From IMG/VR virus record IMGVR_UViG_3300020204_002217, positions 1 through 64,000 of that record: DNA of 64,000 nucleotides, one strand, 5' to 3'. Below the pieces are notes generated by a model. It was not told where the DNA came from. It was given only the letters and a program-made list of their open reading frames with translations, and searched no databases. The position numbers and the translations under genes were made by a program. Below, piece after piece: positions 1 to 64,000 of the stretch. Every line of letters begins with the position of its first letter. Within the stretch, counting starts at the first letter, position 1. The stretch is from a virus.

Positions 1-8
1 AAGTGTAT

Positions 9-84
9 TGGTGGAGATGGCGGGATTCGCACCCGCGTCCAAAGCATCGTTCCCCTCACTTCCTACAGTCATATAAACCTCTAC
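9..84 (-). ncRNA. ssrA: tmRNA acceptor piece (3' half) of a probable permuted two-piece tmRNA
   Basis: The minus strand ends in an encoded CCA (9-11) preceded by discriminator A and acceptor strand CATCTCC, then a perfect T arm: GCGGG stem (32-36), TGCGAAT loop, CCCGC stem (20-24). GGAC directly 5' of the T arm is the hallmark GGACGCGGG of tmRNA. U at position 70 of the acceptor strand predicts the G3-U70 pair that alanyl-tRNA synthetase reads, and TGTAGGAA upstream resembles the 3' P2 region of tmRNA. No GGAGATG or GGGGATG lies within tRNA distance upstream, and a protein gene ends at 93, so neither a normal tRNA nor a one-piece tmRNA fits. In permuted tmRNA genes the acceptor piece comes first and the coding piece follows; that would lie left of position 1. 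The 5' end is an estimate from the promoter at 90-97. Confidence 0.68.
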
Positions 85-89
85 AAAAG

Positions 90-97
90 TATTTATT
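90..97 (-). promoter_or_regulatory. Late promoter core, AATAAATA, upstream of the tmRNA piece
   Basis: The minus strand reads AATAAATACTTTTG, one base from the T4 late consensus TATAAATA. The eight-base core differs in one base from the promoter at 358-365, and both are followed by CTTTTG. The core overlaps the stop codon of the upstream gene (93-95). T4 geometry would start the transcript near 84. Confidence 0.55.
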
Positions 98-317
98 CGC
101 TTTGGCTTACAAACTCGTTTAGCTTCTTTGCTTCGGCAATAATATCTTCAGTAGTAGGGCATTTACGCATTGATGGAAATTGGGCGTTAGGATTTACATC
201 CCTGGCAGCGTTCCATTGCATTTCTAGATTTGATCTTTCGTAAAAGTATGGCTCAAAGATACTTTCTTTAGCCAGTCTTAATAGATCCAAACGGATCTCG
301 TATGGTGATTTGCTCAT
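93..317 (-). CDS. Conserved small phage protein of unknown function
   Basis: This gene encodes 74 residues. The sequence is soluble and charged, opening with MSKSPYEIRLDLLRLAKE, a predicted helix of a type I associate with small conserved proteins of T4-like marine phages; I cannot name a function. The start is well supported: AGGAGGTAATT lies directly before the ATG, the strongest ribosome binding site in the window, and an exact late promoter core lies 40 bases further upstream (358-365). No transmembrane segment or known motif is visible. It sits between a 41-residue membrane peptide gene and the tmRNA piece, and its stop codon is inside the next promoter core. Confidence 0.85.
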   Translation of the reverse strand: MSKSPYEIRLDLLRLAKESIFEPYFYERSNLEMQWNAARDVNPNAQFPSMRKCPTTEDIIAEAKKLNEFVSQSE

Positions 318-357
318 AATTACCTCCTGTGTGTATGTGTGTTTTTATAAGCAAAAG

Positions 358-365
358 TATTTATA
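358..365 (-). promoter_or_regulatory. Late promoter core, exact TATAAATA
   Basis: An exact match to the T4 late consensus on the minus strand, followed by CTTTTG. It precedes the 74-residue gene at 93-317 with a leader of about 35 bases that carries AGGAGG at 323-328. Confidence 0.7.
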
Positions 366-376
366 TTATAAATCTA

Positions 377-502
377 TTAGTGAAAAATTCCATATGCTAC
401 ACACCAGGCTTCAAGAGCTAGTAGATAAATTAAATGGCTTGCGATATAAGCAGCCACGACTGCAATCGCTACTTTCATCATTAGTTCTGCTTGTGTGTCC
501 AT
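377..502 (-). CDS. 41-residue single-pass membrane peptide
   Basis: A short reading frame runs from ATG at 502 to TAA at 377-379. The product starts MDTQAELMMKVAIAVVAAYI and ends AWCVAYGIFH. Residues about 8-30 form one continuous hydrophobic segment (VAIAVVAAYIASHLIYLLAL), long enough to span a membrane, with an acidic N-terminus. An exact late promoter core (508-515) ends five bases before the ATG, so the transcript may begin at or next to the start codon. No ribosome binding site is present. Function unknown. Small membrane proteins of phages can act in lysis or host takeover, but nothing here shows either. The reading frame is real by position and promoter; its expression is inference. 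Confidence 0.6.
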   Translation of the reverse strand: MDTQAELMMKVAIAVVAAYIASHLIYLLALEAWCVAYGIFH

Positions 503-507
503 AAAGA

Positions 508-515
508 TATTTATA
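508..515 (-). promoter_or_regulatory. Late promoter core, exact TATAAATA, for the 41-residue gene
   Basis: The minus strand reads TATAAATATCTTTATG. Only five bases separate the core from the ATG, so with T4 spacing the start site falls on the A of the start codon. Confidence 0.65.
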
Positions 516-520
516 AGATC

Positions 521-589
521 GCTTCGGCTTGGATTCGAACCTTGTCCATAGTCTTATCGATCTGTACTTCCCACAGTACTGACCGAAGC
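521..589 (-). ncRNA. tRNA-like element, probably a degenerate or atypical tRNA
   Basis: The 69-base element has a perfect 7-bp acceptor-like stem (GCTTCGG at 583-589 with CCGAAGC at 521-527), a D-arm-like hairpin GTAC-TGTGGGAA-GTAC containing GG, and a canonical T loop TTCGAAT exactly 12 bases before the 3' strand. However, the T stem (CAAGG with CCAAG) has two A-A mismatches and the 18 bases between the D and T arms form no convincing anticodon arm. No CCA is encoded. It may be a tRNA remnant, a tRNA mimic, or a processing signal at the 3' end of the structured RNA just upstream. A functional tRNA seems unlikely. Confidence 0.45.
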
Positions 590-593
590 TTTT

Positions 594-686
594 TTCTGGT
601 TTATCTTAGCACCTGCACTGTGCGTTGATCCTCAAACTAAGCCATCGCTATGCGACAAACACTACTCCAGAAGGTCGTGCGGCTGT
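594..686 (-). ncRNA. Structured noncoding RNA, unidentified
   Basis: This stretch has no reading frame but is dense in local pairing. A closing helix joins TTCTGG (667-672) to CCAGAA (594-599). Inside it are CTTAG with CTAAG (637-641/605-609), the hairpins TCGC-ATA-GCGA (645-655) and TTGA-GGA-TCAA (625-635), and the palindromic GCACAGTGC (615-623). The late promoter at 692-699 would start a transcript near 686, reading through this element into the tRNA-like element at 521-589. I do not recognise the family. Confidence 0.5.
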
Positions 687-691
687 GAGAT

Positions 692-699
692 TATTTATA
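692..699 (-). promoter_or_regulatory. Late promoter core, exact TATAAATA, in front of the structured RNA
   Basis: The minus strand reads GTATAAATAATCTC. No start codon follows; the downstream 100-170 bases are noncoding and structured, so this promoter appears to drive an RNA. Confidence 0.65.
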
Positions 700-707
700 C
701 TTTTACT

Positions 708-3700
708 CTATTTGTATTTCCTATTGTAATAATCTTTTAGCCAACTCCATTCATAACTTAACTTAAGTTTGTCTATATCACCATAAACTTCATTATAGTA
801 TTCTACAGCATCATTAGCTCCACTTAAACAGTCTTTGGCAAACTTTCCTTTTGCTTTTGTTAACCAAACATTTAATCTTTCTAAAGCTATATCTGTATAG
901 TCGCTCTTTAGTTTTATAACTTCACGGAAAGCTGTACGCCAAGTACTATATGGATCTGTATTAAATGTAGCTACACCTGATAGTACTTCAACCGTTTCAT
1001 GCGGATCGTCAAGTGTAAAGTCTAATCCATCACCAAAATTATTTAATACTAGTTGTTTGTTATACGCAATCATACCTTGATGACCATATTTTAAACCATT
1101 TACAGGATTTTTAGCGTGAAATATATAATGCTTTGGAACCTGTAGTCTGTCTGGTTGCCAACCCCAATCAAATTTTGTGTCTACCTTTAATTTAGCAAAT
1201 ACAGTAAATGCCCATGAAGTTTCACTATTTTTAGCTGAGGCATGATAAGCTTCAACTCTACCGTTTATACCGTCAACACGAACTACTCTGTTTTTAAGCC
1301 CTTTAGTGACAGCAAGCAAGTGTTCATAGTTTTCTTCTGCACACTTTTCACCGTTGCTGAGATATACGATGTCAAGTGGCTTACTAGCTAATAACTTGCT
1401 TGCTGTTTTTATAAAAGGATAATCATATAATTCTTTTTTAATGTAGTCTTTAGCTTCTTTAGGCACTATAATACGTGATGCGCCGGTACTTGTAACTAAT
1501 AATTCCTTTGTATCTGACTGCCACAAATTCATTGGTTCATTATCAATAGTAGAAAAATCTTCTGTAGTATAAATGGCATATGGGAAGTCAAACTCAGTAT
1601 GGATTGATCCTACATGTGTATCTGTATTAACTTTAATTACAGGAGCAGGCAAGCGACTTGTTCTAATTGTGCCGTTATAATTGACTTTATTATATTGCTG
1701 TAAAATATCTAACTCATTAATAATTGATTTAGCATGATTTATATCTATTAAAAATGTATCCCCAAATTTTTGATGATCACTTGGAAAAACATGTAAATTT
1801 TCTTTTGCAAAAGGATCACAAATATATGACAAGTCAAAAGCATTGTAATTACATATACTGCTACATACCCAAACATAGTGTTCTTTTTTTGGCATTATAT
1901 CATTAATAATATTTTTAAGTGTTTGCAAATATGTCTGCTCATACCTTATAACCTTAACCGTTTTGCCACAAGCCATATTAGTAATTACATCTACAACTCT
2001 TTCACATTCTTTGTTACCATGATCTATAATATAAATGTCGTATAAATTATTGGTTGCAAATGCTCTTTTATCTTTAACAAAATTAAGGTTACTTAAATGT
2101 TCTACTACTTTAATATATTTGGTATCCTCACTAAAGGTATCACGATTAACCATAAAAGTAGTTCCCCAATGGCTCCATTGAGTACCAAATATATGCACCA
2201 TCTTCATTTGCCAAGGATCAGGATAATAATTAAAATTAAAGTTACTGTAGTCTAACTCACTATTAAGTATCCAGCAAAGATTTGTAGTAGAACGATTGAT
2301 ACAACGATTAATAGTATCGACCCAACTGTTTAAATATCTTGTTTTTTGAATTTTATTACCGAATTTTTCTTTCAGCTTATTGAACCTGTCATTAGCCTCA
2401 GTATTGCCTTTATCTACAAAAAACATATCTAGCATTATACGCAAGTTGTTTTTAGTTTCTACATAGTTTAATTCTTTATAACCTTGCATAAACATAGTTG
2501 CAGATACAAAATACGTTTGTGTATTAATATTGTCTTTTGTCCCAAAGGCATGAATATATCTTGCCTGTTCAATGTTTGGACGCCAATTAAAATCAAAACT
2601 ACTATAATCAATATCTTTGTTTAATGCCCAAAATATTTCGTCAGGATGTTCATATACTAAGTCTTCTAAAGTAGTGTTTATATAATACTTATTTACCTGC
2701 TGTGTTTCGGACTTAGTCTCTATTCTCATCAAACGTACAATTTCGCCATTATTATTAGATGTGATGTATCTTGGACCGTCTTCATCATTGCTTAAAGTAC
2801 CAAATTGGTATATATATTTAGGACTATCGGGGTCCGGTCTCCAACTAAAATCAAAATTTGATACATCACATCCTTCTGGTATTTGCCAGTTTGTCATGTC
2901 AGGTAATACTTTTGCTTTTATATCAGTAATATATTTTTTATCTGTTGCACCTTCTACATGATATTCTAATGTAGGGTCTTTAACTGCATCATACCATTGA
3001 TTACCAAATACATAAATGTAGGCAGGATCCTTAGGATTAGGTCTCCAACTAAAATCAAAGTCACTTACAGGATATAAAATTTTAAATTTACTCATATCCA
3101 TAGCTACTTTGGCCTTTATATCAACATACTTTATATCTTTAGCATTTTTAACTTTATATTCTAAGGTTGGTTCTATTTCAGCATTGTTCCACTGATTGCC
3201 AAATATGTAAACATAGGGTTCTTCGTCTGGATCTGGTACCCAACTAAAATCGAATCCATCATCTGCAACTTTTATATTTTCTTTAAATCTTTCACGTTGA
3301 GGTTTAAGTATAGCTTTTACATCACTTAAATATTTTCTGACCTTTGCACCTTTTACATGATATTCAACAGTTGGCATTTTAACACCATCGTACCATTGAT
3401 TACCGAACACATAGATATATGGTTCCTCTGTAGCATCAGGATGCCAACTATAATCAAAATATGCAACTTCATTTAACGTTTTCCAATGTTTACCTACAGT
3501 AGGTAAAACTTTTACTTTAATACTGTTAACATATTTCTTTTTAGTTGCATCTTCAACAATATACTGTGGACCACCTGTCTTTTGCCACTGTGTTCCGAAC
3601 TCATAGATATAAGGTGGATCTTTTGGGTTAGGTATCCAGCTAAAATCAAAATCAGTTGTATCAACATTAACTGGTATTTTCCAATTAGTCATGTTAATAT

Positions 3701-6404
3701 CAAGTACTGCCTTAGTATCATTTATATACTTTATTTTAGTTGCGCCCTTTACTATGTATTTTATAGTAGGCATGACTTCTGCTGCATATAATGTATTACC
3801 AAATACATAGATATAAGGTTCTTCTGTATCATCTGGATGCCAACTGTAGTCAAAATCTTTTATTTTTAATCCTTCTACAGTTTGCCATTGGTCAGATTTT
3901 ACCGGCAATCTTTTATAACGTATATCAAGGTACTTTTTTTCACTAGCTCCATCAACAATATATTGAGGTCCGCCAGTCTTTTGCCATTGTGTGCCAAATT
4001 CATAGATATAGGGCGGATCATTAGGATGCGGGACCCAACTAAAATCAAAATTTGTTATATCAATATTCTCTGGTATAATCCAATTTTTAGCATCTGGCAA
4101 TAATTTAGCTTTTATATTATCAATATATTTAAATTCTATACTATTTTTACACTTGTATATTGGACCGCCCCTGTTATTATGGATCGTTGCAAACTCATAA
4201 GTATAAGCAGGTTCTGTACTATCAGGATGCCAACTGTAATCAAACGTGTCATCAATATTATTAGGTATAATCCAATTAGTTTTATCTTGTAATCTTTTTG
4301 CTTTTATAGTTTCGATATACTTAATCTCAGTAGCATATTCGACTACATATTTAGGCCCGTCAGTTTTCTGCCATTGTGTACCGAACTCATAAATGTATGG
4401 TTTTTCAGTATTGTCTGGATGCCAACTAAAGTCAAAACTATCTTTATCAATATTGTCTGGAATCTGCCAGTTATCATAACAACGCAAAGCTAATACTTTT
4501 TGTGTGCTAATATATGTTGTATCTACAGCATCCTTAACTATAAATTTAGGACCACCTGTCTTTTGGTGCTGTGTACCAAATTCATAATTATATGGCGGGT
4601 CTTTAGGATTTGGTACCCAACTATAATCAAAATTATTGTCATCTACATTATTTGGTATTATCCAATGGTCTTTATTTTGATCAAGTATGGCAGTTATACC
4701 TGATATATATTTTACTTGTTTTGCACCCTCTACTTCAAAGCGTATTGTATGCATAATTTCAGCTGGATATTTGTCATTGCCAAATATGTAAATGTATGGC
4801 TGCTCAGTATCATCAGGGTGCCAGCTAAAATCAAAGTCTTTAACTTTAACCCCATCTTCTATAATAAAGTTTTCTCTAACAGGTAAAGTTTTAGATTTTA
4901 AAATTCTTCTATCAATATATTTGATAGGACTCATTTCATCACTACCCGGAGTATGATATCTAGGCCCGCCTGTTTTCTGATGCTGTGTACCGAATTGGTA
5001 TATGTAGGGCCTATCCTCAATAACAGGGTGCCAGCTAAAATCAAAACTATCTTTATCAATATTGTCAGGTATTTCCCAATGTTCCATATTAACTACAGCT
5101 TTAGCAACAGGCTCATCAAGATACTTCTTTTCAACTGCCCCGGGAACAGTATAAATTGGACCGCCAGTTAACGCCCACTGAGTAGGAAAGTAATAAATGT
5201 ACGGTGGATTAGTTCTATCGGGATGCCAACTAAAATCGAAATCTGATAAATCTAAATTACTAGGTAAAGTCCAATTATCTTTTACAGGCAATGCTTTTAC
5301 AGAAAAAGTGCTGACATATTTTACCTCTGTCGCGCCATCTACTACATATCTTGGTCCACCGGTCTTTTGCCATTGAGTACCAAATTCATATATGAACGGA
5401 GGATCTGCCGGACTAGGTTCCCAACTGAAGTCAAATCCTGTGATATCAATATTATCTGGTATAATCCATTTGTCCATGCATGGTTTTCTTATTGCACGAA
5501 CGTCCATATATTTGTATTCAGTCGCTCCTTCAACAACATATTGAATACTTACTTTATCTTCTGGTTTGTTCCATTGATTTCCAAAAGCATAAATGTAGGG
5601 AGGGCTTTTAGGATCAGGTATCCAACTATAATCTAGCAAATAACTATTTTCTAGATGTTCAAATCTGTTAGAATTAGGAGCTAATTTTGCAACTAATTTT
5701 TTATCTATTATGTATTTTTTTTCAGTAGCACCTGGCATACGATATTCAATAGTAGGCATATGCACAGCATCATATTGATTATTGCCGAAAACATAAATTA
5801 ATGCAGGCTCCCTAGGATCTGGTCGCCACGTAAAGTCAAAACTATCCGTTAAAATATTTTCTATTATATTCCATCTATCTTTTTCAGGTGTTACAAATGC
5901 TATTCTATCCATGTATTTTTTCTTAGTCGCACCCGGTACAACATATTCAACAGTAGGTTTGTATAAACCAGAGACCCACTGATTTCCCCAAACATATATG
6001 TAGGGCGGGTCTGTAGGGTCGGGGTACCAACTAAAGTCAAATACTAATTCATTAATGTCGCAATATATTTTCCAGTTATAATTTTTTTCATTTTTTCTTT
6101 TAACTTGATCTACGTCAGTTCTGTAGACTATCAAGTTACTTTCTTTTTTACTACATAACCAAGTACCACTGTCTTTACAGTGTTGGCTAGGCCAAACATT
6201 GTTGTGATTTTCAGCCCATACATCTTCGTCAGGTAAGAAATCAAAATCAAAATCCCATTCAAAGTTTGTGTAATCACAAAATTCGTTTATGATCCAAAAA
6301 TCTTGCGTAGTTGATTGATATCGTGCGTCTGCTAGATTTTTTGCAAAGCGTTCACGTGGATGGACATTTGGCTTTTCGCCATAATAAAAAACATCTCTCA
6401 GCAT
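708..6404 (-). CDS. 1898-residue tandem-repeat protein with glycosyltransferase-like C-terminus
   Basis: A very large protein with about 17 tandem units of roughly 65-70 residues (residues ~120-1220), each built around FDFSWxPDP, then PPYIYxFG, a GTQWQKTGGP or GNQW segment, and a closing GAxxxKYxD. Four more divergent units follow. The last ~260 residues share, in order, the signatures IVYLS, RVDG, NGLKYGHQGM and WRTAFRE with the product of 27226-28179, a protein with a DGDN motif, so the C-terminus is probably derived from a GT-A-like fold. The repeats look like multiplied central pieces of the same domain. No signal peptide or membrane segment is visible. The start is ATG at 6404, nine bases after the carbamoyltransferase stop, without an obvious ribosome binding site. 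It may be a giant surface or scaffold protein, a multivalent glycan-binding protein or a multi-site enzyme; function is unproven. Confidence 0.8.
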   Translation of the reverse strand: MLRDVFYYGEKPNVHPRERFAKNLADARYQSTTQDFWIINEFCDYTNFEWDFDFDFLPDEDVWAENHNNVWPSQHCKDSGTWLCSKKESNLIVYRTDVDQVKRKNEKNYNWKIYCDINELVFDFSWYPDPTDPPYIYVWGNQWVSGLYKPTVEYVVPGATKKKYMDRIAFVTPEKDRWNIIENILTDSFDFTWRPDPREPALIYVFGNNQYDAVHMPTIEYRMPGATEKKYIIDKKLVAKLAPNSNRFEHLENSYLLDYSWIPDPKSPPYIYAFGNQWNKPEDKVSIQYVVEGATEYKYMDVRAIRKPCMDKWIIPDNIDITGFDFSWEPSPADPPFIYEFGTQWQKTGGPRYVVDGATEVKYVSTFSVKALPVKDNWTLPSNLDLSDFDFSWHPDRTNPPYIYYFPTQWALTGGPIYTVPGAVEKKYLDEPVAKAVVNMEHWEIPDNIDKDSFDFSWHPVIEDRPYIYQFGTQHQKTGGPRYHTPGSDEMSPIKYIDRRILKSKTLPVRENFIIEDGVKVKDFDFSWHPDDTEQPYIYIFGNDKYPAEIMHTIRFEVEGAKQVKYISGITAILDQNKDHWIIPNNVDDNNFDYSWVPNPKDPPYNYEFGTQHQKTGGPKFIVKDAVDTTYISTQKVLALRCYDNWQIPDNIDKDSFDFSWHPDNTEKPYIYEFGTQWQKTDGPKYVVEYATEIKYIETIKAKRLQDKTNWIIPNNIDDTFDYSWHPDSTEPAYTYEFATIHNNRGGPIYKCKNSIEFKYIDNIKAKLLPDAKNWIIPENIDITNFDFSWVPHPNDPPYIYEFGTQWQKTGGPQYIVDGASEKKYLDIRYKRLPVKSDQWQTVEGLKIKDFDYSWHPDDTEEPYIYVFGNTLYAAEVMPTIKYIVKGATKIKYINDTKAVLDINMTNWKIPVNVDTTDFDFSWIPNPKDPPYIYEFGTQWQKTGGPQYIVEDATKKKYVNSIKVKVLPTVGKHWKTLNEVAYFDYSWHPDATEEPYIYVFGNQWYDGVKMPTVEYHVKGAKVRKYLSDVKAILKPQRERFKENIKVADDGFDFSWVPDPDEEPYVYIFGNQWNNAEIEPTLEYKVKNAKDIKYVDIKAKVAMDMSKFKILYPVSDFDFSWRPNPKDPAYIYVFGNQWYDAVKDPTLEYHVEGATDKKYITDIKAKVLPDMTNWQIPEGCDVSNFDFSWRPDPDSPKYIYQFGTLSNDEDGPRYITSNNNGEIVRLMRIETKSETQQVNKYYINTTLEDLVYEHPDEIFWALNKDIDYSSFDFNWRPNIEQARYIHAFGTKDNINTQTYFVSATMFMQGYKELNYVETKNNLRIMLDMFFVDKGNTEANDRFNKLKEKFGNKIQKTRYLNSWVDTINRCINRSTTNLCWILNSELDYSNFNFNYYPDPWQMKMVHIFGTQWSHWGTTFMVNRDTFSEDTKYIKVVEHLSNLNFVKDKRAFATNNLYDIYIIDHGNKECERVVDVITNMACGKTVKVIRYEQTYLQTLKNIINDIMPKKEHYVWVCSSICNYNAFDLSYICDPFAKENLHVFPSDHQKFGDTFLIDINHAKSIINELDILQQYNKVNYNGTIRTSRLPAPVIKVNTDTHVGSIHTEFDFPYAIYTTEDFSTIDNEPMNLWQSDTKELLVTSTGASRIIVPKEAKDYIKKELYDYPFIKTASKLLASKPLDIVYLSNGEKCAEENYEHLLAVTKGLKNRVVRVDGINGRVEAYHASAKNSETSWAFTVFAKLKVDTKFDWGWQPDRLQVPKHYIFHAKNPVNGLKYGHQGMIAYNKQLVLNNFGDGLDFTLDDPHETVEVLSGVATFNTDPYSTWRTAFREVIKLKSDYTDIALERLNVWLTKAKGKFAKDCLSGANDAVEYYNEVYGDIDKLKLSYEWSWLKDYYNRKYK
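2760..6045 (-). repeat. Tandem coding repeats, about 17 units of ~200 bp
   Basis: Each unit encodes the FDFSWxPDP / PPYIYxFG block. Two subtypes can be told apart: one continues GTQWQKTGGP, the other GNQWxxxxxxPTxEY. Reading from the N-terminus, three units of the second type come first, three of the first follow, and then the two are mixed. Neighbouring copies differ at the DNA level, so this is not a recent slippage array. Confidence 0.85.
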
Positions 6405-6413
6405 GAAAATTAC

Positions 6414-7895
6414 TTATGATAAGACTTTAAGCTTGTATAATTTTTCAAAACGGTCAGCGTCATTACGGTCATTGACCATAGGCTCGCCGCGTATATTCAG
6501 TGATGTATTCAATAACATAGGACAACCAGTCTTGTCATACCATGCTTCTAAGAGTTGTCGAATCCCAGATCCATCTTTTGAAACTGTCTGAACACGACTA
6601 GTGCCGTCGTGATGAACGATAGCAGGATATAAGTCAGGATGCCTACAAGTAGCGATGACTTGCATATACCTGCTGTCACGCCAGCCACGAGGCATAACAA
6701 AGTACTGATCAACATGCTCCTCAAGAATGACCGGGGCAAACGGTCTAAATTTTTGTCTACGTTTAATTTCATTGACTTTATCCTTTATCTCGGGCCCTCG
6801 TGGGTCTGCTAACAAACTACGATTACCTAATGCGCGAGGCCCAAACTCTGCTCTACCGCTGGCAACTCCTACCATCTTTTTCTTTATTAATTGTTTGATA
6901 ACTTCTTTGACTGGATATGGACCTTTAATATTTGTACCTAAGAACGCATCACGCCAATTAATCTTTTTGCCATATCCCAGTGCTGCTGCGCCGAGGCTGT
7001 TACCTGCATCGCCCGGATTAGGCATGATCCATATGTCATGAAAGTGTTTGCCTAATAGTCTATTAGCTAAACAATTTAATGCAACACCACCACCATATAC
7101 TAGATTTTTGCTACGCCCCAAACCTTTCGCTCTAAACATAACTTTTTCAATTAATGTCTCACAAACAAGTTGTGCGCTTGCTGCAATATCCATATCATCC
7201 GCATTTATTAAAAAGTTATCATCTAATCCTATATGTAGATTTGATTTAAAATCTATATTTTCAATATTCTGAAGTAAAGTGCTTGCCATACGTTGTGCAT
7301 GACTTGGTCTACCATATGCTGCCATACCCATAAGAATATATTCTTCGTCCATTGGCTTCAAGCCAACACGCTGTGTCATAGCACTATAAAACATGCCTAT
7401 ACTATCAGGATATTTTTTGCTCCACAATTTCTTATATTTTGCATATCCTTTATTATCATACCAAGCATCCCATATAGTGATACAATCCATCTCACCTATA
7501 GCGTCTATGATAACTACAGTTGCATCCTGGAAGTTGCTGGTTTGAAATCCTGCTGCTGCATGTGAAAGATGATGGTTGTGTGTTTTTACTTTGGGTGAGC
7601 CCAGGTAGGCCATTGCTTCTAGTCCTAGAAGACTGCTGATTAAGAGGGGACCAAGGTCCTGTCCAGCCTGCAATTGACGAATTAATTTTAGCCACGGTTT
7701 TTCATAATAGTGAAATTCAACACTACTCCCTGTAAATTGCATTGCCTCTTCTAGTAAAGGTATACACAATTTAGCATCATGTTTAGTTTTACTATATCTT
7801 TCACTATGTCCTGCAAAAAGTATATCTCCTGTACTTGAAATTACACTAACCGCAGCATCGTGAAAGCCACAACTTATACCAAAGTGTGCATTCAT
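6414..7895 (-). CDS. NodU/CmcH-family O-carbamoyltransferase
   Basis: The 493 residues match the whole family length. The N-terminal Kae1-like part begins FGISCGFHDAAVSVI and contains the metal-binding HNHHLSHAAAG (H109, H112) and DAIGE (~131). The C-terminal YrdC-like part has GRAEFGPRALGNRSLLADPR near residues 348-367 and KFRPFAPVI, the family signature. Members use carbamoyl phosphate and ATP to carbamoylate a hydroxyl on a sugar or natural product. In this setting a sugar made or attached by the neighbouring enzymes is the likely acceptor, which is inference. A TATAAATA core ends three bases before the ATG. The stop lies 10 bases from the start of the giant repeat protein, so the two are likely cotranscribed. 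Confidence 0.93.
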   Translation of the reverse strand: MNAHFGISCGFHDAAVSVISSTGDILFAGHSERYSKTKHDAKLCIPLLEEAMQFTGSSVEFHYYEKPWLKLIRQLQAGQDLGPLLISSLLGLEAMAYLGSPKVKTHNHHLSHAAAGFQTSNFQDATVVIIDAIGEMDCITIWDAWYDNKGYAKYKKLWSKKYPDSIGMFYSAMTQRVGLKPMDEEYILMGMAAYGRPSHAQRMASTLLQNIENIDFKSNLHIGLDDNFLINADDMDIAASAQLVCETLIEKVMFRAKGLGRSKNLVYGGGVALNCLANRLLGKHFHDIWIMPNPGDAGNSLGAAALGYGKKINWRDAFLGTNIKGPYPVKEVIKQLIKKKMVGVASGRAEFGPRALGNRSLLADPRGPEIKDKVNEIKRRQKFRPFAPVILEEHVDQYFVMPRGWRDSRYMQVIATCRHPDLYPAIVHHDGTSRVQTVSKDGSGIRQLLEAWYDKTGCPMLLNTSLNIRGEPMVNDRNDADRFEKLYKLKVLS

Positions 7896-7898
7896 AAC

Positions 7899-7906
7899 TA
7901 TTTATA
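7899..7906 (-). promoter_or_regulatory. Late promoter core, exact TATAAATA, for the carbamoyltransferase
   Basis: The minus strand reads TATAAATAGTTATG. Only three bases separate the core from the ATG, and the core overlaps the stop codon (7902-7904) of the upstream gene. Confidence 0.65.
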
Positions 7907-8750
7907 TATGAAGGGGTCTCTTTTCCTCAACTCTTTTAACTTCTTGCGGTAAGCAATCTCCCTCTTCAACTTTTTCCACCATCGAACTAAAAACATGATT
8001 TTCTCCTGCAAATTTGTAAAGTTCTTCAGCAAATAATTCATGAGGAACTTCGTTATGATGCCAATATTTAGCTTTAGGATTTTCATATCCTAAATTCTTG
8101 TACTTCCAATAAAAACACTCATCCTTATTTAGCAAGTTATAGTATCTACTTTGATCTATATGCTTAATATAATAATCAAGTAAGGTTTCTTTTTCACCTA
8201 CAGTGTACATAGCATTACACATTAAGTATTCTATACCTTTTAATTTAAGATAATTTTGAAGCATTAATATACTAGTCACTGTAGCTATTTCAAGATACAA
8301 TGGATTATCTGCCATAAATCTTTGCACCATTTGAAAATATTCTTTTTCTTCGTTACTATAGCTATTGTTATCGTCTCTTCCAGTACCATAATTTATATTA
8401 TAGACAAAATTTTGAGTTGTATCGAACCAGTCAGCAGACCTACAAATCTTTTCTCCGTCTATTTCGTAAGGTCTTACTAACTCCATTCTACCACTATCTG
8501 TCCAAGCTATTAGTACACTAAGAGTTACATAATCACTTTTAAGTTGATTATCAATCCAAGTCATAACTGATCGTGCTATACCAGCATTACTTATTGAATG
8601 ATGACCTATATTTACAGGTATTTTTCCTAACTTTCTAGCTAAACAATTGCCGAAACTGTATTGTCTATTATAAACACTATCTTGAGCGCCATTAATTTCA
8701 GCTCCGGCAATATGACTACAGCCGGCTATTAGCAATACATCTTGCGTCAT
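7902..8750 (-). CDS. SGNH-hydrolase-like protein
   Basis: The 282-residue product starts with a beta strand and a nucleophile-elbow-like LLIAGCSHIAGAE (candidate Ser12), has NIGHHSISNAGIARSV near residue 48 resembling the glycine/asparagine blocks of SGNH enzymes, and has YWHHNEVPHELFAEELY late in the chain where the catalytic Asp-His block is expected. Members of this superfamily add or remove acyl groups, often acetyl on sugars. The C-terminal Asp of the usual DxxH pair is not obvious, so activity is uncertain. The gene follows the radical SAM gene by eight bases. A second, better preserved SGNH-like gene is at 16949-17869. Confidence 0.6.
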   Translation of the reverse strand: MTQDVLLIAGCSHIAGAEINGAQDSVYNRQYSFGNCLARKLGKIPVNIGHHSISNAGIARSVMTWIDNQLKSDYVTLSVLIAWTDSGRMELVRPYEIDGEKICRSADWFDTTQNFVYNINYGTGRDDNNSYSNEEKEYFQMVQRFMADNPLYLEIATVTSILMLQNYLKLKGIEYLMCNAMYTVGEKETLLDYYIKHIDQSRYYNLLNKDECFYWKYKNLGYENPKAKYWHHNEVPHELFAEELYKFAGENHVFSSMVEKVEEGDCLPQEVKRVEEKRPLHI

Positions 8751-8758
8751 ACTGCTAC

Positions 8759-11092
8759 TTATACTGGAAATGCAGGTCTTTTTGTTTTTCTAACTTCAGG
8801 TACAGAAACAATAATTTCTAACTCAGGTTTAGGCTTTACGTCTGACCTTTTAATGTCTAATACATTTACAGTAGCAAGTGACAATGCTTCTTTGGCAGTC
8901 ATTGCTTCTTTTTCAGGTATTACTGTTGCTGTACTGTTGGAAACTTTAACCTCATAATTTTTATAATCGCCCCAATCGCCTTGACCTACATAATGGTTTT
9001 CAAAACTAAAATCTATACTAGCGTTTAATGCTGCTTCTTCATTTAATAAATTTGCAAAATCTTGTCCACTACGGCCCTCATCCTCACTCCACTGAGGTTT
9101 AGCTAACTTCCTAGCACGTTTAGCAGTATTAGCTTGTATACGAGAATAGTCCTGTGCATAGAAAGGACCCTTACGTCCTTGTGGGGGAGGCAAACGATCA
9201 TCAGTTGGATTATCTATTTGATTAAACTTTGTATAAAAGTCTGCTTCCCATTTACCGTCCTTATTAATTTTAAATTTGTATATTCCTGTATAGAAACATG
9301 CACCATAAGTATTACCAAATTCACGTTGGTCTATTTCAGGATTAAAATGTATTTCTGCAGTAAATCCACCTCTTACCTTCCATAACATACGCAAGAAAGT
9401 CCAAGGTTCATTTACTAAACTATTTGCATAAGGGTTATTTGGATCTACAGGGGGTATAATATTATAATCAAATTTCTCATATTGTATTTCTCTAAAATAT
9501 GTAGGATCGTCAAATTTTATTAGATAATGTTCCTTACGTAAATTATCACGTATAGGATAACTTATAGGATTATCTGTAAATCCTTTAAACATATCTAACC
9601 ACATATGTATAAGTTTAACGCGAGCCATAATATGACTTCCGCCCTTAGTAAAATCGTTACTTATCCAAAAGCCCTGATACTTGTGCCATGACACATTAAA
9701 TTTATGGGGATTTTGTCCTACTATAGTCTCAGGCCCTAAGCCATAACCAACACCCAGACCTGCATTATTAATATTCATGTTTCTTTGACGCCACATGAAT
9801 GTCATAGTGTCTGCAAAGTCTTGATAATCTTCTGTAGGGAATCCTACAATCCAATTAGTTGCAGCCCATATTCCTACTTCTTTACCGGCTTTAAAATTAT
9901 CTTCCATTTCTTGTATAGTCACACCTTTTGCCATATCATCTAATACTTTTTGACTACCGCTTTCACAACCATAGTTAAACATTATGCAGCCGCCTTCTTT
10001 AAGGTCTTTAAAGTATTCAAGATCCATACGTCCGTCGCAACGTGCATATCCAGTCCAGTTTATTTTAAGACCTTTTGCTGCTACTGCTTTACAGAAAGCA
10101 CGTAATTCTTTTAAGTTTCCATTAACAAGACTATCAATAAACCATATAATATCTGTGCCTTTATTATAGTAAAGCCATTCTACTTCTGTGACTAGGTCTA
10201 CTGCTTGACGTTGACGATACTTCCAAAAGTGAGTTTCTTCGCAAAATGTACACTTAGCTGTACATCCGCGACTAATTTCGCTGTTTACTCCATTGGGTAA
10301 TTCATATAAGCTAAAGTCAATACTTTCATAGTCTGGCATTGGTAGACCATTGATGTTTAATCTTTCATCTTCTGGTTGACTTAAAATTAATGGAGTATTT
10401 CTAATATTACCATTTTCTGCATCTTCTAAAAGTTTTAGTAAATTAATTTCACCTTCACCTATGACAACATAATCATAATAAGGTTCAACTTTGAACCAAC
10501 TCTTATGCACGTTAGGTCCACCTACTGCTATTTTGATTTCGGGCTTCCTACGTTTTAATTCTTCGCACATCCATTTGGTAGGTTCTTCGCTGATATAATA
10601 TACACTGAAGCCAACTACGTCCGGATCTTTTGACAATATTTTATCTATTGTATCTGATAATATAGGTTCAAGTAAAGGATGAACATATCTTTTATAATTG
10701 TCGCCTAACCAACGCCAGCTAGCACTAGGATCCCAAAGTCTAAATGGAATTTTTTCATTTGGACGCCAATCATCTCTATAAGCATTATAAGCAAGAACAT
10801 TTAAGTCATAAATGTTTGTTTCGTAGCCTGAACTTTTTGCTACACCGGATAGTCTTGCTAGACTAAATGGAGGCATATATGGACTCCACTCAGGACACAA
10901 TACTAAAGCTAATTTCGTTTTACGTGTTTTATAATCTACATAAACGGGTGTTAGGTTTTTCTGCACTGTAGGTTTTGCATATGGCGCAATAGCATTCATC
11001 ATGCTGCGATGACGTTCATCTGCAATATCCTCAGTGGGTCTTTGGTGAGGCTTTAATTCATTTACTGCTAAGTGTCTTAAGTTAAAATCCAA
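8759..11092 (-). CDS. B12-binding-domain radical SAM protein
   Basis: The 777-residue protein has an N-terminal cobalamin-binding-like Rossmann domain (residues ~60-225, PPFSLARLSGVAKSSGY, then VVGFSVYYISEE, AVGGPNVHKSW and VIGEGE) followed by a radical SAM core with SRGCTAKCTFC, the cluster ligands being C277, C281 and C284. NYGCESGSQKVLDDMAKG and IVGFPTED are typical later core motifs. No DxHxxG motif is present, as is common in this class. A roughly 250-residue C-terminal extension has no recognised fold. Relatives perform methylations or other radical chemistry on unactivated carbons. Translation probably starts at TTG 11092: AAGGAG lies about 10 bases upstream and a promoter core just beyond. 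Confidence 0.92.
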   Translation of the reverse strand: MDFNLRHLAVNELKPHQRPTEDIADERHRSMMNAIAPYAKPTVQKNLTPVYVDYKTRKTKLALVLCPEWSPYMPPFSLARLSGVAKSSGYETNIYDLNVLAYNAYRDDWRPNEKIPFRLWDPSASWRWLGDNYKRYVHPLLEPILSDTIDKILSKDPDVVGFSVYYISEEPTKWMCEELKRRKPEIKIAVGGPNVHKSWFKVEPYYDYVVIGEGEINLLKLLEDAENGNIRNTPLILSQPEDERLNINGLPMPDYESIDFSLYELPNGVNSEISRGCTAKCTFCEETHFWKYRQRQAVDLVTEVEWLYYNKGTDIIWFIDSLVNGNLKELRAFCKAVAAKGLKINWTGYARCDGRMDLEYFKDLKEGGCIMFNYGCESGSQKVLDDMAKGVTIQEMEDNFKAGKEVGIWAATNWIVGFPTEDYQDFADTMTFMWRQRNMNINNAGLGVGYGLGPETIVGQNPHKFNVSWHKYQGFWISNDFTKGGSHIMARVKLIHMWLDMFKGFTDNPISYPIRDNLRKEHYLIKFDDPTYFREIQYEKFDYNIIPPVDPNNPYANSLVNEPWTFLRMLWKVRGGFTAEIHFNPEIDQREFGNTYGACFYTGIYKFKINKDGKWEADFYTKFNQIDNPTDDRLPPPQGRKGPFYAQDYSRIQANTAKRARKLAKPQWSEDEGRSGQDFANLLNEEAALNASIDFSFENHYVGQGDWGDYKNYEVKVSNSTATVIPEKEAMTAKEALSLATVNVLDIKRSDVKPKPELEIIVSVPEVRKTKRPAFPV

Positions 11093-11111
11093 TTTGTGTA
11101 TACTCCTTACT

Positions 11112-11119
11112 TATTTAGA
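11112..11119 (-). promoter_or_regulatory. Late-promoter-like TCTAAATA with downstream AAGGAG
   Basis: The minus strand reads TCTAAATA, then 19 bases (including AAGGAG) to the TTG start at 11092. The core overlaps the stop codon of the 218-residue gene. It resembles the TCTAAATA at 30419-30426. Confidence 0.5.
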
Positions 11120-11771
11120 TTTTAGCAAAGAAGCCGCGTAAACTTTTTGTAAAGCCTTCAGTCGCTTTTATAAAATCATGTTGTAATTTATAGTGAATTA
11201 TGGCCCTTTTTCCAATAATACGTGTGGTTTCATGATAAAATCCAGATACTCTTGCTACATGATTATAGGTTTCTTCATTTTCGTCATTATTTTCAATAAC
11301 AAGCACATCAGCAGTAAGAGGTAATGCAGGTCTTATATGTTCTAAATATTGGTTCAGCATATTTTGTTTATCGGTTACTGCTTCAGGAATAGTAATAACT
11401 ATTAGATCATAATTTTTCTTTGGTATATCCACAGGGTATTTACATACTACTGTATCTACGTGATATGGTATATAATGATTAAAAGATATTTGTTTTAAGT
11501 AACTACATTTTTGAGAACTATCATCACAAAATGTTATTTTATTTGTAACTCCTAATCCTAATAATTCAAAGCCTATCTCACCCATATTAGAATTAATTAT
11601 TAATGTGTTAAGATAAAATCTATGATATATAGTTCCTATAAACTCTATTAGTTCAGGAATTATATCATAATGTTCATAAACCTTTTCATTTGGTTCGTAA
11701 AGTATGATATTGCTATGAAGAAAAATTCTTCCCTTATCTGGGTCGTCTAAAGCTGTTTTTGAGTTTATCAT
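11115..11771 (-). CDS. Class I SAM-methyltransferase-like protein, degenerate
   Basis: The 218-residue protein has the strand-turn pattern of a Rossmann methyltransferase: NTLIINSNMGEIGFELLGLG in place of motif I, ITFCDDSSQKC in place of the acidic motif II, and YDLIVITIPEA in place of motif IV. The glycine-rich loop is not canonical, so SAM binding is doubtful and a non-catalytic role is possible. The start ATG at 11771 lies one base after the stop of the large dehydrogenase fusion (TAATATG), so translation is probably coupled to it. Its location inside a sugar-modification cluster suggests a sugar or glycan target, which is inference. Confidence 0.5.
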   Translation of the reverse strand: MINSKTALDDPDKGRIFLHSNIILYEPNEKVYEHYDIIPELIEFIGTIYHRFYLNTLIINSNMGEIGFELLGLGVTNKITFCDDSSQKCSYLKQISFNHYIPYHVDTVVCKYPVDIPKKNYDLIVITIPEAVTDKQNMLNQYLEHIRPALPLTADVLVIENNDENEETYNHVARVSGFYHETTRIIGKRAIIHYKLQHDFIKATEGFTKSLRGFFAKI

Positions 11772-11772
11772 A

Positions 11773-14058
11773 TTAATTTAAAAAAGTCGTATCTACCTTA
11801 TAGTTATTATTTTCCTTAAAAAATAGCATATGATTGTATTCAACTATGGGTTTAACATTTTTATAAAAATCTAACCATTGTGTTGTATAGGTTAGCAATC
11901 TTTTAATTTCTTTATATACTGCTTCCAAACGTAAATCATCATCTTCTATTTGATCATAATTTTCATCAATAAATGGACTAAAAGTTTTGTACCCTAAATT
12001 ATGTAGTTCCTTTAAAATAGTGGGTTTTCCTAAAATTATAAAAGGATGTTTCATAGCAATAGCTTTATAAGTTTTTTCACTTATAAAAACAGTATCATCT
12101 CTTCCATTTGTGTAAAAGTCTGTTTCAGTAATTATACTAAAACTACTTGATTTAAAGTATTTAAAATCGTCTGGAAGTATATCTACTGGATTGGGTCGTT
12201 CTGGTGTAATGTTTAACCTTAAAGGTAAATCTTTTTTAAATTTACGTATGTTTGAACACATAGGAGAATTTATAGTTGTAATTAAAAATTGTTTATCTCC
12301 CTCAAATGAGACATGTCCCATATGTACTATACTGTCTCTATACATATTATCCAATAACTTTATTCTATGCAACCTAGGCACTTTGTTAAAACATAAAAAA
12401 TTCTTTTCTCTAAATGTAAGTTCATAATCTCCAGTAAACTCTACATTTTTATATTTTTTTCTAGTAGCATGATGAAAGTAATTCGTACAAACTATAGTAA
12501 TGTACCTTTCTATATTATACTTAATACATAAATTTCTATACAAAGATTTCTGAACGCTTGCGCCAGTTAATAACACAAAATGTGCCGAATCAATTTTATG
12601 TGCTACTAGACTATGAATTCTATGAATTTTTAAGACTATTGACTCCAATAGTGTTTCAGAACAACAATCAAATATAATTCTATTTTTGCCGTTATCTATA
12701 GCTTGTATAATTTCCTCTACGACATCCTCAGTTGGTCGTAACCTAAATGTACACATAGGCGCTATATCCGCAGGGATTATATGCGCTCTATGTAAACTTG
12801 ATCCTATTTCTGGAATAAACAGAATTATTTGATCTAGTCTATCTCTAAATTCTTTTTCTGTTAGTTTATGCTTTTTTTTAGGACGTGTATCACCATAGTG
12901 AATTATCTCACCAGTATGATTTCTATGATTTAACTTACGCCATGGGTCAATAACAACTGTATGTTGCGGAAAATTAAGTTTTTCTGTATAGTCGTCCCAA
13001 TACCCTATTAAGTAAACGTCTGTCCAATCTTCATGCAGTTCATAATCCTCGGTGTTAGGATCATAATATCTAACGTAACCACCGTGTAACATTATGTAAT
13101 GACCTATTAATAAGCTATTACTACCCTGAGTATAATGAACTTTTGGTTTATAGGCTTTGCCAACTATTGTGATTTTTTTACCATTTTTTAAACAGCGCAA
13201 GGCCATATTTTCTGCTTGCACTTCTCTTGCCTTCATAATACTATCAAATAGATCATAACCCAAATTTAAACGATCTGCTAAAAATCTAAGTGCAATATTA
13301 TCTCTAGGATGACAAGCTCCGGCATCACCTAGTCCTGCTTTCATATATGCTGGACCCATGATACGGTGTGTAGATTTAGCAAGAGCGTTTGTCACAACAT
13401 CCACATTCATGTTTCCATTAAATTCAGCAACGTCTTGTATCATGTTGACTAAAGCTAATTTTGTACTAATAAAAGTATTGTAAAAAATCTTAATAGCTTC
13501 AGCTTCATCCCAAGTACCTACTTCATATCGAGGCTCATTCTGCATAAAAACCTTGTAAAAATCTATAAGTTCTTTTGCGTCGCCTGTTAAACTACCATCT
13601 TCTGTTCCAATGATAACCATTTCAGGATTAACCATATCCCATTTTATAGTGCCCATTGCTATTAAATATGGATTGTAAATAAAACGTGCTTTAGTTATAC
13701 ATGGACGTAATAGAGTTCGTGTGGTACCTGGTAATACTGTGCTAATTAAAACTACAAGTTGGTGAGATTTGGCATGTAAATTAACTTCACGTAATATATT
13801 AATTACCGGAGTATAATCAAAGTCTTTGTTAGGGAGATGACTAGTAGGAGTTTCTCCTCCATACATGTCTTCGTGTGGTGTAGGAGCTGCTATAAAAATT
13901 ATGTTTCTGTCTGCTATAGCATCCTGAATACTGTCTTTCATAACAAACCCAGGACTTCTGGGCAAAATATCGTAACCTACTACATCATAATGTTGAGCCA
14001 TTACTTCAGCGCAATCTTTACCCAATTTTCCAACACCTATCATTGCTACTTTCTTCAT
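11773..14058 (-). CDS. Nucleotide-sugar dehydrogenase fused to a glycosyltransferase-like domain
   Basis: Residues ~1-410 are a UDP-glucose/GDP-mannose dehydrogenase: NAD motif GVGKLG (8-13), IFIAAPTP, ISTVLPGTT, the catalytic block GACHPRDN (Cys near 250, usually GGSCFPKD) and the C-terminal domain motif VGKAYKP. Such enzymes oxidise a nucleotide sugar at C6 to the uronic acid. Residues ~420-761 are a separate domain shared with two neighbours (14069-15067, 19695-21095): FLCFNKVPRLHRI near 553, then SEKTYKAIAMKHPFIILG and LGYKTFSPF. That domain resembles the nucleotide-binding half of GT10-like glycosyltransferases, which I call only tentatively. One polypeptide would thus make and possibly transfer a uronic acid. 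At 761 residues it is much longer than a normal dehydrogenase (about 430). Confidence 0.85.
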   Translation of the reverse strand: MKKVAMIGVGKLGKDCAEVMAQHYDVVGYDILPRSPGFVMKDSIQDAIADRNIIFIAAPTPHEDMYGGETPTSHLPNKDFDYTPVINILREVNLHAKSHQLVVLISTVLPGTTRTLLRPCITKARFIYNPYLIAMGTIKWDMVNPEMVIIGTEDGSLTGDAKELIDFYKVFMQNEPRYEVGTWDEAEAIKIFYNTFISTKLALVNMIQDVAEFNGNMNVDVVTNALAKSTHRIMGPAYMKAGLGDAGACHPRDNIALRFLADRLNLGYDLFDSIMKAREVQAENMALRCLKNGKKITIVGKAYKPKVHYTQGSNSLLIGHYIMLHGGYVRYYDPNTEDYELHEDWTDVYLIGYWDDYTEKLNFPQHTVVIDPWRKLNHRNHTGEIIHYGDTRPKKKHKLTEKEFRDRLDQIILFIPEIGSSLHRAHIIPADIAPMCTFRLRPTEDVVEEIIQAIDNGKNRIIFDCCSETLLESIVLKIHRIHSLVAHKIDSAHFVLLTGASVQKSLYRNLCIKYNIERYITIVCTNYFHHATRKKYKNVEFTGDYELTFREKNFLCFNKVPRLHRIKLLDNMYRDSIVHMGHVSFEGDKQFLITTINSPMCSNIRKFKKDLPLRLNITPERPNPVDILPDDFKYFKSSSFSIITETDFYTNGRDDTVFISEKTYKAIAMKHPFIILGKPTILKELHNLGYKTFSPFIDENYDQIEDDDLRLEAVYKEIKRLLTYTTQWLDFYKNVKPIVEYNHMLFFKENNNYKVDTTFLN

Positions 14059-14065
14059 AGTTGAT

Positions 14066-14073
14066 TATTTAGT
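14066..14073 (-). promoter_or_regulatory. Late-promoter-like ACTAAATA
   Basis: The minus strand reads ACTAAATAATCAACTATG: seven bases separate the core from the ATG of the dehydrogenase fusion. It overlaps the stop codon of the upstream gene. One of the weaker matches in the set. Confidence 0.4.
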
Positions 14074-15067
14074 TAGTCATTGCTTGACGTAGAAATTGCT
14101 TATATCTGTAATCTACATCGTAAAAATCACTATTATCTACTTTTAACTCTTTTATACGACATTGTATTATTTGTGGAATATATGTAATGTCATGAATTAT
14201 TTCTAAAGCTCTATTATAATTATGTAGAATTTTAGGATAAAGCTTATTATATAATAACTTTAAATTTTCATTTTTAATATTATGTAGATTAAGTACTAAT
14301 TGTTTAGCTCTATCATCTAAAACTACATTACTGTCAAATTTGTAATCAATTATTTCATCATATAGCTCAAAGCCTAGGTGTTTAAGATATTGATAATAAT
14401 TGGGCAAACTTAATACCACAAAAGGCTTTTTGAGCAAGATAGGCACTATAGTTTTTTCAGTTATGAACGGGACACTATCTGTAGCTTCGCCTACAACCTG
14501 CATGAAACTTTTATGTTGTTGTTTACAGAAAAAGAAACTATCTTGAAGTTGATAAAAGTCATCCCCTACTGATCTGTAACTGTTGTCATAATGTTTAAAT
14601 TTATAATGAGTGTTAATATAAGGAAATCTATTCCATGAAACAACACCTATATCTAATAGACCTTGCTCACTTATATTGTCTATTAAGGCGCAACGATGAT
14701 CATGTGATTTATTGTTTAAATTAATAAAAGGATAATCAAATTGGTCATATTTTACACTATCATAATCTATAGTATTACGTAGTAACATTTCGCCCCAATT
14801 AAACCAAAAACTATACCAATGTATTAATGTTATTTCTATTTTATCGCTTTCATAATATTTATAAAAGTCGTGATTAAAAGATGAAAATATATACGTAATT
14901 TTTCTTACACCCTTATTAAAAAGATCATCATAAAAATTATCGTTTATTGCCCAAAACCATTCTGTATCAGTATTAATTATTATATGGGAGGCAGTTGCGT
15001 TTTCAATAATATAATTATTATTATCGCCCCGCTGGTTGAAAAACCATTTTACTTCTTTGTGAGCCAT
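14069..15067 (-). CDS. Glycosyltransferase-like protein (EKT/KPF domain)
   Basis: The 332-residue protein carries at residues ~200-300 the domain described for the C-terminus of the dehydrogenase fusion: VGEATDSVPFITEKTIVPIL, KKPFVVLSLPNYYQYLKHLG and FELYDEII. Conserved Glu-Lys before a hydrophobic helix is the pattern of the nucleotide-binding motif in GT10-like enzymes. The N-terminal half is rich in aromatic residues and not recognised. Function as a glycosyltransferase is inferred from weak motif similarity and from context. The ATG at 15067 lies 19 bases inside the upstream radical SAM gene in another frame. Confidence 0.6.
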   Translation of the reverse strand: MAHKEVKWFFNQRGDNNNYIIENATASHIIINTDTEWFWAINDNFYDDLFNKGVRKITYIFSSFNHDFYKYYESDKIEITLIHWYSFWFNWGEMLLRNTIDYDSVKYDQFDYPFINLNNKSHDHRCALIDNISEQGLLDIGVVSWNRFPYINTHYKFKHYDNSYRSVGDDFYQLQDSFFFCKQQHKSFMQVVGEATDSVPFITEKTIVPILLKKPFVVLSLPNYYQYLKHLGFELYDEIIDYKFDSNVVLDDRAKQLVLNLHNIKNENLKLLYNKLYPKILHNYNRALEIIHDITYIPQIIQCRIKELKVDNSDFYDVDYRYKQFLRQAMTN

Positions 15068-16989
15068 GCTTTACCAAAATTTCTACGTCTAGCAAAAAAT
15101 ATCTGTTCACAAAATCTTTGTAGTGATTGGTGTTTATCTTCAGGAAAATCAAACTCATATGTGCATGTTGAATGGGAATAAAGATTACTATTGTCTTTTA
15201 CATATCCTGGAATGTCAAAGTTTAAATTAAGTATTTTTGGATAATCAGAAATAGTGTTGTAATCAATTAAAAATGTTTTTTGAAATAGTACTAGCTCTTT
15301 TTGTAAGTCATAATCTAAATTAAAGTACGTGTAAAGAAAGTTATCTATAAATTTAAATATATGACTATGTTTGTTTTCACTATGTATATTAATAACAGTG
15401 CTATGTATTAAGTTCCAACCATGTATTTCCATTCCTTGTATAGGATCATGATCTATTTTACCTTCCTCAGTCCATTTAGAGTAATGAGTTCGAATCCTTT
15501 TAATTTCTTCACTAAACCATTCATCTTTTTGTATGTACTCAAAAAGTAATTCATAAAATTTACTATACTCTACATTTTGTGATTTATACAATACTCTACT
15601 AATATAATTTGTTATACCGTTAATATGGAACGTGTTTATAAACCAACTCCATACTTGAGCCTCAATCATGTCATGTCTAGGCATATCTTTTGTCGATACT
15701 ATAACCTCTATTCCTTCTTTTAGCTCATGCTCATTATATGTGCCTACAAGATAATCATAGACAACTTTGCCTTCTAAATTAAACTCTTCTTTTTGTGTAA
15801 GGTTCATTTCGGCATTTTCTAATAACTGTGCTTGGTAGACTGTAATGCCAGTATGGTTTCCTGCTTTAAATAGCTTATAGAAGTTATCTTTCCAAGTTTG
15901 TAGTGTTTCGCCCGGCAAACCTAAAATTAGTTCAGTATACAACGGAATGCTATACTGTTCACATATTTCAAATACCTCTTCAATCTTGTTCATCTCAAGA
16001 TTTTTTCTTTTGATGATATCTAAAACGTTATCATCCATACTTTGCACAGATAAGTTCAGTCCCATCTTACTTCCGCCTTCATAAATTAGCTTACGAACAA
16101 TATCAACTACTTCTTGTTTTTGATTTTTAGCCCAAGCTATCGTATAGGCCTTAGGATTACCATACTTCTTTTGTACTTCAATTAGTTTATCAGCTATCAA
16201 ACTGTCTCGTTCTGGAAAAATACCGAAGTTAGCATCTGTCAAACTTATAAAATCTAATCCATGACTTCCTATCCATTCTAATTCATCAAATACTCTGTGC
16301 AAATCAAACTTCTTTACTTTATTATAAGTAAGACTGCCCCAGTCACAAAATGTACATGCATATGGACAACCCCGATTTGTTTCTAGTGTGGCATTCCAGC
16401 GTATCTCCGGATGATCATTCATCAACTTATCAAACACACCCGTAAGATAAGGACTAGGAATCTCGTCAAGTTTTTCAATTCTTATACCAGGACCAGTATC
16501 AAATATTTTGCCATTATCATTAATAAGCAAACCCGATATTGATTTAAAACTAGCTCCCTTTACACTTATAGTTTCAAGTAATTTCTTAAAAGTTATTTCA
16601 CCTTCTTGTTTAACAGCTATATCTACATATGGGAATTTTTCAAAAAAATTCTTATCAGTAATAGGAGGTTCCGGGCCTCCGATAAAAATTAAAATGTCTT
16701 TGTTTCTTTTTTTAAGTTTTTTAGCTAGAACGTTGTTATAACTACGGTTCCAAATATAAGTACTAAACCCTACGACCTGACTATCTTTAAGTTTTTCTAC
16801 AGCCTCTTCGATAGTATCGCGACGCCAGATAAATTCACCTAATTCAAACTTATCTGTTATATGTTTAAATTGGCTTACATAGCTCCATAATACAGCCGGG
16901 CTATAGGGTAAGTAGTAGGCATTAAATTCTTTAGGACCCTGTTGAAAATTAGGGTTGACAAAACTGACGGTTATTTTTGACATAGCCAT
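15049..16989 (-). CDS. B12-binding-domain radical SAM protein
   Basis: The 646-residue protein opens with a cobalamin-binding-type domain (PAVLWSYVSQ, VVGFSTYIWNRSYNNVLAK, IFIGGPEPP, VKQEGEITFKKLLE) and continues with a radical SAM core, TNRGCPYACTFCDWGSL, ligands C208, C212 and C215. LGLPGETLQTWKDNF is the usual core motif downstream. It is not a close copy of the protein at 8759-11092: about 130 residues shorter and without its long tail. Two ATG codons open the frame (MAM...); a CATAAATA core lies three bases upstream of the first. The 5' end overlaps the SGNH gene by 41 bases. Substrate unknown. Confidence 0.92.
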   Translation of the reverse strand: MAMSKITVSFVNPNFQQGPKEFNAYYLPYSPAVLWSYVSQFKHITDKFELGEFIWRRDTIEEAVEKLKDSQVVGFSTYIWNRSYNNVLAKKLKKRNKDILIFIGGPEPPITDKNFFEKFPYVDIAVKQEGEITFKKLLETISVKGASFKSISGLLINDNGKIFDTGPGIRIEKLDEIPSPYLTGVFDKLMNDHPEIRWNATLETNRGCPYACTFCDWGSLTYNKVKKFDLHRVFDELEWIGSHGLDFISLTDANFGIFPERDSLIADKLIEVQKKYGNPKAYTIAWAKNQKQEVVDIVRKLIYEGGSKMGLNLSVQSMDDNVLDIIKRKNLEMNKIEEVFEICEQYSIPLYTELILGLPGETLQTWKDNFYKLFKAGNHTGITVYQAQLLENAEMNLTQKEEFNLEGKVVYDYLVGTYNEHELKEGIEVIVSTKDMPRHDMIEAQVWSWFINTFHINGITNYISRVLYKSQNVEYSKFYELLFEYIQKDEWFSEEIKRIRTHYSKWTEEGKIDHDPIQGMEIHGWNLIHSTVINIHSENKHSHIFKFIDNFLYTYFNLDYDLQKELVLFQKTFLIDYNTISDYPKILNLNFDIPGYVKDNSNLYSHSTCTYEFDFPEDKHQSLQRFCEQIFFARRRNFGKAWLTKK

Positions 16990-17869
16990 GACTATTTATG
17001 AAGTCGGCTAATTCACTTGCTATAAACTTGTAACCTTCAATGGTTGGGTGTGCGCCGTCGCAATTAGTTAAGTATTTTGCTGGCCAATCTCTTCTCTTAT
17101 AAAAGTTGTACCATCCACCTAACTGATCCTTAGGTAGAAGACCATCCAATAAAGCCAGTTTATGTACAAAGTTGGTATAATCTTTACTTGCGTGAAAGTA
17201 ATTTGACCAGTCTATTTTATTAAAAAATTTATTGCCGCTATACTGTTGCATGTAAGTTTTAATATCTAATCCATATGGATCATTAAAAGCGTTGGCAAAC
17301 ATAAATTTGTAATTATGTGCTTTGGCAAATGTCTGAGCATTAATAATAGCCATAAGTGAGTTGTTGACGACAAAATGATCACTATGTAACATTTTTCCAT
17401 AAACAGCCCATAATGGTTCTTCGATGTCTCCGTGACCAGCAAATGGCCAAGCTGTGCGCCATTTGTAATGTTTATATTCTAAAGTTGAGTACATATCATC
17501 AGGCGGCACATAAGGCGGAATAGGACACAAAGGGTCTCGCTGCCAAAAATCAAGTCTTTCAAAACCACTAAGCATCATAACTATAATGCCTGTGCTATTA
17601 CCAAAATCAATTTTATCAGCAAAATGAAGTTGATTGGCTGCAGCCAAATTTCCTATTCCACGTACACCTAGATTTACTGATGTATATTCAGGAAAATGAT
17701 CTCTAGATAAAACATTTACCCAGCTATGTTCATGTTCATGATGTCTTAAATAATAATCAGGTTTGCAACGAACCTGCACCCTACCGCCATGTTCTTTCCA
17801 AACTTCTTCTGGGTATCCTCCTTCACCCTGTGTCCAGCTGCATCCTATACCAACAATATACTTTTTCAT
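16949..17869 (-). CDS. SGNH-hydrolase-like protein
   Basis: The 306-residue protein has the block I motif IVGIGCSWTQGEG (candidate nucleophile Ser11), block II SVNLGVRGIGNLAAANQ near residue 65, and the catalytic CDGAHPTIEGYKFIASEL near residue 285, giving the Asp-His pair. All key residues are in place, so it is probably active as an esterase or acyltransferase, with a polysaccharide or sugar substrate suggested by context. It starts at ATG 17869, directly after the stop of the upstream gene (TAAATG), and ends 41 bases inside the next gene. No signal peptide is seen, so it should act in the cytoplasm. Confidence 0.8.
   Translation of the reverse strand: MKKYIVGIGCSWTQGEGGYPEEVWKEHGGRVQVRCKPDYYLRHHEHEHSWVNVLSRDHFPEYTSVNLGVRGIGNLAAANQLHFADKIDFGNSTGIIVMMLSGFERLDFWQRDPLCPIPPYVPPDDMYSTLEYKHYKWRTAWPFAGHGDIEEPLWAVYGKMLHSDHFVVNNSLMAIINAQTFAKAHNYKFMFANAFNDPYGLDIKTYMQQYSGNKFFNKIDWSNYFHASKDYTNFVHKLALLDGLLPKDQLGGWYNFYKRRDWPAKYLTNCDGAHPTIEGYKFIASELADFINSHGYVKNNRQFCQP
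16993..17000 (-). promoter_or_regulatory. Late promoter core, CATAAATA, inside the SGNH gene
   Basis: The minus strand reads CATAAATAGTCATGGCTATG. It lies within the 3' end of the upstream gene, three bases before the first ATG and nine before the second ATG of the radical SAM gene. Confidence 0.5.
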
Positions 17870-18724
17870 TTAATTTAGCCTATATCGATTATCTTTTTGT
17901 CTTTTTACTCTTTTCTTATAAACTAATTTACGTATTTGTTCTACAGTGTATGTATCGTCAGGCCAGTTTAAGAAATCTAAATCAGGGTCTGCAATGCGAT
18001 CTGCTGAAAAGGGTCCTATAGGCCCATTTGCTTCTAACCATGTATCGGACTCATCTTTAAGTCCCCCTAGACCTGTAAGTTTATATAATAAACTTAATAT
18101 GGATTGATCGTGCCTATGTGCGATGAACTCTGGATGTTCCTTTACTTTTGAAGGTTCATCATTAGCTAAATGTATATCATTAAAAACATTTAAAAAACTA
18201 TGAATAAATGATTTTCCTATATCATTATTGACGACCAAAAGTTGACCGCTTGCAAACTGATTAGAATAAAATCTCTCGTTATCACAATTAAGGTGTATAA
18301 GTAAATCTCGTTTTGTATATTGTTTTTCATCAATATTATTAGTGCCGTCTCCTAAAAAAAAAGCCAGTATATTATGTTCTAGTACATATTCAAGATATGT
18401 AATTAATTTTTTTTCACATTCTTTAATTATATTATGTCCGGAGTCTAGATATAATACAATATCATTATCAGGTATATTATTTAATAATTGTAAAATAATA
18501 GCAGGCTTCCACCATCCATATCCTGCTATTCGACCTAACATAGATTTATTATATCTTTGTAAAAAAAGATCCCTATCACTAAAACAATTTACAGTTTCAA
18601 ACCAACCTGTATGTATGGCTTGTTTTTCAAGTCGAAATTTAGTTCTAGTTCTGTCAGCAGAACCAAATATTACTAAATGTAATTTTCTTGAGTTCCTGCG
18701 TCTTTTGATAATAGATACTGACAT
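17870..18724 (-). CDS. GT-A-type glycosyltransferase
   Basis: The 284-residue protein has GRIAGYGWWKPAIILQLLNNI at ~64-84 followed by DIVLYLDSGHNI (Asp94), the arrangement of GT8-like and capsular galactosyl/glycosyltransferases in which the acidic DxG motif holds metal and nucleotide sugar. QFASGQLLVVNN and AHRHDQSILSLL, further along, match the acceptor-side and HDQ motifs of that group. Sugar donor and acceptor cannot be read. It starts at ATG 18724, two bases after the epimerase stop. Confident about the fold family, not about the reaction. Confidence 0.78.
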   Translation of the reverse strand: MSVSIIKRRRNSRKLHLVIFGSADRTRTKFRLEKQAIHTGWFETVNCFSDRDLFLQRYNKSMLGRIAGYGWWKPAIILQLLNNIPDNDIVLYLDSGHNIIKECEKKLITYLEYVLEHNILAFFLGDGTNNIDEKQYTKRDLLIHLNCDNERFYSNQFASGQLLVVNNDIGKSFIHSFLNVFNDIHLANDEPSKVKEHPEFIAHRHDQSILSLLYKLTGLGGLKDESDTWLEANGPIGPFSADRIADPDLDFLNWPDDTYTVEQIRKLVYKKRVKRQKDNRYRLN

Positions 18725-18726
18725 GA

Positions 18727-19698
18727 TCAGTGCTTATCTTCAAGCCCGTTTTCCAGTTGTTCTTTAATCCATTTGTAAGTGTTTATTAATCCTGTTTCTA
18801 AATCTTCGCCAGGAGCCCAATCAAGTTTTTCTTTTATTAATTTATTATCACTATTACGTCCCATAACGCCTAATGGACCATATATATTTTTAATTACAAC
18901 TTCTTTACCTACAAGTTTAGCTATTAAATGTACTAAATCATTTATAGCAATTATTCTTGTACTACCCAAATTTAATGGTAATTTATAATCACCTTCCATT
19001 ATCTTGTGTATACCTTCTATACATTCATTAATATATAAAAAACTACGTGTTTGTGTGCCGGGTCCCCACACTTCAACAACTCCGTCACTCAATGCAATTT
19101 TACGACAAAGAGCTGCCGGAGCTTTTTCTTTACCGTTGTTCCAGCTACCTCTAGGTCCAAATATATTATGAAAACGTGCTACTCGCACATCCATATTATA
19201 ATTTCTTGCATAAGTTAAGTATAATCTTTCACTAAATAATTTTTCCCAGCCATATTCACTATCGGGTGCAGCTGGATATGCACTGTTTTCACTACATAAT
19301 GGATTATTAGGATCGGTTTGATTATATGCAGGGTACATACAAGCACTAGAACTATAAAAAACTTTTTTTACGTTTTTCTTTTTCATAACATCTAAAACGT
19401 TAAGATTTATGCTTGCGCTATTATGCATAATATCGGCATCATGTTCACCAGTAAATATATAACCGGCGCCGCCCATATCTGCAGCAAACTGATATACTTC
19501 GTCGATTTGATTTTCAAATATAGTTTTTACGTTTTTGTATTCACGTAAATCTAGTTTATAAAACTTATCACACTTTGTTTTACTATATAAAGGCAACTTT
19601 AAGTCTGCTCCTACTACATAGTGTCCTTGTTGTTTCAAACTTTCAACAAGATATGTGCCTATAAAGCCGCCTGCACCGCATACTAAAATTCTTTTCAT
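18727..19698 (-). CDS. GDP-mannose 3,5-epimerase-like SDR epimerase
   Basis: The 323-residue extended short-chain dehydrogenase has NAD motif GAGGFIG (8-14), AADMGGAGYIF, SSSACMYP (118-123) and catalytic YGWEK (Tyr149, Lys153). Specific to GDP-mannose 3,5-epimerase are the cysteine in SSAC, ARFHNIFGPRGSW and KEKAPAALCRK, the last carrying the Lys used with Cys as acid/base. These positions match the plant enzyme closely, so epimerisation of GDP-mannose to GDP-L-galactose (or L-gulose) is the best prediction; a related GDP-sugar epimerase is possible. No gene for making GDP-mannose is in the window. Stop and start overlap as ATGA with the upstream gene. Confidence 0.9.
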   Translation of the reverse strand: MKRILVCGAGGFIGTYLVESLKQQGHYVVGADLKLPLYSKTKCDKFYKLDLREYKNVKTIFENQIDEVYQFAADMGGAGYIFTGEHDADIMHNSASINLNVLDVMKKKNVKKVFYSSSACMYPAYNQTDPNNPLCSENSAYPAAPDSEYGWEKLFSERLYLTYARNYNMDVRVARFHNIFGPRGSWNNGKEKAPAALCRKIALSDGVVEVWGPGTQTRSFLYINECIEGIHKIMEGDYKLPLNLGSTRIIAINDLVHLIAKLVGKEVVIKNIYGPLGVMGRNSDNKLIKEKLDWAPGEDLETGLINTYKWIKEQLENGLEDKH

Positions 19699-21095
19699 TT
19701 TTTATGCGAATCCATCTTAAATAACATTTTCATTTGTTCAGCTTTAAGTAAATCTATTTTACCGATCTTTGCTAACTGGTTGATCATAGTATTAGCTATT
19801 TTTTCGCTTATTAATTCTTCGGGACTTGTTCTTAATAGATTAAAATTGTGATCTAAAATATGTTTTACTTTACGTTTAAAATCTAGGATTTTATCACTTT
19901 CCCAACTGCCGATTTCTCTGCATATATTTACAATAGCGACCATTCTTGCTTTTGGATCATGTAAATCGTCATAACTTTCACTCCAAAATTCGCCAAATGT
20001 TTTATATCCAAGGTCTCTCATTGCTTTAAGTGATCCTTGTGCACCAACAATTATAAAAGGATGTTTCTCTTTTACCGGTTTAAATGATTTTTCAGTCAAA
20101 GTAACTGTTCCTAAATTATAGTTCGTTTCTGTTACTAAACTAACTAGGCTATTTGTATAAAAATTTCTTGCTTCCATATCTCTATCTTCACACATATATT
20201 CGATTTGTGTGTGATTATCAATTTTTAATGGAAGTTTATTAAACAAATTTTCTACATCTGGTCCTTGTAACTCTAAATATGGATTATTATAAATGTCGGC
20301 GTAATTTCTAAACGTAGAGGCAGGTTGTTCAGGATCAGATAATCCTAAACTATAATAGCTTCTATCTACAAGTCCATGTTTATTTAAGGCTATAGATAGC
20401 TCTATTCTATGACTTCTATATCTTCTATTCCAACATAAAAAAACTTTTTCTGGAACTTTGTTTTCATCGTAATTTGGTTCTGTTAATGCTCCATTTGATA
20501 ATTGTGTAGCGTAAATAGCCTGGCTACTAGGGTTGCTTATAATGTTTAATCTTTGGTCTGCTCTTTTTGGTATATTTCTACGCCTACAAAAATCCTCATA
20601 GATTTCATTAGCATTCATACAACCTGTCAAATATATTATTTTGTTTAATGGTAATCCCTTTACAACATTAAAGTAATTGTGCAGAGCCATTAAGTTATCT
20701 TCTTCTACAAAAGCCTCTACAGATAAGTCTATCAATATAAATCCTTGACCGGATCTAATTTGATGTAAAACATGACCTGAAATATGACTATATTCTAATA
20801 TACCTGTATTACCAAAAAAGTAATTATTAAAAGGTATTCTCCAAGTTAAGCTATAAGGATATAAAAATATGTCTCTATCTGTAACTTCACTATTAGCCCA
20901 CAATATCCAATTTTCTTTTTTATATCTAAAAATTCTTCGCCATAAATCATCTTGCCACCACATTCTTGAATGAGGCTGCATTTCTTCGCCTGCATTTACA
21001 AAACTCATTATTGTTGGTAACTCAGTATTCCATATTGGACCCTTAGGACCCATCCACGCATATACAACTTTTAGTGCATAATCTAACCGTATCAT
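19695..21095 (-). CDS. Glycosyltransferase-like protein (EKS/KHPF domain)
   Basis: The 466-residue protein shares a domain of about 230 residues with the C-terminus of the dehydrogenase fusion and with 14069-15067: KVFLCWNRRYRSHRIEL at ~218, then VTETNY and LTEKSFKPVKEKHPFIIVG at ~325-345 and LGYKTFGEFWSESYDD after it. Two of these blocks are near-identical in pattern to the fusion. The N-terminal ~200 residues are not recognised. A role as glycosyltransferase is tentative. A CATAAATA core ends six bases before the ATG. Its stop overlaps the epimerase start (ATGA). Confidence 0.65.
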   Translation of the reverse strand: MIRLDYALKVVYAWMGPKGPIWNTELPTIMSFVNAGEEMQPHSRMWWQDDLWRRIFRYKKENWILWANSEVTDRDIFLYPYSLTWRIPFNNYFFGNTGILEYSHISGHVLHQIRSGQGFILIDLSVEAFVEEDNLMALHNYFNVVKGLPLNKIIYLTGCMNANEIYEDFCRRRNIPKRADQRLNIISNPSSQAIYATQLSNGALTEPNYDENKVPEKVFLCWNRRYRSHRIELSIALNKHGLVDRSYYSLGLSDPEQPASTFRNYADIYNNPYLELQGPDVENLFNKLPLKIDNHTQIEYMCEDRDMEARNFYTNSLVSLVTETNYNLGTVTLTEKSFKPVKEKHPFIIVGAQGSLKAMRDLGYKTFGEFWSESYDDLHDPKARMVAIVNICREIGSWESDKILDFKRKVKHILDHNFNLLRTSPEELISEKIANTMINQLAKIGKIDLLKAEQMKMLFKMDSHKK

Positions 21096-21101
21096 AAGAT
21101 T

Positions 21102-21109
21102 TATTTATG
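21102..21109 (-). promoter_or_regulatory. Late promoter core, CATAAATA
   Basis: The minus strand reads CATAAATAAATCTTATG, six bases from core to ATG. It overlaps the stop codon of the upstream radical SAM gene. Confidence 0.55.
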
Positions 21110-22073
21110 TATCAATATATTTGGGTATTATAATATCGGTGCCGCAATGACAATGTTCTTTGCCGCAAATAATTCGCTTAGGCCCTACTCTTGCAACGTC
21201 ATCAAGTATATGACCTATATAGCCACCTTGACCGCAACTTGCTAGGCTCATCTCCCCAACTGGATTGATGAATATACAATCTCCTACATTGCATTCCCAG
21301 CCCATAAAGAAATTGTTACCTGCAACAATGACTTCATTACTATTACAGACCTCCGTTGACTTATCATCATATTTGTTATAGCTTACAGTCATAGTAGTAC
21401 GTTTCATTGGCTTACGCTTACTTTGATATACCTCAGTTGTATTGTTTTTAATAAACTCAACTTTAGCTGGGTCATCATAATGCCACGGTCCAGTATTAGG
21501 ACTCATTTCGTCGAATAAAGGTGTCCACTCTAAGAAGTAGTTAGGCATAACTGTTTTTAGATAGTTACCAAACTCTACAACTTCCCAAAATCTTTGATCA
21601 TGCAATAACATCTTAGTGGATAGGTAGTTTACCTTATCACATAAAAAGATATTGTTGTCTTCATAACGCTTTTTATTTGCAAATTCTATATGAAAACTTG
21701 CTACTACATCATCAAATAAATAATAATTCTTTTCCCACCAAGCTAATGGCCTTGATAAGTTTGTGTTTACTGCTAATGTTGCACGTGGTAATTCATTATA
21801 TAACCACTCACATATTGGTAAAAAGTTCTTCCATGCTGTAGGTTCGCCACCACTAAAGAAAAACTTAAAGTTTTTATAGCCAGCAGCTTTATATTTTGTT
21901 ACTATTGTATCAAGGTTTTTAATATATCTGTCAGTATTACCTTCGTTCTTTGCAGTACCTCCCCAGTTGCCAGGGTTACAGTAGCTACATTGATAATTAC
22001 AAAAGTTATTTACCTGCCAGGTAATACTTAAATATGGCTGAGGAGCTTCAATAGCTATTAACTTCTTGCCCAA
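21105..22073 (-). CDS. Radical SAM protein with C-terminal Cys-rich auxiliary-cluster region
   Basis: The 322-residue protein has the radical SAM motif FCNYQCSYC early (Cys25, Cys29, Cys32) and the core motif KFFFSGGEPTAW. The C-terminus is rich in cysteines (WECNVGDCIF, SCGQGG, CGKEHCHCG), which suggests at least one extra iron-sulfur cluster of the SPASM/twitch kind. The start appears to be TTG 22073, with GAGGTG seven bases upstream; it overlaps the upstream paralogue by 16 bases. It is distinct from the four twitch-type genes that follow. Substrate unknown; peptide or sugar modification are both possible for this class. Confidence 0.88.
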   Translation of the reverse strand: MGKKLIAIEAPQPYLSITWQVNNFCNYQCSYCNPGNWGGTAKNEGNTDRYIKNLDTIVTKYKAAGYKNFKFFFSGGEPTAWKNFLPICEWLYNELPRATLAVNTNLSRPLAWWEKNYYLFDDVVASFHIEFANKKRYEDNNIFLCDKVNYLSTKMLLHDQRFWEVVEFGNYLKTVMPNYFLEWTPLFDEMSPNTGPWHYDDPAKVEFIKNNTTEVYQSKRKPMKRTTMTVSYNKYDDKSTEVCNSNEVIVAGNNFFMGWECNVGDCIFINPVGEMSLASCGQGGYIGHILDDVARVGPKRIICGKEHCHCGTDIIIPKYIDT

Positions 22074-23329
22074 TCGAACACCTCTTTAAGTTCGGGAACT
22101 ATTTCTTCTAACTTTTCGTCACGAAATTTGTCTAATTCTTCATTAAACTGTATAAACTCTTGAACGCCACCTTTGTTTTCATCACCTACAGTTAGATTAT
22201 AGATAATCATTTTGAAACCATTATAAATGTCTTGATTATCTTTATATTTGTTTTGATATACACGATATAATTCTGCTAATCTACGCTTAACATGTGTTGG
22301 CATAATCATTATATTACTATACCAAGGATTTGTAGCTAAATTAAAGCGCGGGCTTGATTTAGTATCAATGAAGCCACTTTCAATCATATAATCAAAAAAG
22401 TCCGGGAAAGTAAACACGTTCCACATGCTTATGGTTGGAGTAATCTGAAATTCAGCATGTGGAACTTGCTTTTTAACAGTTCGAATGTTTGCTTCAATGC
22501 GTGACCAATCGGTACCCTTACGGATACATTCTGCTACTTTCCCGTGTGCGTCAAGACTGGCCCATATTTTAAGTTTAGGAAACTTCTTCCAATATTCAAT
22601 TAAATCAACACCTTTTTTATATTTTAATGAACTAAAGTTAGTGGTGTATGTTAATTCAACTTGATCTGTAAGGCCGTTAGCTATCCAATAGTCTAAGCAC
22701 TCATAATGCTCTGGAGTGATGATAATTTCACCTCCTGCAAAATATACTTCTGTTACGTCTTTTAGATGAGGCTTTAATTTTTTCATAAAATCGCCGCCAT
22801 CGTTGTTGTTAATAACAACTTTATTTGTTTTAAAATACTGTTGATAAATTTCTGGGCCGCGTTCTTCCATAAACTCTTGTGCCCATTGGCTTGAGCAGCT
22901 AGGTCCACAACTACGGCATTTCATATTACATAGATTACTAAAACGTATATCCATGTATTTCATTTCAAATTCTTTTAAACTTCCATCTTTGTTTGTATTT
23001 TCGCTTATGTAGTTTACATATTCTAAACCTTTACGTTTATTATGACTTTGACGCATAGTCCATGTGCCCATAAGTTCAAGATCATAACAACGCTTACAAG
23101 CCTCTACAGGCTCGTCATTCATCATAGCTAAACGTAATTTCTTATAATCAGGAGTATTCATCATATCAATTATTTCTTGATTACTCTTAATTTCTGAGAC
23201 TGGCATGTTACTGTCAGCCACACAACAAGGAAGTACACGCTTATCTGGCCATGCATGAAAGTGTACCCATGGCAGTACACAAAAGTACTTGCCGTGTTTA
23301 ACAAGGTTTTCTGTTTCTATTTTATCCAT
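22058..23329 (-). CDS. Twitch-type radical SAM protein, tandem copy 1
   Basis: The 423-residue protein has an N-terminal cysteine module (FCVLPWVHFHAWP, Cys35-Cys36 in LPCC, and C78/C81 in ACKRC), then the radical SAM motif SNLCNMKCRSC (Cys134, Cys138, Cys141) and YFAGGEIIITPEH as the SAM-binding glycine motif. The unusual N-terminal placement of the extra cysteines is the mark of the twitch-domain radical SAM group. The same layout is repeated in the three genes upstream. The start is ATG 23329, with TTGGAG supplying both the ribosome binding site and the end of the upstream gene. Confidence 0.9.
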   Translation of the reverse strand: MDKIETENLVKHGKYFCVLPWVHFHAWPDKRVLPCCVADSNMPVSEIKSNQEIIDMMNTPDYKKLRLAMMNDEPVEACKRCYDLELMGTWTMRQSHNKRKGLEYVNYISENTNKDGSLKEFEMKYMDIRFSNLCNMKCRSCGPSCSSQWAQEFMEERGPEIYQQYFKTNKVVINNNDGGDFMKKLKPHLKDVTEVYFAGGEIIITPEHYECLDYWIANGLTDQVELTYTTNFSSLKYKKGVDLIEYWKKFPKLKIWASLDAHGKVAECIRKGTDWSRIEANIRTVKKQVPHAEFQITPTISMWNVFTFPDFFDYMIESGFIDTKSSPRFNLATNPWYSNIMIMPTHVKRRLAELYRVYQNKYKDNQDIYNGFKMIIYNLTVGDENKGGVQEFIQFNEELDKFRDEKLEEIVPELKEVFDWARS

Positions 23330-23331
23330 TT

Positions 23332-24561
23332 TTACTCCAACAAATCTTGCAAACTATTTAATTCAGGGAACGTTTTCCAGAAACTTTCATCACGTATTCT
23401 ATCAATACTTCCTGTATGCATTAAGAACTTTTCTTTATTTGCAGCCCAAGTATCACGCTCCTTAGCAAAATTAATAGCATCTAGTACAAGTCTAGGTAAA
23501 CAAGTCTTATCATTTGTATTAGCCTCACTCCACGCTAACGCTTTACGCTCTGCTTCAACTTTTAATGCTTTTGGCAAACTAGTAGCACTATAATAACTAG
23601 GATGAACCGCCAAATATAAACTATGATACCAATCTTCTTCACGTATAATATTTTTACTTTTTAAGTAGCTATAAAACTCACTTAATGTAAGATAATTATA
23701 GATACTGAAAACAGTATTCATTTGAAATACTATATAATCCAAATTACGGAAAGTTAATAGATTGCTTTCCACCTTTCCCCAATCTGTCCCCTTACGCATG
23801 TATTCTGCACGTTCACCATAGTGATCAATACTACAGCTTAATTCAATTTTTTTAAAATGTTTCCATAAATCTAAAACATCATGATTTTTATAACGTATAT
23901 TACTTGAATTAGTATTGTACCTTAAAGTAATATTGGTACGCCCTAATCGTATCATTTCTTCAAGTATGGTATAATGTTCATCAGTAATTAATGGCTCACC
24001 ACCTGCAAAGTATGCCAGATCAATATGTTCTACATGAGTGAGTACTTCTTTTAATAAATCTCCCTTTTCATCGTCGGCGTGAATTAGTATAGGATGTTTA
24101 GGATCATAGTTTTTATTCATTTCTAGACCCCATTGACTGCTAAACTCACTTCCGCACGTTCTGCATTTAAAATTGCAAATATTACTGAAACGTATGTCAA
24201 AATAGCGCATTTTAAATTCGTCCACAGTACCGTCTTCTTTTGTACTAGGTACGACTTCATCATAGTACTTGCCAAAATGCTCTTTACTATAGTTTCTAAA
24301 ACTATGCGGACCTGCTTCTTCATGTTTATAACAAAAATCACAAATTTTATTCTTACGTTCATTAAGCATGTCCAATCGTAATTCTTTCATCTTAGTACTA
24401 TTAAATGCTTGTTCAAGTGTAATTTCTTTAGTGTTTCCAAAAGGTTGTGTATAGTCATTACTACAGCAAGGGTAAATATCTCCTTTAGGAGTAACATTAA
24501 GATGTAGCCATGGGAACATGCAAAATGTTTTACTTTCGTTTAATAAAAATTGTTTATTCAT
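23332..24561 (-). CDS. Twitch-type radical SAM protein, tandem copy 2
   Basis: Layout: FCMFPWLHLNVTP (Cys14), PCC (Cys32-33), ICDFC (Cys74/77), radical SAM motif SNICNFKCRTC (Cys129, Cys133, Cys136) and YFAGGEPLITDEHY. It is closest to copy 3, with shared MRYFDIRFSNICNFKCRTCG-type sequence. I place the start at ATG 24561 because it overlaps the stop of the upstream gene as ATGA; an in-frame TTG nine bases further upstream would add only three residues. The product is then 409 residues. Late portion (ELNSLQDLLE) is divergent. Reaction unknown. Confidence 0.9.
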   Translation of the reverse strand: MNKQFLLNESKTFCMFPWLHLNVTPKGDIYPCCSNDYTQPFGNTKEITLEQAFNSTKMKELRLDMLNERKNKICDFCYKHEEAGPHSFRNYSKEHFGKYYDEVVPSTKEDGTVDEFKMRYFDIRFSNICNFKCRTCGSEFSSQWGLEMNKNYDPKHPILIHADDEKGDLLKEVLTHVEHIDLAYFAGGEPLITDEHYTILEEMIRLGRTNITLRYNTNSSNIRYKNHDVLDLWKHFKKIELSCSIDHYGERAEYMRKGTDWGKVESNLLTFRNLDYIVFQMNTVFSIYNYLTLSEFYSYLKSKNIIREEDWYHSLYLAVHPSYYSATSLPKALKVEAERKALAWSEANTNDKTCLPRLVLDAINFAKERDTWAANKEKFLMHTGSIDRIRDESFWKTFPELNSLQDLLE

Positions 24562-25829
24562 ACTGGCCAAAATTTTCTTTTGTCTATGTTTATTAATCCA
24601 CGTAATTCAGGAAAAACACTTTCAAATTTTTCCCCGCGTATCTTATCTAATCGTTCTATCTCAGCTTTAAAATAATGTCCATGAGTTTCCCAAGTATTTT
24701 GACTATCAGCCCAAATATGAGTTCTTTCAAGTTGCTCTATCTTTTGTTCTTGGAAAGCCTTTGTTTTCATTAATTCAATTACTTTGTTTACGCTTTGTTT
24801 ACCCTTTTCTTTATATTCCTGCGGTAGTACATGGCAAGCAATATGGAAAGGAGTGCTAGCACAATATAGTGTATAAACTCTATCTTTAATTGTATACATT
24901 TTGTTATCTATTAGATATTGATAAAATTCTGCAATACTTAGGTAATTGAATGCACTTAATACTGTGTTTATTTGCAACACAAGATTTTTTTGTTTTTTTA
25001 TAGTATGGAAGTTTGTTTCTACAACTCCCCAATCAGTACCATGTCTTATATACTCTGCTCTTTTACCAAAGTGATCTATACTTGCGTAAATGTTTATGTC
25101 GTGTGTAAAATAACTCCAAAGTTTAAGCAAATCTTTATTCTTAAATTTTAAGTTGCTTAAATTAGTATTATAACGTAACTTGATATTGGTTTTATTTTTA
25201 CGTATCATTTCTTCAAGCATAATATAATGCTCTTCAGTAATCAATGGCTCGCCGCCTGCAAAATAGGCCATCTCCATAAATTCTACTTGATCTAATACAT
25301 CTTGTAAAAACTGCTTACTATCGTTTTTTGGAATTTGCCTTGCATAGGTAAGATTGCTTTTTATATCCTCTTGTTCCCATTGTGTACTAAATTCAGCTCC
25401 GCATGTTCTACATTTAAAGTTGCAAATATTACTAAAGCGGATATCAAAATATTTCATTTCAAATTTAGACAACGAGCCGTCGTCCAAATCAGTATATGCC
25501 ATTACATTATCAAACAAATGAAGCCATTCTGCATTAGCATATTGTCTCGAACTCTTTATACCCTGTTCTTCGTGTTGATAACAATTAGTGCATTCGTTAT
25601 TCTTTTTGCCAGCTAGCATATCTAATCTAAGCTGCTTCATTTTTTCACTATTAACAAGTTCTAAAAGTGAATTTCTCCTTGGATCGCCAACTCCTGTAGT
25701 TGTTGTGCAACTTTGTGCTATACAACAAGGAGCAGCTACACTTGCAGGAGTAGTATGTAAATGAACCCAAGGGTACATACAAAAAGTTTCGCTTTTTTCA
25801 AGCATCAAATGTTGTAGTACATTTTTCAT
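24558..25829 (-). CDS. Twitch-type radical SAM protein, tandem copy 3
   Basis: The 423-residue protein has FCMYPWVHLHTTP (Cys17), PCC (Cys35-36), ECTNC (Cys80/83), radical SAM motif SNICNFKCRTC (Cys136, Cys140, Cys143) and YFAGGEPLITEEHY. It is the nearest relative of copy 2, and the pair probably arose by a later duplication than the other copies. ATG 25829 overlaps the upstream stop as ATGA. All cluster cysteines are intact, so the copies are probably all active, perhaps on different positions of one substrate. Confidence 0.9.
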   Translation of the reverse strand: MKNVLQHLMLEKSETFCMYPWVHLHTTPASVAAPCCIAQSCTTTTGVGDPRRNSLLELVNSEKMKQLRLDMLAGKKNNECTNCYQHEEQGIKSSRQYANAEWLHLFDNVMAYTDLDDGSLSKFEMKYFDIRFSNICNFKCRTCGAEFSTQWEQEDIKSNLTYARQIPKNDSKQFLQDVLDQVEFMEMAYFAGGEPLITEEHYIMLEEMIRKNKTNIKLRYNTNLSNLKFKNKDLLKLWSYFTHDINIYASIDHFGKRAEYIRHGTDWGVVETNFHTIKKQKNLVLQINTVLSAFNYLSIAEFYQYLIDNKMYTIKDRVYTLYCASTPFHIACHVLPQEYKEKGKQSVNKVIELMKTKAFQEQKIEQLERTHIWADSQNTWETHGHYFKAEIERLDKIRGEKFESVFPELRGLINIDKRKFWPV

Positions 25830-27226
25830 AGTGGATGTAATCTATTAGTTTCTTGGCATAATCTATAAAAACTTAATAATTCTGGGAAGATGCTTAACAT
25901 GTCAGTTTCACGCCGCTCATCTAGTTCATTAAACCAATTGTAGAAATCTCTACGGCCCTCTACTAATTTATCTTCTTCGTAAACTGTATCTTTCATATAA
26001 TCCACAACACGTTTAAATCTCTCAAATTCTAAAGAGCTAAACTTTTGTCCAGATTTATCGTCTACGTTTTGTTTCATAAAATCTAGGGCATCTTCCATAT
26101 ATGGCATAAACTCTATTTTAGGTAACAAGTTCATATCATACTGAATAGGTTCTCTAAGATAAGGAGTATCAAATCTAACACGATGCTGAGGATTTAGTGG
26201 ATCATCATACCAATCATATATACTACGCCATTTTAATATTTTTTCAAGAAGTAATTTAAAAGATGTAACACTGAAAAGGTTGAAAGTTATCATAAAAGTC
26301 ACAGGGCTATTAGTAATACTCAAATAAGTATGTAAATTTTTTTCCCACAGTTCAATATCAAGACCAGTACGATTATACTCTGCCCTTGGTCCCCAAGTAT
26401 CTATACTTGAAAACAGTTTAAAAGTGCGTATTTTACCTTCATCTACGAGTTTGCGCACACTCTTAGACATCTTTTCAACAAGTGCTGTTTTGGTTCCAAG
26501 ATTGCTATTAATGTTTAGTTCGAGCCAAGGCATAGGATCTTTATCAATTTCATCAAGTACTTGATATGTACTTCTATGCATAGTTGGTTCACCGCCAGTA
26601 ATGCGCATAATGTTTAGTGTCTTGCGTAGTTCAGGCCACCATTTCCAAAATGCATCAACATATGGATTTTCTTCTTCACGTTGATATAGTTTCATCCAGT
26701 CAATATCGCAGCGATGGTTTTTAACACTTGTTACTGGACCATGTTCTTTAATTTCTTGATAGAAACGTGTGCTGTATTTAGGATGACAATAGCCACATTT
26801 AAAATTACATTCGTTACCGAAATTAATTTCAAGATATTCTGGATTTATATTTTGATTCCAAGGGCCAAATGCTGTTTGATTATATCTTTCTTCAGTAAAG
26901 ATGCTTGCATTACGCTGATGTCTATCACTAATATAGTCTGGACCCATAGCTTCAATATTCCAACAATACTGACATCCTTCAGGTTTTTGACCTTCAAGCA
27001 TCATTTTTCTTTCATGCTTTTTTTCGTCAGTATTATGCAATGCGCTAGGATTATCTACTAACTCACTTAAAGGAATTTTATGCGGTCGGGGATGATAACA
27101 GGAGTGTGTCTCACCACTTTGTAAGTACATAGTTACATGATGCCATTTGGCTAAACAAAAAGTAGGACCTACTTCGTTCTCTACTTTTATTTTTATATCT
27201 TTAATTCTTTGTATTTCGTAACTCAT
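25826..27226 (-). CDS. Twitch-type radical SAM protein, tandem copy 4 (most divergent)
   Basis: The protein (466 residues from ATG 27226) keeps the plan but differs most: FCLAKWHHVTMYLQSG (Cys24), one cysteine instead of a pair in HSCYHPRPHK (Cys43), GCQYC (Cys85/88), radical SAM motif GNECNFKCGYC (Cys140, Cys144, Cys147) and RITGGEPTMH. The missing second cysteine at the CC site may change the auxiliary cluster. ATG 27226 overlaps the previous stop as TGATG; the in-frame TTG at 27232 is a less likely start. It is the first radical SAM gene transcribed in the island. Confidence 0.88.
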   Translation of the reverse strand: MSYEIQRIKDIKIKVENEVGPTFCLAKWHHVTMYLQSGETHSCYHPRPHKIPLSELVDNPSALHNTDEKKHERKMMLEGQKPEGCQYCWNIEAMGPDYISDRHQRNASIFTEERYNQTAFGPWNQNINPEYLEINFGNECNFKCGYCHPKYSTRFYQEIKEHGPVTSVKNHRCDIDWMKLYQREEENPYVDAFWKWWPELRKTLNIMRITGGEPTMHRSTYQVLDEIDKDPMPWLELNINSNLGTKTALVEKMSKSVRKLVDEGKIRTFKLFSSIDTWGPRAEYNRTGLDIELWEKNLHTYLSITNSPVTFMITFNLFSVTSFKLLLEKILKWRSIYDWYDDPLNPQHRVRFDTPYLREPIQYDMNLLPKIEFMPYMEDALDFMKQNVDDKSGQKFSSLEFERFKRVVDYMKDTVYEEDKLVEGRRDFYNWFNELDERRETDMLSIFPELLSFYRLCQETNRLHPL

Positions 27227-28179
27227 CACCAACCTTCAATCTTTCTTATTACATCCATCTCACGAACTAGTGGACCTTGATTATGTTTGTCTGCGTTATA
27301 ATGTCTTTTAAAAAATTTACTTGTTGCTTTGTCTAACGTACAAGTTGGAAGACTTAGCTTATCTTGTAATGGCACTCCAAGCATTGTTGCTTCTTTGAAT
27401 GGATCTTTATCTTTATGTTGTTCCCAAAGAATAGGAAAATTATCAAACCACATAACATTTGTATAATCCCAATCTGTAAGCATAGTCATATAGGTTCCTA
27501 ATCTTGCACCGTAAATTGCCCATATACCATTATCAACATCAGATCCTACATTATGCCAAATAGTTAGATTATTTAAATTTCTACTTGCTACGCGCTCAAC
27601 AAAATCATCTACACTTGTTTTAGCACCTTTGTCAAGGACCATTTTTACTCCTTCACGAAACCCTGCACGCCATGCTTGAAAAGGAGTATGGTTGGGATAG
27701 GTGGTACTATAGCAGTCGTACATAGCCCAATATAAATTGTCCTGACTATCCATACAAAAGTCTACTTGAGTAGCATGACTACCGTCACTAGTTTCATGAG
27801 TTTTCATGTTTAGGACATATTCTTTAGTCCAACTACTCATGCCACCATTGCCATAACGTAATCCATTTATATTATTAATAGCTTTCCATCTAAATTGCGC
27901 ACGTTTAAAATTTGGTTCAAGGTTAGTAAAGTTTAATGTAAGATTGAAAAAATCTTCTTGCGGCATATTGTCGCCATCAATAAGTATAAATCGTGGCGTG
28001 TCACTAGCCTCTGCTGCTGCCTTATGTGCAGCGTCACTACCCTTTACGCCATCAATTCGTTTGGCGTATGGTATCATATTTTTTATTTGAAGCCAAAATT
28101 CTTCTTTTTGTGGCTCGTCGTAACTTAAGTAAATACAGTCTAAATCTGCAACATCTACAATATCATCCGTTAAGTTCAT
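27226..28179 (-). CDS. GT-A-like protein related to the repeat protein's C-terminus
   Basis: The product is 317 residues from ATG 28179; an in-frame TTG nine bases earlier is possible. It has a compact single-domain layout: DCIYLSYDEP, RIDGVKG, then RFILIDGDNM, a DxD-type motif that usually holds metal and nucleotide sugar, then INGLRYGNGGMSSW and AWRAGFREG. The same blocks, in order, form the C-terminus of the 1898-residue protein at 708-6404. In that protein the DGDN site is not preserved. This stand-alone copy therefore looks catalytically intact and the giant one not. Sugar and acceptor unknown. Confidence 0.7.
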   Translation of the reverse strand: MNLTDDIVDVADLDCIYLSYDEPQKEEFWLQIKNMIPYAKRIDGVKGSDAAHKAAAEASDTPRFILIDGDNMPQEDFFNLTLNFTNLEPNFKRAQFRWKAINNINGLRYGNGGMSSWTKEYVLNMKTHETSDGSHATQVDFCMDSQDNLYWAMYDCYSTTYPNHTPFQAWRAGFREGVKMVLDKGAKTSVDDFVERVASRNLNNLTIWHNVGSDVDNGIWAIYGARLGTYMTMLTDWDYTNVMWFDNFPILWEQHKDKDPFKEATMLGVPLQDKLSLPTCTLDKATSKFFKRHYNADKHNQGPLVREMDVIRKIEGW

Positions 28180-28513
28180 AAGTTTCAAGCTTCCATTTAG
28201 TAGTTTTTAATTTAGTATTAGGTGCTACTATTATACTGATATCTTCCTCAGCACACAATACTCCTTCATTGCTATTGGGCATTAATTTGCATACTATAAA
28301 GTTTGGATTAACTGTACTGATTTTTCCATCAATTACTCTTAAGTCTGGTCTGCCTTCAGCATAAGTTCTTGCATCAATAACAATATAATTACCATCTAGT
28401 TTTTCACTAGTATAGCAAACTACCTTACCTGCATCGTCATAATATAAACGGAACTCAGGAACCTCAATTTTCGGAGCTTCAAATAAAGTTATATAAATTG
28501 TTTCTTCAGTCAT
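28163..28513 (-). CDS. Small protein of unknown function
   Basis: The start most likely is ATG 28513, which overlaps the previous stop as ATGACTGA; a TTG at 28534 would add seven residues. The product of 116 residues is beta-rich in appearance (FRLYYDDAGKVVCYTSEK, IDGKISTVNPNFIVCKL, EEDISIIVAPNTK), with two cysteines and no membrane segment. I do not recognise the family. It sits between two glycosyltransferase-like genes and overlaps both, so it is likely cotranslated with them and may be an accessory protein. Confidence 0.75.
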   Translation of the reverse strand: MTEETIYITLFEAPKIEVPEFRLYYDDAGKVVCYTSEKLDGNYIVIDARTYAEGRPDLRVIDGKISTVNPNFIVCKLMPNSNEGVLCAEEDISIIVAPNTKLKTTKWKLETYELNG

Positions 28514-29300
28514 ATACATCCAATTTGTCAGCAAAGTTCTTTATGTAATAATGAAAGGGATACTGTTGCGGATAAGTATTTATCCTAATTGAATTTTTAT
28601 GTATTTCATAAATTAACGTATCTGTCCAGTTTTCAGTAGGTAATCCATTAATCCATTGTTTCATATGTATCATAGACATTTCATTAAAACTTTTAAGTGT
28701 AGTTTTATTTTCACCTATAATATGACATGCTATAGCGTATGTCCAATCAGTGCTAACTTCTTCGTCAGGATTACATTTTAAAATTTCTTTCCATTCTTTC
28801 CAATTATCAAAAACATTTCTTACAATTTTAAAAAACTGTTCTGCTACATTAGATTTTTTGAAATAAGTTAAACTATTATAAACGTTTGGTAATCTATTTT
28901 CTTCGATAAATTTTCTATAAAATTTACTTTCGCTTATTTCTTGCTTAAAATTTCTTATTGTAGATGATACTACAATGTCCTGTATTTCCAAAACTTCCCA
29001 CCAATATTCAATACTTTTTGGTATGAAAATATCTGCTTCAATTTTTATTGTTTGATCATATGGACTAGCTTCATAAACTTGCCAGTCATTTATTAACTTC
29101 CATTTACCTGTAGGATCTAAATCACCGTAGGGAAGTTTTATTACTTTATCAAATACTTTTGACTTAAATGTTTCACTTGTAACTAGACTTACGCTTTGAT
29201 CCGGCATAGTCCTTTTAATACTTTTAGCCAAAACTTCCGCACATTTGATATAATTAACATCAATGGTGTTTTGAGCAAGTATTACAAACCCTTTTGTCAT
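28506..29300 (-). CDS. GT-A-type glycosyltransferase, GT8-like
   Basis: The 264-residue protein begins TKGFVILAQNTIDVNYIKCAE and has WQVYEASPYDQTIKIEADIF, where EAD (88-90) takes the place of the DxD motif. The downstream gene has the related YQAYELSPYDETLLLDVDY, so the two are paralogues. STDWTYAIACHI late in the chain resembles the acceptor-side motif of GT8-like enzymes. The first residue of the DxD is Glu rather than Asp, which may still bind metal. ATG 29300 overlaps the upstream stop as ATGA. Confidence 0.75.
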   Translation of the reverse strand: MTKGFVILAQNTIDVNYIKCAEVLAKSIKRTMPDQSVSLVTSETFKSKVFDKVIKLPYGDLDPTGKWKLINDWQVYEASPYDQTIKIEADIFIPKSIEYWWEVLEIQDIVVSSTIRNFKQEISESKFYRKFIEENRLPNVYNSLTYFKKSNVAEQFFKIVRNVFDNWKEWKEILKCNPDEEVSTDWTYAIACHIIGENKTTLKSFNEMSMIHMKQWINGLPTENWTDTLIYEIHKNSIRINTYPQQYPFHYYIKNFADKLDVYD

Positions 29301-30100
29301 TTAATTAACTCTACAAATATGTCTTTATTCATTACGTGAAAGTCCATGTCTTTGATATTAATATATTCTTTACGAATTTTTCCTTTCTTCCAATTATCAA
29401 ACATTACAGTATATTCTGTATTATAAGGATAGTCGTTGTCACGGTATATGCTAGTATTTCTACCTATGTGTAATAAATTCCAAGGTATAATATCTTTTGG
29501 CAGTATTATATGACCATTCACAATTCGCAACGCTAAGGTTAATGCATAATCGTTTCTGTAGGTACCCGCAATAAAATTATGTATATTAGCATAATGGTCA
29601 AAGTTTTTTTGTATCATTTCTAAGCAATTAAAAATAAATTTAGCCCTGTTAGTTTTTCTGAATGTAACTACAGTTGCCCATAAGGTATTATAACTATACA
29701 CGCTTAAGGCTTCTTGTGTAGCAGCAGGATGCATTAAAAATGATGTAGTATCATGACAACAGAAGTCATCATAAAAATCAAAAGTTTTTAGCAATTTGGT
29801 TGAATTAACCATATAATCTACATCTAATAATAAAGTTTCATCATAAGGACTTAATTCATAAGCTTGATATCTACCTTTATTGATCCAAACTCCCCAGTCA
29901 CGTTTGTTGTTTTTGTCTGGTTCTACTGTAATTACTTCATCAAAACTATAGTTTGAGTTGGTAGATAAACTCTCTTTGTCAGTTACCAGAGTTACTGGTA
30001 AATTTAAAAAATGATTTATTCTCTGAGCAGTATATTCTGCCATTGAGTAATAATTATATTTTGGGCTATTAAATGCGAAAAGTATCGCGCCGCGCGTCAT
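29297..30100 (-). CDS. GT-A-type glycosyltransferase, GT8-like
   Basis: The 267-residue protein starts RGAILFAFNSPKYNYYSMAE and carries LDVDY (Asp93, Asp95), a complete DxD motif. TLWATVVTFRK and AGTYRNDYALTLAL correspond to later motifs of this group. It is paralogous to the gene at 28506-29300, which overlaps it by ATGA. The two probably work on related sugars or act in sequence. Donor and acceptor cannot be read from the sequence. It is likely translated in a chain with the 101-residue protein upstream, whose TGA overlaps its ATG. Confidence 0.75.
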   Translation of the reverse strand: MTRGAILFAFNSPKYNYYSMAEYTAQRINHFLNLPVTLVTDKESLSTNSNYSFDEVITVEPDKNNKRDWGVWINKGRYQAYELSPYDETLLLDVDYMVNSTKLLKTFDFYDDFCCHDTTSFLMHPAATQEALSVYSYNTLWATVVTFRKTNRAKFIFNCLEMIQKNFDHYANIHNFIAGTYRNDYALTLALRIVNGHIILPKDIIPWNLLHIGRNTSIYRDNDYPYNTEYTVMFDNWKKGKIRKEYINIKDMDFHVMNKDIFVELIK

Positions 30101-30402
30101 CGTTTAGCCTCTAACTCTTTCCATTCTTTATGATACTCTTTCATAGTATCAGCATATAATTTCTTAAGTGTATCTAACAGCTCCTTCCTATCTACTTCAA
30201 TAGGAGTGTCGTAGAAATCTTTAAGTATCATTTTTTTAGTAGAAAAGAGTGACAAGAAATTTATAGTTTGCTCATTAGCTAACCATAATCCTTGCTGTGT
30301 GGCTATTTGAAATTTATTTTTATATTTTTCACGCAAATAATCTTGCGCTGCTTTATGTGCAAAACGTGCTTTTGCTTCAGTTATTAACCTTTTAGTGTCC
30401 AT
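30097..30402 (-). CDS. Conserved small phage protein of unknown function
   Basis: The 101-residue protein is helical and charged, beginning MDTKRLITEAKARFAHKAA and ending HKEWKELEAKR. It reads like a T4-like phage small conserved protein, but I cannot name its function. The ribosome binding site AAGGAG lies eight bases before ATG 30402, and a TCTAAATA core lies 16 bases upstream. It is the first gene of the island operon and is joined to the glycosyltransferase gene by ATGA. It may mark the boundary between virion genes and the accessory island. Confidence 0.8.
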   Translation of the reverse strand: MDTKRLITEAKARFAHKAAQDYLREKYKNKFQIATQQGLWLANEQTINFLSLFSTKKMILKDFYDTPIEVDRKELLDTLKKLYADTMKEYHKEWKELEAKR

Positions 30403-30418
30403 GACTACTCCTTGCGAG

Positions 30419-30426
30419 TATTTAGA
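30419..30426 (-). promoter_or_regulatory. Late-promoter-like TCTAAATA at the head of the island
   Basis: The minus strand reads TCTAAATACTCGCAAGGAG, then a short run to ATG 30402. It is the likely head promoter for the radical SAM and glycosyltransferase genes down to about 21105, because no other core was found at their junctions. Confidence 0.5.
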
Positions 30427-30451
30427 TGGACGACTTAAATGCTAAAAATTA

Positions 30452-31411
30452 TTAGGAACCGGTAACTGTTCCAGTTAAACTAATAGTGCCCCAAGTGTTA
30501 GCTATATAAGTAGTTGCTGGGGGTCTGACTGTCATAGTTGTTGTTGAACCAGATGATACTACTAGTCCGTCTGGGACTTCATCCCAAATTGTAAATATTG
30601 TAATGACGTTACCGCAATCTGAATTGCTACCTACTGGGCCATTTGTTCTTGCAATAAATCGAATAAATGTATTCAAATATCCTGATGGGCCTGTACTTGC
30701 AGTTTGTGTGAATATTGTTGTATTAGAATTAGCTGTAGTGTAACTGTAGTATCCACTATTAGTTGAAACTGTAGGTGTGTTGCCGCCTCCGCCAACCTGT
30801 GTAACACCATTATAACTTGTTCCTGCAACAGTAATACTTCCTGATGTTGGTGCCGAGAGGACTACTGTTCCTACATTGCTTGCTAGACCATTAAATAACA
30901 AATTAATTCCTGTGCCACTTGGATGTGAAACAGTCATAGCAAGTTGTCCACCGGCATTAAAGAAGTAACGCGCAGCATCACCATTAGCAAAAGTTGCTGT
31001 ATGTGTAAATGTTAAGGCTGAACTCCAACTAGCAGCACGTGAAACAGCATTGGCTGCAGTTGAACCTTGAGTTACTGCATTTAAACGACTGGTGAATATT
31101 GAAGTTAAGTTTGTTGGCAATGCGCTATGATATGTAATTATGCCGCCAGCTACAGGCACAGAAATACTTGAAATACTAGTGCCTTGGTGACTTGCAGCGT
31201 TAGCACAGTTGGAAATTAATGTAGCCCATTGACCTACAGCAGCAATGCTTTGTCCTGCACTTACGTTTGCTAAGGCAGTTTGACCGTATCCCTTATCACT
31301 ACCACCAGTTGCCCACACAGCATTTAATGTGCCTGAAGTTGTAGTAGGATCCCCGCCAGCAAATGTATTTAAGTCGGCAGCTTGTATTAATCCAAATTGT
31401 GCGTAACTCAT
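30452..31411 (-). CDS. Virion structural or fibre-like protein
   Basis: The 319-residue protein is rich in Ser, Thr, Gly and Ala with repeated short beta-like stretches, as in tail fibres and decoration proteins. The N-terminus MSYAQFGLIQAADLNTFAGG, followed by AVWATGGSDKGYGQTAL, is of a kind I associate with structural proteins of marine T4-like phages. It has no enzymatic motifs. The start is ATG 31411, with AGGA ten bases upstream. It lies just before the island and after a fibre-like gene, so a receptor-binding or tail-surface role is likely, though not shown. Confidence 0.7.
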   Translation of the reverse strand: MSYAQFGLIQAADLNTFAGGDPTTTSGTLNAVWATGGSDKGYGQTALANVSAGQSIAAVGQWATLISNCANAASHQGTSISSISVPVAGGIITYHSALPTNLTSIFTSRLNAVTQGSTAANAVSRAASWSSALTFTHTATFANGDAARYFFNAGGQLAMTVSHPSGTGINLLFNGLASNVGTVVLSAPTSGSITVAGTSYNGVTQVGGGGNTPTVSTNSGYYSYTTANSNTTIFTQTASTGPSGYLNTFIRFIARTNGPVGSNSDCGNVITIFTIWDEVPDGLVVSSGSTTTMTVRPPATTYIANTWGTISLTGTVTGS

Positions 31412-31425
31412 TTTTTTTAATCCTA

Positions 31426-32667
31426 TTATCTTATCATTACAATGGCTTCAACAAAGCCTTCTTCTTCTGTATATTTATCTGTTAACGAACGACCTATGGT
31501 GTTAAACGCATTGGCTTCTCCCTCAAGTGCTGCTCTGGCTTTACCATGCCCTGCACTGACAAGACGCTGTCCTTTTCGTACTTTACCACTAACCTTTACT
31601 TGAACTCTGCCTGAAACCGCTACAGGAGGATGTGTCTTATCATCTCCTGCCATGCCGTTCATTAGATATGCAGCAGTATTTGATATAACGCCAAAGACAT
31701 CTTCGCTTAATTCATATTTAACTGCAGTGATTTCTGCTGGTCCACCTAGTTGCACTACAGTGCCAGCATCATATTCTGTGTCAGCCTCAAATCTTTCTGC
31801 TAAGTCAGCATATGTCGCTGTTAATCTTGATCCACTGCTCAATGCCCAGTTACCTGTAATTGTACCGGCAACGCTATTTGCACCTGTAGATAATACTGTA
31901 CCTAAAAATGCTGTTGACGCTGCAGTTGCAGCATTACCTACATTGCCTGCATAGGTGGGCAAAAATAATGCAACGTTACTGTTACTATATGCCGTACCGC
32001 CGCCAAAAACATTAGCCCCGTTACTATACATTAAGTTATCGCATAATAGTCCCTTGTATGGCGCACTAGCACCTGGAGTAATATACATATTACCGTTAGC
32101 TAGTATCATTGAGTTACCAGTAAGACCACCGGTTACTGTATATGTGCCGTTTATATTGCCTGCAGTTGCATTGCCGCCTGTAGTAATTACAGTTGTGGTT
32201 AAATTAGCCACGTTAGTAGTACCGCTTAAGTTAGCATTGCCTACATTGGCACTTGTAATTACTGTAAGATAGTTAAATGTTGCAGCATTAGCATTACTAT
32301 TATTAGTAGCAACAATATTATTTGCTGATAGATTACCTGTAACAGTAACTGCACCGAAACTTGTATTACCACCTGAGCTAGTTGCTGTTAGAGCTAGCCA
32401 TGCTGCTGCATTGGATTCGCCGTCAGTTGGACAGACATACAAAGTTGTATTGTTTGTATTGTACCATAGCTGTCCTGCTAACGGGTTAGCTGGTGGTGCT
32501 GTATCTGCGAAATTTTCAAGCATATGGACAAAGTTAGTGTCAAGAGACTGTCCATAACCAGCGTAGTTTCTACCAGGTAATCCTAAAGATGTGCTAGTAG
32601 TGTTTATTGTACCATCAGCAATGGTAGTTAGTACTGTTCCATCGCTTTTAACAATCGTATATGCCAT
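31426..32667 (-). CDS. Tail-fibre-like protein with G2-peptidase-like C-terminus
   Basis: The 413-residue protein has an N-terminal GYGQSLDTNFVHMLENFA and PLAGQLWYN motif I know from marine T4-like phage tail proteins, a Ser/Thr/Asn-rich beta stretch (~95-270), and a C-terminal domain from ~284: TYADLAERFEADTEYDAGTV, GVISNTAAYLMN and PVAVSGRVQVKV. That arrangement resembles the intramolecular-chaperone G2 peptidase domain, which can cut itself off after trimer folding. Self-cleavage is inferred. A GATAAATA core and CGGAG precede ATG 32667. Confidence 0.72.
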   Translation of the reverse strand: MAYTIVKSDGTVLTTIADGTINTTSTSLGLPGRNYAGYGQSLDTNFVHMLENFADTAPPANPLAGQLWYNTNNTTLYVCPTDGESNAAAWLALTATSSGGNTSFGAVTVTGNLSANNIVATNNSNANAATFNYLTVITSANVGNANLSGTTNVANLTTTVITTGGNATAGNINGTYTVTGGLTGNSMILANGNMYITPGASAPYKGLLCDNLMYSNGANVFGGGTAYSNSNVALFLPTYAGNVGNAATAASTAFLGTVLSTGANSVAGTITGNWALSSGSRLTATYADLAERFEADTEYDAGTVVQLGGPAEITAVKYELSEDVFGVISNTAAYLMNGMAGDDKTHPPVAVSGRVQVKVSGKVRKGQRLVSAGHGKARAALEGEANAFNTIGRSLTDKYTEEEGFVEAIVMIR

Positions 32668-32686
32668 ATGCTAAACTCCGCTCTTT

Positions 32687-32694
32687 TATTTATC
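32687..32694 (-). promoter_or_regulatory. Late promoter core, GATAAATA
   Basis: The minus strand reads GATAAATAAAAGAGCGGAG, with CGGAG as ribosome binding site and 19 bases from core to ATG 32667. It adjoins the stop codon of the upstream gene. Confidence 0.6.
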
Positions 32695-33309
32695 TTATAT
32701 TGTAATCAAATTAGTAAGGGCTTGTATTCTTACTGTATAATCGATCTGAATTTGTCTATTTAAAGACTTTTGTACTGGATGGAAAATAACATGAGTTAAT
32801 AGTCTTGTTATTGTTTCTCCTGCGCTGTCAGTACCATAGTATGCTAATAATCCTAATTCATCAAAAATGTAGTCACTATCAGTTTGGGTGCTATTATCAA
32901 AGGCGTCCTGCCCTGGAGGTTCACCGTAGTCTAATAAACATTGCACTAAAATGTCGCTATATAATTGCCCCGACGTATGATTTACTGTCATTTTATTACG
33001 TGTAGGGTCTAAATTTAATACGCTAGTATCGTCAACAATTTTAGCATATGTCTCGTTGTATAGCGCAGCGTTGATACCTGTAGTGTTTGGGGGTAAATAA
33101 GTTATTATACCTGTCTCATCTACGCTAGCTCCGCCATTACCAAAAGCCATTTGAAAGATTTGTCCATAGCCCCTGCTACTTAAAGTATCAGCTAAACTAA
33201 CTGACATATTTTCATAATTAATAGCGTTATTTTTATCAACAAAAACCTCTAAGGAATTAGGGTCATATATCTTTAAAAAGCCCTCAACTTTGTAGGGAAC
33301 ATTTATCAT
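32695..33309 (-). CDS. Conserved virion structural protein of T4-like marine phages
   Basis: The 204-residue protein begins MINVPYKVEGFLKIYDPNS and contains FQMAFGNGGASVDETGIITY, sequence I associate with a conserved structural protein near the baseplate genes of T4-like cyanophages. No enzyme motif is visible. Its ATG at 33309 shares a base with the previous stop (TAATG), so translation is coupled to the 56-residue gene. A baseplate or tail-tip role is likely from position. It could be an analogue of a T4 baseplate wedge protein, but I cannot assign which one. Confidence 0.75.
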   Translation of the reverse strand: MINVPYKVEGFLKIYDPNSLEVFVDKNNAINYENMSVSLADTLSSRGYGQIFQMAFGNGGASVDETGIITYLPPNTTGINAALYNETYAKIVDDTSVLNLDPTRNKMTVNHTSGQLYSDILVQCLLDYGEPPGQDAFDNSTQTDSDYIFDELGLLAYYGTDSAGETITRLLTHVIFHPVQKSLNRQIQIDYTVRIQALTNLITI

Positions 33310-33479
33310 TAGGTATCGCCCCTTTTCTGCACTAACACTTGACCTGTCTTTGCATCATAAATCTTTACATGTGTTGTAATATTAACGCCGCTGTTTTCAT
33401 TTGGCTTATTAAGATGTATCTTAACATCTTTATTAGGATTTTGCTTATTTTCAGGGGGATTTATTACAATTTTGCTCAT
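33309..33479 (-). CDS. 56-residue protein between the giant gene and the 204-residue virion gene
   Basis: A frame of 57 codons runs from ATG 33479 to TAA 33309-33311 (MSKIVINPPENKQNPNKDVK to VQKRGDT). It fills the only gap between two virion genes and is joined to the next start by TAATG. A GATAAATA core lies five bases before its ATG. The product is polar and basic with no membrane segment. Function unknown, but the tight coupling and dedicated promoter core support a real gene. Confidence 0.75.
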   Translation of the reverse strand: MSKIVINPPENKQNPNKDVKIHLNKPNENSGVNITTHVKIYDAKTGQVLVQKRGDT

Positions 33480-33484
33480 AGTTT

Positions 33485-33492
33485 TATTTATC
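33485..33492 (-). promoter_or_regulatory. Late promoter core, GATAAATA
   Basis: The minus strand reads GATAAATAAAACTATG, so core to ATG 33479 is five bases. A transcript start on the ATG itself is predicted by T4 spacing. Confidence 0.6.
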
Positions 33493-33494
33493 TT

Positions 33495-36400
33495 TTAATA
33501 TATGTTGGAGTTTAAGAATATAGCAGCAGAAGTTGTGCTTATTGACAAAGGATCTCCCAACGTTGTATTATATGTATAACTATTCCAAGTCCTATTATAA
33601 TTAGAAGCAATCATTCTATTATTTGGCAATAGGCTAAAGACCTCAGTATATTTTGGTATAGACAATTGCATACCTGTGCCATTTGCTCCTCTTTGTAAAT
33701 TACCTACAGTATTCAAGTCAGGATCGCAACTAAAGAATTTTATATATTCTCCATTTATTATTAAATCACGACCTTCAATTACTGTAATCATTAATTCATC
33801 CCCTTCTTCAAGATACTCTGAATTTTCAGTAATTATTAATGTCGGACTTAAAGCTTCGATTTCTACTTCGAATTGTGTTTTTGGTATTTCAATATTTTTA
33901 GTTTCATTACGTACAAGTATACCGCATAGAACTTCTTTGTTTGCGTATAGACCAAACTCATATCCATCATCTGTTGGGGCCATTACCATATACATATGTG
34001 CTTCGCTTTGTGTAACCTTACTAAGGTCGTCTAAGTAAATTTCATTATCTATATCATTTAATGCATGACGTAGGAATGTTCTTGTCTGACTGTTGGCACG
34101 ATAAACTGCAGGTTGATTATTTTTATCAACAAGATTTAAATAGCTTTCTTCATTTGGAGTTGCGTTTGGGATCATGCTAGTAATAATTACTTCATCTCCT
34201 GGCTCAATCGTTGTGAGAATACTTAATTCGTTTGCAGCATTAAGTCTTAAGTGACTAGAAGGTAATCTATAACCATTAACTGTAACCCACAATCTATCTA
34301 CATTACTTTGTTCCCACTGAGTTACTGTAATTGTACCTGAGGCATTATTTAATGCAAAGATGTCTCCTTGTCTAGTTGCACTTATAGTAAATTCATTTAA
34401 ACTTGAAGTAGTACCTGTACCTGTGCCGGCACCTGTAGCTATAAATATTGTACCAACATTATTATCTACTGCACCTACTAACGTAAAGTCGGTATCTCCT
34501 ACAGTTAAAATTTGATATTCATAATCTGTTATTAAGGCTGTAGCTACTGTTTCTGGAGCGACTGTCTTAACATAATAAGTTGTTCCGTCAATAATGTTGC
34601 TACTACTCATAATAGCATCACCAATATTTGCTCCAACTTCAGTAAACAATACTGGAGTATTAATAATTAAACCATCTGTACTCTCGACCGTAATTCTGTC
34701 GGTCGTAGCATTAGTATCAGTAGCTGTTGTTAAAGTAATTACAAACAATCCTGCTCGCCATATGTATCCGTCGCTAATATAGGCTGATACCATTTCTACA
34801 GGATAATTTGGTTGAGCATATGCTGGATTATATGGTTCAGTATATAAATCTACTATAGTGGTTGAAATTATATGCACGTAATACTTGTTATTATTCAATT
34901 GGGTAGATCCTTCTACGCCATCAATTTGTACAAATGTATTTTCCGTTAACGCATGCGGTATTCCTGTTTGTACTCTTACAGCGGGTTGCCCACCAATCTG
35001 AACTAATATAAATCCAGTATCGTCTGTAAGAGCTATTTGATTGCCATCTTCGTCCTTTATAGTAAATTCTGAGGCATTTATTATAGTATCTACAAAATAA
35101 GTTGTACCTAATAAACTTATACCGCCTAATGAAGCCTGTAATGCTTTACCAGTACCAGAACCTACAGTAGCATTAGCAGTAAATGTTCCATAAACTACTG
35201 GAGTTCCAACATAGCCTACTGCGTTCCAATTAGTATCTCCTAAAACTTCAATTCTATATTGCACACCATTTGTTAAACTATCTGCAGATGATCTAGAAGT
35301 TTTAAATAACGCAGTTTGTCCTACTACAAAATTAGCAGTACTACTACAAGTTATAACATTAGTTGTTGATGAAGTTCCTGTAACATTAGTTTCCGCTATA
35401 GGACTAGAAAGTGTATTGCTGATAAAGATAATGTTAGCTACAGTCAAACTATTGACTAAAACGGGCATAGCACCAGTGTCGTTTGTTAATTGTAATGCTG
35501 GTCCACCTAATGTTTCACTTATTACAAATTCTGTGCTATTGAGAATTTCTATAATATAATATATTTTTCCTGCTACTATTCCGTCTAGTACAGGACTTTG
35601 GAATATAATAGTGTCATTTACGTTAAGTTCCGTAGTAGTATATCCTGATGCTAATGTTAACCAATTTAAATTTTCATCATATGTTACTATGCTAGGTGTA
35701 TTTTGGTCATATGTTTGTATGCTAGGAGTATCTTGGTCATAACTTCCAATAGAATTATTAGTGCTTTCTACCACTAACTCTAGGAAATCACCACCGAGAG
35801 TACCTGTTACACCAAATTCAGTATTAAAGTATTGTCTATCAGTTAAATTGTAAGATGTTATTGCTACAACACTATTTGCTGGAGGAGGGCTTACAAATGT
35901 AAGTGTATCTAAGGATGAATTAATAGTGTACTGACTTCCTGTTTGACGTAAACCATTAATTTCTACAATTGCATTTCCAGGATTATCTTGTCCCACAAAG
36001 TAAGATAATGCAAACTGAGACGTAGAGCCATTACCATTAAACAATTCAGTTTGTGGTAAAGTATATCCATATTGAATTGGGCTAGTTTCACCAAAGAATG
36101 AATATACTAGATAATCTATGTCCTGATCATATTGATCTGCTAATAATACTTTAGCCTGCACGCTATCCGACTGTATACCAATAGCATAATCATATGTTAT
36201 GAATATACCGCCACCTGAACCTTCTGCAAGTAATATTGTTGGTCCTCCTAAAGTTGCACTAATAGTAAATTCATTATCATCAATTATATTATTAATATAA
36301 TATGTTGTTAATGGCACCAAATTTGCTCCGCCAAATGTTACAGTCTCACTAAACTTAATAGGATCATTAACACTTAATAATGCAGTAGTATTAATTGTAA

Positions 36401-39400
36401 TAGCATTATTTGTATTTTTAGTTTTAAATACTGAACCGGTTATACCATAAGTTAATAAAGAACCATTATGATACATAACTGGATCCGTATATACTAGACC
36501 TGAACCTATTTGTATTATAACACTCATTGGTCCTTCGCCGGTAAGCGGACCATCGAGCAATTCTACAGCAGGACCTGCGATTCCGCCGCTTGCAGACGCA
36601 GAAATTATAATTGCATTTCTAGCATTACTAATTTCCTTGACATAATAGTTGGTATCTTCTAATAGTCCCCCGTATGTGTCGCCTGTAAATCTTACTATTG
36701 TATTTTGTACAAAATATGAAACGTCAGTGCAAATAATATAATTACTTACACTTTCTGTTTTTATAACCGTAATTTCAATTGGTTCAGTGCCTGGCTGAAT
36801 TAAACCGCTGCCTTGAAATACACTAGCTGAGTAGTTACAATTTAAATTTATTTCTTGGAATCCAGTTATAAGATTTGCACGAATAGGATCAGTCTTAGTA
36901 CTTGATTTTACTAGCTGATCGCTGTTACCCACTTCATATACATCAATTCTTAACTTATCCATAATTGGACTGAATGGCAATGGATTTGTCAATGTAATAT
37001 AATTGTTTACATAATTTACTGTATAGTCTATTCCCTCGTACAATCTTGTGCCTAAATTAGTGGTTCCATTTATTTGGTATACCGTTAATTGTGCAGTAGT
37101 TTCACTTGTGATTTGTATACCTTCGTGTGAATGTCCATGAACATGACGCATAGGCCCATACATATATTGAACTTGATCTGCTGTATCAGGATCGTACTCT
37201 ACAGAAATTGAATTATATCCAACATGTTGGTATTCAGTTACTTCCCAATTTGTGCCTGCTCTCGTTGAAACAGTCATATTTAAATTGTCTGTAACTATAC
37301 CTGGTACTAATTCTTCTGGGCCATAACCAAACACAAACGGTGAGCCAATAACTTCATAAGCAGGGGAGACTATATTAAAGAAATTATCAATGTCCCAAGT
37401 TACGCCATCATCATATGATCTTATAGCTGTATTATTATCTCCAACAACAGTAAATCTTGTTTCTGCACTATCAAAATTTATAGCATTTAGATTTTCTGTG
37501 ACACCACTTGTTTGTGTAACCCAATTAAATCCATCACTACTAGTTCTAACTTCACCATCGTTACCTACAGCCATGTAGATATTGTTTTGATATATAACAT
37601 CGTTAAGTTTTGGTTCGTATGGATATTTGTACATTAATGTTTGTTCAGGTATAGATCCTATACCAGATAAACCTACTGTACCTGTACCCGATGTTGTACC
37701 TGTTGCTGTAAACACAACTCCTGGCGTATTTGTTGCTGCGCCAACTAAAACAAAATTAGATGTTCCTGGATTTAATATTGTGTAGGTCTTACCGATTTCT
37801 AAATTGCCTGCAGTTACATCTGAATTTATTGTTATGAAGTTACTTGACAAAATGCCAGTAACAGTATATGAAACGTCATCGTCAATGATGTCGAATGGCT
37901 TAGTAAATCTTACTGTATCTCCTACAATAAATCCTAGAGTGCTGCCTACAGCTATTTTCTGTAAGCTTGATCCTAACACTAAATTTACGTTTGTTTCGGT
38001 GATGCCTTGCCATGTGCCCGGCTGTGTTGATGTATAGATAGCACCATTATCACCGACAATTATAATATTAGTGCCATCACTAGTTATACTATAGAAACCA
38101 TTTTGTGTAGCTGAACCTGCACTTGTCCAGTTATAACCATTAGTACTATAAAGAATAATGTTTGTACTAACTATTTCGGTTAGTCCGCTGCTATAATCAT
38201 AACGCTGACCTTTACCAACTGCTATCCAACCGCTAAACAAACTAGTGCTTACATAACTTATACCATATAGTTCTTGTGTTAAGTTACTATCAAATCTAAA
38301 CACTTCCTGCCAAACTGTTGAGTTTGTACTTAAAACTATCTTATTACCTACAGCAACATAAACTCCATTATTATAAGCTACACTATTTAAACTTAATGCA
38401 CCATTTGATAATGGTATAGCATACTGACTAGTTTTTCCGAAAGGTATTAGTTGTCCTGCAGTAGTCCATGCTGTGGAATTTACACTGCGTATAATAGGTG
38501 TTGCGCTATTCGTACTGGTCATTACATAATAAGTGCCTGAGTATATTACGTCACTTAATCCTAACGGTTCATTTGCAATTTTTGCAATATCCCAATTTAC
38601 ATCGTCAATATCTACAGCAAAGGCTGAGTATGTTGGTAAGTTTGCTGGTGCAAAATAACGTGTACCAACAAATATCAAACTTTCCATATTAATATTTGTT
38701 GGATAGAAAGCCTGCGCTTGTAGTTGCGTGTCTAGAGGAAATTGTTGATCTGGTTCAAACGCATTACCTAAGTAGTTGTTATTTGGATAACGTGTTCCAG
38801 TAACTAATTGAGTTGTGTCAACACCAGGCATATCAACAGTTGGTTGATAGTATCCTATTATACGATCTAGACCATTTAATACTCTGTCACCGCTGTTTAA
38901 CAATTCCCATTTACCATATACGAATTCAGGGTCATTATTACTTACAATACATCTGTATACATTATTATTATATTTGACTATGCTTTGATTAAAGTAAAAC
39001 GGTTCAGGCAAGAATGTAAATGCTCCTGCTTTTGCCATTGTCATATTTCCACTAGAATTAGTTAATGAGAATGTTGAGCCTCCTGGCTGATCGCTTATTG
39101 TAATTGTATTACTACTCTTTGTTAAAATATAATAAGGAGTACCCAAAGTTACGCCCCCAAATACTGTGCCAGAAAATATTATTGTATCATTTATATTAAA
39201 TTCGCTTGCATTTGTAACAGTAATGATGTTTGATGCAATACTGCTAGCAGTTGTAGTTGTATATCCATTATAGTTAAAATCATTAATATTAACATGCTGA
39301 GTTAATAATGGATTACTGTAGACTTCAAATGTATTTGCACTTAACACCTTAAGATAATACTGATTAGCTACACCAGCAGGTGTTCCTTGACATATTACAT

Positions 39401-42400
39401 TTTCAAGTTGTCCATTTGCACCTATCGTTTCAACTACTATGGTTAAATTATTATTTGGTGTTGTGCCACCAATTAAAACTCCTGCTATAGTAATAGTATT
39501 GTCTGTTGCAAAGCCTGATCCAGCATCTTGAATTTGTACTCTATATCCGCCTAATATATAACTTACATCGAATATTGGAGTGCTAGTAATTTCTTGATCT
39601 AATACAACAGTTTTAGTTTCACTACTTAAAGCAATAGTGGAACCGCCTATTGAACTTGATAATGTTATAAAAGGTTCGCCGGCACCAGTCATTGGTCCGC
39701 TATCTGCTGTTAAATCTTCCTCTGGTCCTCCTGGACTTAAAGAAATCTTAAAGCTTGTATTGGACACAATTGAGCTAGGTACTACATAGTATTGAACACC
39801 AATAACTATACCACCTAAACCAGAACCACTAAAAATTATTGAAGCATTATCATATAAGTTGCTAGTATCAGAAGTTAATAATAAATTTGCACTTGTAGTT
39901 GCTGTTACCGTAGTTTCTAATACACCAATTGTTTTAATAAAATAAGTTGTTCCGGAAGTTAATCCACCTAAGTCTTGATCTAGAGTAAATGGCATATTAA
40001 CATACATGTTTGTAGTGCCATCTACAACTTCAACAATATATACGTCTTCTATTGCTAATGCATTAATACCGGTTAAGGATGCCATAACACTACGTGATAT
40101 TAAGTTGCCGATTGTAAAGACATCTATATTCACGTATTGAGGGCTTGTATCGTAAAAAGTAAATAATTGACCATCTACTTGTCCAGGGCTTACTGGAAGT
40201 GATACATTCATTACTATATCAGTATCAGCATCGGTTAATTGTACAACCTCAGCTTGACTTGTACCTAATCCTGTTGTATCTGTAGCACTTGCTACGGTAG
40301 TTACAGCAAATGTTGTGCCGTTGATACTTTCACTTAAAGTTATTATTTGTAGGTCAATAATAGAACTTACATAATATATTACGCCTTCTAATATATTACC
40401 GAAATTACTTACAGTTAATCCAGATATTTCTAGGTTACTAAATGTAATAGGTTCATTGACTGCCAACCCAGTAGTACTATCTAAAAACACATAATTACCT
40501 GTGCTATTAGTTTCAGTCAAAATGTATGTAGTTGGATTTTTACTTTCACTGATAGTAAATGTTTGTTCATCTAGAATGCTTGTAACATAATATGTTTGGT
40601 TCATTCTAATGTTGCCGGCATATAGAGGAGGATCTATTACTCCTGGTAGTGTAAAGAACAATGGAATATTCGTATACAAGCCGGTTGTGCCACCTGTACC
40701 TATAGCTGTGATTGGTACTGTTAATGCATTTACATTAGCTGAGGCTCCTGTAATTGTACGTATACCCGAATAATCTACACTAATAATTGTTTTGTTAACA
40801 ATTTCTGCTGTGTAAAGTTTACATCCTGCTGGACTTACTGTATAGTCTGCTAAATTAATACTTGAGCCACCATTAGTTAAACTTACTTTAAAATTCTTTT
40901 CATCTACAATTTCACTTATATAATAAACTGTAAATCCTTGTAGACCACTTGTGCCCACATCGCCAATCATTTTAATTGGCATTCCAATGGTAAAGCCTAT
41001 AGTAGAGCCGGAACTATTAGGCTCACCTGTATCATCATCATATGGTTCAAGTTCAATAGTATCGTTAGTACCATCAAAATCTACAACTGTTCTTTCAAAA
41101 CTCGACCATTCAACACCGTCACTGTTATCAATAGTAATTGAAGTTGGTATACTTTCTACAGTGTTTATTGGGAAGACTACTCCTTGTGCGCTAGCTAAAA
41201 TATTTTCGATAGGCGGAGTTGTGCTTTGTAATGATATTATTGAGCTACTTACTCTTTCACTGTTTTCATAGGTACCTGCAAAGAAGGATCCATAAAATGC
41301 ATCGGCTCTCCAATCTGTAACCTGACTATTATATGTTGTTCTATCAAAGCGTAGATTGATATTATTTTCTCTCACAGGCATAGCACTGCTAATTGTGCTA
41401 GCTTTTGCACCAAAATTAAGTGTATGTGAGCCAGAGCCTTGATTATAAAGTGTAACTCTATCAACATCATTAACTGCATCATCAAAACTAGTATAGAGAG
41501 CAATAATTGTAAATGGTGCGTTTTCTAATACATTGATGTAATACCATTGATTGTTATCTAAACCACCAACATTAATACTGCCTGGATTATTTTTATATCT
41601 TAATAAATTTCCTGTACTCAAAGAAGGTGCAAATATTTTAATTGTATTTGTTAGTTCGTTAATATCGCTTACAGTGAAATCAATTACTAGTGCAGGATCA
41701 ATAATAATTTCTGGTAAGAATACATATCCTAATCCTGGATTTATTACAGTAACACTTACTACACTGTCTAAACTCATAACTGCTTCTAGTACAGCCGGTA
41801 CTTTTGGTTCTGGATATAAACTTGCTGTGCCAGTACCTGTACCTGCACCGGTAGCTATAAAGCTTAAGCCAATAGTATTACTAGTTGCACCGATTAGCGT
41901 AAAGTCAGTAGGATTATTGTTAAGTCCTAAAGATTGTATAATATAGTTTCTACCACTTATAAAAGTGCCTGCTTCTGTTAGACCTATGTCTATATAAGCT
42001 GTGACCTTAGGTGGTTCAGTATATTGACTGCCACCGTCAAGTAGTAATACAGGCGGTAAGTCAATATAAATATTTTGTCCTGGTAAATGATCAAATACTG
42101 TGGTACTATTTAATCCGCGCACTAATCCGCTTAGTGTGTTTAATGCTCTATTAACGTTGGAGTATCCAATTAATTCATAACTTTGTTTAGTTGGGTCACT
42201 TGGATCATAAATTTTAATTACGCCGTTTATAGGGAACCCACTAGCGTTGTCAACTATTATAAAGTTACTTGCTAATGTAACATAGCTGCCTAATGTAGTA
42301 ATTAAGAAATCATTTTGCCCAGTTATGCTTACTCCATAATTATTATACCACTGAGTATATTCTGCATTTTGCCAAATGTCATTACCAGGCAAATATTGAT

Positions 42401-45400
42401 AACCAGTATTTGGATTTTGATAAACTAGTTCAGGGCTTACAAACTGATTAATATCAAAGGCGAATTGTGCGGGCAAATCAAAGTCAGTTATATTGCCTTG
42501 ATATATTTCCTCACCTGTATATTGAATTAAGAAGTCTTTTATTACAACGTGATAGGGCTTAACTTCATTGACATAACCTTCTAGGAAAGTTTGATTATCG
42601 CTTTGAAAAACCTTCAATGGTATTAGTTCTCTAATCTTGTGACTAATATCGACAAGACTTGTTTTATTTAACCATGGTAAGTAATTTTGTGACTCCACAG
42701 TTTCACTTTGAATATAATCAAATAACAATATTAAACTTTGATTTCTTAAAATTAAAAGTTCATTAGTATAAATCTGTTCATTTAATGCACGAATTATCCA
42801 ACGAGTTGGACCAGAAGGATATACATCGTATGTGTCAGTATCAAAGAAGTTATCTCCAAATCCTAATCTACCTTTTGAGTAATCCCATAAAGTACTACTA
42901 AACTCAATTGTACCATTTTGTAGACCAATACGGATCCAACTCTCTTTGCCGGTTATATTATCCTCGTCATAAATATACCATTCAGTATTACCATCACCGT
43001 TAGTAGCTACAGAAACTATCGTGCCATAAGGTACTTGTAATTTAGATAGGTCTGCATATAAAGGAACACGCAGTGCTGCTCTAGTACTATTATCATAGCC
43101 AGGAGCCCACCAATTAATATTATTAACATAATCTCTAGTATTATAAATTAAAACTTGTTCGCCATTAACCTCAATATAACCTTTATTGTTTAAGAATGTA
43201 GCACCGGGACGAATTTCATTAATTGGATACTTTGCTAGTTCAGCATTAGCAAAAGTCAAATAATTTTTTAAAGCCAAATTTCTATTATAGAAGAAACTTT
43301 GTCTTGGTCTTGCTAGTATACCGGATTGTACTGCCTTAGGTAAATATGGATTAGGTACTATTTGCCCTGGTTCATCTGTACCCGGACTATAATTTACTAC
43401 GCCTGATAAACTATCTAACAACTTGTCGTAAAGACTAGTTGGATATATGCTGTCTACTGTTGGGAAACCAGGCAAGAAGTCGTCAGGATTATTAACTCTT
43501 ATTAAATTAAATTCATTGTGACTTTCTGCTGCTGTACTGCCAGTGGAGTAGCCTACGTGTAATACGCTATCATCTGCATTTAAATATGATTGAGAATTAT
43601 ATAATGCAAAAGCATTAGGCAATAATGGCGCTAGATAAGCTATGCCTGATGCTAGGGGATTAGCAATATAATTACTTATTGTTGTATCTGATAATGTTTT
43701 TCCGCGCTGTTTTGCAATTATGCCAGTATCTCTTACCCAAAAGTAATATAGTAAAGAATTACCACCATTATTATCATTAACAGCTTCTACGCTAAAATTA
43801 TTAATATTATATGGTATGCCGGGTCCTTCATAATTTACAGGTATCTGTTCAGAAACTACCCATGAATAAATTGCAACGTCACTATTTGGAAACAAATTTG
43901 CCCAATATCTTGCATTGTAAGCTGGATCGTTTTGATGATAATTTAAATATCTTATATTTGAAGTGTCGAACCATATTTGTCCAACATTTCGTGCGCCCCA
44001 CATTTCACCAGTATCTAAGAATATACTATAGCCGGCTGGATCGTTATTACATACATAATCAATATTTGGTCTTACTGCGCCTAGTATTTTGCCTTGCAAT
44101 GGATCAACATAATCTAAATGAACAAGTGTATTATTTGTAGACGCACTAAAAATTTGAGTATTTTGTATTTTTGTAATGTCAACTACTTCTGCACTTTCTC
44201 TAAATATTTGCCAGTCATTTAATCCATTCAAATTAACAAAGGTTGTAACTTGACCGTCTGTAAAGTCGGGTCTAAAGTTTGGAGTGCCCACTACAACCCT
44301 ATTTTCATTAAAGTCTAAAGTTGTGCCATATCTTGGTTGTGAACCATAATTTAAATTTTGATCATTTACACATTGTGCGTAAACAAAAGCACCCACATTA
44401 TTAATATTTTCATTATAAATGCCGATGTAATCATACATATACACCGCGCCTGCGTTTACAAAACCTTCTATAAACTGTGTGCAATTATTATCAAAAACAG
44501 TATCATTATCTAGGTTAGCGTCATCAGTAAAATCAAATAATGTTTGAGCATAACGTGTTCCTACAGGAGCACTTACTACAATACTATTATTTGATGTATT
44601 AAATTTAACAAAAGTACCAAATTGTGTAGGACCTGTTAAGTGTGGGCACTGTATGGTTTGAGTATTTGTATATAAAGTAAATCCTAACTCGGTTAATGTG
44701 TCAATTTCTGTTACGCTGATATTTAACTTTTCATTTATCGGTGCAAGATCATTATCTAACAATTGAATTACTAAAATACCATTTGTTTGGCTTGCGACTA
44801 TATTAGTGATGTTTGCAGAATTGATTGCTTCCATCACACTTTCAGCATCACCTGCAGTCAATAAAATATAATAACCATTTATTAATAATTTTCTATTTGT
44901 AGTTATAGAGACTGATTGATTTCCTGTTATGCTACCATATTTTTGAGAGCCGTTCGTATATCTGTACACCGCGCCTTCTTCATTTGCACTATTCAGTGCA
45001 AATGGCGCACCTATAATTATTTCATTACCATATCGATTTGATGATACGCTTGTGCCGAATCCTGTGCCTGTACGTTGAGTGTTCGGGCTATCAATAGCTT
45101 GTACTAATACAAAATTATTACTACTGATATTAATAACATCGCCTGCTCTTAAAAAGCCTGCATAATAAATGTTAGATCCAATTACATAATAATTGTCATC
45201 TGTAACATTTATACCATTTACACTTACATATAAAGGTGTACTTTGTATTGTTGCAGATATAGTTAATGGACCAGCTTTAGTAGCTAAATTAACAACTGTA
45301 TTTGTGCTTCTTGATGTTTTAATAGTAATCGTTGAACCAACTATGCTACCTACATAGTAAACTTGATTTGCTATAATATTTGTATCTAACAAGTCATTAC

Positions 45401-48400
45401 CTGTAAAGACAATTGCATCATTAGGATTAATATTTGCTATATCGTTTAAAGTGATTGTATTAGATGAGCCGTCTAATGTGCTAGTTGCTGTTCTCGATAA
45501 TGTTGAAGGAGTCCAAGCTAAAGGAAATACTTGCGGTTGACCATTGATAGAAGGAGCTTGAGTTTCTATATTTTGTATAAGTCTTTGATATACATAAGAC
45601 GCTCCAGTATTTTCAACAGATACACTATAATCTTTACTTGGCGCGCCAACAACTAATGTGTCTCCGTAATAATCAGTAGAAATAGAAGTACCATATGCCT
45701 CTGCGGATACACCAGTAATTACGCTAGAATATTGATAAGTTACTTGGCTTGCTTGACCAGTTCCACTACCTACTCCTGTTGCGACAAAATACAATCCTAC
45801 TAGGTTGTCGTCAGCACCTACAGCAGTAAAGTCTGTTGGATCTTCTAATACCTTACCATTACCGGTTCCCACAGCAGTAGCCGTGAATACTGTACCGATT
45901 TCATTTGATGCAGCACCTATAGTTGTAAAGTCGGTAGTTCCTTGTGAAACGATTTGATATGTTTGTCCTATAGTTATGCTAGTAGCTACAATTTCATCAC
46001 CTAAAGATGTAATTTGAAATGTTTGACCTACTGCAAAATAACCTGCTGTATATGGAATATTGCTCTTTCTATAAACAAATATTTTATTATCGTCCTTTGC
46101 TGAGATGTATAACCAATTTGTATCTCCGGAGAATGCTAAGGCTTCGCCCCATTCTCCTGTTGCACTTGCATGTCTGCTTATCTCTTGATATGTTACAAAG
46201 TCGTCAGTGACTGGAGTATCATTGATAGTGTAAACATAAACTTTTGGTGTGCCCGTTGGTTGTGACACAATATATAAATTTTGTGCGTGTGCTAAGGCAG
46301 TACCATAACTTGTAGTTTCGGTTATAGTTTCATTTAACTGATAATTTTCGTAAAGATCATTATAAGTGTAACGATATAAACTACCTATATCTTTGTCAGT
46401 TATTAAATATCCAGCAATACTATCATAACCAACTGCACTACCAAACTTAGCACTATTTTGTTTTGTAAATTCTTCTTCAAATTTATAGTTAATACTCTTG
46501 CGATATACTGCCCAACTGCCGCTCTCAGCTTCGTCTACCCAAACAGTGTTTTTTACAAATTCAGTATCAATTAACGGTAGTGAATTAATTTGAGAAGCAT
46601 TAGCTACTCTTGCTGTTTGAAACTTATAGGCAACACCTTGACCTGTTACAATATTAACATTATTTGTTAAATTAAATGTTAATTCAATTATTACTTTATT
46701 TTGATCAAGAATTTCTTGGCAAATATAATAACCATCTACTATTGGACTAAAATTAATAATTGCAAATGGTTGAAATTTCGTTAATCCATGAGGCTGTTTA
46801 AACGTAACAGTACTAAAATTTTGATTATTATTAATTTGTACACTTATTACATTTCCTATGACTTTAGGAGTATAAATTTGAAAGTCAGCAAGATAATTAG
46901 CTATCCATACAAATTGATTGACATAAAATTCATTTAAAGTAACAGGAACACCGTTGGCTCCTATAGCTGAAGGTAATTCGCTAACGTAATATGCTAGCAT
47001 TTTAACATCATTAACATTTGCATAACCAGCGTTTGGATATATGTCGCTGTAACTTGTAGGTTCTATTGTAGGTAGTACATTTGGATTAGATATTGGCTGA
47101 CTGTAATTAAACAATGAATATATAGGTACTTGTTGCTGTATACCGGGTGTATAAACACCATTAGTTAATGCAACTGTGCCAGGATTATTAGTTAATAATT
47201 TTTGTTTTAATCTAAATTCAACAAAGTTGTCATTCAATACTCCACCAAAAGCCTGTGATTTAATAGCCCAATTTTCATAAACTGTATAATCAATACCGCC
47301 TTGCGGTAATTGCGCTCCTTGGAAGGCTGTCAATGCATTCAATGTACCTTTATTTTTGATGAAGTTTTTATATACATTAATTTGTGTAATATCTGTTAAA
47401 TCTGCGATTGCTAGATAATCTCTAGGACGATATCCTATTAATGAGAATGATAATAAGTCTGCATCTTTTTCAAGGTTAGCAACATCTGTATTGTAATACA
47501 ATGCACTTTCATAACTTCTAGTACTGCTATTAGGCAGTAATCCTTTTTGAATTTCATTGTAATCAGTTTCTTTCCATTCATCTTCCTGAAAAATATTGTT
47601 TGGTTGAATAATTGTCGATGCAGTAAAAAACTTATTTTTATACTTAACGATACTGCCCTTTGTATATTTGACTTCTTTTTTCCATTGTTCAATATTATCT
47701 TGGTTATAGATAAAGCCGCTAGCAGTAACTGTTCCGTTCCAATCAGCAGTTTTAGTGCCATACAGTTTAATTCTTACTTGTCTTAAACCTGTTATTAAGT
47801 TATAAATGATATCATCAAATAATGTCACATTATCAAAGACGATTCCATTTTCAAATGCGCTTAAATTAAATTGTCCATAAGCAATAGTATCACCCTTATT
47901 TTGTGTTTTGACACTAAAAAGTGTATCATTTCTTACAATTGATAAATCCTTCAACTGTATTGGATAAAGATTTTGATTTAATATAAAGTTTTGTTGTTGT
48001 ATAGTTAATGGTTGTACTACAAGTCCTGGTTTATCAATATTAAGTTCTGTAGCCCAAGGATTTAAAGTTACAATACTACTATCTTGCCAACCCATCTGTG
48101 ACCAATATAAAAATTCTAATACCATTTGTTGCCAAGTTACAGGTACAGCGTTTGTAATTTGATTAAATTGTGCGCCTTGTTGTTGTATATAATTGCCATA
48201 GCTCATTAAGAATTGTGACAACTCTTGTGCTGTTGAAAACGTTGTACCATATGGAACATACTCTAATGTAGTGCTGTAGTTTTTTGCTACTTTTACAGTC
48301 ATATTTTCTACAACCAAATTATCTAACTCGCCGTCAAAAATTGGTTTAACTATTGTAAAATAGGCGTACTGTTGATTATTACCAAATACACTATATCCTT

Positions 48401-51400
48401 CTCTTACTTTTTGTACAATTACTGCACTATAAATAATTCTATCACTTGGTTGATTTTCATATAATAATAAATTATAACTTTCGTCAGGTATTAACAAACT
48501 AGCATTTGTGTTATTTGGTGTACCCTTTTCAACATAAAACTTTAATAATTTCTTATCACTAAATCCTGCCATTCTATAAACAAGTCTAACATCTAAATTA
48601 TACAATAGTTCTTTAATATTGGTAGTACTGTCTAATCCTAGTTGTTTTTCAAAATCAACTATCCAATTAATATAACTTGTTTTTGCTGTACCGTTACCAT
48701 ATATTTCAATGTTAGCAGGTACAAGATGGCTGCGATCATTTACTAAGTATTGGTTAAATTCTTCGCTGTAACGATAATTGTCTAGGTCGGCACCTAAGTT
48801 ATAAAACTTAGCTGGTTTAGTTAATGCCATTAATCTCATCAAGTCAAATGGCCAAGTTGAACTACGGCGATAACTAAACTCTACCGGACCGTCGTCTCCT
48901 ACCAACCAGTCTTTATTAAAGTTCTTACTTATATAATTGCCTACTGTAGAATTAATAGGCGGTACAATTTTTCCTTCGCTATCAACAGGCAATACTTCTA
49001 GCAATCCCGGACGTATAAATTCAGGAATAATTCTTATATCACCATTATTATAATCTATACCTGCTGCTAAATCTTCCCACATTACTAAGTTATTACTTGT
49101 ATATGGAGCAGCACCATATTTTTCATCCCACCATTCTGGTTTGTTTACATATCCAATCATTTCCCAAGGTGTTTTATTGGGCATAGTAGTATCAAAGAAG
49201 TAACTGTTAATACCTCTCCAATAACCTTGAAGTATAGGACCTTTACTTAATTTGTTTTCACTATTTCTATAATTGAATGAGAAAGGATTAGTGCTTGAAT
49301 AAAATTGACGTTTATAATTTAATCTGTTTTGACCGACCCAATCTAAGAACATTGTGCTATACATGCTCAGAAATTCATCGTATGAGTAATCGCTAGGTCT
49401 AAAATATCCAGGCAATATTTCATAATCTCTAATTGGAATAGTTGATCCTAATTTTAGGTTGTTATAAATTCTACTTTCAAACTCTAAAAGTACTTGATCT
49501 CTATAGTCAGTAAGCACTCCAGTGACAGGATCATAATCTCCGTATAATTGATTATATGATCCATCATGACCCTTAATAAAGTAAGTAGGTATTTGATAAC
49601 CATCATCAAAAATAACTTGTGGTATAAAAGATGGATATAGTCCTAATTTAGTAGGTGTATTTGGAACAAAGCTACCATATGTCTGATTGTATTCGTTGAT
49701 TGTAACTTCGTCGCCTTCTTGTAACTCTATTAAAACTGTTAAAGAAGGAGCAGTAGAACTTACAACATAATCAACATCACGTATCAGTTGTTTAACTATA
49801 GGTAATCCAGATGTTGGATATATTGTTCTGTAAACTAATACACCGTTATAATTTGCTACATTGAAGTCATAAACTCTAGACAATCCAAACACACTGCCTG
49901 TGCTATTGTTATTAAAGAAATAAGTATTGGTTGCGTACACGCTTCTGTTTGGTAGCATGTCCGACCAAAAGAATGATTGACTTCTATTTTTATATGCAGT
50001 AATTTGCTCCAATGCATCGTCAAGCATGAATGCAGGTGTAGACCCTATATTATATGAGGTTTTAGTTATAACATCAACTAATAAAGTTTTAAATTTTACG
50101 TACTCACGACTATTATACAATATTGAATTTAATAGGTTATGATTTGGACCGCGCATAAATGCAGCAGGTAAAACCAAGCTAGCACTATTTTGTATAATTC
50201 TGTTACCCCAGGGTACAAGATTACCTAAATCTCTATAATTATTTGAACCAAAAACTACGCCTGTGATATTTGGATTATTATAGAATATACTTTGATATTG
50301 TCCGCGGATATCACCTATGTTCACAGTTGTAATATCTGTATTAAATGGGTCATTACTTAAATTAATTGGTATTGTATAGCTTGCTTTTGTGCTTACTTTT
50401 TCACTTATCATTAAGATTTGTATTACAGTATCAATATCCTGAGTTAGATTGATAGTAAAAATTGTATTTGTTCCATCAATTACATAAGAGTACTCATCAG
50501 TTGACATTAAATTATTATTATTATATACCTGTAATACAGGCCAATATAAGTTGGTTTGATCTATGGGCGTGATGTCAGATTTTACCAAGAAAGAAATAGT
50601 ATCTCCATTTTGTAATAGTCTGGGAGGCACTGTAGCGTTATACTTGTATTGGAATAGTTGGTATTGAGTGCTTGGAGCAACAGCAGTCTGCCATCCTAAT
50701 AATCTTTCTCTTTCTGTTCTTGTAATGTAATTATAAACATAACCTATGTTTATATTTTCTGTTACAGGTTCTGTTGTTATAACGTAATTAAATGTATCTT
50801 TGTTTAAGCTTACCTCAAAGCTTATATCTCCTACATTATTAAGTTCGCTATATTGTAGGGGAAAACCTAATACACTATCTTTAGGACCCTCTCCTATACC
50901 ATAAGCAAATAATTTTGTACCTTCAAAACTTGAACCTTTATATACAGTTCGGTCGCCTATGCTTATTCCATTACTATCAAATATGTCGAATAAGGGAGGT
51001 TGATTGACTGTTGTTTTTTGTTGCCCTTCTAAATATTCTAAGCCGTCAAAGTAAAATGTTAGACCCTGATAATTGTAACCTCTAGTTACTACTGTTTGAT
51101 CATCAGATAATATTTCTCCGTCAAACGCTTCTGTAAGTGTTATAACTGGAGTTGAGCCTGGTATAATAGTTGAAAAAGAAACTACATAAATTTTTGATTT
51201 AATACTTAAAATACTGTCATTAGCGAAAATAATTCTGGCTCCTGAAAACAATTGATAACTTGTATTATTTTCATTACCTGCTACAAATGAAGTATTAGTT
51301 ACAGTATTGAAATTTGTTGGATCGTCCCATGCTACAGTAATAGTTAATACTGTTACACCTGTTATATTTGTTATTAATGAGTTTAAAGGTAAAGTTTGTA

Positions 51401-54400
51401 ATTGATCACTAATATACATATCAGTGGTTAAAGTACCTTCAATATCATTGGCATTAATTGTAATTGTTGTTTCAGTTTCGCCAGCAGTCATAGCTGTTGG
51501 TGTTACAGCAACCGCAGGTGCAACACTGACTGTATATGTTCCTATACCTCCTGTACCTGTGCCCAATGCTGTTATTGTAGTTCCTACAGTTACGCCATCA
51601 CCAGATATAGTTGATCCTACTGTTATAGTTCCAGTAGTAACGGATAATACATTTAAAGTGGTGCCTGTTAATGATGCCACAAACTCTGCTCCCACTCCAT
51701 TGATAGTAGCTGTAGGTAGTGAATAAGTTTGAACATCAGGCCAATAAACTGTTTGACCTGCTACATCACTAAATGCATCAGTTGTTCTATAATCAATAAA
51801 ATCTACAGGAGCTTTACCTACAGTGCCACCCTTATACAGTTTTAAGTTTGGATAAAATTCTATAATTGGACGTTTTGCTTTATTTTGTGGGGTAGCATAT
51901 AAATTTTCAATGTCTGGATTTTGATTGTAAGTTGCAGTATCTTCAATTACTTGTTTATGGAACCAACGATTACTACGTGACCAGGCATTACGATTAATAC
52001 TATTTCTAGCTATAGTAATATAATCTTGATCTAATGGAATATAAAGTGCGTTATCATATGGATCAGTGTCAAAAGGCAAAATGTCATAAGGTGTATATGT
52101 ATTTTTTGTAAAGGGTTCTGGTACTACCAATGTATTAGTTGGTACTAATTCTATTCCTCGTTCAGTACCTACACCCTCAACATAGTATTGACCCTCAAGA
52201 TAGCTTACTGGTATTACGTCACCGATAAATTCAACTTTTAATCCATTAGTAAATTGTACACCATTTTCACTAGTAAAATTTTTCTTGCCTAATATATCAA
52301 GTTCAACATTTAATGTGTTAAAATTATTGCCGTCTATAATTTTAATAATACCTACTTTTAATGGGCTGCTTCCATCTTGATAATATAATTTATTAAGGGG
52401 TGCTGATATATAAGGTATTTTTAGTATGTATCCTAAAGTATTTTTGTAAAAACCTAAGTTAATAAATTCTTCGCCGTATTGTGGAATAATCTTTTGATTA
52501 ACTGGTATAAGTCCTGTAGGTATTAATTGTAAGACTGGATCATTTGGATCACCCAAATAGTTTATAGTAAAGAACCAATCATTAACATTATAATTAAAGC
52601 CTTCTTCATATAAACCTTGATTGATGTTTGCAGTCATGTTGCCAGAAGCTGTGGTTAAAACATGATCTTCTATTGCTGCACCATAACCTTCTATTGCTAC
52701 ACCAGTAGTCCCTGCATCAAAGTTTGTTGCTACAAATCTTTTAATATACGCACTGCCAGTAGTGTTTACCTGTGCTACACTTCCATAAGGACTTGCATAT
52801 ACAGTATCTCCTACGTTATATGTAATACCTGTAGTATCTGCTAATGCATTCCAATCTGTGTCACCCAACGTTTCAATAACATAAGCTATGCCTGGAACAA
52901 ATGAACCACCATTTACTAAAACTGCTCCACAACTTGCCCAGTCAGTGTCACCTAGTATAGATATTTCATAAGTGTTACCAACAGTAAGTGAACTTGCGCT
53001 GGTTGTACCTGTGCTTGTTGCTGTAAATCTTTGTTCAAACGCTTTACCTGTGCCTATGCCTACACCTGTAGCTATAAATGCTAAACCAACTGTATTATCA
53101 TCAGCTCCTATAATTGTAAAATCTGTAGTGCCTACTTCACTAATAAAATATGTTTTTCCTATAGTGAAAAATCCTGCATTTGTTTCTGTTGCGCCTACTG
53201 ATGTCCAATTAGTTTGATCATATTCACTTATTGAATATCTACGTCCTACAACAAAAGAACCTGAATTTACTTTTGTATTAAGAGTAATATTAAATGTTGT
53301 TGCACTATCAATTTCACTTACGTAGTAGATTGTATTTGGGTTGGTAGTATTATAAGAACTAATGTTACCAAATGTAACTGGATTAAATGTGATTGTTTGA
53401 CCTACATTTAAATTAGCTGTAGTATTTGCTGTTAAAAGACCAGTACTACTGTCAGTATTAGTAATGTTGATTAATTCAACACCGCCTGTAAATCCTAAAT
53501 TTGTATCATAATTACTTTGGTCATAAAAAGTATTAACTTGTGCAACTTCGTTTGGAATACCTGTATTATAAAATAAAACAGTTAGTCCGTTAAGACTGGT
53601 AACGCCATCGATGCCGTTACTAAGTGAACTTAATTTAACACCGTTTAAATTTGCAAAACTTGTTGTACTAACTACACCAACAGGATTATTACCTGGGAAG
53701 TCAAATTCATCCTGAACATTTGCTGCAGGTACATTAAATGTTACAATGCCTGTTGTTGCACCATTATTAGTTACACCAAAAATTTCTCTTGTATATAAAT
53801 TCGGCTGAGAAGGACTGTAGCCTGTAACACCTGGTTCGCCTTGTATCCAAAAATTGGTATTTTGGTTTACATAAAAGTTATATTCGCCGCCACGTATTAA
53901 AGTAATAGTTGGATTATTTGTTCCAGATGCAGCGCCTAATTCTTTTATATTGTATGCGTTAGGTAAATCTGTTACAACATAATCTTGTGCGACAAACACT
54001 GTGCTTGAACTAACCTGTACTGCTGGCGGACCTTCTGGTAACCAATAGTATTCATTATAGTTAATAACTGCATCTAGATTTGTAAAACTGTCCCAACTAT
54101 AAAATTCACTTTCAAATAATCTATTATTATCAGTCGATATTCCATTGCCTAACTTTATTGCATCAAGAATACCAGGATAGCTTAAAAAGTCTTTAGCTAC
54201 TTCTTCATCTTTTTTCGTAAAAACAACGCCTGGCTCTAATTGATAATCTCTTCTAACTTTAGTTGGTTCAGTTACATAATAGTCATTGGCATTAAGTCCA
54301 TAACCAAATCGTGAACCTATATAGCCCTGATTTTTCTGCAAAGTTGGGGGATTTACTAATTGATCCAATGTAGCCGCAAGAAATTGGCTATTCGTTGGGG

Positions 54401-54446
54401 TTTGAAATATTTCCGGTAGAAATTCAAGTGTTCTTATTCTAGTCAT
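33495..54446 (-). CDS. 6983-residue giant baseplate/tail structural protein, T4 gene 7 position
   Basis: One open frame of 20.95 kb follows gp6 by one base (TAAAATG). The N-terminus ([20 protein letters not shown], then [20 protein letters not shown]) and [15 protein letters not shown] near residue 1625 read like baseplate-associated proteins of T4-like marine phages. The T4 protein at this position, gp7, has about 1030 residues, so this one is nearly seven times longer. Residues ~2700-3390 hold FG-GAP/integrin-like propeller blades ([43 protein letters not shown]) and ~5360-5685 BNR/Ycf48-like blades ([30 protein letters not shown]). Dispersed modules with TDFTxIGAxxN and with YYVxxI...FTIS...LT recur many times. 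No transmembrane segment or enzyme motif is visible. A tail-tip adhesin or baseplate scaffold is likely; the exact role is unproven. Confidence 0.85.
34405..53175 (-). repeat. Dispersed TDFTxIGA module copies inside the giant gene
   Basis: Copies of a module of about 40-45 residues, IGxTYxIxxxGTTDFTxIG then FxATGxGxGTG, lie near 53040-53175, 45851-45990, 45748-45840 (partial), 41822-41960, 37670-37800 and 34405-34525; a weaker variant is at 35135-35260. The copies share a DNA core reading close to GTACCTGTACCTGCACCGG on the plus strand. They are in frame and separated by several kilobases, so recombination between them could reshape the gene. Confidence 0.75.
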
Positions 54447-54447
54447 T

Positions 54448-57400
54448 TTATCTTTCTTGCAACTCTGCAGGAGTTAATGCAGCAATTACTACAACATCAT
54501 TTGATGTAGCTGCATTAACAAAAATCTCATATGGTGCAGATTTAATCTCATACAAATCACCGAACTGTGCTTCAGGATTATTTGGTACAAGTACAGCACT
54601 ATTAATTAAATCACCACATTCATTATGTAGATAGGCACTAAGTTCGCTGAAATAAAATGTTTCACCGAAGTTCCAATTATTGATGTTAAAGTAATTATTC
54701 ATAGCAGTTAATACAGCACTACGTATTTCACTATCACTAGCACTTGTATCTACATTTTTAATTACTTTTATTGTTCCTCTAAGTGCTGCGTCTGCTTTAA
54801 TTCCAAATAAGGGTTTAAAAGTAACGCAGTTTAAAATTACGCTATCACTCAACATTTTATAATCATTAATTTTGCCGTATGCAATATTTAATTCTGTTGT
54901 AGTTGGCTTATCTGGATAAGGTACTGTATTAGTTGTATCAACTAACCAATTATTATATGCAGTATAATAACTTTGCGTTACTACATATAAGTCAATTATG
55001 TTTGTTGTAGCTGGATCGATACGTGTAGTATTGTTGCTATTATGACGATATTGGAAACTTAAGCCCTGTCTGCCAGGTTTCATAGTATATAGTGGTTGTA
55101 GTACTAAACTATACGAAGGCGTTGTTACTGTAGGATCTTGTACAGTTTTATAGAAAACATTATACTTTTCATAACTATCAATTTCAGCATATGCATAAAA
55201 TAATTGTCCTAATGGATAATCATATTTTACTACTTCAATTTGATTTTTATTACTATATTGATATTCAACTTCACTTGTAGGAACAATTTGTTCTCTTGTT
55301 AAATTGATTGGATCTTGAATTGTAACGAAAAATACATACTTACCGATGTTTGCAGCATCCGTTTGCACACCAGTTACAGTTTCAAAAAAATCTGGATTTA
55401 ATATTAAAGTTTTATTATTAACATCTGTACCTGAAACTTCTACTTCAAAATCATTAATATAACCGTCGCTTTCAACAGTTTGACCAACAATATTTACTTT
55501 AATATCTCTTGATAATGAAGTGTTTGAATATGGTATAGTATTTATTGATAAGATGTTTATGTAATCTTGTAAAATTTTACCACTGAAAGGATCATAAACT
55601 AATTCTCCTGTGCTAAAGGCAAATCTAATATCTTCAACACTGCCGAAATAGTAAGTCAATGATTTATAAGTTACGCTATATCTATTATTACCCAAACTTA
55701 AAAAATTAACAAAATAATCAGGATCTTCATATGGACGTATTGACCATCTTTGTTGATCTATTGCTAATGAATTATTAAAGACTAAGGAGAAGCTGAGTTG
55801 TAGTTCCATCCTGTCAACACATTCATTTACTATAATAGTATTAAGTTTATTTTCAAATACAGGTATAACTTGTGTACAAATTGCGCCTTGTGGAATAAAG
55901 CCATTTAATGTAACTGGTCCTGTTCCATTTGCAAAGTTTCCTTGACCGTTATTATTACCGTCTCCATTTATGTTAAGAACAGTAGTCCAAATACTTGTAG
56001 GATTGTTAGGTCCTGGTATACCAGAAACTAGTCTATTTTTATCGTTAAAATAAAATCCTATTGGTGCTGTAAATTGTACTAAAGCACCTTGTGTAATATA
56101 TTTGGCATTATTGCTATTAAACAGACCAATTGCTAAGGGCACATCATTGTTTAAGTTAATATTATAAAAATATCCTGTTTGACTATTTGCATCTACTGTA
56201 CTGCTATGCCAGTAAACTGTGCCGTCACCGCTAGCAGCATCTAAGTTGTAACGCTCATAGTTTTGAATATAGTATTGATTTGCCTTATTTGAAGCAAGAA
56301 CGGTTGCCAAATCAACAGATAAGAATTCGATAATATCACTTTGGTCAACAATAGTTAAGTTTAAAAATCCATCAATATCAGTTTGATATAAAGCACCATC
56401 ACTACCAAAACTATTAAGGCTTGAATATTTGCCTGTTGGATCAAGTAAATCTAAATTTTTGCTTACGCCTACGCTACTACGGTTTACTGCTTTTGATTTT
56501 ATTATTGAACTGTATAAAGTATAGGGGAAATTATTATAATCTTCACCATTAACCATACGATTTTGTGTATAGTAACGTGTTGGTGCGCGTTGTTTTATAT
56601 CAGGCAATGTTTCACGTGCCTGAGCATTAGATACTGGGTTAGTAAGAGTTAATCCAACAGTCAGTGTTTCAATTTTGCCAACTCTACTGATGTAATTAAA
56701 TGATACACTAATACCTTGCATTTCGCTTGGATCGATTGTATAAGTTAAACCATTGCCAGCACGTACATAGGCTCTAAATGCTCCTACAGGAATTTTACTG
56801 AATACGCCGTCTCCAAATACATATGTTACTTGATCGTTAAATCTACTATTGACACTAAAGATTTCTCTATTGCTACCTTCGGTTTGTAAATATGCGTTGG
56901 CGTAAACACTATCTACTTGACGCCATAAAATTCTTGTATTATTATCTGCACTTAATTGATATAACCAAGTATCAGTATTATTGATGCCCTCAATGTTGAT
57001 ATCAACTATTTGATTTGATATTTGCTGAGTAAAATTAAAATCTACGTTTTGTAATATACCTTGTTTAAAGTAAAAGAAAAATCCAGTATCGCCACTACCA
57101 TATCCTAGTTGGTCGTTCCTGTAACACAAATTAAAGCGTCCGCTGGGAGCCGGCGGAATTTCATATAAGTAATCTTTACCAACGCTACTTACACTTACTA
57201 GTTCAAAAGACATAGTTGTACCGTCTATACTAGTTTGAAAAGGGGCGATTGGTAATGTATTAGTTGGTATTTTTATTGAATATTCGCTAGTTACCACACC
57301 TAATATATCGCTTACATTTCCTGGTCTACCTATTTTTTGTGTGTCGATAAGTGCAGCGTTAATGATTGCATTAAACTGCTCTAAGAAAAATATATTAGCT

Positions 57401-57840
57401 GGGTCATTCCATAGAACAGGTACATTACTTAAGTTAGTACCATTTAAATCTATAACATTCTGTGTGGTTGATATGCTTGTGATTTTAAGGTAACCTTCAG
57501 AACACAGATTACGTTTTGGCGTATAGCTTACAAGATTTGCTAACTTAATAACACTATCACGGCGTTCGGCTGTGTCTAAGAAATTTTCACGACTATTAAG
57601 ATCATTACGAAATGCTAGACCTTGACCCATAAAGGCCATAACGTCTAGTAATGCAATATATTCACTACTTTCGATATAATCATTAAATGTTTCTGGATAA
57701 TAGACACGAAGATAATCTATGAAACTTTTACGCAAAGTTTCATAATCATAGCTAAGGAAATCGGCTTCACGAAAAGTTTGATAGATTGCTTTCCAATCAT
57801 TTACACCGAACAATGCAGCTTGTCTTGAACTTGTAGCCAT
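54448..57840 (-). CDS. gp6: Baseplate wedge protein gp6
   Basis: The 1130-residue protein has the conserved gp6 N-terminal region: [40 protein letters not shown] and [20 protein letters not shown], followed by [16 protein letters not shown]. The gp6 of T4 forms the wedge ring that links the hub to the outer baseplate. At 1130 residues it is longer than T4 gp6 (660), as in marine relatives. The ATG at 57840 has weak CAGAG upstream and a GATAAATA core 18 bases before it. It is flanked by gp25 and the giant protein, the order expected for this region. Confidence 0.93.
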
Positions 57841-57858
57841 AATAAAACTCTGTTTTAG

Positions 57859-57866
57859 TATTTATC
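57859..57866 (-). promoter_or_regulatory. Late promoter core, GATAAATA, for gp6
   Basis: The minus strand reads GATAAATACTAAAACAGAG, 18 bases from core to ATG 57840. The core matches the four other close variants in the window. Confidence 0.6.
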
Positions 57867-57889
57867 AATATGAAAAACTGGGTTTTTAA

Positions 57890-58339
57890 CTATTGTAATG
57901 AAGCTGAGTTTAATCCGCTGTTAAAGAAAACGCTTAAAACTTGCGGATTATTAAAGGGTGCAACAGCTACTTGTAATTCAATTAATATGCCATTTTGCAC
58001 GGGACTTGCTTTAACTGTATTAACTTGCAATCTAGGATCAAGTGTTGCAACTCTACGTAACTCAACTTCTAATTTGCCCTGTACGTCTGGTGTATTAGGC
58101 TCAAATATAAATTCCCATAAACTGGTTCCATACTGCGGTTGTCCTACCTTTTCGCCTATGCGAATGTTTAAAGCGTTCATAAAATCTTGTATTACAAGTT
58201 TTTCATCTGTAAGTTTAAACTTTTTTCCATAAACTATGGGTTCTCTAATTCCCCCTGGACCTCCGTCAATTCCATTTACCATGTTGGAAGACTTAGGTTT
58301 GTTTGCATTGATTGTACTAAATCCAAGATATTGTGGCAT
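57890..58339 (-). CDS. gp25: Baseplate wedge protein gp25
   Basis: The 149-residue protein has the GPW/gp25 pattern: an opening region, KLTDEKLVIQDFMNALNIRI, GEKVGQPQYGTSLWEFIFEP and NTPDVQGKLEVELRRVATLD near residues 50-105. The gp25 family is the most conserved wedge component of contractile tails and type VI secretion baseplates, where it joins the sheath to the wedge. Length is close to T4 gp25 (132). An AATAAATA core lies six bases before ATG 58339. Its stop is followed by 23 bases and the gp6 promoter core. Confidence 0.95.
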   Translation of the reverse strand: MPQYLGFSTINANKPKSSNMVNGIDGGPGGIREPIVYGKKFKLTDEKLVIQDFMNALNIRIGEKVGQPQYGTSLWEFIFEPNTPDVQGKLEVELRRVATLDPRLQVNTVKASPVQNGILIELQVAVAPFNNPQVLSVFFNSGLNSASLQ

Positions 58340-58345
58340 ATTCTT

Positions 58346-58353
58346 TATTTATT
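58346..58353 (-). promoter_or_regulatory. Late promoter core, AATAAATA, for gp25
   Basis: The minus strand reads AATAAATAAAGAATATG, six bases from core to ATG 58339. It overlaps the stop codon of the hub gene (58352-58354). Confidence 0.5.
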
Positions 58354-61300
58354 AAATGATTGTGCCGTCAGGTAGTACTCTAGCTCCGGGCGGAAGCCTT
58401 CTAAATCTTAAATAAAATGCTCTATACTGCTGCGGTATTTGATTTATATTATACTGCGTGGGATTTGTTGGTGTTATAGGTAGTTGTGTACTAACTGCTG
58501 TGCTGCTTATTTGATTTTGAGCAGTAAGACTATCTACTTTATTCTTGGCAGCTAATATTTCAGGGCTTCCTTGTGGATAGTTTGAAGCAATAAAGTCATA
58601 ATCTTTTTTAGCTAAAGCAAGGTTTCTTACCTCAGTGCTTAATGCTTCTGCTTCTTTAGCTTGTAATGCTCTAGTAGATATACCTGCTCCAATAACTGTT
58701 GTTGCTCCTGTATTAGTAGTTACTATACCCTGAGCAACTTGATTAACAGTTTGTCCATCAGTGGTAGCATCGTTGATTATATTTTTTGGAATACCACTAA
58801 CCCCTTGATTTGCAGGATTATTACGATTATTTGCATTAACTCCCCTGTTAAGAACTTGCTGTCTGGCTTTTTCTCTAATCTTGTTTAGTTCTTGTATTTG
58901 AAGTTCACTTACTCCCTCAATGAATATAGGAGCAGGTATCTTAGGATCGCCTATAGTGCTTAAAATTTGTTTATTAATACCCGCTCTGTTTACAGTTTTG
59001 TTTTTACTTACACCTTTCCTTATTTTACGTTTGCCGCCAAACAATGCTGCTACAGAAGCTACAGCATTCATAACGTTAAACGCAGTGCCTAATGCTGCTG
59101 AACCCGCCTGTACTATACTATCAAATCCTGCCTTAGCTGATGAGAAGATACCAGCAATACCTCCTCCTGCTGGACCTCCAAATATTTGTTGAGCAAATTG
59201 CCCTGATTTACTTAAACCTACGGTTACTCCAGTTAATTCTCTTGTTTTAGTAGCGAAGCCTACAGCTTTTGAGGCATTCGTAATTGCTGTAAATGTGTCT
59301 CTTATTTGTCCTGGTAATACTTTAATAGCTGTACTAATAGTTTGTACTGCGTTATTAATAGTAGTTACGTAACCGCCAATACCAGGTATACTTCCTAACC
59401 CGCTAGCAAGAGCATTGCCTGCTAGGCTAAATTGCCCAGCATTTAAAAATAAACCTGCAGCTTTTATACTTTGTGCAGCACCAAGTGCTGTGTTTTGTAG
59501 TCCTAACAATTTGGTCTGAGAGGCTAAACCTGCCTGAGCAAAAGCACTGTTAATATTAACTGTACCAGTAATATTATTTTTAAAATTAGCCTTTAATTGA
59601 TTTGTAAATGTACTGGTATATGTATTAGCAGCGTTAATAAATTGGTTACTGACATAACCAGCCAATCCGCCCTGTTTTGAACCTTTAATACTGAAATTTG
59701 TAAATCTTTCTATACCCTTAGCTGCTGCCAATGCACCAAGATTGATTGGCTGTCCGGCTTCTAGTTTGCCAATACCTTCTTTGACAACACTTAGTGCTGC
59801 ACCGGTAGTGCCTTTATTGTAATCAATTTTACCAGCAAATTTAGGATTTCTTTCCATAAATTGTATTGCTGCTGAAATTGGTTTGTCTGATGAATTCACT
59901 GCATTTACAGCTTGATTACCTAAATTTACTGTCTGTGCAATCTTATCTGTTTTACGTGCTATGGTAGCTGCAGTACTGCTACCAGTAGATTGAGCGACCC
60001 TACGCGCTACTGCTGCTGTGCTGGTAGTGGCTGCTGCTAATGTAACTCCTGCTTCTTGATTTGGAGCTGCAGTACCTGTTATAACACCAGCTTGTATTAA
60101 CTCAGTTTGGGCTCTTTGATAAGAAGAATTAGCTGCGCCTGCTTGCGATGTATAACTTGCGATTAATTCTTGGAAGTTTTTAGCTCCTGCTTTGCCAGTA
60201 AACAAATTTGTAGCAAAGGCTCGTTCTGGTGGCATACCTTTGTTGATATTATTTTCAATAAGAGTGGCTGCGCCTGGTTTCAATATACCGCCACTTTCCA
60301 ACTGGCTTATTGGCATTCCAGCAGGTCCTACACGTATTTCCTTTTTTCCATTTACATCAACAATTGCGTAACCGTTTTTATTGCTGCTTGCGAAAGGAGA
60401 ATTAGCATTAACTTGACTTTGCGCAGCTAACATTGCTCCTGCATTCAAATTATCAATATTTTTACTTACTCCTGATAATGATGGACTGTTTGACATAATG
60501 CCACTAGCAATTTGTCCTTCAAGTTGTGCTACTTCTTTGTTAATTTTTGCAACCTGCTCATTTGGAGCATCTGGAAGTGCGCTTGATTTTGACAAATCAA
60601 CTTTTAAATCAACACCCTTATTACTATCATCCCAAGGATAGTGCGCAGGCACTCTACTACAAATTGATGCCATTGCATTGGGTACGCTAACAAAGCCTTG
60701 ATCTGGTGTCCATATATTATCAATGTTTGTAACAATATCACTGCCCTTTACATCTTTAGCAATTAATGGACTAGTTAATGTGTTTATTAATACAACTTTA
60801 CCCTTTATAAATGTTAATAAAGATCCGCTAAAACTAGCTACACCGCCACTTTCTATTGATAATCCTAAACCACCCTTAATAGTCATAATCATACCAGAAC
60901 TTAAATTATATTCTGAACCAGCTAAATGTTTTGTTTTCTTAGCACTAGTAAGTTCTAAATCGCCGTTAGTATTAATTTTTGTATTTTTGTTGCCATTGAT
61001 ATTAACATCACGATCTGCGTGTATGTTAATATCCCCTTGACTTCTCATGTTAATACTATTGGTAGAGTACATATCAATAGTACCTTCTTTACCAAACTCA
61101 ATATATGATTGACCATTACTATGAAGTATTGATAAAATCTGATTTTTATCGTGCATCATTATTTGATGCCCGCCAGCAGTTCTAACTCTTACTAATTGGT
61201 CTCTACCTAATATATCACCGTCATCCATTACAATGCTATGGCCACCGCGTCTACCTATAACTTTAAGTTGTGATTGATCTATGCCTTCATCTAATGCTTT

Positions 61301-62044
61301 AGGTAAATTTGTATCATCAAATCCACCTGCATAAATTGGTCTGCCGGGAGTGCTTACTCCCCAACCAACCCTTGATGGACTTTCTCTTGTAGCACTTGAA
61401 CCTATTACGCCTAAAATAGCATCACGTATTAAACCTTGTTGTTGTAATATTGCCGCAGTATAACTATGTACAGGCGTAGGTTCCTCAAGATAGCTTACGC
61501 CAGTTGAAATCGCAGGGTTATTTGTATTAAGTCCAGCTGCTGGTAATCTTACAGCATCTGCCATGCTAGCAGCTTCTCCCTTGTTAGGTACTACATCTTC
61601 TCTACCGCCAATAGCAGGCACCATATGTAAAAGTAAAGGATTAGGAATACCCCCTATCCAATAACCTTGACTTGGCTTTCCTTGAACAAATATACATAAA
61701 ACTCTAGATCCTAAGTCAGGCGGACTATACCACATTCCATAGCTTGACGGATTGGTTTTATAACTACCGTATGTATCCTCTCCGCTTGTAGCTAAAGTAG
61801 CCCCAAAGAAAGGACTTAAAAAATAACAAGTTACCCAGCATTTATCGTCCTCAGGATTTGTATTAACGTTTTCGCTGCTTTCTATCCAAACACGAATTGC
61901 ACCTTGTCTAAAAGGATCAATATTATCTTTGACTACGCCGACTACTGGATAAGGATAGGTTATGGCACTACTGCCACCTGGTTCGCTAGCTGCTGCCGGC
62001 TTATTAAGTATTGCCATTCCATCATTCGATTTTACTATTGACAT
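58352..62044 (-). CDS. gp5: gp5/VgrG-like baseplate hub (needle) protein without a visible lysozyme domain
   Basis: The 1230-residue protein opens with the hub OB-fold (residues ~25-130: TYPYPVVGVVKDNIDPFRQG, VRVWIESSENVN, LGSRVLCIFVQGKPSQGYW). A triple-stranded beta-helix follows at ~265-370, with short strands such as GGHSIVMDDGD, GGHQIMMHDKNQ and INIHADRDVNINGNKNTKIN, the puncturing needle. T4 gp5 carries a lysozyme domain between these parts; here the ~135-residue linker shows no Glu-Asp-Thr lysozyme pattern. The remaining ~800 residues are Ala/Ser/Gln-rich and unassigned, with QLESGGILKPGAATLIENNI of a kind seen in other phage hubs. The start ATG 62044 lies 13 bases after the upstream stop. 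Confidence 0.87.
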   Translation of the reverse strand: MSIVKSNDGMAILNKPAAASEPGGSSAITYPYPVVGVVKDNIDPFRQGAIRVWIESSENVNTNPEDDKCWVTCYFLSPFFGATLATSGEDTYGSYKTNPSSYGMWYSPPDLGSRVLCIFVQGKPSQGYWIGGIPNPLLLHMVPAIGGREDVVPNKGEAASMADAVRLPAAGLNTNNPAISTGVSYLEEPTPVHSYTAAILQQQGLIRDAILGVIGSSATRESPSRVGWGVSTPGRPIYAGGFDDTNLPKALDEGIDQSQLKVIGRRGGHSIVMDDGDILGRDQLVRVRTAGGHQIMMHDKNQILSILHSNGQSYIEFGKEGTIDMYSTNSINMRSQGDINIHADRDVNINGNKNTKINTNGDLELTSAKKTKHLAGSEYNLSSGMIMTIKGGLGLSIESGGVASFSGSLLTFIKGKVVLINTLTSPLIAKDVKGSDIVTNIDNIWTPDQGFVSVPNAMASICSRVPAHYPWDDSNKGVDLKVDLSKSSALPDAPNEQVAKINKEVAQLEGQIASGIMSNSPSLSGVSKNIDNLNAGAMLAAQSQVNANSPFASSNKNGYAIVDVNGKKEIRVGPAGMPISQLESGGILKPGAATLIENNINKGMPPERAFATNLFTGKAGAKNFQELIASYTSQAGAANSSYQRAQTELIQAGVITGTAAPNQEAGVTLAAATTSTAAVARRVAQSTGSSTAATIARKTDKIAQTVNLGNQAVNAVNSSDKPISAAIQFMERNPKFAGKIDYNKGTTGAALSVVKEGIGKLEAGQPINLGALAAAKGIERFTNFSIKGSKQGGLAGYVSNQFINAANTYTSTFTNQLKANFKNNITGTVNINSAFAQAGLASQTKLLGLQNTALGAAQSIKAAGLFLNAGQFSLAGNALASGLGSIPGIGGYVTTINNAVQTISTAIKVLPGQIRDTFTAITNASKAVGFATKTRELTGVTVGLSKSGQFAQQIFGGPAGGGIAGIFSSAKAGFDSIVQAGSAALGTAFNVMNAVASVAALFGGKRKIRKGVSKNKTVNRAGINKQILSTIGDPKIPAPIFIEGVSELQIQELNKIREKARQQVLNRGVNANNRNNPANQGVSGIPKNIINDATTDGQTVNQVAQGIVTTNTGATTVIGAGISTRALQAKEAEALSTEVRNLALAKKDYDFIASNYPQGSPEILAAKNKVDSLTAQNQISSTAVSTQLPITPTNPTQYNINQIPQQYRAFYLRFRRLPPGARVLPDGTII

Positions 62045-62057
62045 ATACTTCTACTCA

Positions 62058-64000
62058 TTAAGGTCCAAATGGTGGATCACCACGCCATCCTAACTTACTT
62101 AGTGGATTAGCAAACGGATCTGAATTATTAACTCCGGCTAAAGGATCCAAACTACCAGGACCATAATCATATCTTGTAGGGCCATATCTAGGATTATTGA
62201 TCGGATTATTATCATCAGTACTAGAATTATTAGTGGGACCTATTCCAAATGGATTTTTTATTCCAGCTCCTTCTCTTGTAGGACTTTGTACTGGTGGCCC
62301 TGGTAATTGATCAGGTCTTAATCCTGTTCCGTCTACTGTAGTTCCTACTGGGTCTACTGCAGTGTTAGCGTTACGTTGTCTAATTGCATTAGCTACTGAT
62401 GCAACGTCCTTAACAATTAGTTGTAAGTCTTGAGTAAATTTTCCTTGACTAAATTTGCTTGTAACTCTAACTACTTCATATACTACCCCAGGACTTATAC
62501 TAGGATCCTGTTGCATAGTCATACCAATTGATCTATTAATATCAAAAACACCTGTTTGAGTGTTATAATCTTTTCCTTCATAAAACACTATTTCAACAAA
62601 ATTTTTGCCACCTGTTGGTTTAATAGTAAAGCCATCGCCCCCGTAAAATCTTTGATATAAACTATTAACACTTGTTGATGTAGGCGCAAGATAGTCTGGA
62701 TCACCTAAAATAGAAATCTTGGCAGTAGCAAATGATTTGTCGTCATAAATCTGTGTTAATATTGTATTTTGACTGATTAATCCTAAATTTTCTGCAGTTT
62801 GTGTACTTTGTCCTGATGGTCTATTTGACAATTGTACGTCAGGACTTATTGCACTTGCATTTAAACCTGCAAGATTTATTTGATAAGCTAAATTAATTTC
62901 TTGTTGATAATCTAATACTTCTGTATTTTGACCTGTAAAATAATATCTATAAGATTTTTGTATACCATAAAAATCTTGTTCTGGTACTACGTTATCTGTA
63001 TATAAAAAAGGTATTTCAAATTTTTCAATCATATATAAAATATCATAAGCCCAACTGTTAATTTTATTATCCCATCTAGGATTACTTAATTCGGGTGTAA
63101 CACTATACCAATATATTGGCTGTGTATTGTCAATAATTATATCTGGATTTTTATTTTTAGCTTCATAATTATCTTCTATTCTTAATAAGCTTACAGTCAT
63201 AAAACTACTTTCTTTTATAATTGTTTCTATTGCCTTAACAATTGGAGTATCAGCTTGAAAAGGTATAGTTTTAGTTGACTTATCTGGAAAGGATCTATAT
63301 TCTGTAAATGGATTACTTTGTTCGCTAGTTTTTGCTCCGCTAGTAGATCCATTATATCTTTGTTCGCTATTATTTCCATCATAAAACATAGGACTGTCTT
63401 CTATGCTTTTTGCATCAGGTTTAAATGCAACAGCATAGTGAACCATTTCTAAAATTTTTCCTTGATCAAAAAGCTGTTGTTGTTGTTGATTAAGTGCAGT
63501 AAACAATCCTTTGCTGCCCATTAAGCAATCTAAGATAGTTACTCCTTCAACAGTAGTCGGAGGAGGAATATGTCCATATTTTAATCCAAATGCTTGCATA
63601 GGCGTAAGTTTAGCTGTGCAATCATATGTGGTAGTTACACCTAATTTAAATGTCACTTTATGAAGAGTGATGTCAAAAAATCTTTCAAATACTCCAGCTG
63701 TTATAGATGATCCACTAGCCTCTACTCCTCCCATTACACTTTCTCTACTTTGTATAGGATTTCCAGCTATGTCATAACCATAAAATCTAATTCCTATAAC
63801 ATACTGCATTCTTAATCCGTTTAAGTTAACACTGCCCTGAGAACCTCCAGTGAGTGTAGCATTTAAACTTCTATCATATTGTTGTAATGTGTTTGCTGCT
63901 CTAGTCAACTCACTTAGAAAACTAAAGCCATATGGTTCTGTTATGTTAAATGAAACGTCATATTCTGCTGTTGATCCGCCTGTACCACTGCCGGGATTTG
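62058..64000 (-). CDS. Tail/baseplate protein, 5' end beyond window
   Basis: The frame stays open to position 64000, so the gene begins upstream. A TTG at 63908 is not a true start, because the same frame continues before it as AEYDVSFNITEPYGFSFLSE. The visible product is over 647 residues, starting in the region EPYGFSFLSELTRAANTLQQ and ending in a Pro/Asn-rich tail (NNSSTDDNNPINNP). It has polar, beta-like stretches and no enzyme motif. Its position next to the gp5-like gene suggests a baseplate hub, tail-tube cap or other tail component. I cannot assign the T4 equivalent. Confidence 0.7.
   Translation of the reverse strand, partial: NPGSGTGGSTAEYDVSFNITEPYGFSFLSELTRAANTLQQYDRSLNATLTGGSQGSVNLNGLRMQYVIGIRFYGYDIAGNPIQSRESVMGGVEASGSSITAGVFERFFDITLHKVTFKLGVTTTYDCTAKLTPMQAFGLKYGHIPPPTTVEGVTILDCLMGSKGLFTALNQQQQQLFDQGKILEMVHYAVAFKPDAKSIEDSPMFYDGNNSEQRYNGSTSGAKTSEQSNPFTEYRSFPDKSTKTIPFQADTPIVKAIETIIKESSFMTVSLLRIEDNYEAKNKNPDIIIDNTQPIYWYSVTPELSNPRWDNKINSWAYDILYMIEKFEIPFLYTDNVVPEQDFYGIQKSYRYYFTGQNTEVLDYQQEINLAYQINLAGLNASAISPDVQLSNRPSGQSTQTAENLGLISQNTILTQIYDDKSFATAKISILGDPDYLAPTSTSVNSLYQRFYGGDGFTIKPTGGKNFVEIVFYEGKDYNTQTGVFDINRSIGMTMQQDPSISPGVVYEVVRVTSKFSQGKFTQDLQLIVKDVASVANAIRQRNANTAVDPVGTTVDGTGLRPDQLPGPPVQSPTREGAGIKNPFGIGPTNNSSTDDNNPINNPRYGPTRYDYGPGSLDPLAGVNNSDPFANPLSKLGWRGDPPFGP

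Follow-up and report, generated by a model that had tools for sequence, protein, structure and literature searches.

At the left end of the window (the whole 64,000-nt stretch of DNA analysed here), the minus strand carries a gene for a 74-aa protein, a T4-late-type promoter core, and the 3' acceptor sequence and T arm of a tmRNA. T4-like baseplate genes lie in the same window, and a gp6-like protein was 31-33% identical to proteins of jumbo phages including Atu_ph07, 121Q and Erwinia phages. Feature coordinates are collected in Table 1. Loci retrieved in the searches are given as L numbers.

Table 1. Features of the window, with the basis of each assignment.
Feature	Position	Strand	Basis or remark
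Acceptor piece of permuted (two-piece) tmRNA	9..70	minus	RF04321 match and 89/89 nt identity to L011/L012/L019/L020
Encoded CCA	11..9	minus	read from sequence
A73	12	minus	read from sequence
Acceptor 3' strand CATCTCC plus A73	12..19	minus	sequence; CATCTCC itself at 19..13
T arm GCGGG-TGCGAAT-CCCGC	36..20	minus	sequence and Rfam alignment
GGAC	40..37	minus	read from sequence
Open frame, first 24 codons (MTVGSEGNDALDAGANPAISTNTL)	1..72	minus	ATG at 72-70; open to contig end
Shine-Dalgarno-like AGAGGT	77..82	minus	5 nt from GAGG core to ATG at 72-70
T4-late-type promoter core AATAAATA	90..97	minus	TATAAATA with one mismatch; overlaps stop codon of upstream gene
74-aa gene, syntenic marker	93..317	minus	directly upstream of tmRNA
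tRNA-like element	520-589	minus	15.9 bits to tRNA model
COG2908 RNA (RF02939)	640-684	minus	70 bits; few bases downstream of perfect T4-late core TATAAATA at 692-699 (minus)
1898-aa protein	708-6404	minus	divergent FDFSWxPDPxxPPYIYxFG repeats
Nol-like carbamoyltransferase, UDP-glucose dehydrogenase, nucleotide-sugar epimerase and several radical-SAM proteins	6414-27232	minus	gene cluster
6983-aa single ORF	33495-54446	minus	adjoins baseplate genes

The first 70 bases of the window read GACTGTAGGAAGTGAGGGGAACGATGCTTTGGACGCGGGTGCGAATCCCGCCATCTCCACCAATACACTT on the minus strand. The CCA, A73, U70 (position 15) and perfect T arm named in the original prediction were all read directly in this sequence. 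The T stem was free of mismatches, and the T loop was TGCGAAT, with G at the place of U55. Position 55 of the T loop is usually U or pseudouridine. A cmscan of positions 1-700 aligned 70..1 (minus) to positions 1-71 of the 213 of RF04321 (tmRNA_permuted) at 41.4 bits (E 8e-7), and the model search proposed as a check of the RNA family thus returned permuted tmRNA. Window position 1 is also the first base of the 71,507-bp contig, and the alignment accordingly carried a flag for 3' truncation. This loss of two thirds of the model past the contig end is the most likely reason for a score below the gathering score of 47 bits. The contig stops 8 nt past the CCA, so that the window holds the acceptor piece and 8 nt of spacer.

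RF00023 was also aligned, over 9-203, but with a poorly paired 5' half, and no tmRNA gene was called by ARAGORN in the window. One-piece 5' sequence is therefore lacking upstream, as predicted; neither a 5' acceptor strand nor a tag frame was supported upstream of the T arm by either method. The coding piece was absent from the rest of the contig in searches with RF01849, RF00023, RF04321 and ARAGORN, and no continuation beyond the contig end was found among the IMG/VR contigs searched. Since the coding piece lies outside the contig, the conclusion of a permuted gene rests, for this genome, on homology.

A pattern search with the acceptor sequence returned 12 IMG/VR loci. Eleven of these were permuted tmRNAs by ARAGORN and cmscan, L009 being the sole one-piece tmRNA. 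RF04321 scores were 126-148 bits in ten of the eleven and 72.9 bits in L013, whose tmRNA is cut off later than that of the window; the same ten matched the betaproteobacterial model RF01850. Complete relatives overall scored 121-148 bits to RF04321, and most matched RF01850 as well. Over positions 97..9, which take in the promoter core and the CCA, all 89 bases were identical to those of L011/L012/L019/L020, which represent two contigs, both with a complete permuted tmRNA and the tag ANDETFALAA. The assembly probably broke just past the CCA because of this common stretch.

In all close tmRNA-bearing relatives, a coding piece was present downstream of the CCA. It had been predicted that this piece would begin with GGRGATG and encode a tag ending in Ala-Ala. 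Both parts held in the relatives, where GGGGATG occurred 76-124 nt past the CCA and the tags (ANDETFALAA, ANDDVYALAA, ANDEVYALAA and similar) end in LAA; the contig studied here ends before either could be read. GGGGATG restores the G3-U70 alanine identity pair with the CATCTCC strand, and would pair in the same way with the U70 of the window. An alphaproteobacterial and a cyanobacterial model had been proposed for the covariance search; the full-length relatives matched RF01850 and not the alpha or cyano models. ANDxxxALAA is the standard, host-like tag, and a phage-chosen tag is therefore not indicated. By comparison with these relatives, assignment of the tmRNA gene to the betaproteobacterial type with an ordinary host-like tag is supported. 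Together, the RF04321 match and the complete genes of near-identical relatives make it very probable that the window carries the front, acceptor-bearing half of a permuted phage tmRNA gene, as first proposed.

The upstream gene ends at position 93, just before the tmRNA, as had been noted. Its 74-aa product had no PHROG or Pfam match. As a query, this protein added 31 loci, and in the best eleven of these (L016-L026, 77-93% identity) a permuted tmRNA lay right behind the 74-aa gene in 11/11, with approximately 100 nt extra between the two in seven. L027 and L028 carry close homologues with no tmRNA behind them, so the linkage is not universal.

The predicted late-type promoter of the gene itself was confirmed as a core one base off TATAAATA, the T4 late promoter core, and AATAAATA was unchanged in the nearest relatives. 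Late-core motifs were not over-represented across the window. At distances of up to 100 nt upstream of the tmRNA GGAC, [AT]ATAAATA was present in 12 of 24 distinct phage tmRNAs versus 2.4% of random positions. The binomial p of 8e-14 is too optimistic because the tmRNA sequences are related; the contrast is still large.

Two other origins of the acceptor sequence were weighed. If the gene lacked a coding piece, the sequence would be a remnant consisting of the acceptor only, or an acceptor RNA of the tag-less kind. This would agree with the acceptor piece alone being visible in the window, and tag-less phage tmRNA forms exist: that of mycobacteriophage DS6A, approximately 65 nt, is reported to inhibit endogenous tmRNA (PMC11915505). 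This reading is very improbable, given that full genes are present in the closest relatives, whose sequence is the same for 89 nt, promoter core included, and that the visible acceptor part is without signs of decay. It is likewise very improbable that the sequence belongs to a one-piece tmRNA as its 3' end, or that integration left it behind as an attachment-site copy of the 3' end of a host ssrA. The ssrA gene is a frequent integration site of phages and islands, and the 12 pattern matches include a one-piece tmRNA (L009). Against this, the 5' half is lacking upstream, and the 5' leader and gene order agree with those of permuted genes located inside phage contigs. Tyrosine integrase was not found in seven records (this contig and six related ones, mostly fragments), which makes an attachment-site origin unlikely.

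An open frame starts with an ATG at the 5' end of the acceptor piece and runs to the contig end. Eight distinct tmRNAs in this clade have the same frame, from an ATG 32 nt before GGAC, and in them it remains open from the acceptor piece across the intervening segment into the start of the coding piece. The intervening segments were 76, 79, 79, 91, 94, 94, 97 and 124 nt in length, all 1 mod 3. In L044, L057, L072 and phage DLP6, a TGA occurs two further codons past the ATG; members with the open frame have GGA, AGA or CGA at the place where others have TGA. The AGAGGT site was kept in L006, L011, L016 and L017, was replaced by AAGGA in L010 and was not evident in L054 and L059. Profile searches revealed the same arrangement in a distant group (L087-L093, L100-L103, L119, L121) with different tmRNAs and tags.

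The spacer part of the frame encodes a conserved peptide motif, [FY]Y[TS]xxEWxR...G, present in 14 distinct phage tmRNAs. In the distant group, [FY]Y[TS]xxEWxR in most cases continues with a G-rich stretch, VP/LP and ER; in L013 the start of the motif is kept and the sequence diverges after REW. In this genome, the peptide would sit left of position 1 of the window, where only the start of the frame is visible. The motif was always in the frame open through the acceptor piece, in 14 distinct tmRNAs with nine different spacings and no stops. L100-L103, L119 and L121 were added by a search with the spacer peptide as query, in which the frame was not imposed. Variation was greatest at third codon positions, with 17/19 versus 9/38 in the distant set (p = 2.4e-6) and, more weakly, 16/19 versus 17/38 in the clade (p = 0.004). 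In a set that included two stand-alone copies, pN/pS of the frame was 0.42, compared with 1.23 and 0.81 for the two alternative frames. Within the acceptor and coding pieces, dN/dS of the frame was 0.85 and 2.1, i.e. without protein-type constraint, as expected since the RNA is constrained there. Stand-alone copies of the peptide were found in L105 (106 aa) and L118 (55 aa, after tRNA-Met). In L105 (2738-3315) the start of the copy overlaps the stop codon of an 86-aa gene that by eye resembles a GroES-type (gp31-type) co-chaperonin. The spacer peptide had no credible homologue in isolate phages, Pfam or PHROGs.

On these sequence comparisons, the spacer frame is probably translated, and the permuted tmRNA gene of this clade of uncultivated T4-like phages would double as a protein gene. 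The most economical view is that the peptide may be a small late phage protein, whose gene would be housed in the spacer at no cost to the tmRNA. The frame might instead be untranslated: the spacer could be a piece of a phage gene acquired recently, or a conserved RNA processing element that resembles coding sequence. Hairpins can form in some spacers, an obvious Shine-Dalgarno site is missing in some members with the frame, and the AlphaFold2 model of the stand-alone version was poor (pTM 0.30). An untranslated frame is nevertheless rather unlikely in view of the single stop-free frame at all nine spacings, the low pN/pS in that frame, and the recurrence of the peptide both in stand-alone ORFs and in tmRNAs that differ greatly. 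A hairpin recognized by eye in L002 was also not apparent in L010, in which the peptide is kept nonetheless.

Association of the spacer frame with the unusual T loop TGCGAAT was considered and rejected, as L072 and L094 have the loop without the frame. Other small ORFs, several resembling membrane peptides, were seen inside the intervening segments of L050/L057, L072, L094, L118 and L044 (e.g. MNDEIVKWLFGLGVILLVFAIVLL, MFDEWHWVYLWGILIWINYIFC).

Taking the permuted gene and the translated spacer frame together, the following course is proposed. A T4-like, probably jumbo, phage would carry a complete permuted ssrA gene, transcribed from its own late-type promoter into a precursor with the acceptor piece first, the coding piece last and the intervening segment between them. 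Excision of the intervening segment would fall to tRNA-processing enzymes of the host, and the two pieces would be held together by acceptor-stem pairing of CATCTCC with GGGGATG. The G3-U70 end would be charged by host AlaRS. SmpB was not found in this or seven related records, mostly fragments, and tmRNA function would thus need host SmpB. With it, the tmRNA might rescue stalled ribosomes late in infection and add a tag of the ANDxxxALAA type. As the open frame spans from the ATG to the intervening segment, the unprocessed precursor could double as mRNA for a small late protein, a message that tmRNA processing would destroy. For the genome studied here, we infer the coding piece, the processing and the function.

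Phage two-piece tmRNAs are already known; in PMC9004378, 53 phage tmRNA structures were flagged as two-piece by ARAGORN. As described there, Melnitz and related marine phages are alike in having a phage-encoded permuted tmRNA in a T4-like myovirus. The Melnitz ssrA differs in being grouped with alphaproteobacterial tmRNAs, whereas the type here is beta, and in having a glutamine riboswitch and, according to its authors, an early promoter where a late promoter is found here; the sections consulted make no mention of a spacer ORF (PMC9004378). The isolate phages DLP6 (L014), XacN1 (L127), Rb1 (L128) and HTVC008M (L130) likewise have permuted tmRNAs by ARAGORN and/or RF04321, but stop codons close the frame through their acceptor piece, and the peptide is missing from their spacers. 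In the record regions examined of DLP6, XacN1 and Rb1 the tmRNA is unannotated, and DLP6 has a hypothetical CDS at the tmRNA edge.

The RF04321 and RF01850 systems share with the present gene the acceptor piece in first place, together with the T arm and CCA; the full order acceptor piece, intervening segment, coding piece, the G3-U70 pair (only U70 is visible in the window) and the ANDxxxALAA tag are shared by its relatives. Unlike those systems, the present gene is phage-borne, has a T4-late-type promoter in front and the T loop TGCGAAT, and is crossed by an open reading frame that uses the intervening segment. Among the tmRNA gene forms described with RF04321 in PMC11915505 are nested genes, namely a homing endonuclease in group I introns and a tRNA-Ala in one intervening sequence. 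There too, the removed part of a tmRNA gene holds another gene; here, in contrast, the gene is permuted and intron-free, and the protein frame extends as well over the mature acceptor piece and into the start of the coding piece. A literature search among open-licence papers found nothing on protein frames in tmRNA spacers. The overlapping protein frame in the relatives is the new part, the phage permuted tmRNA itself being known yet little studied. If the frame is translated, an RNA gene and a protein gene would occupy the same bases with mutually exclusive transcript fates, and the locus would offer a test bed for competition between ribosomes and RNA-processing enzymes over one transcript. 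Spacers of tmRNA genes in compact genomes are worth screening for genes.

A scan of bacterial genomes with the acceptor sequence gave one match, a candidate-phylum MAG with a one-piece tmRNA, and so no host was indicated; a plasmid search gave no match. L009, with the same T-arm and acceptor sequence, is a phage contig with many tRNAs, and its one-piece tmRNA has an unusually long predicted tag. The cluster at 6414-27232 suggests phage glycan synthesis. By eye, the COG2908 RNA is the 5' portion of a more extended phage RNA, with a GTTTGTC/GATAAAC long-range pairing and, downstream, a hairpin in which both strands of the stem differ between phages; RNAalifold recovered the known core only. The tRNA-like element has the acceptor GCTTCGG/CCGAAGC, the T-loop TTCGAAT, mismatched T and anticodon stems, and no CCA. 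In the clade with tmRNAs it is strongly conserved, directly behind the COG2908 RNA, and all contigs having the element (13/13) also carry a permuted tmRNA. At its place, L060/L062 have a canonical-looking tRNA with CCA.
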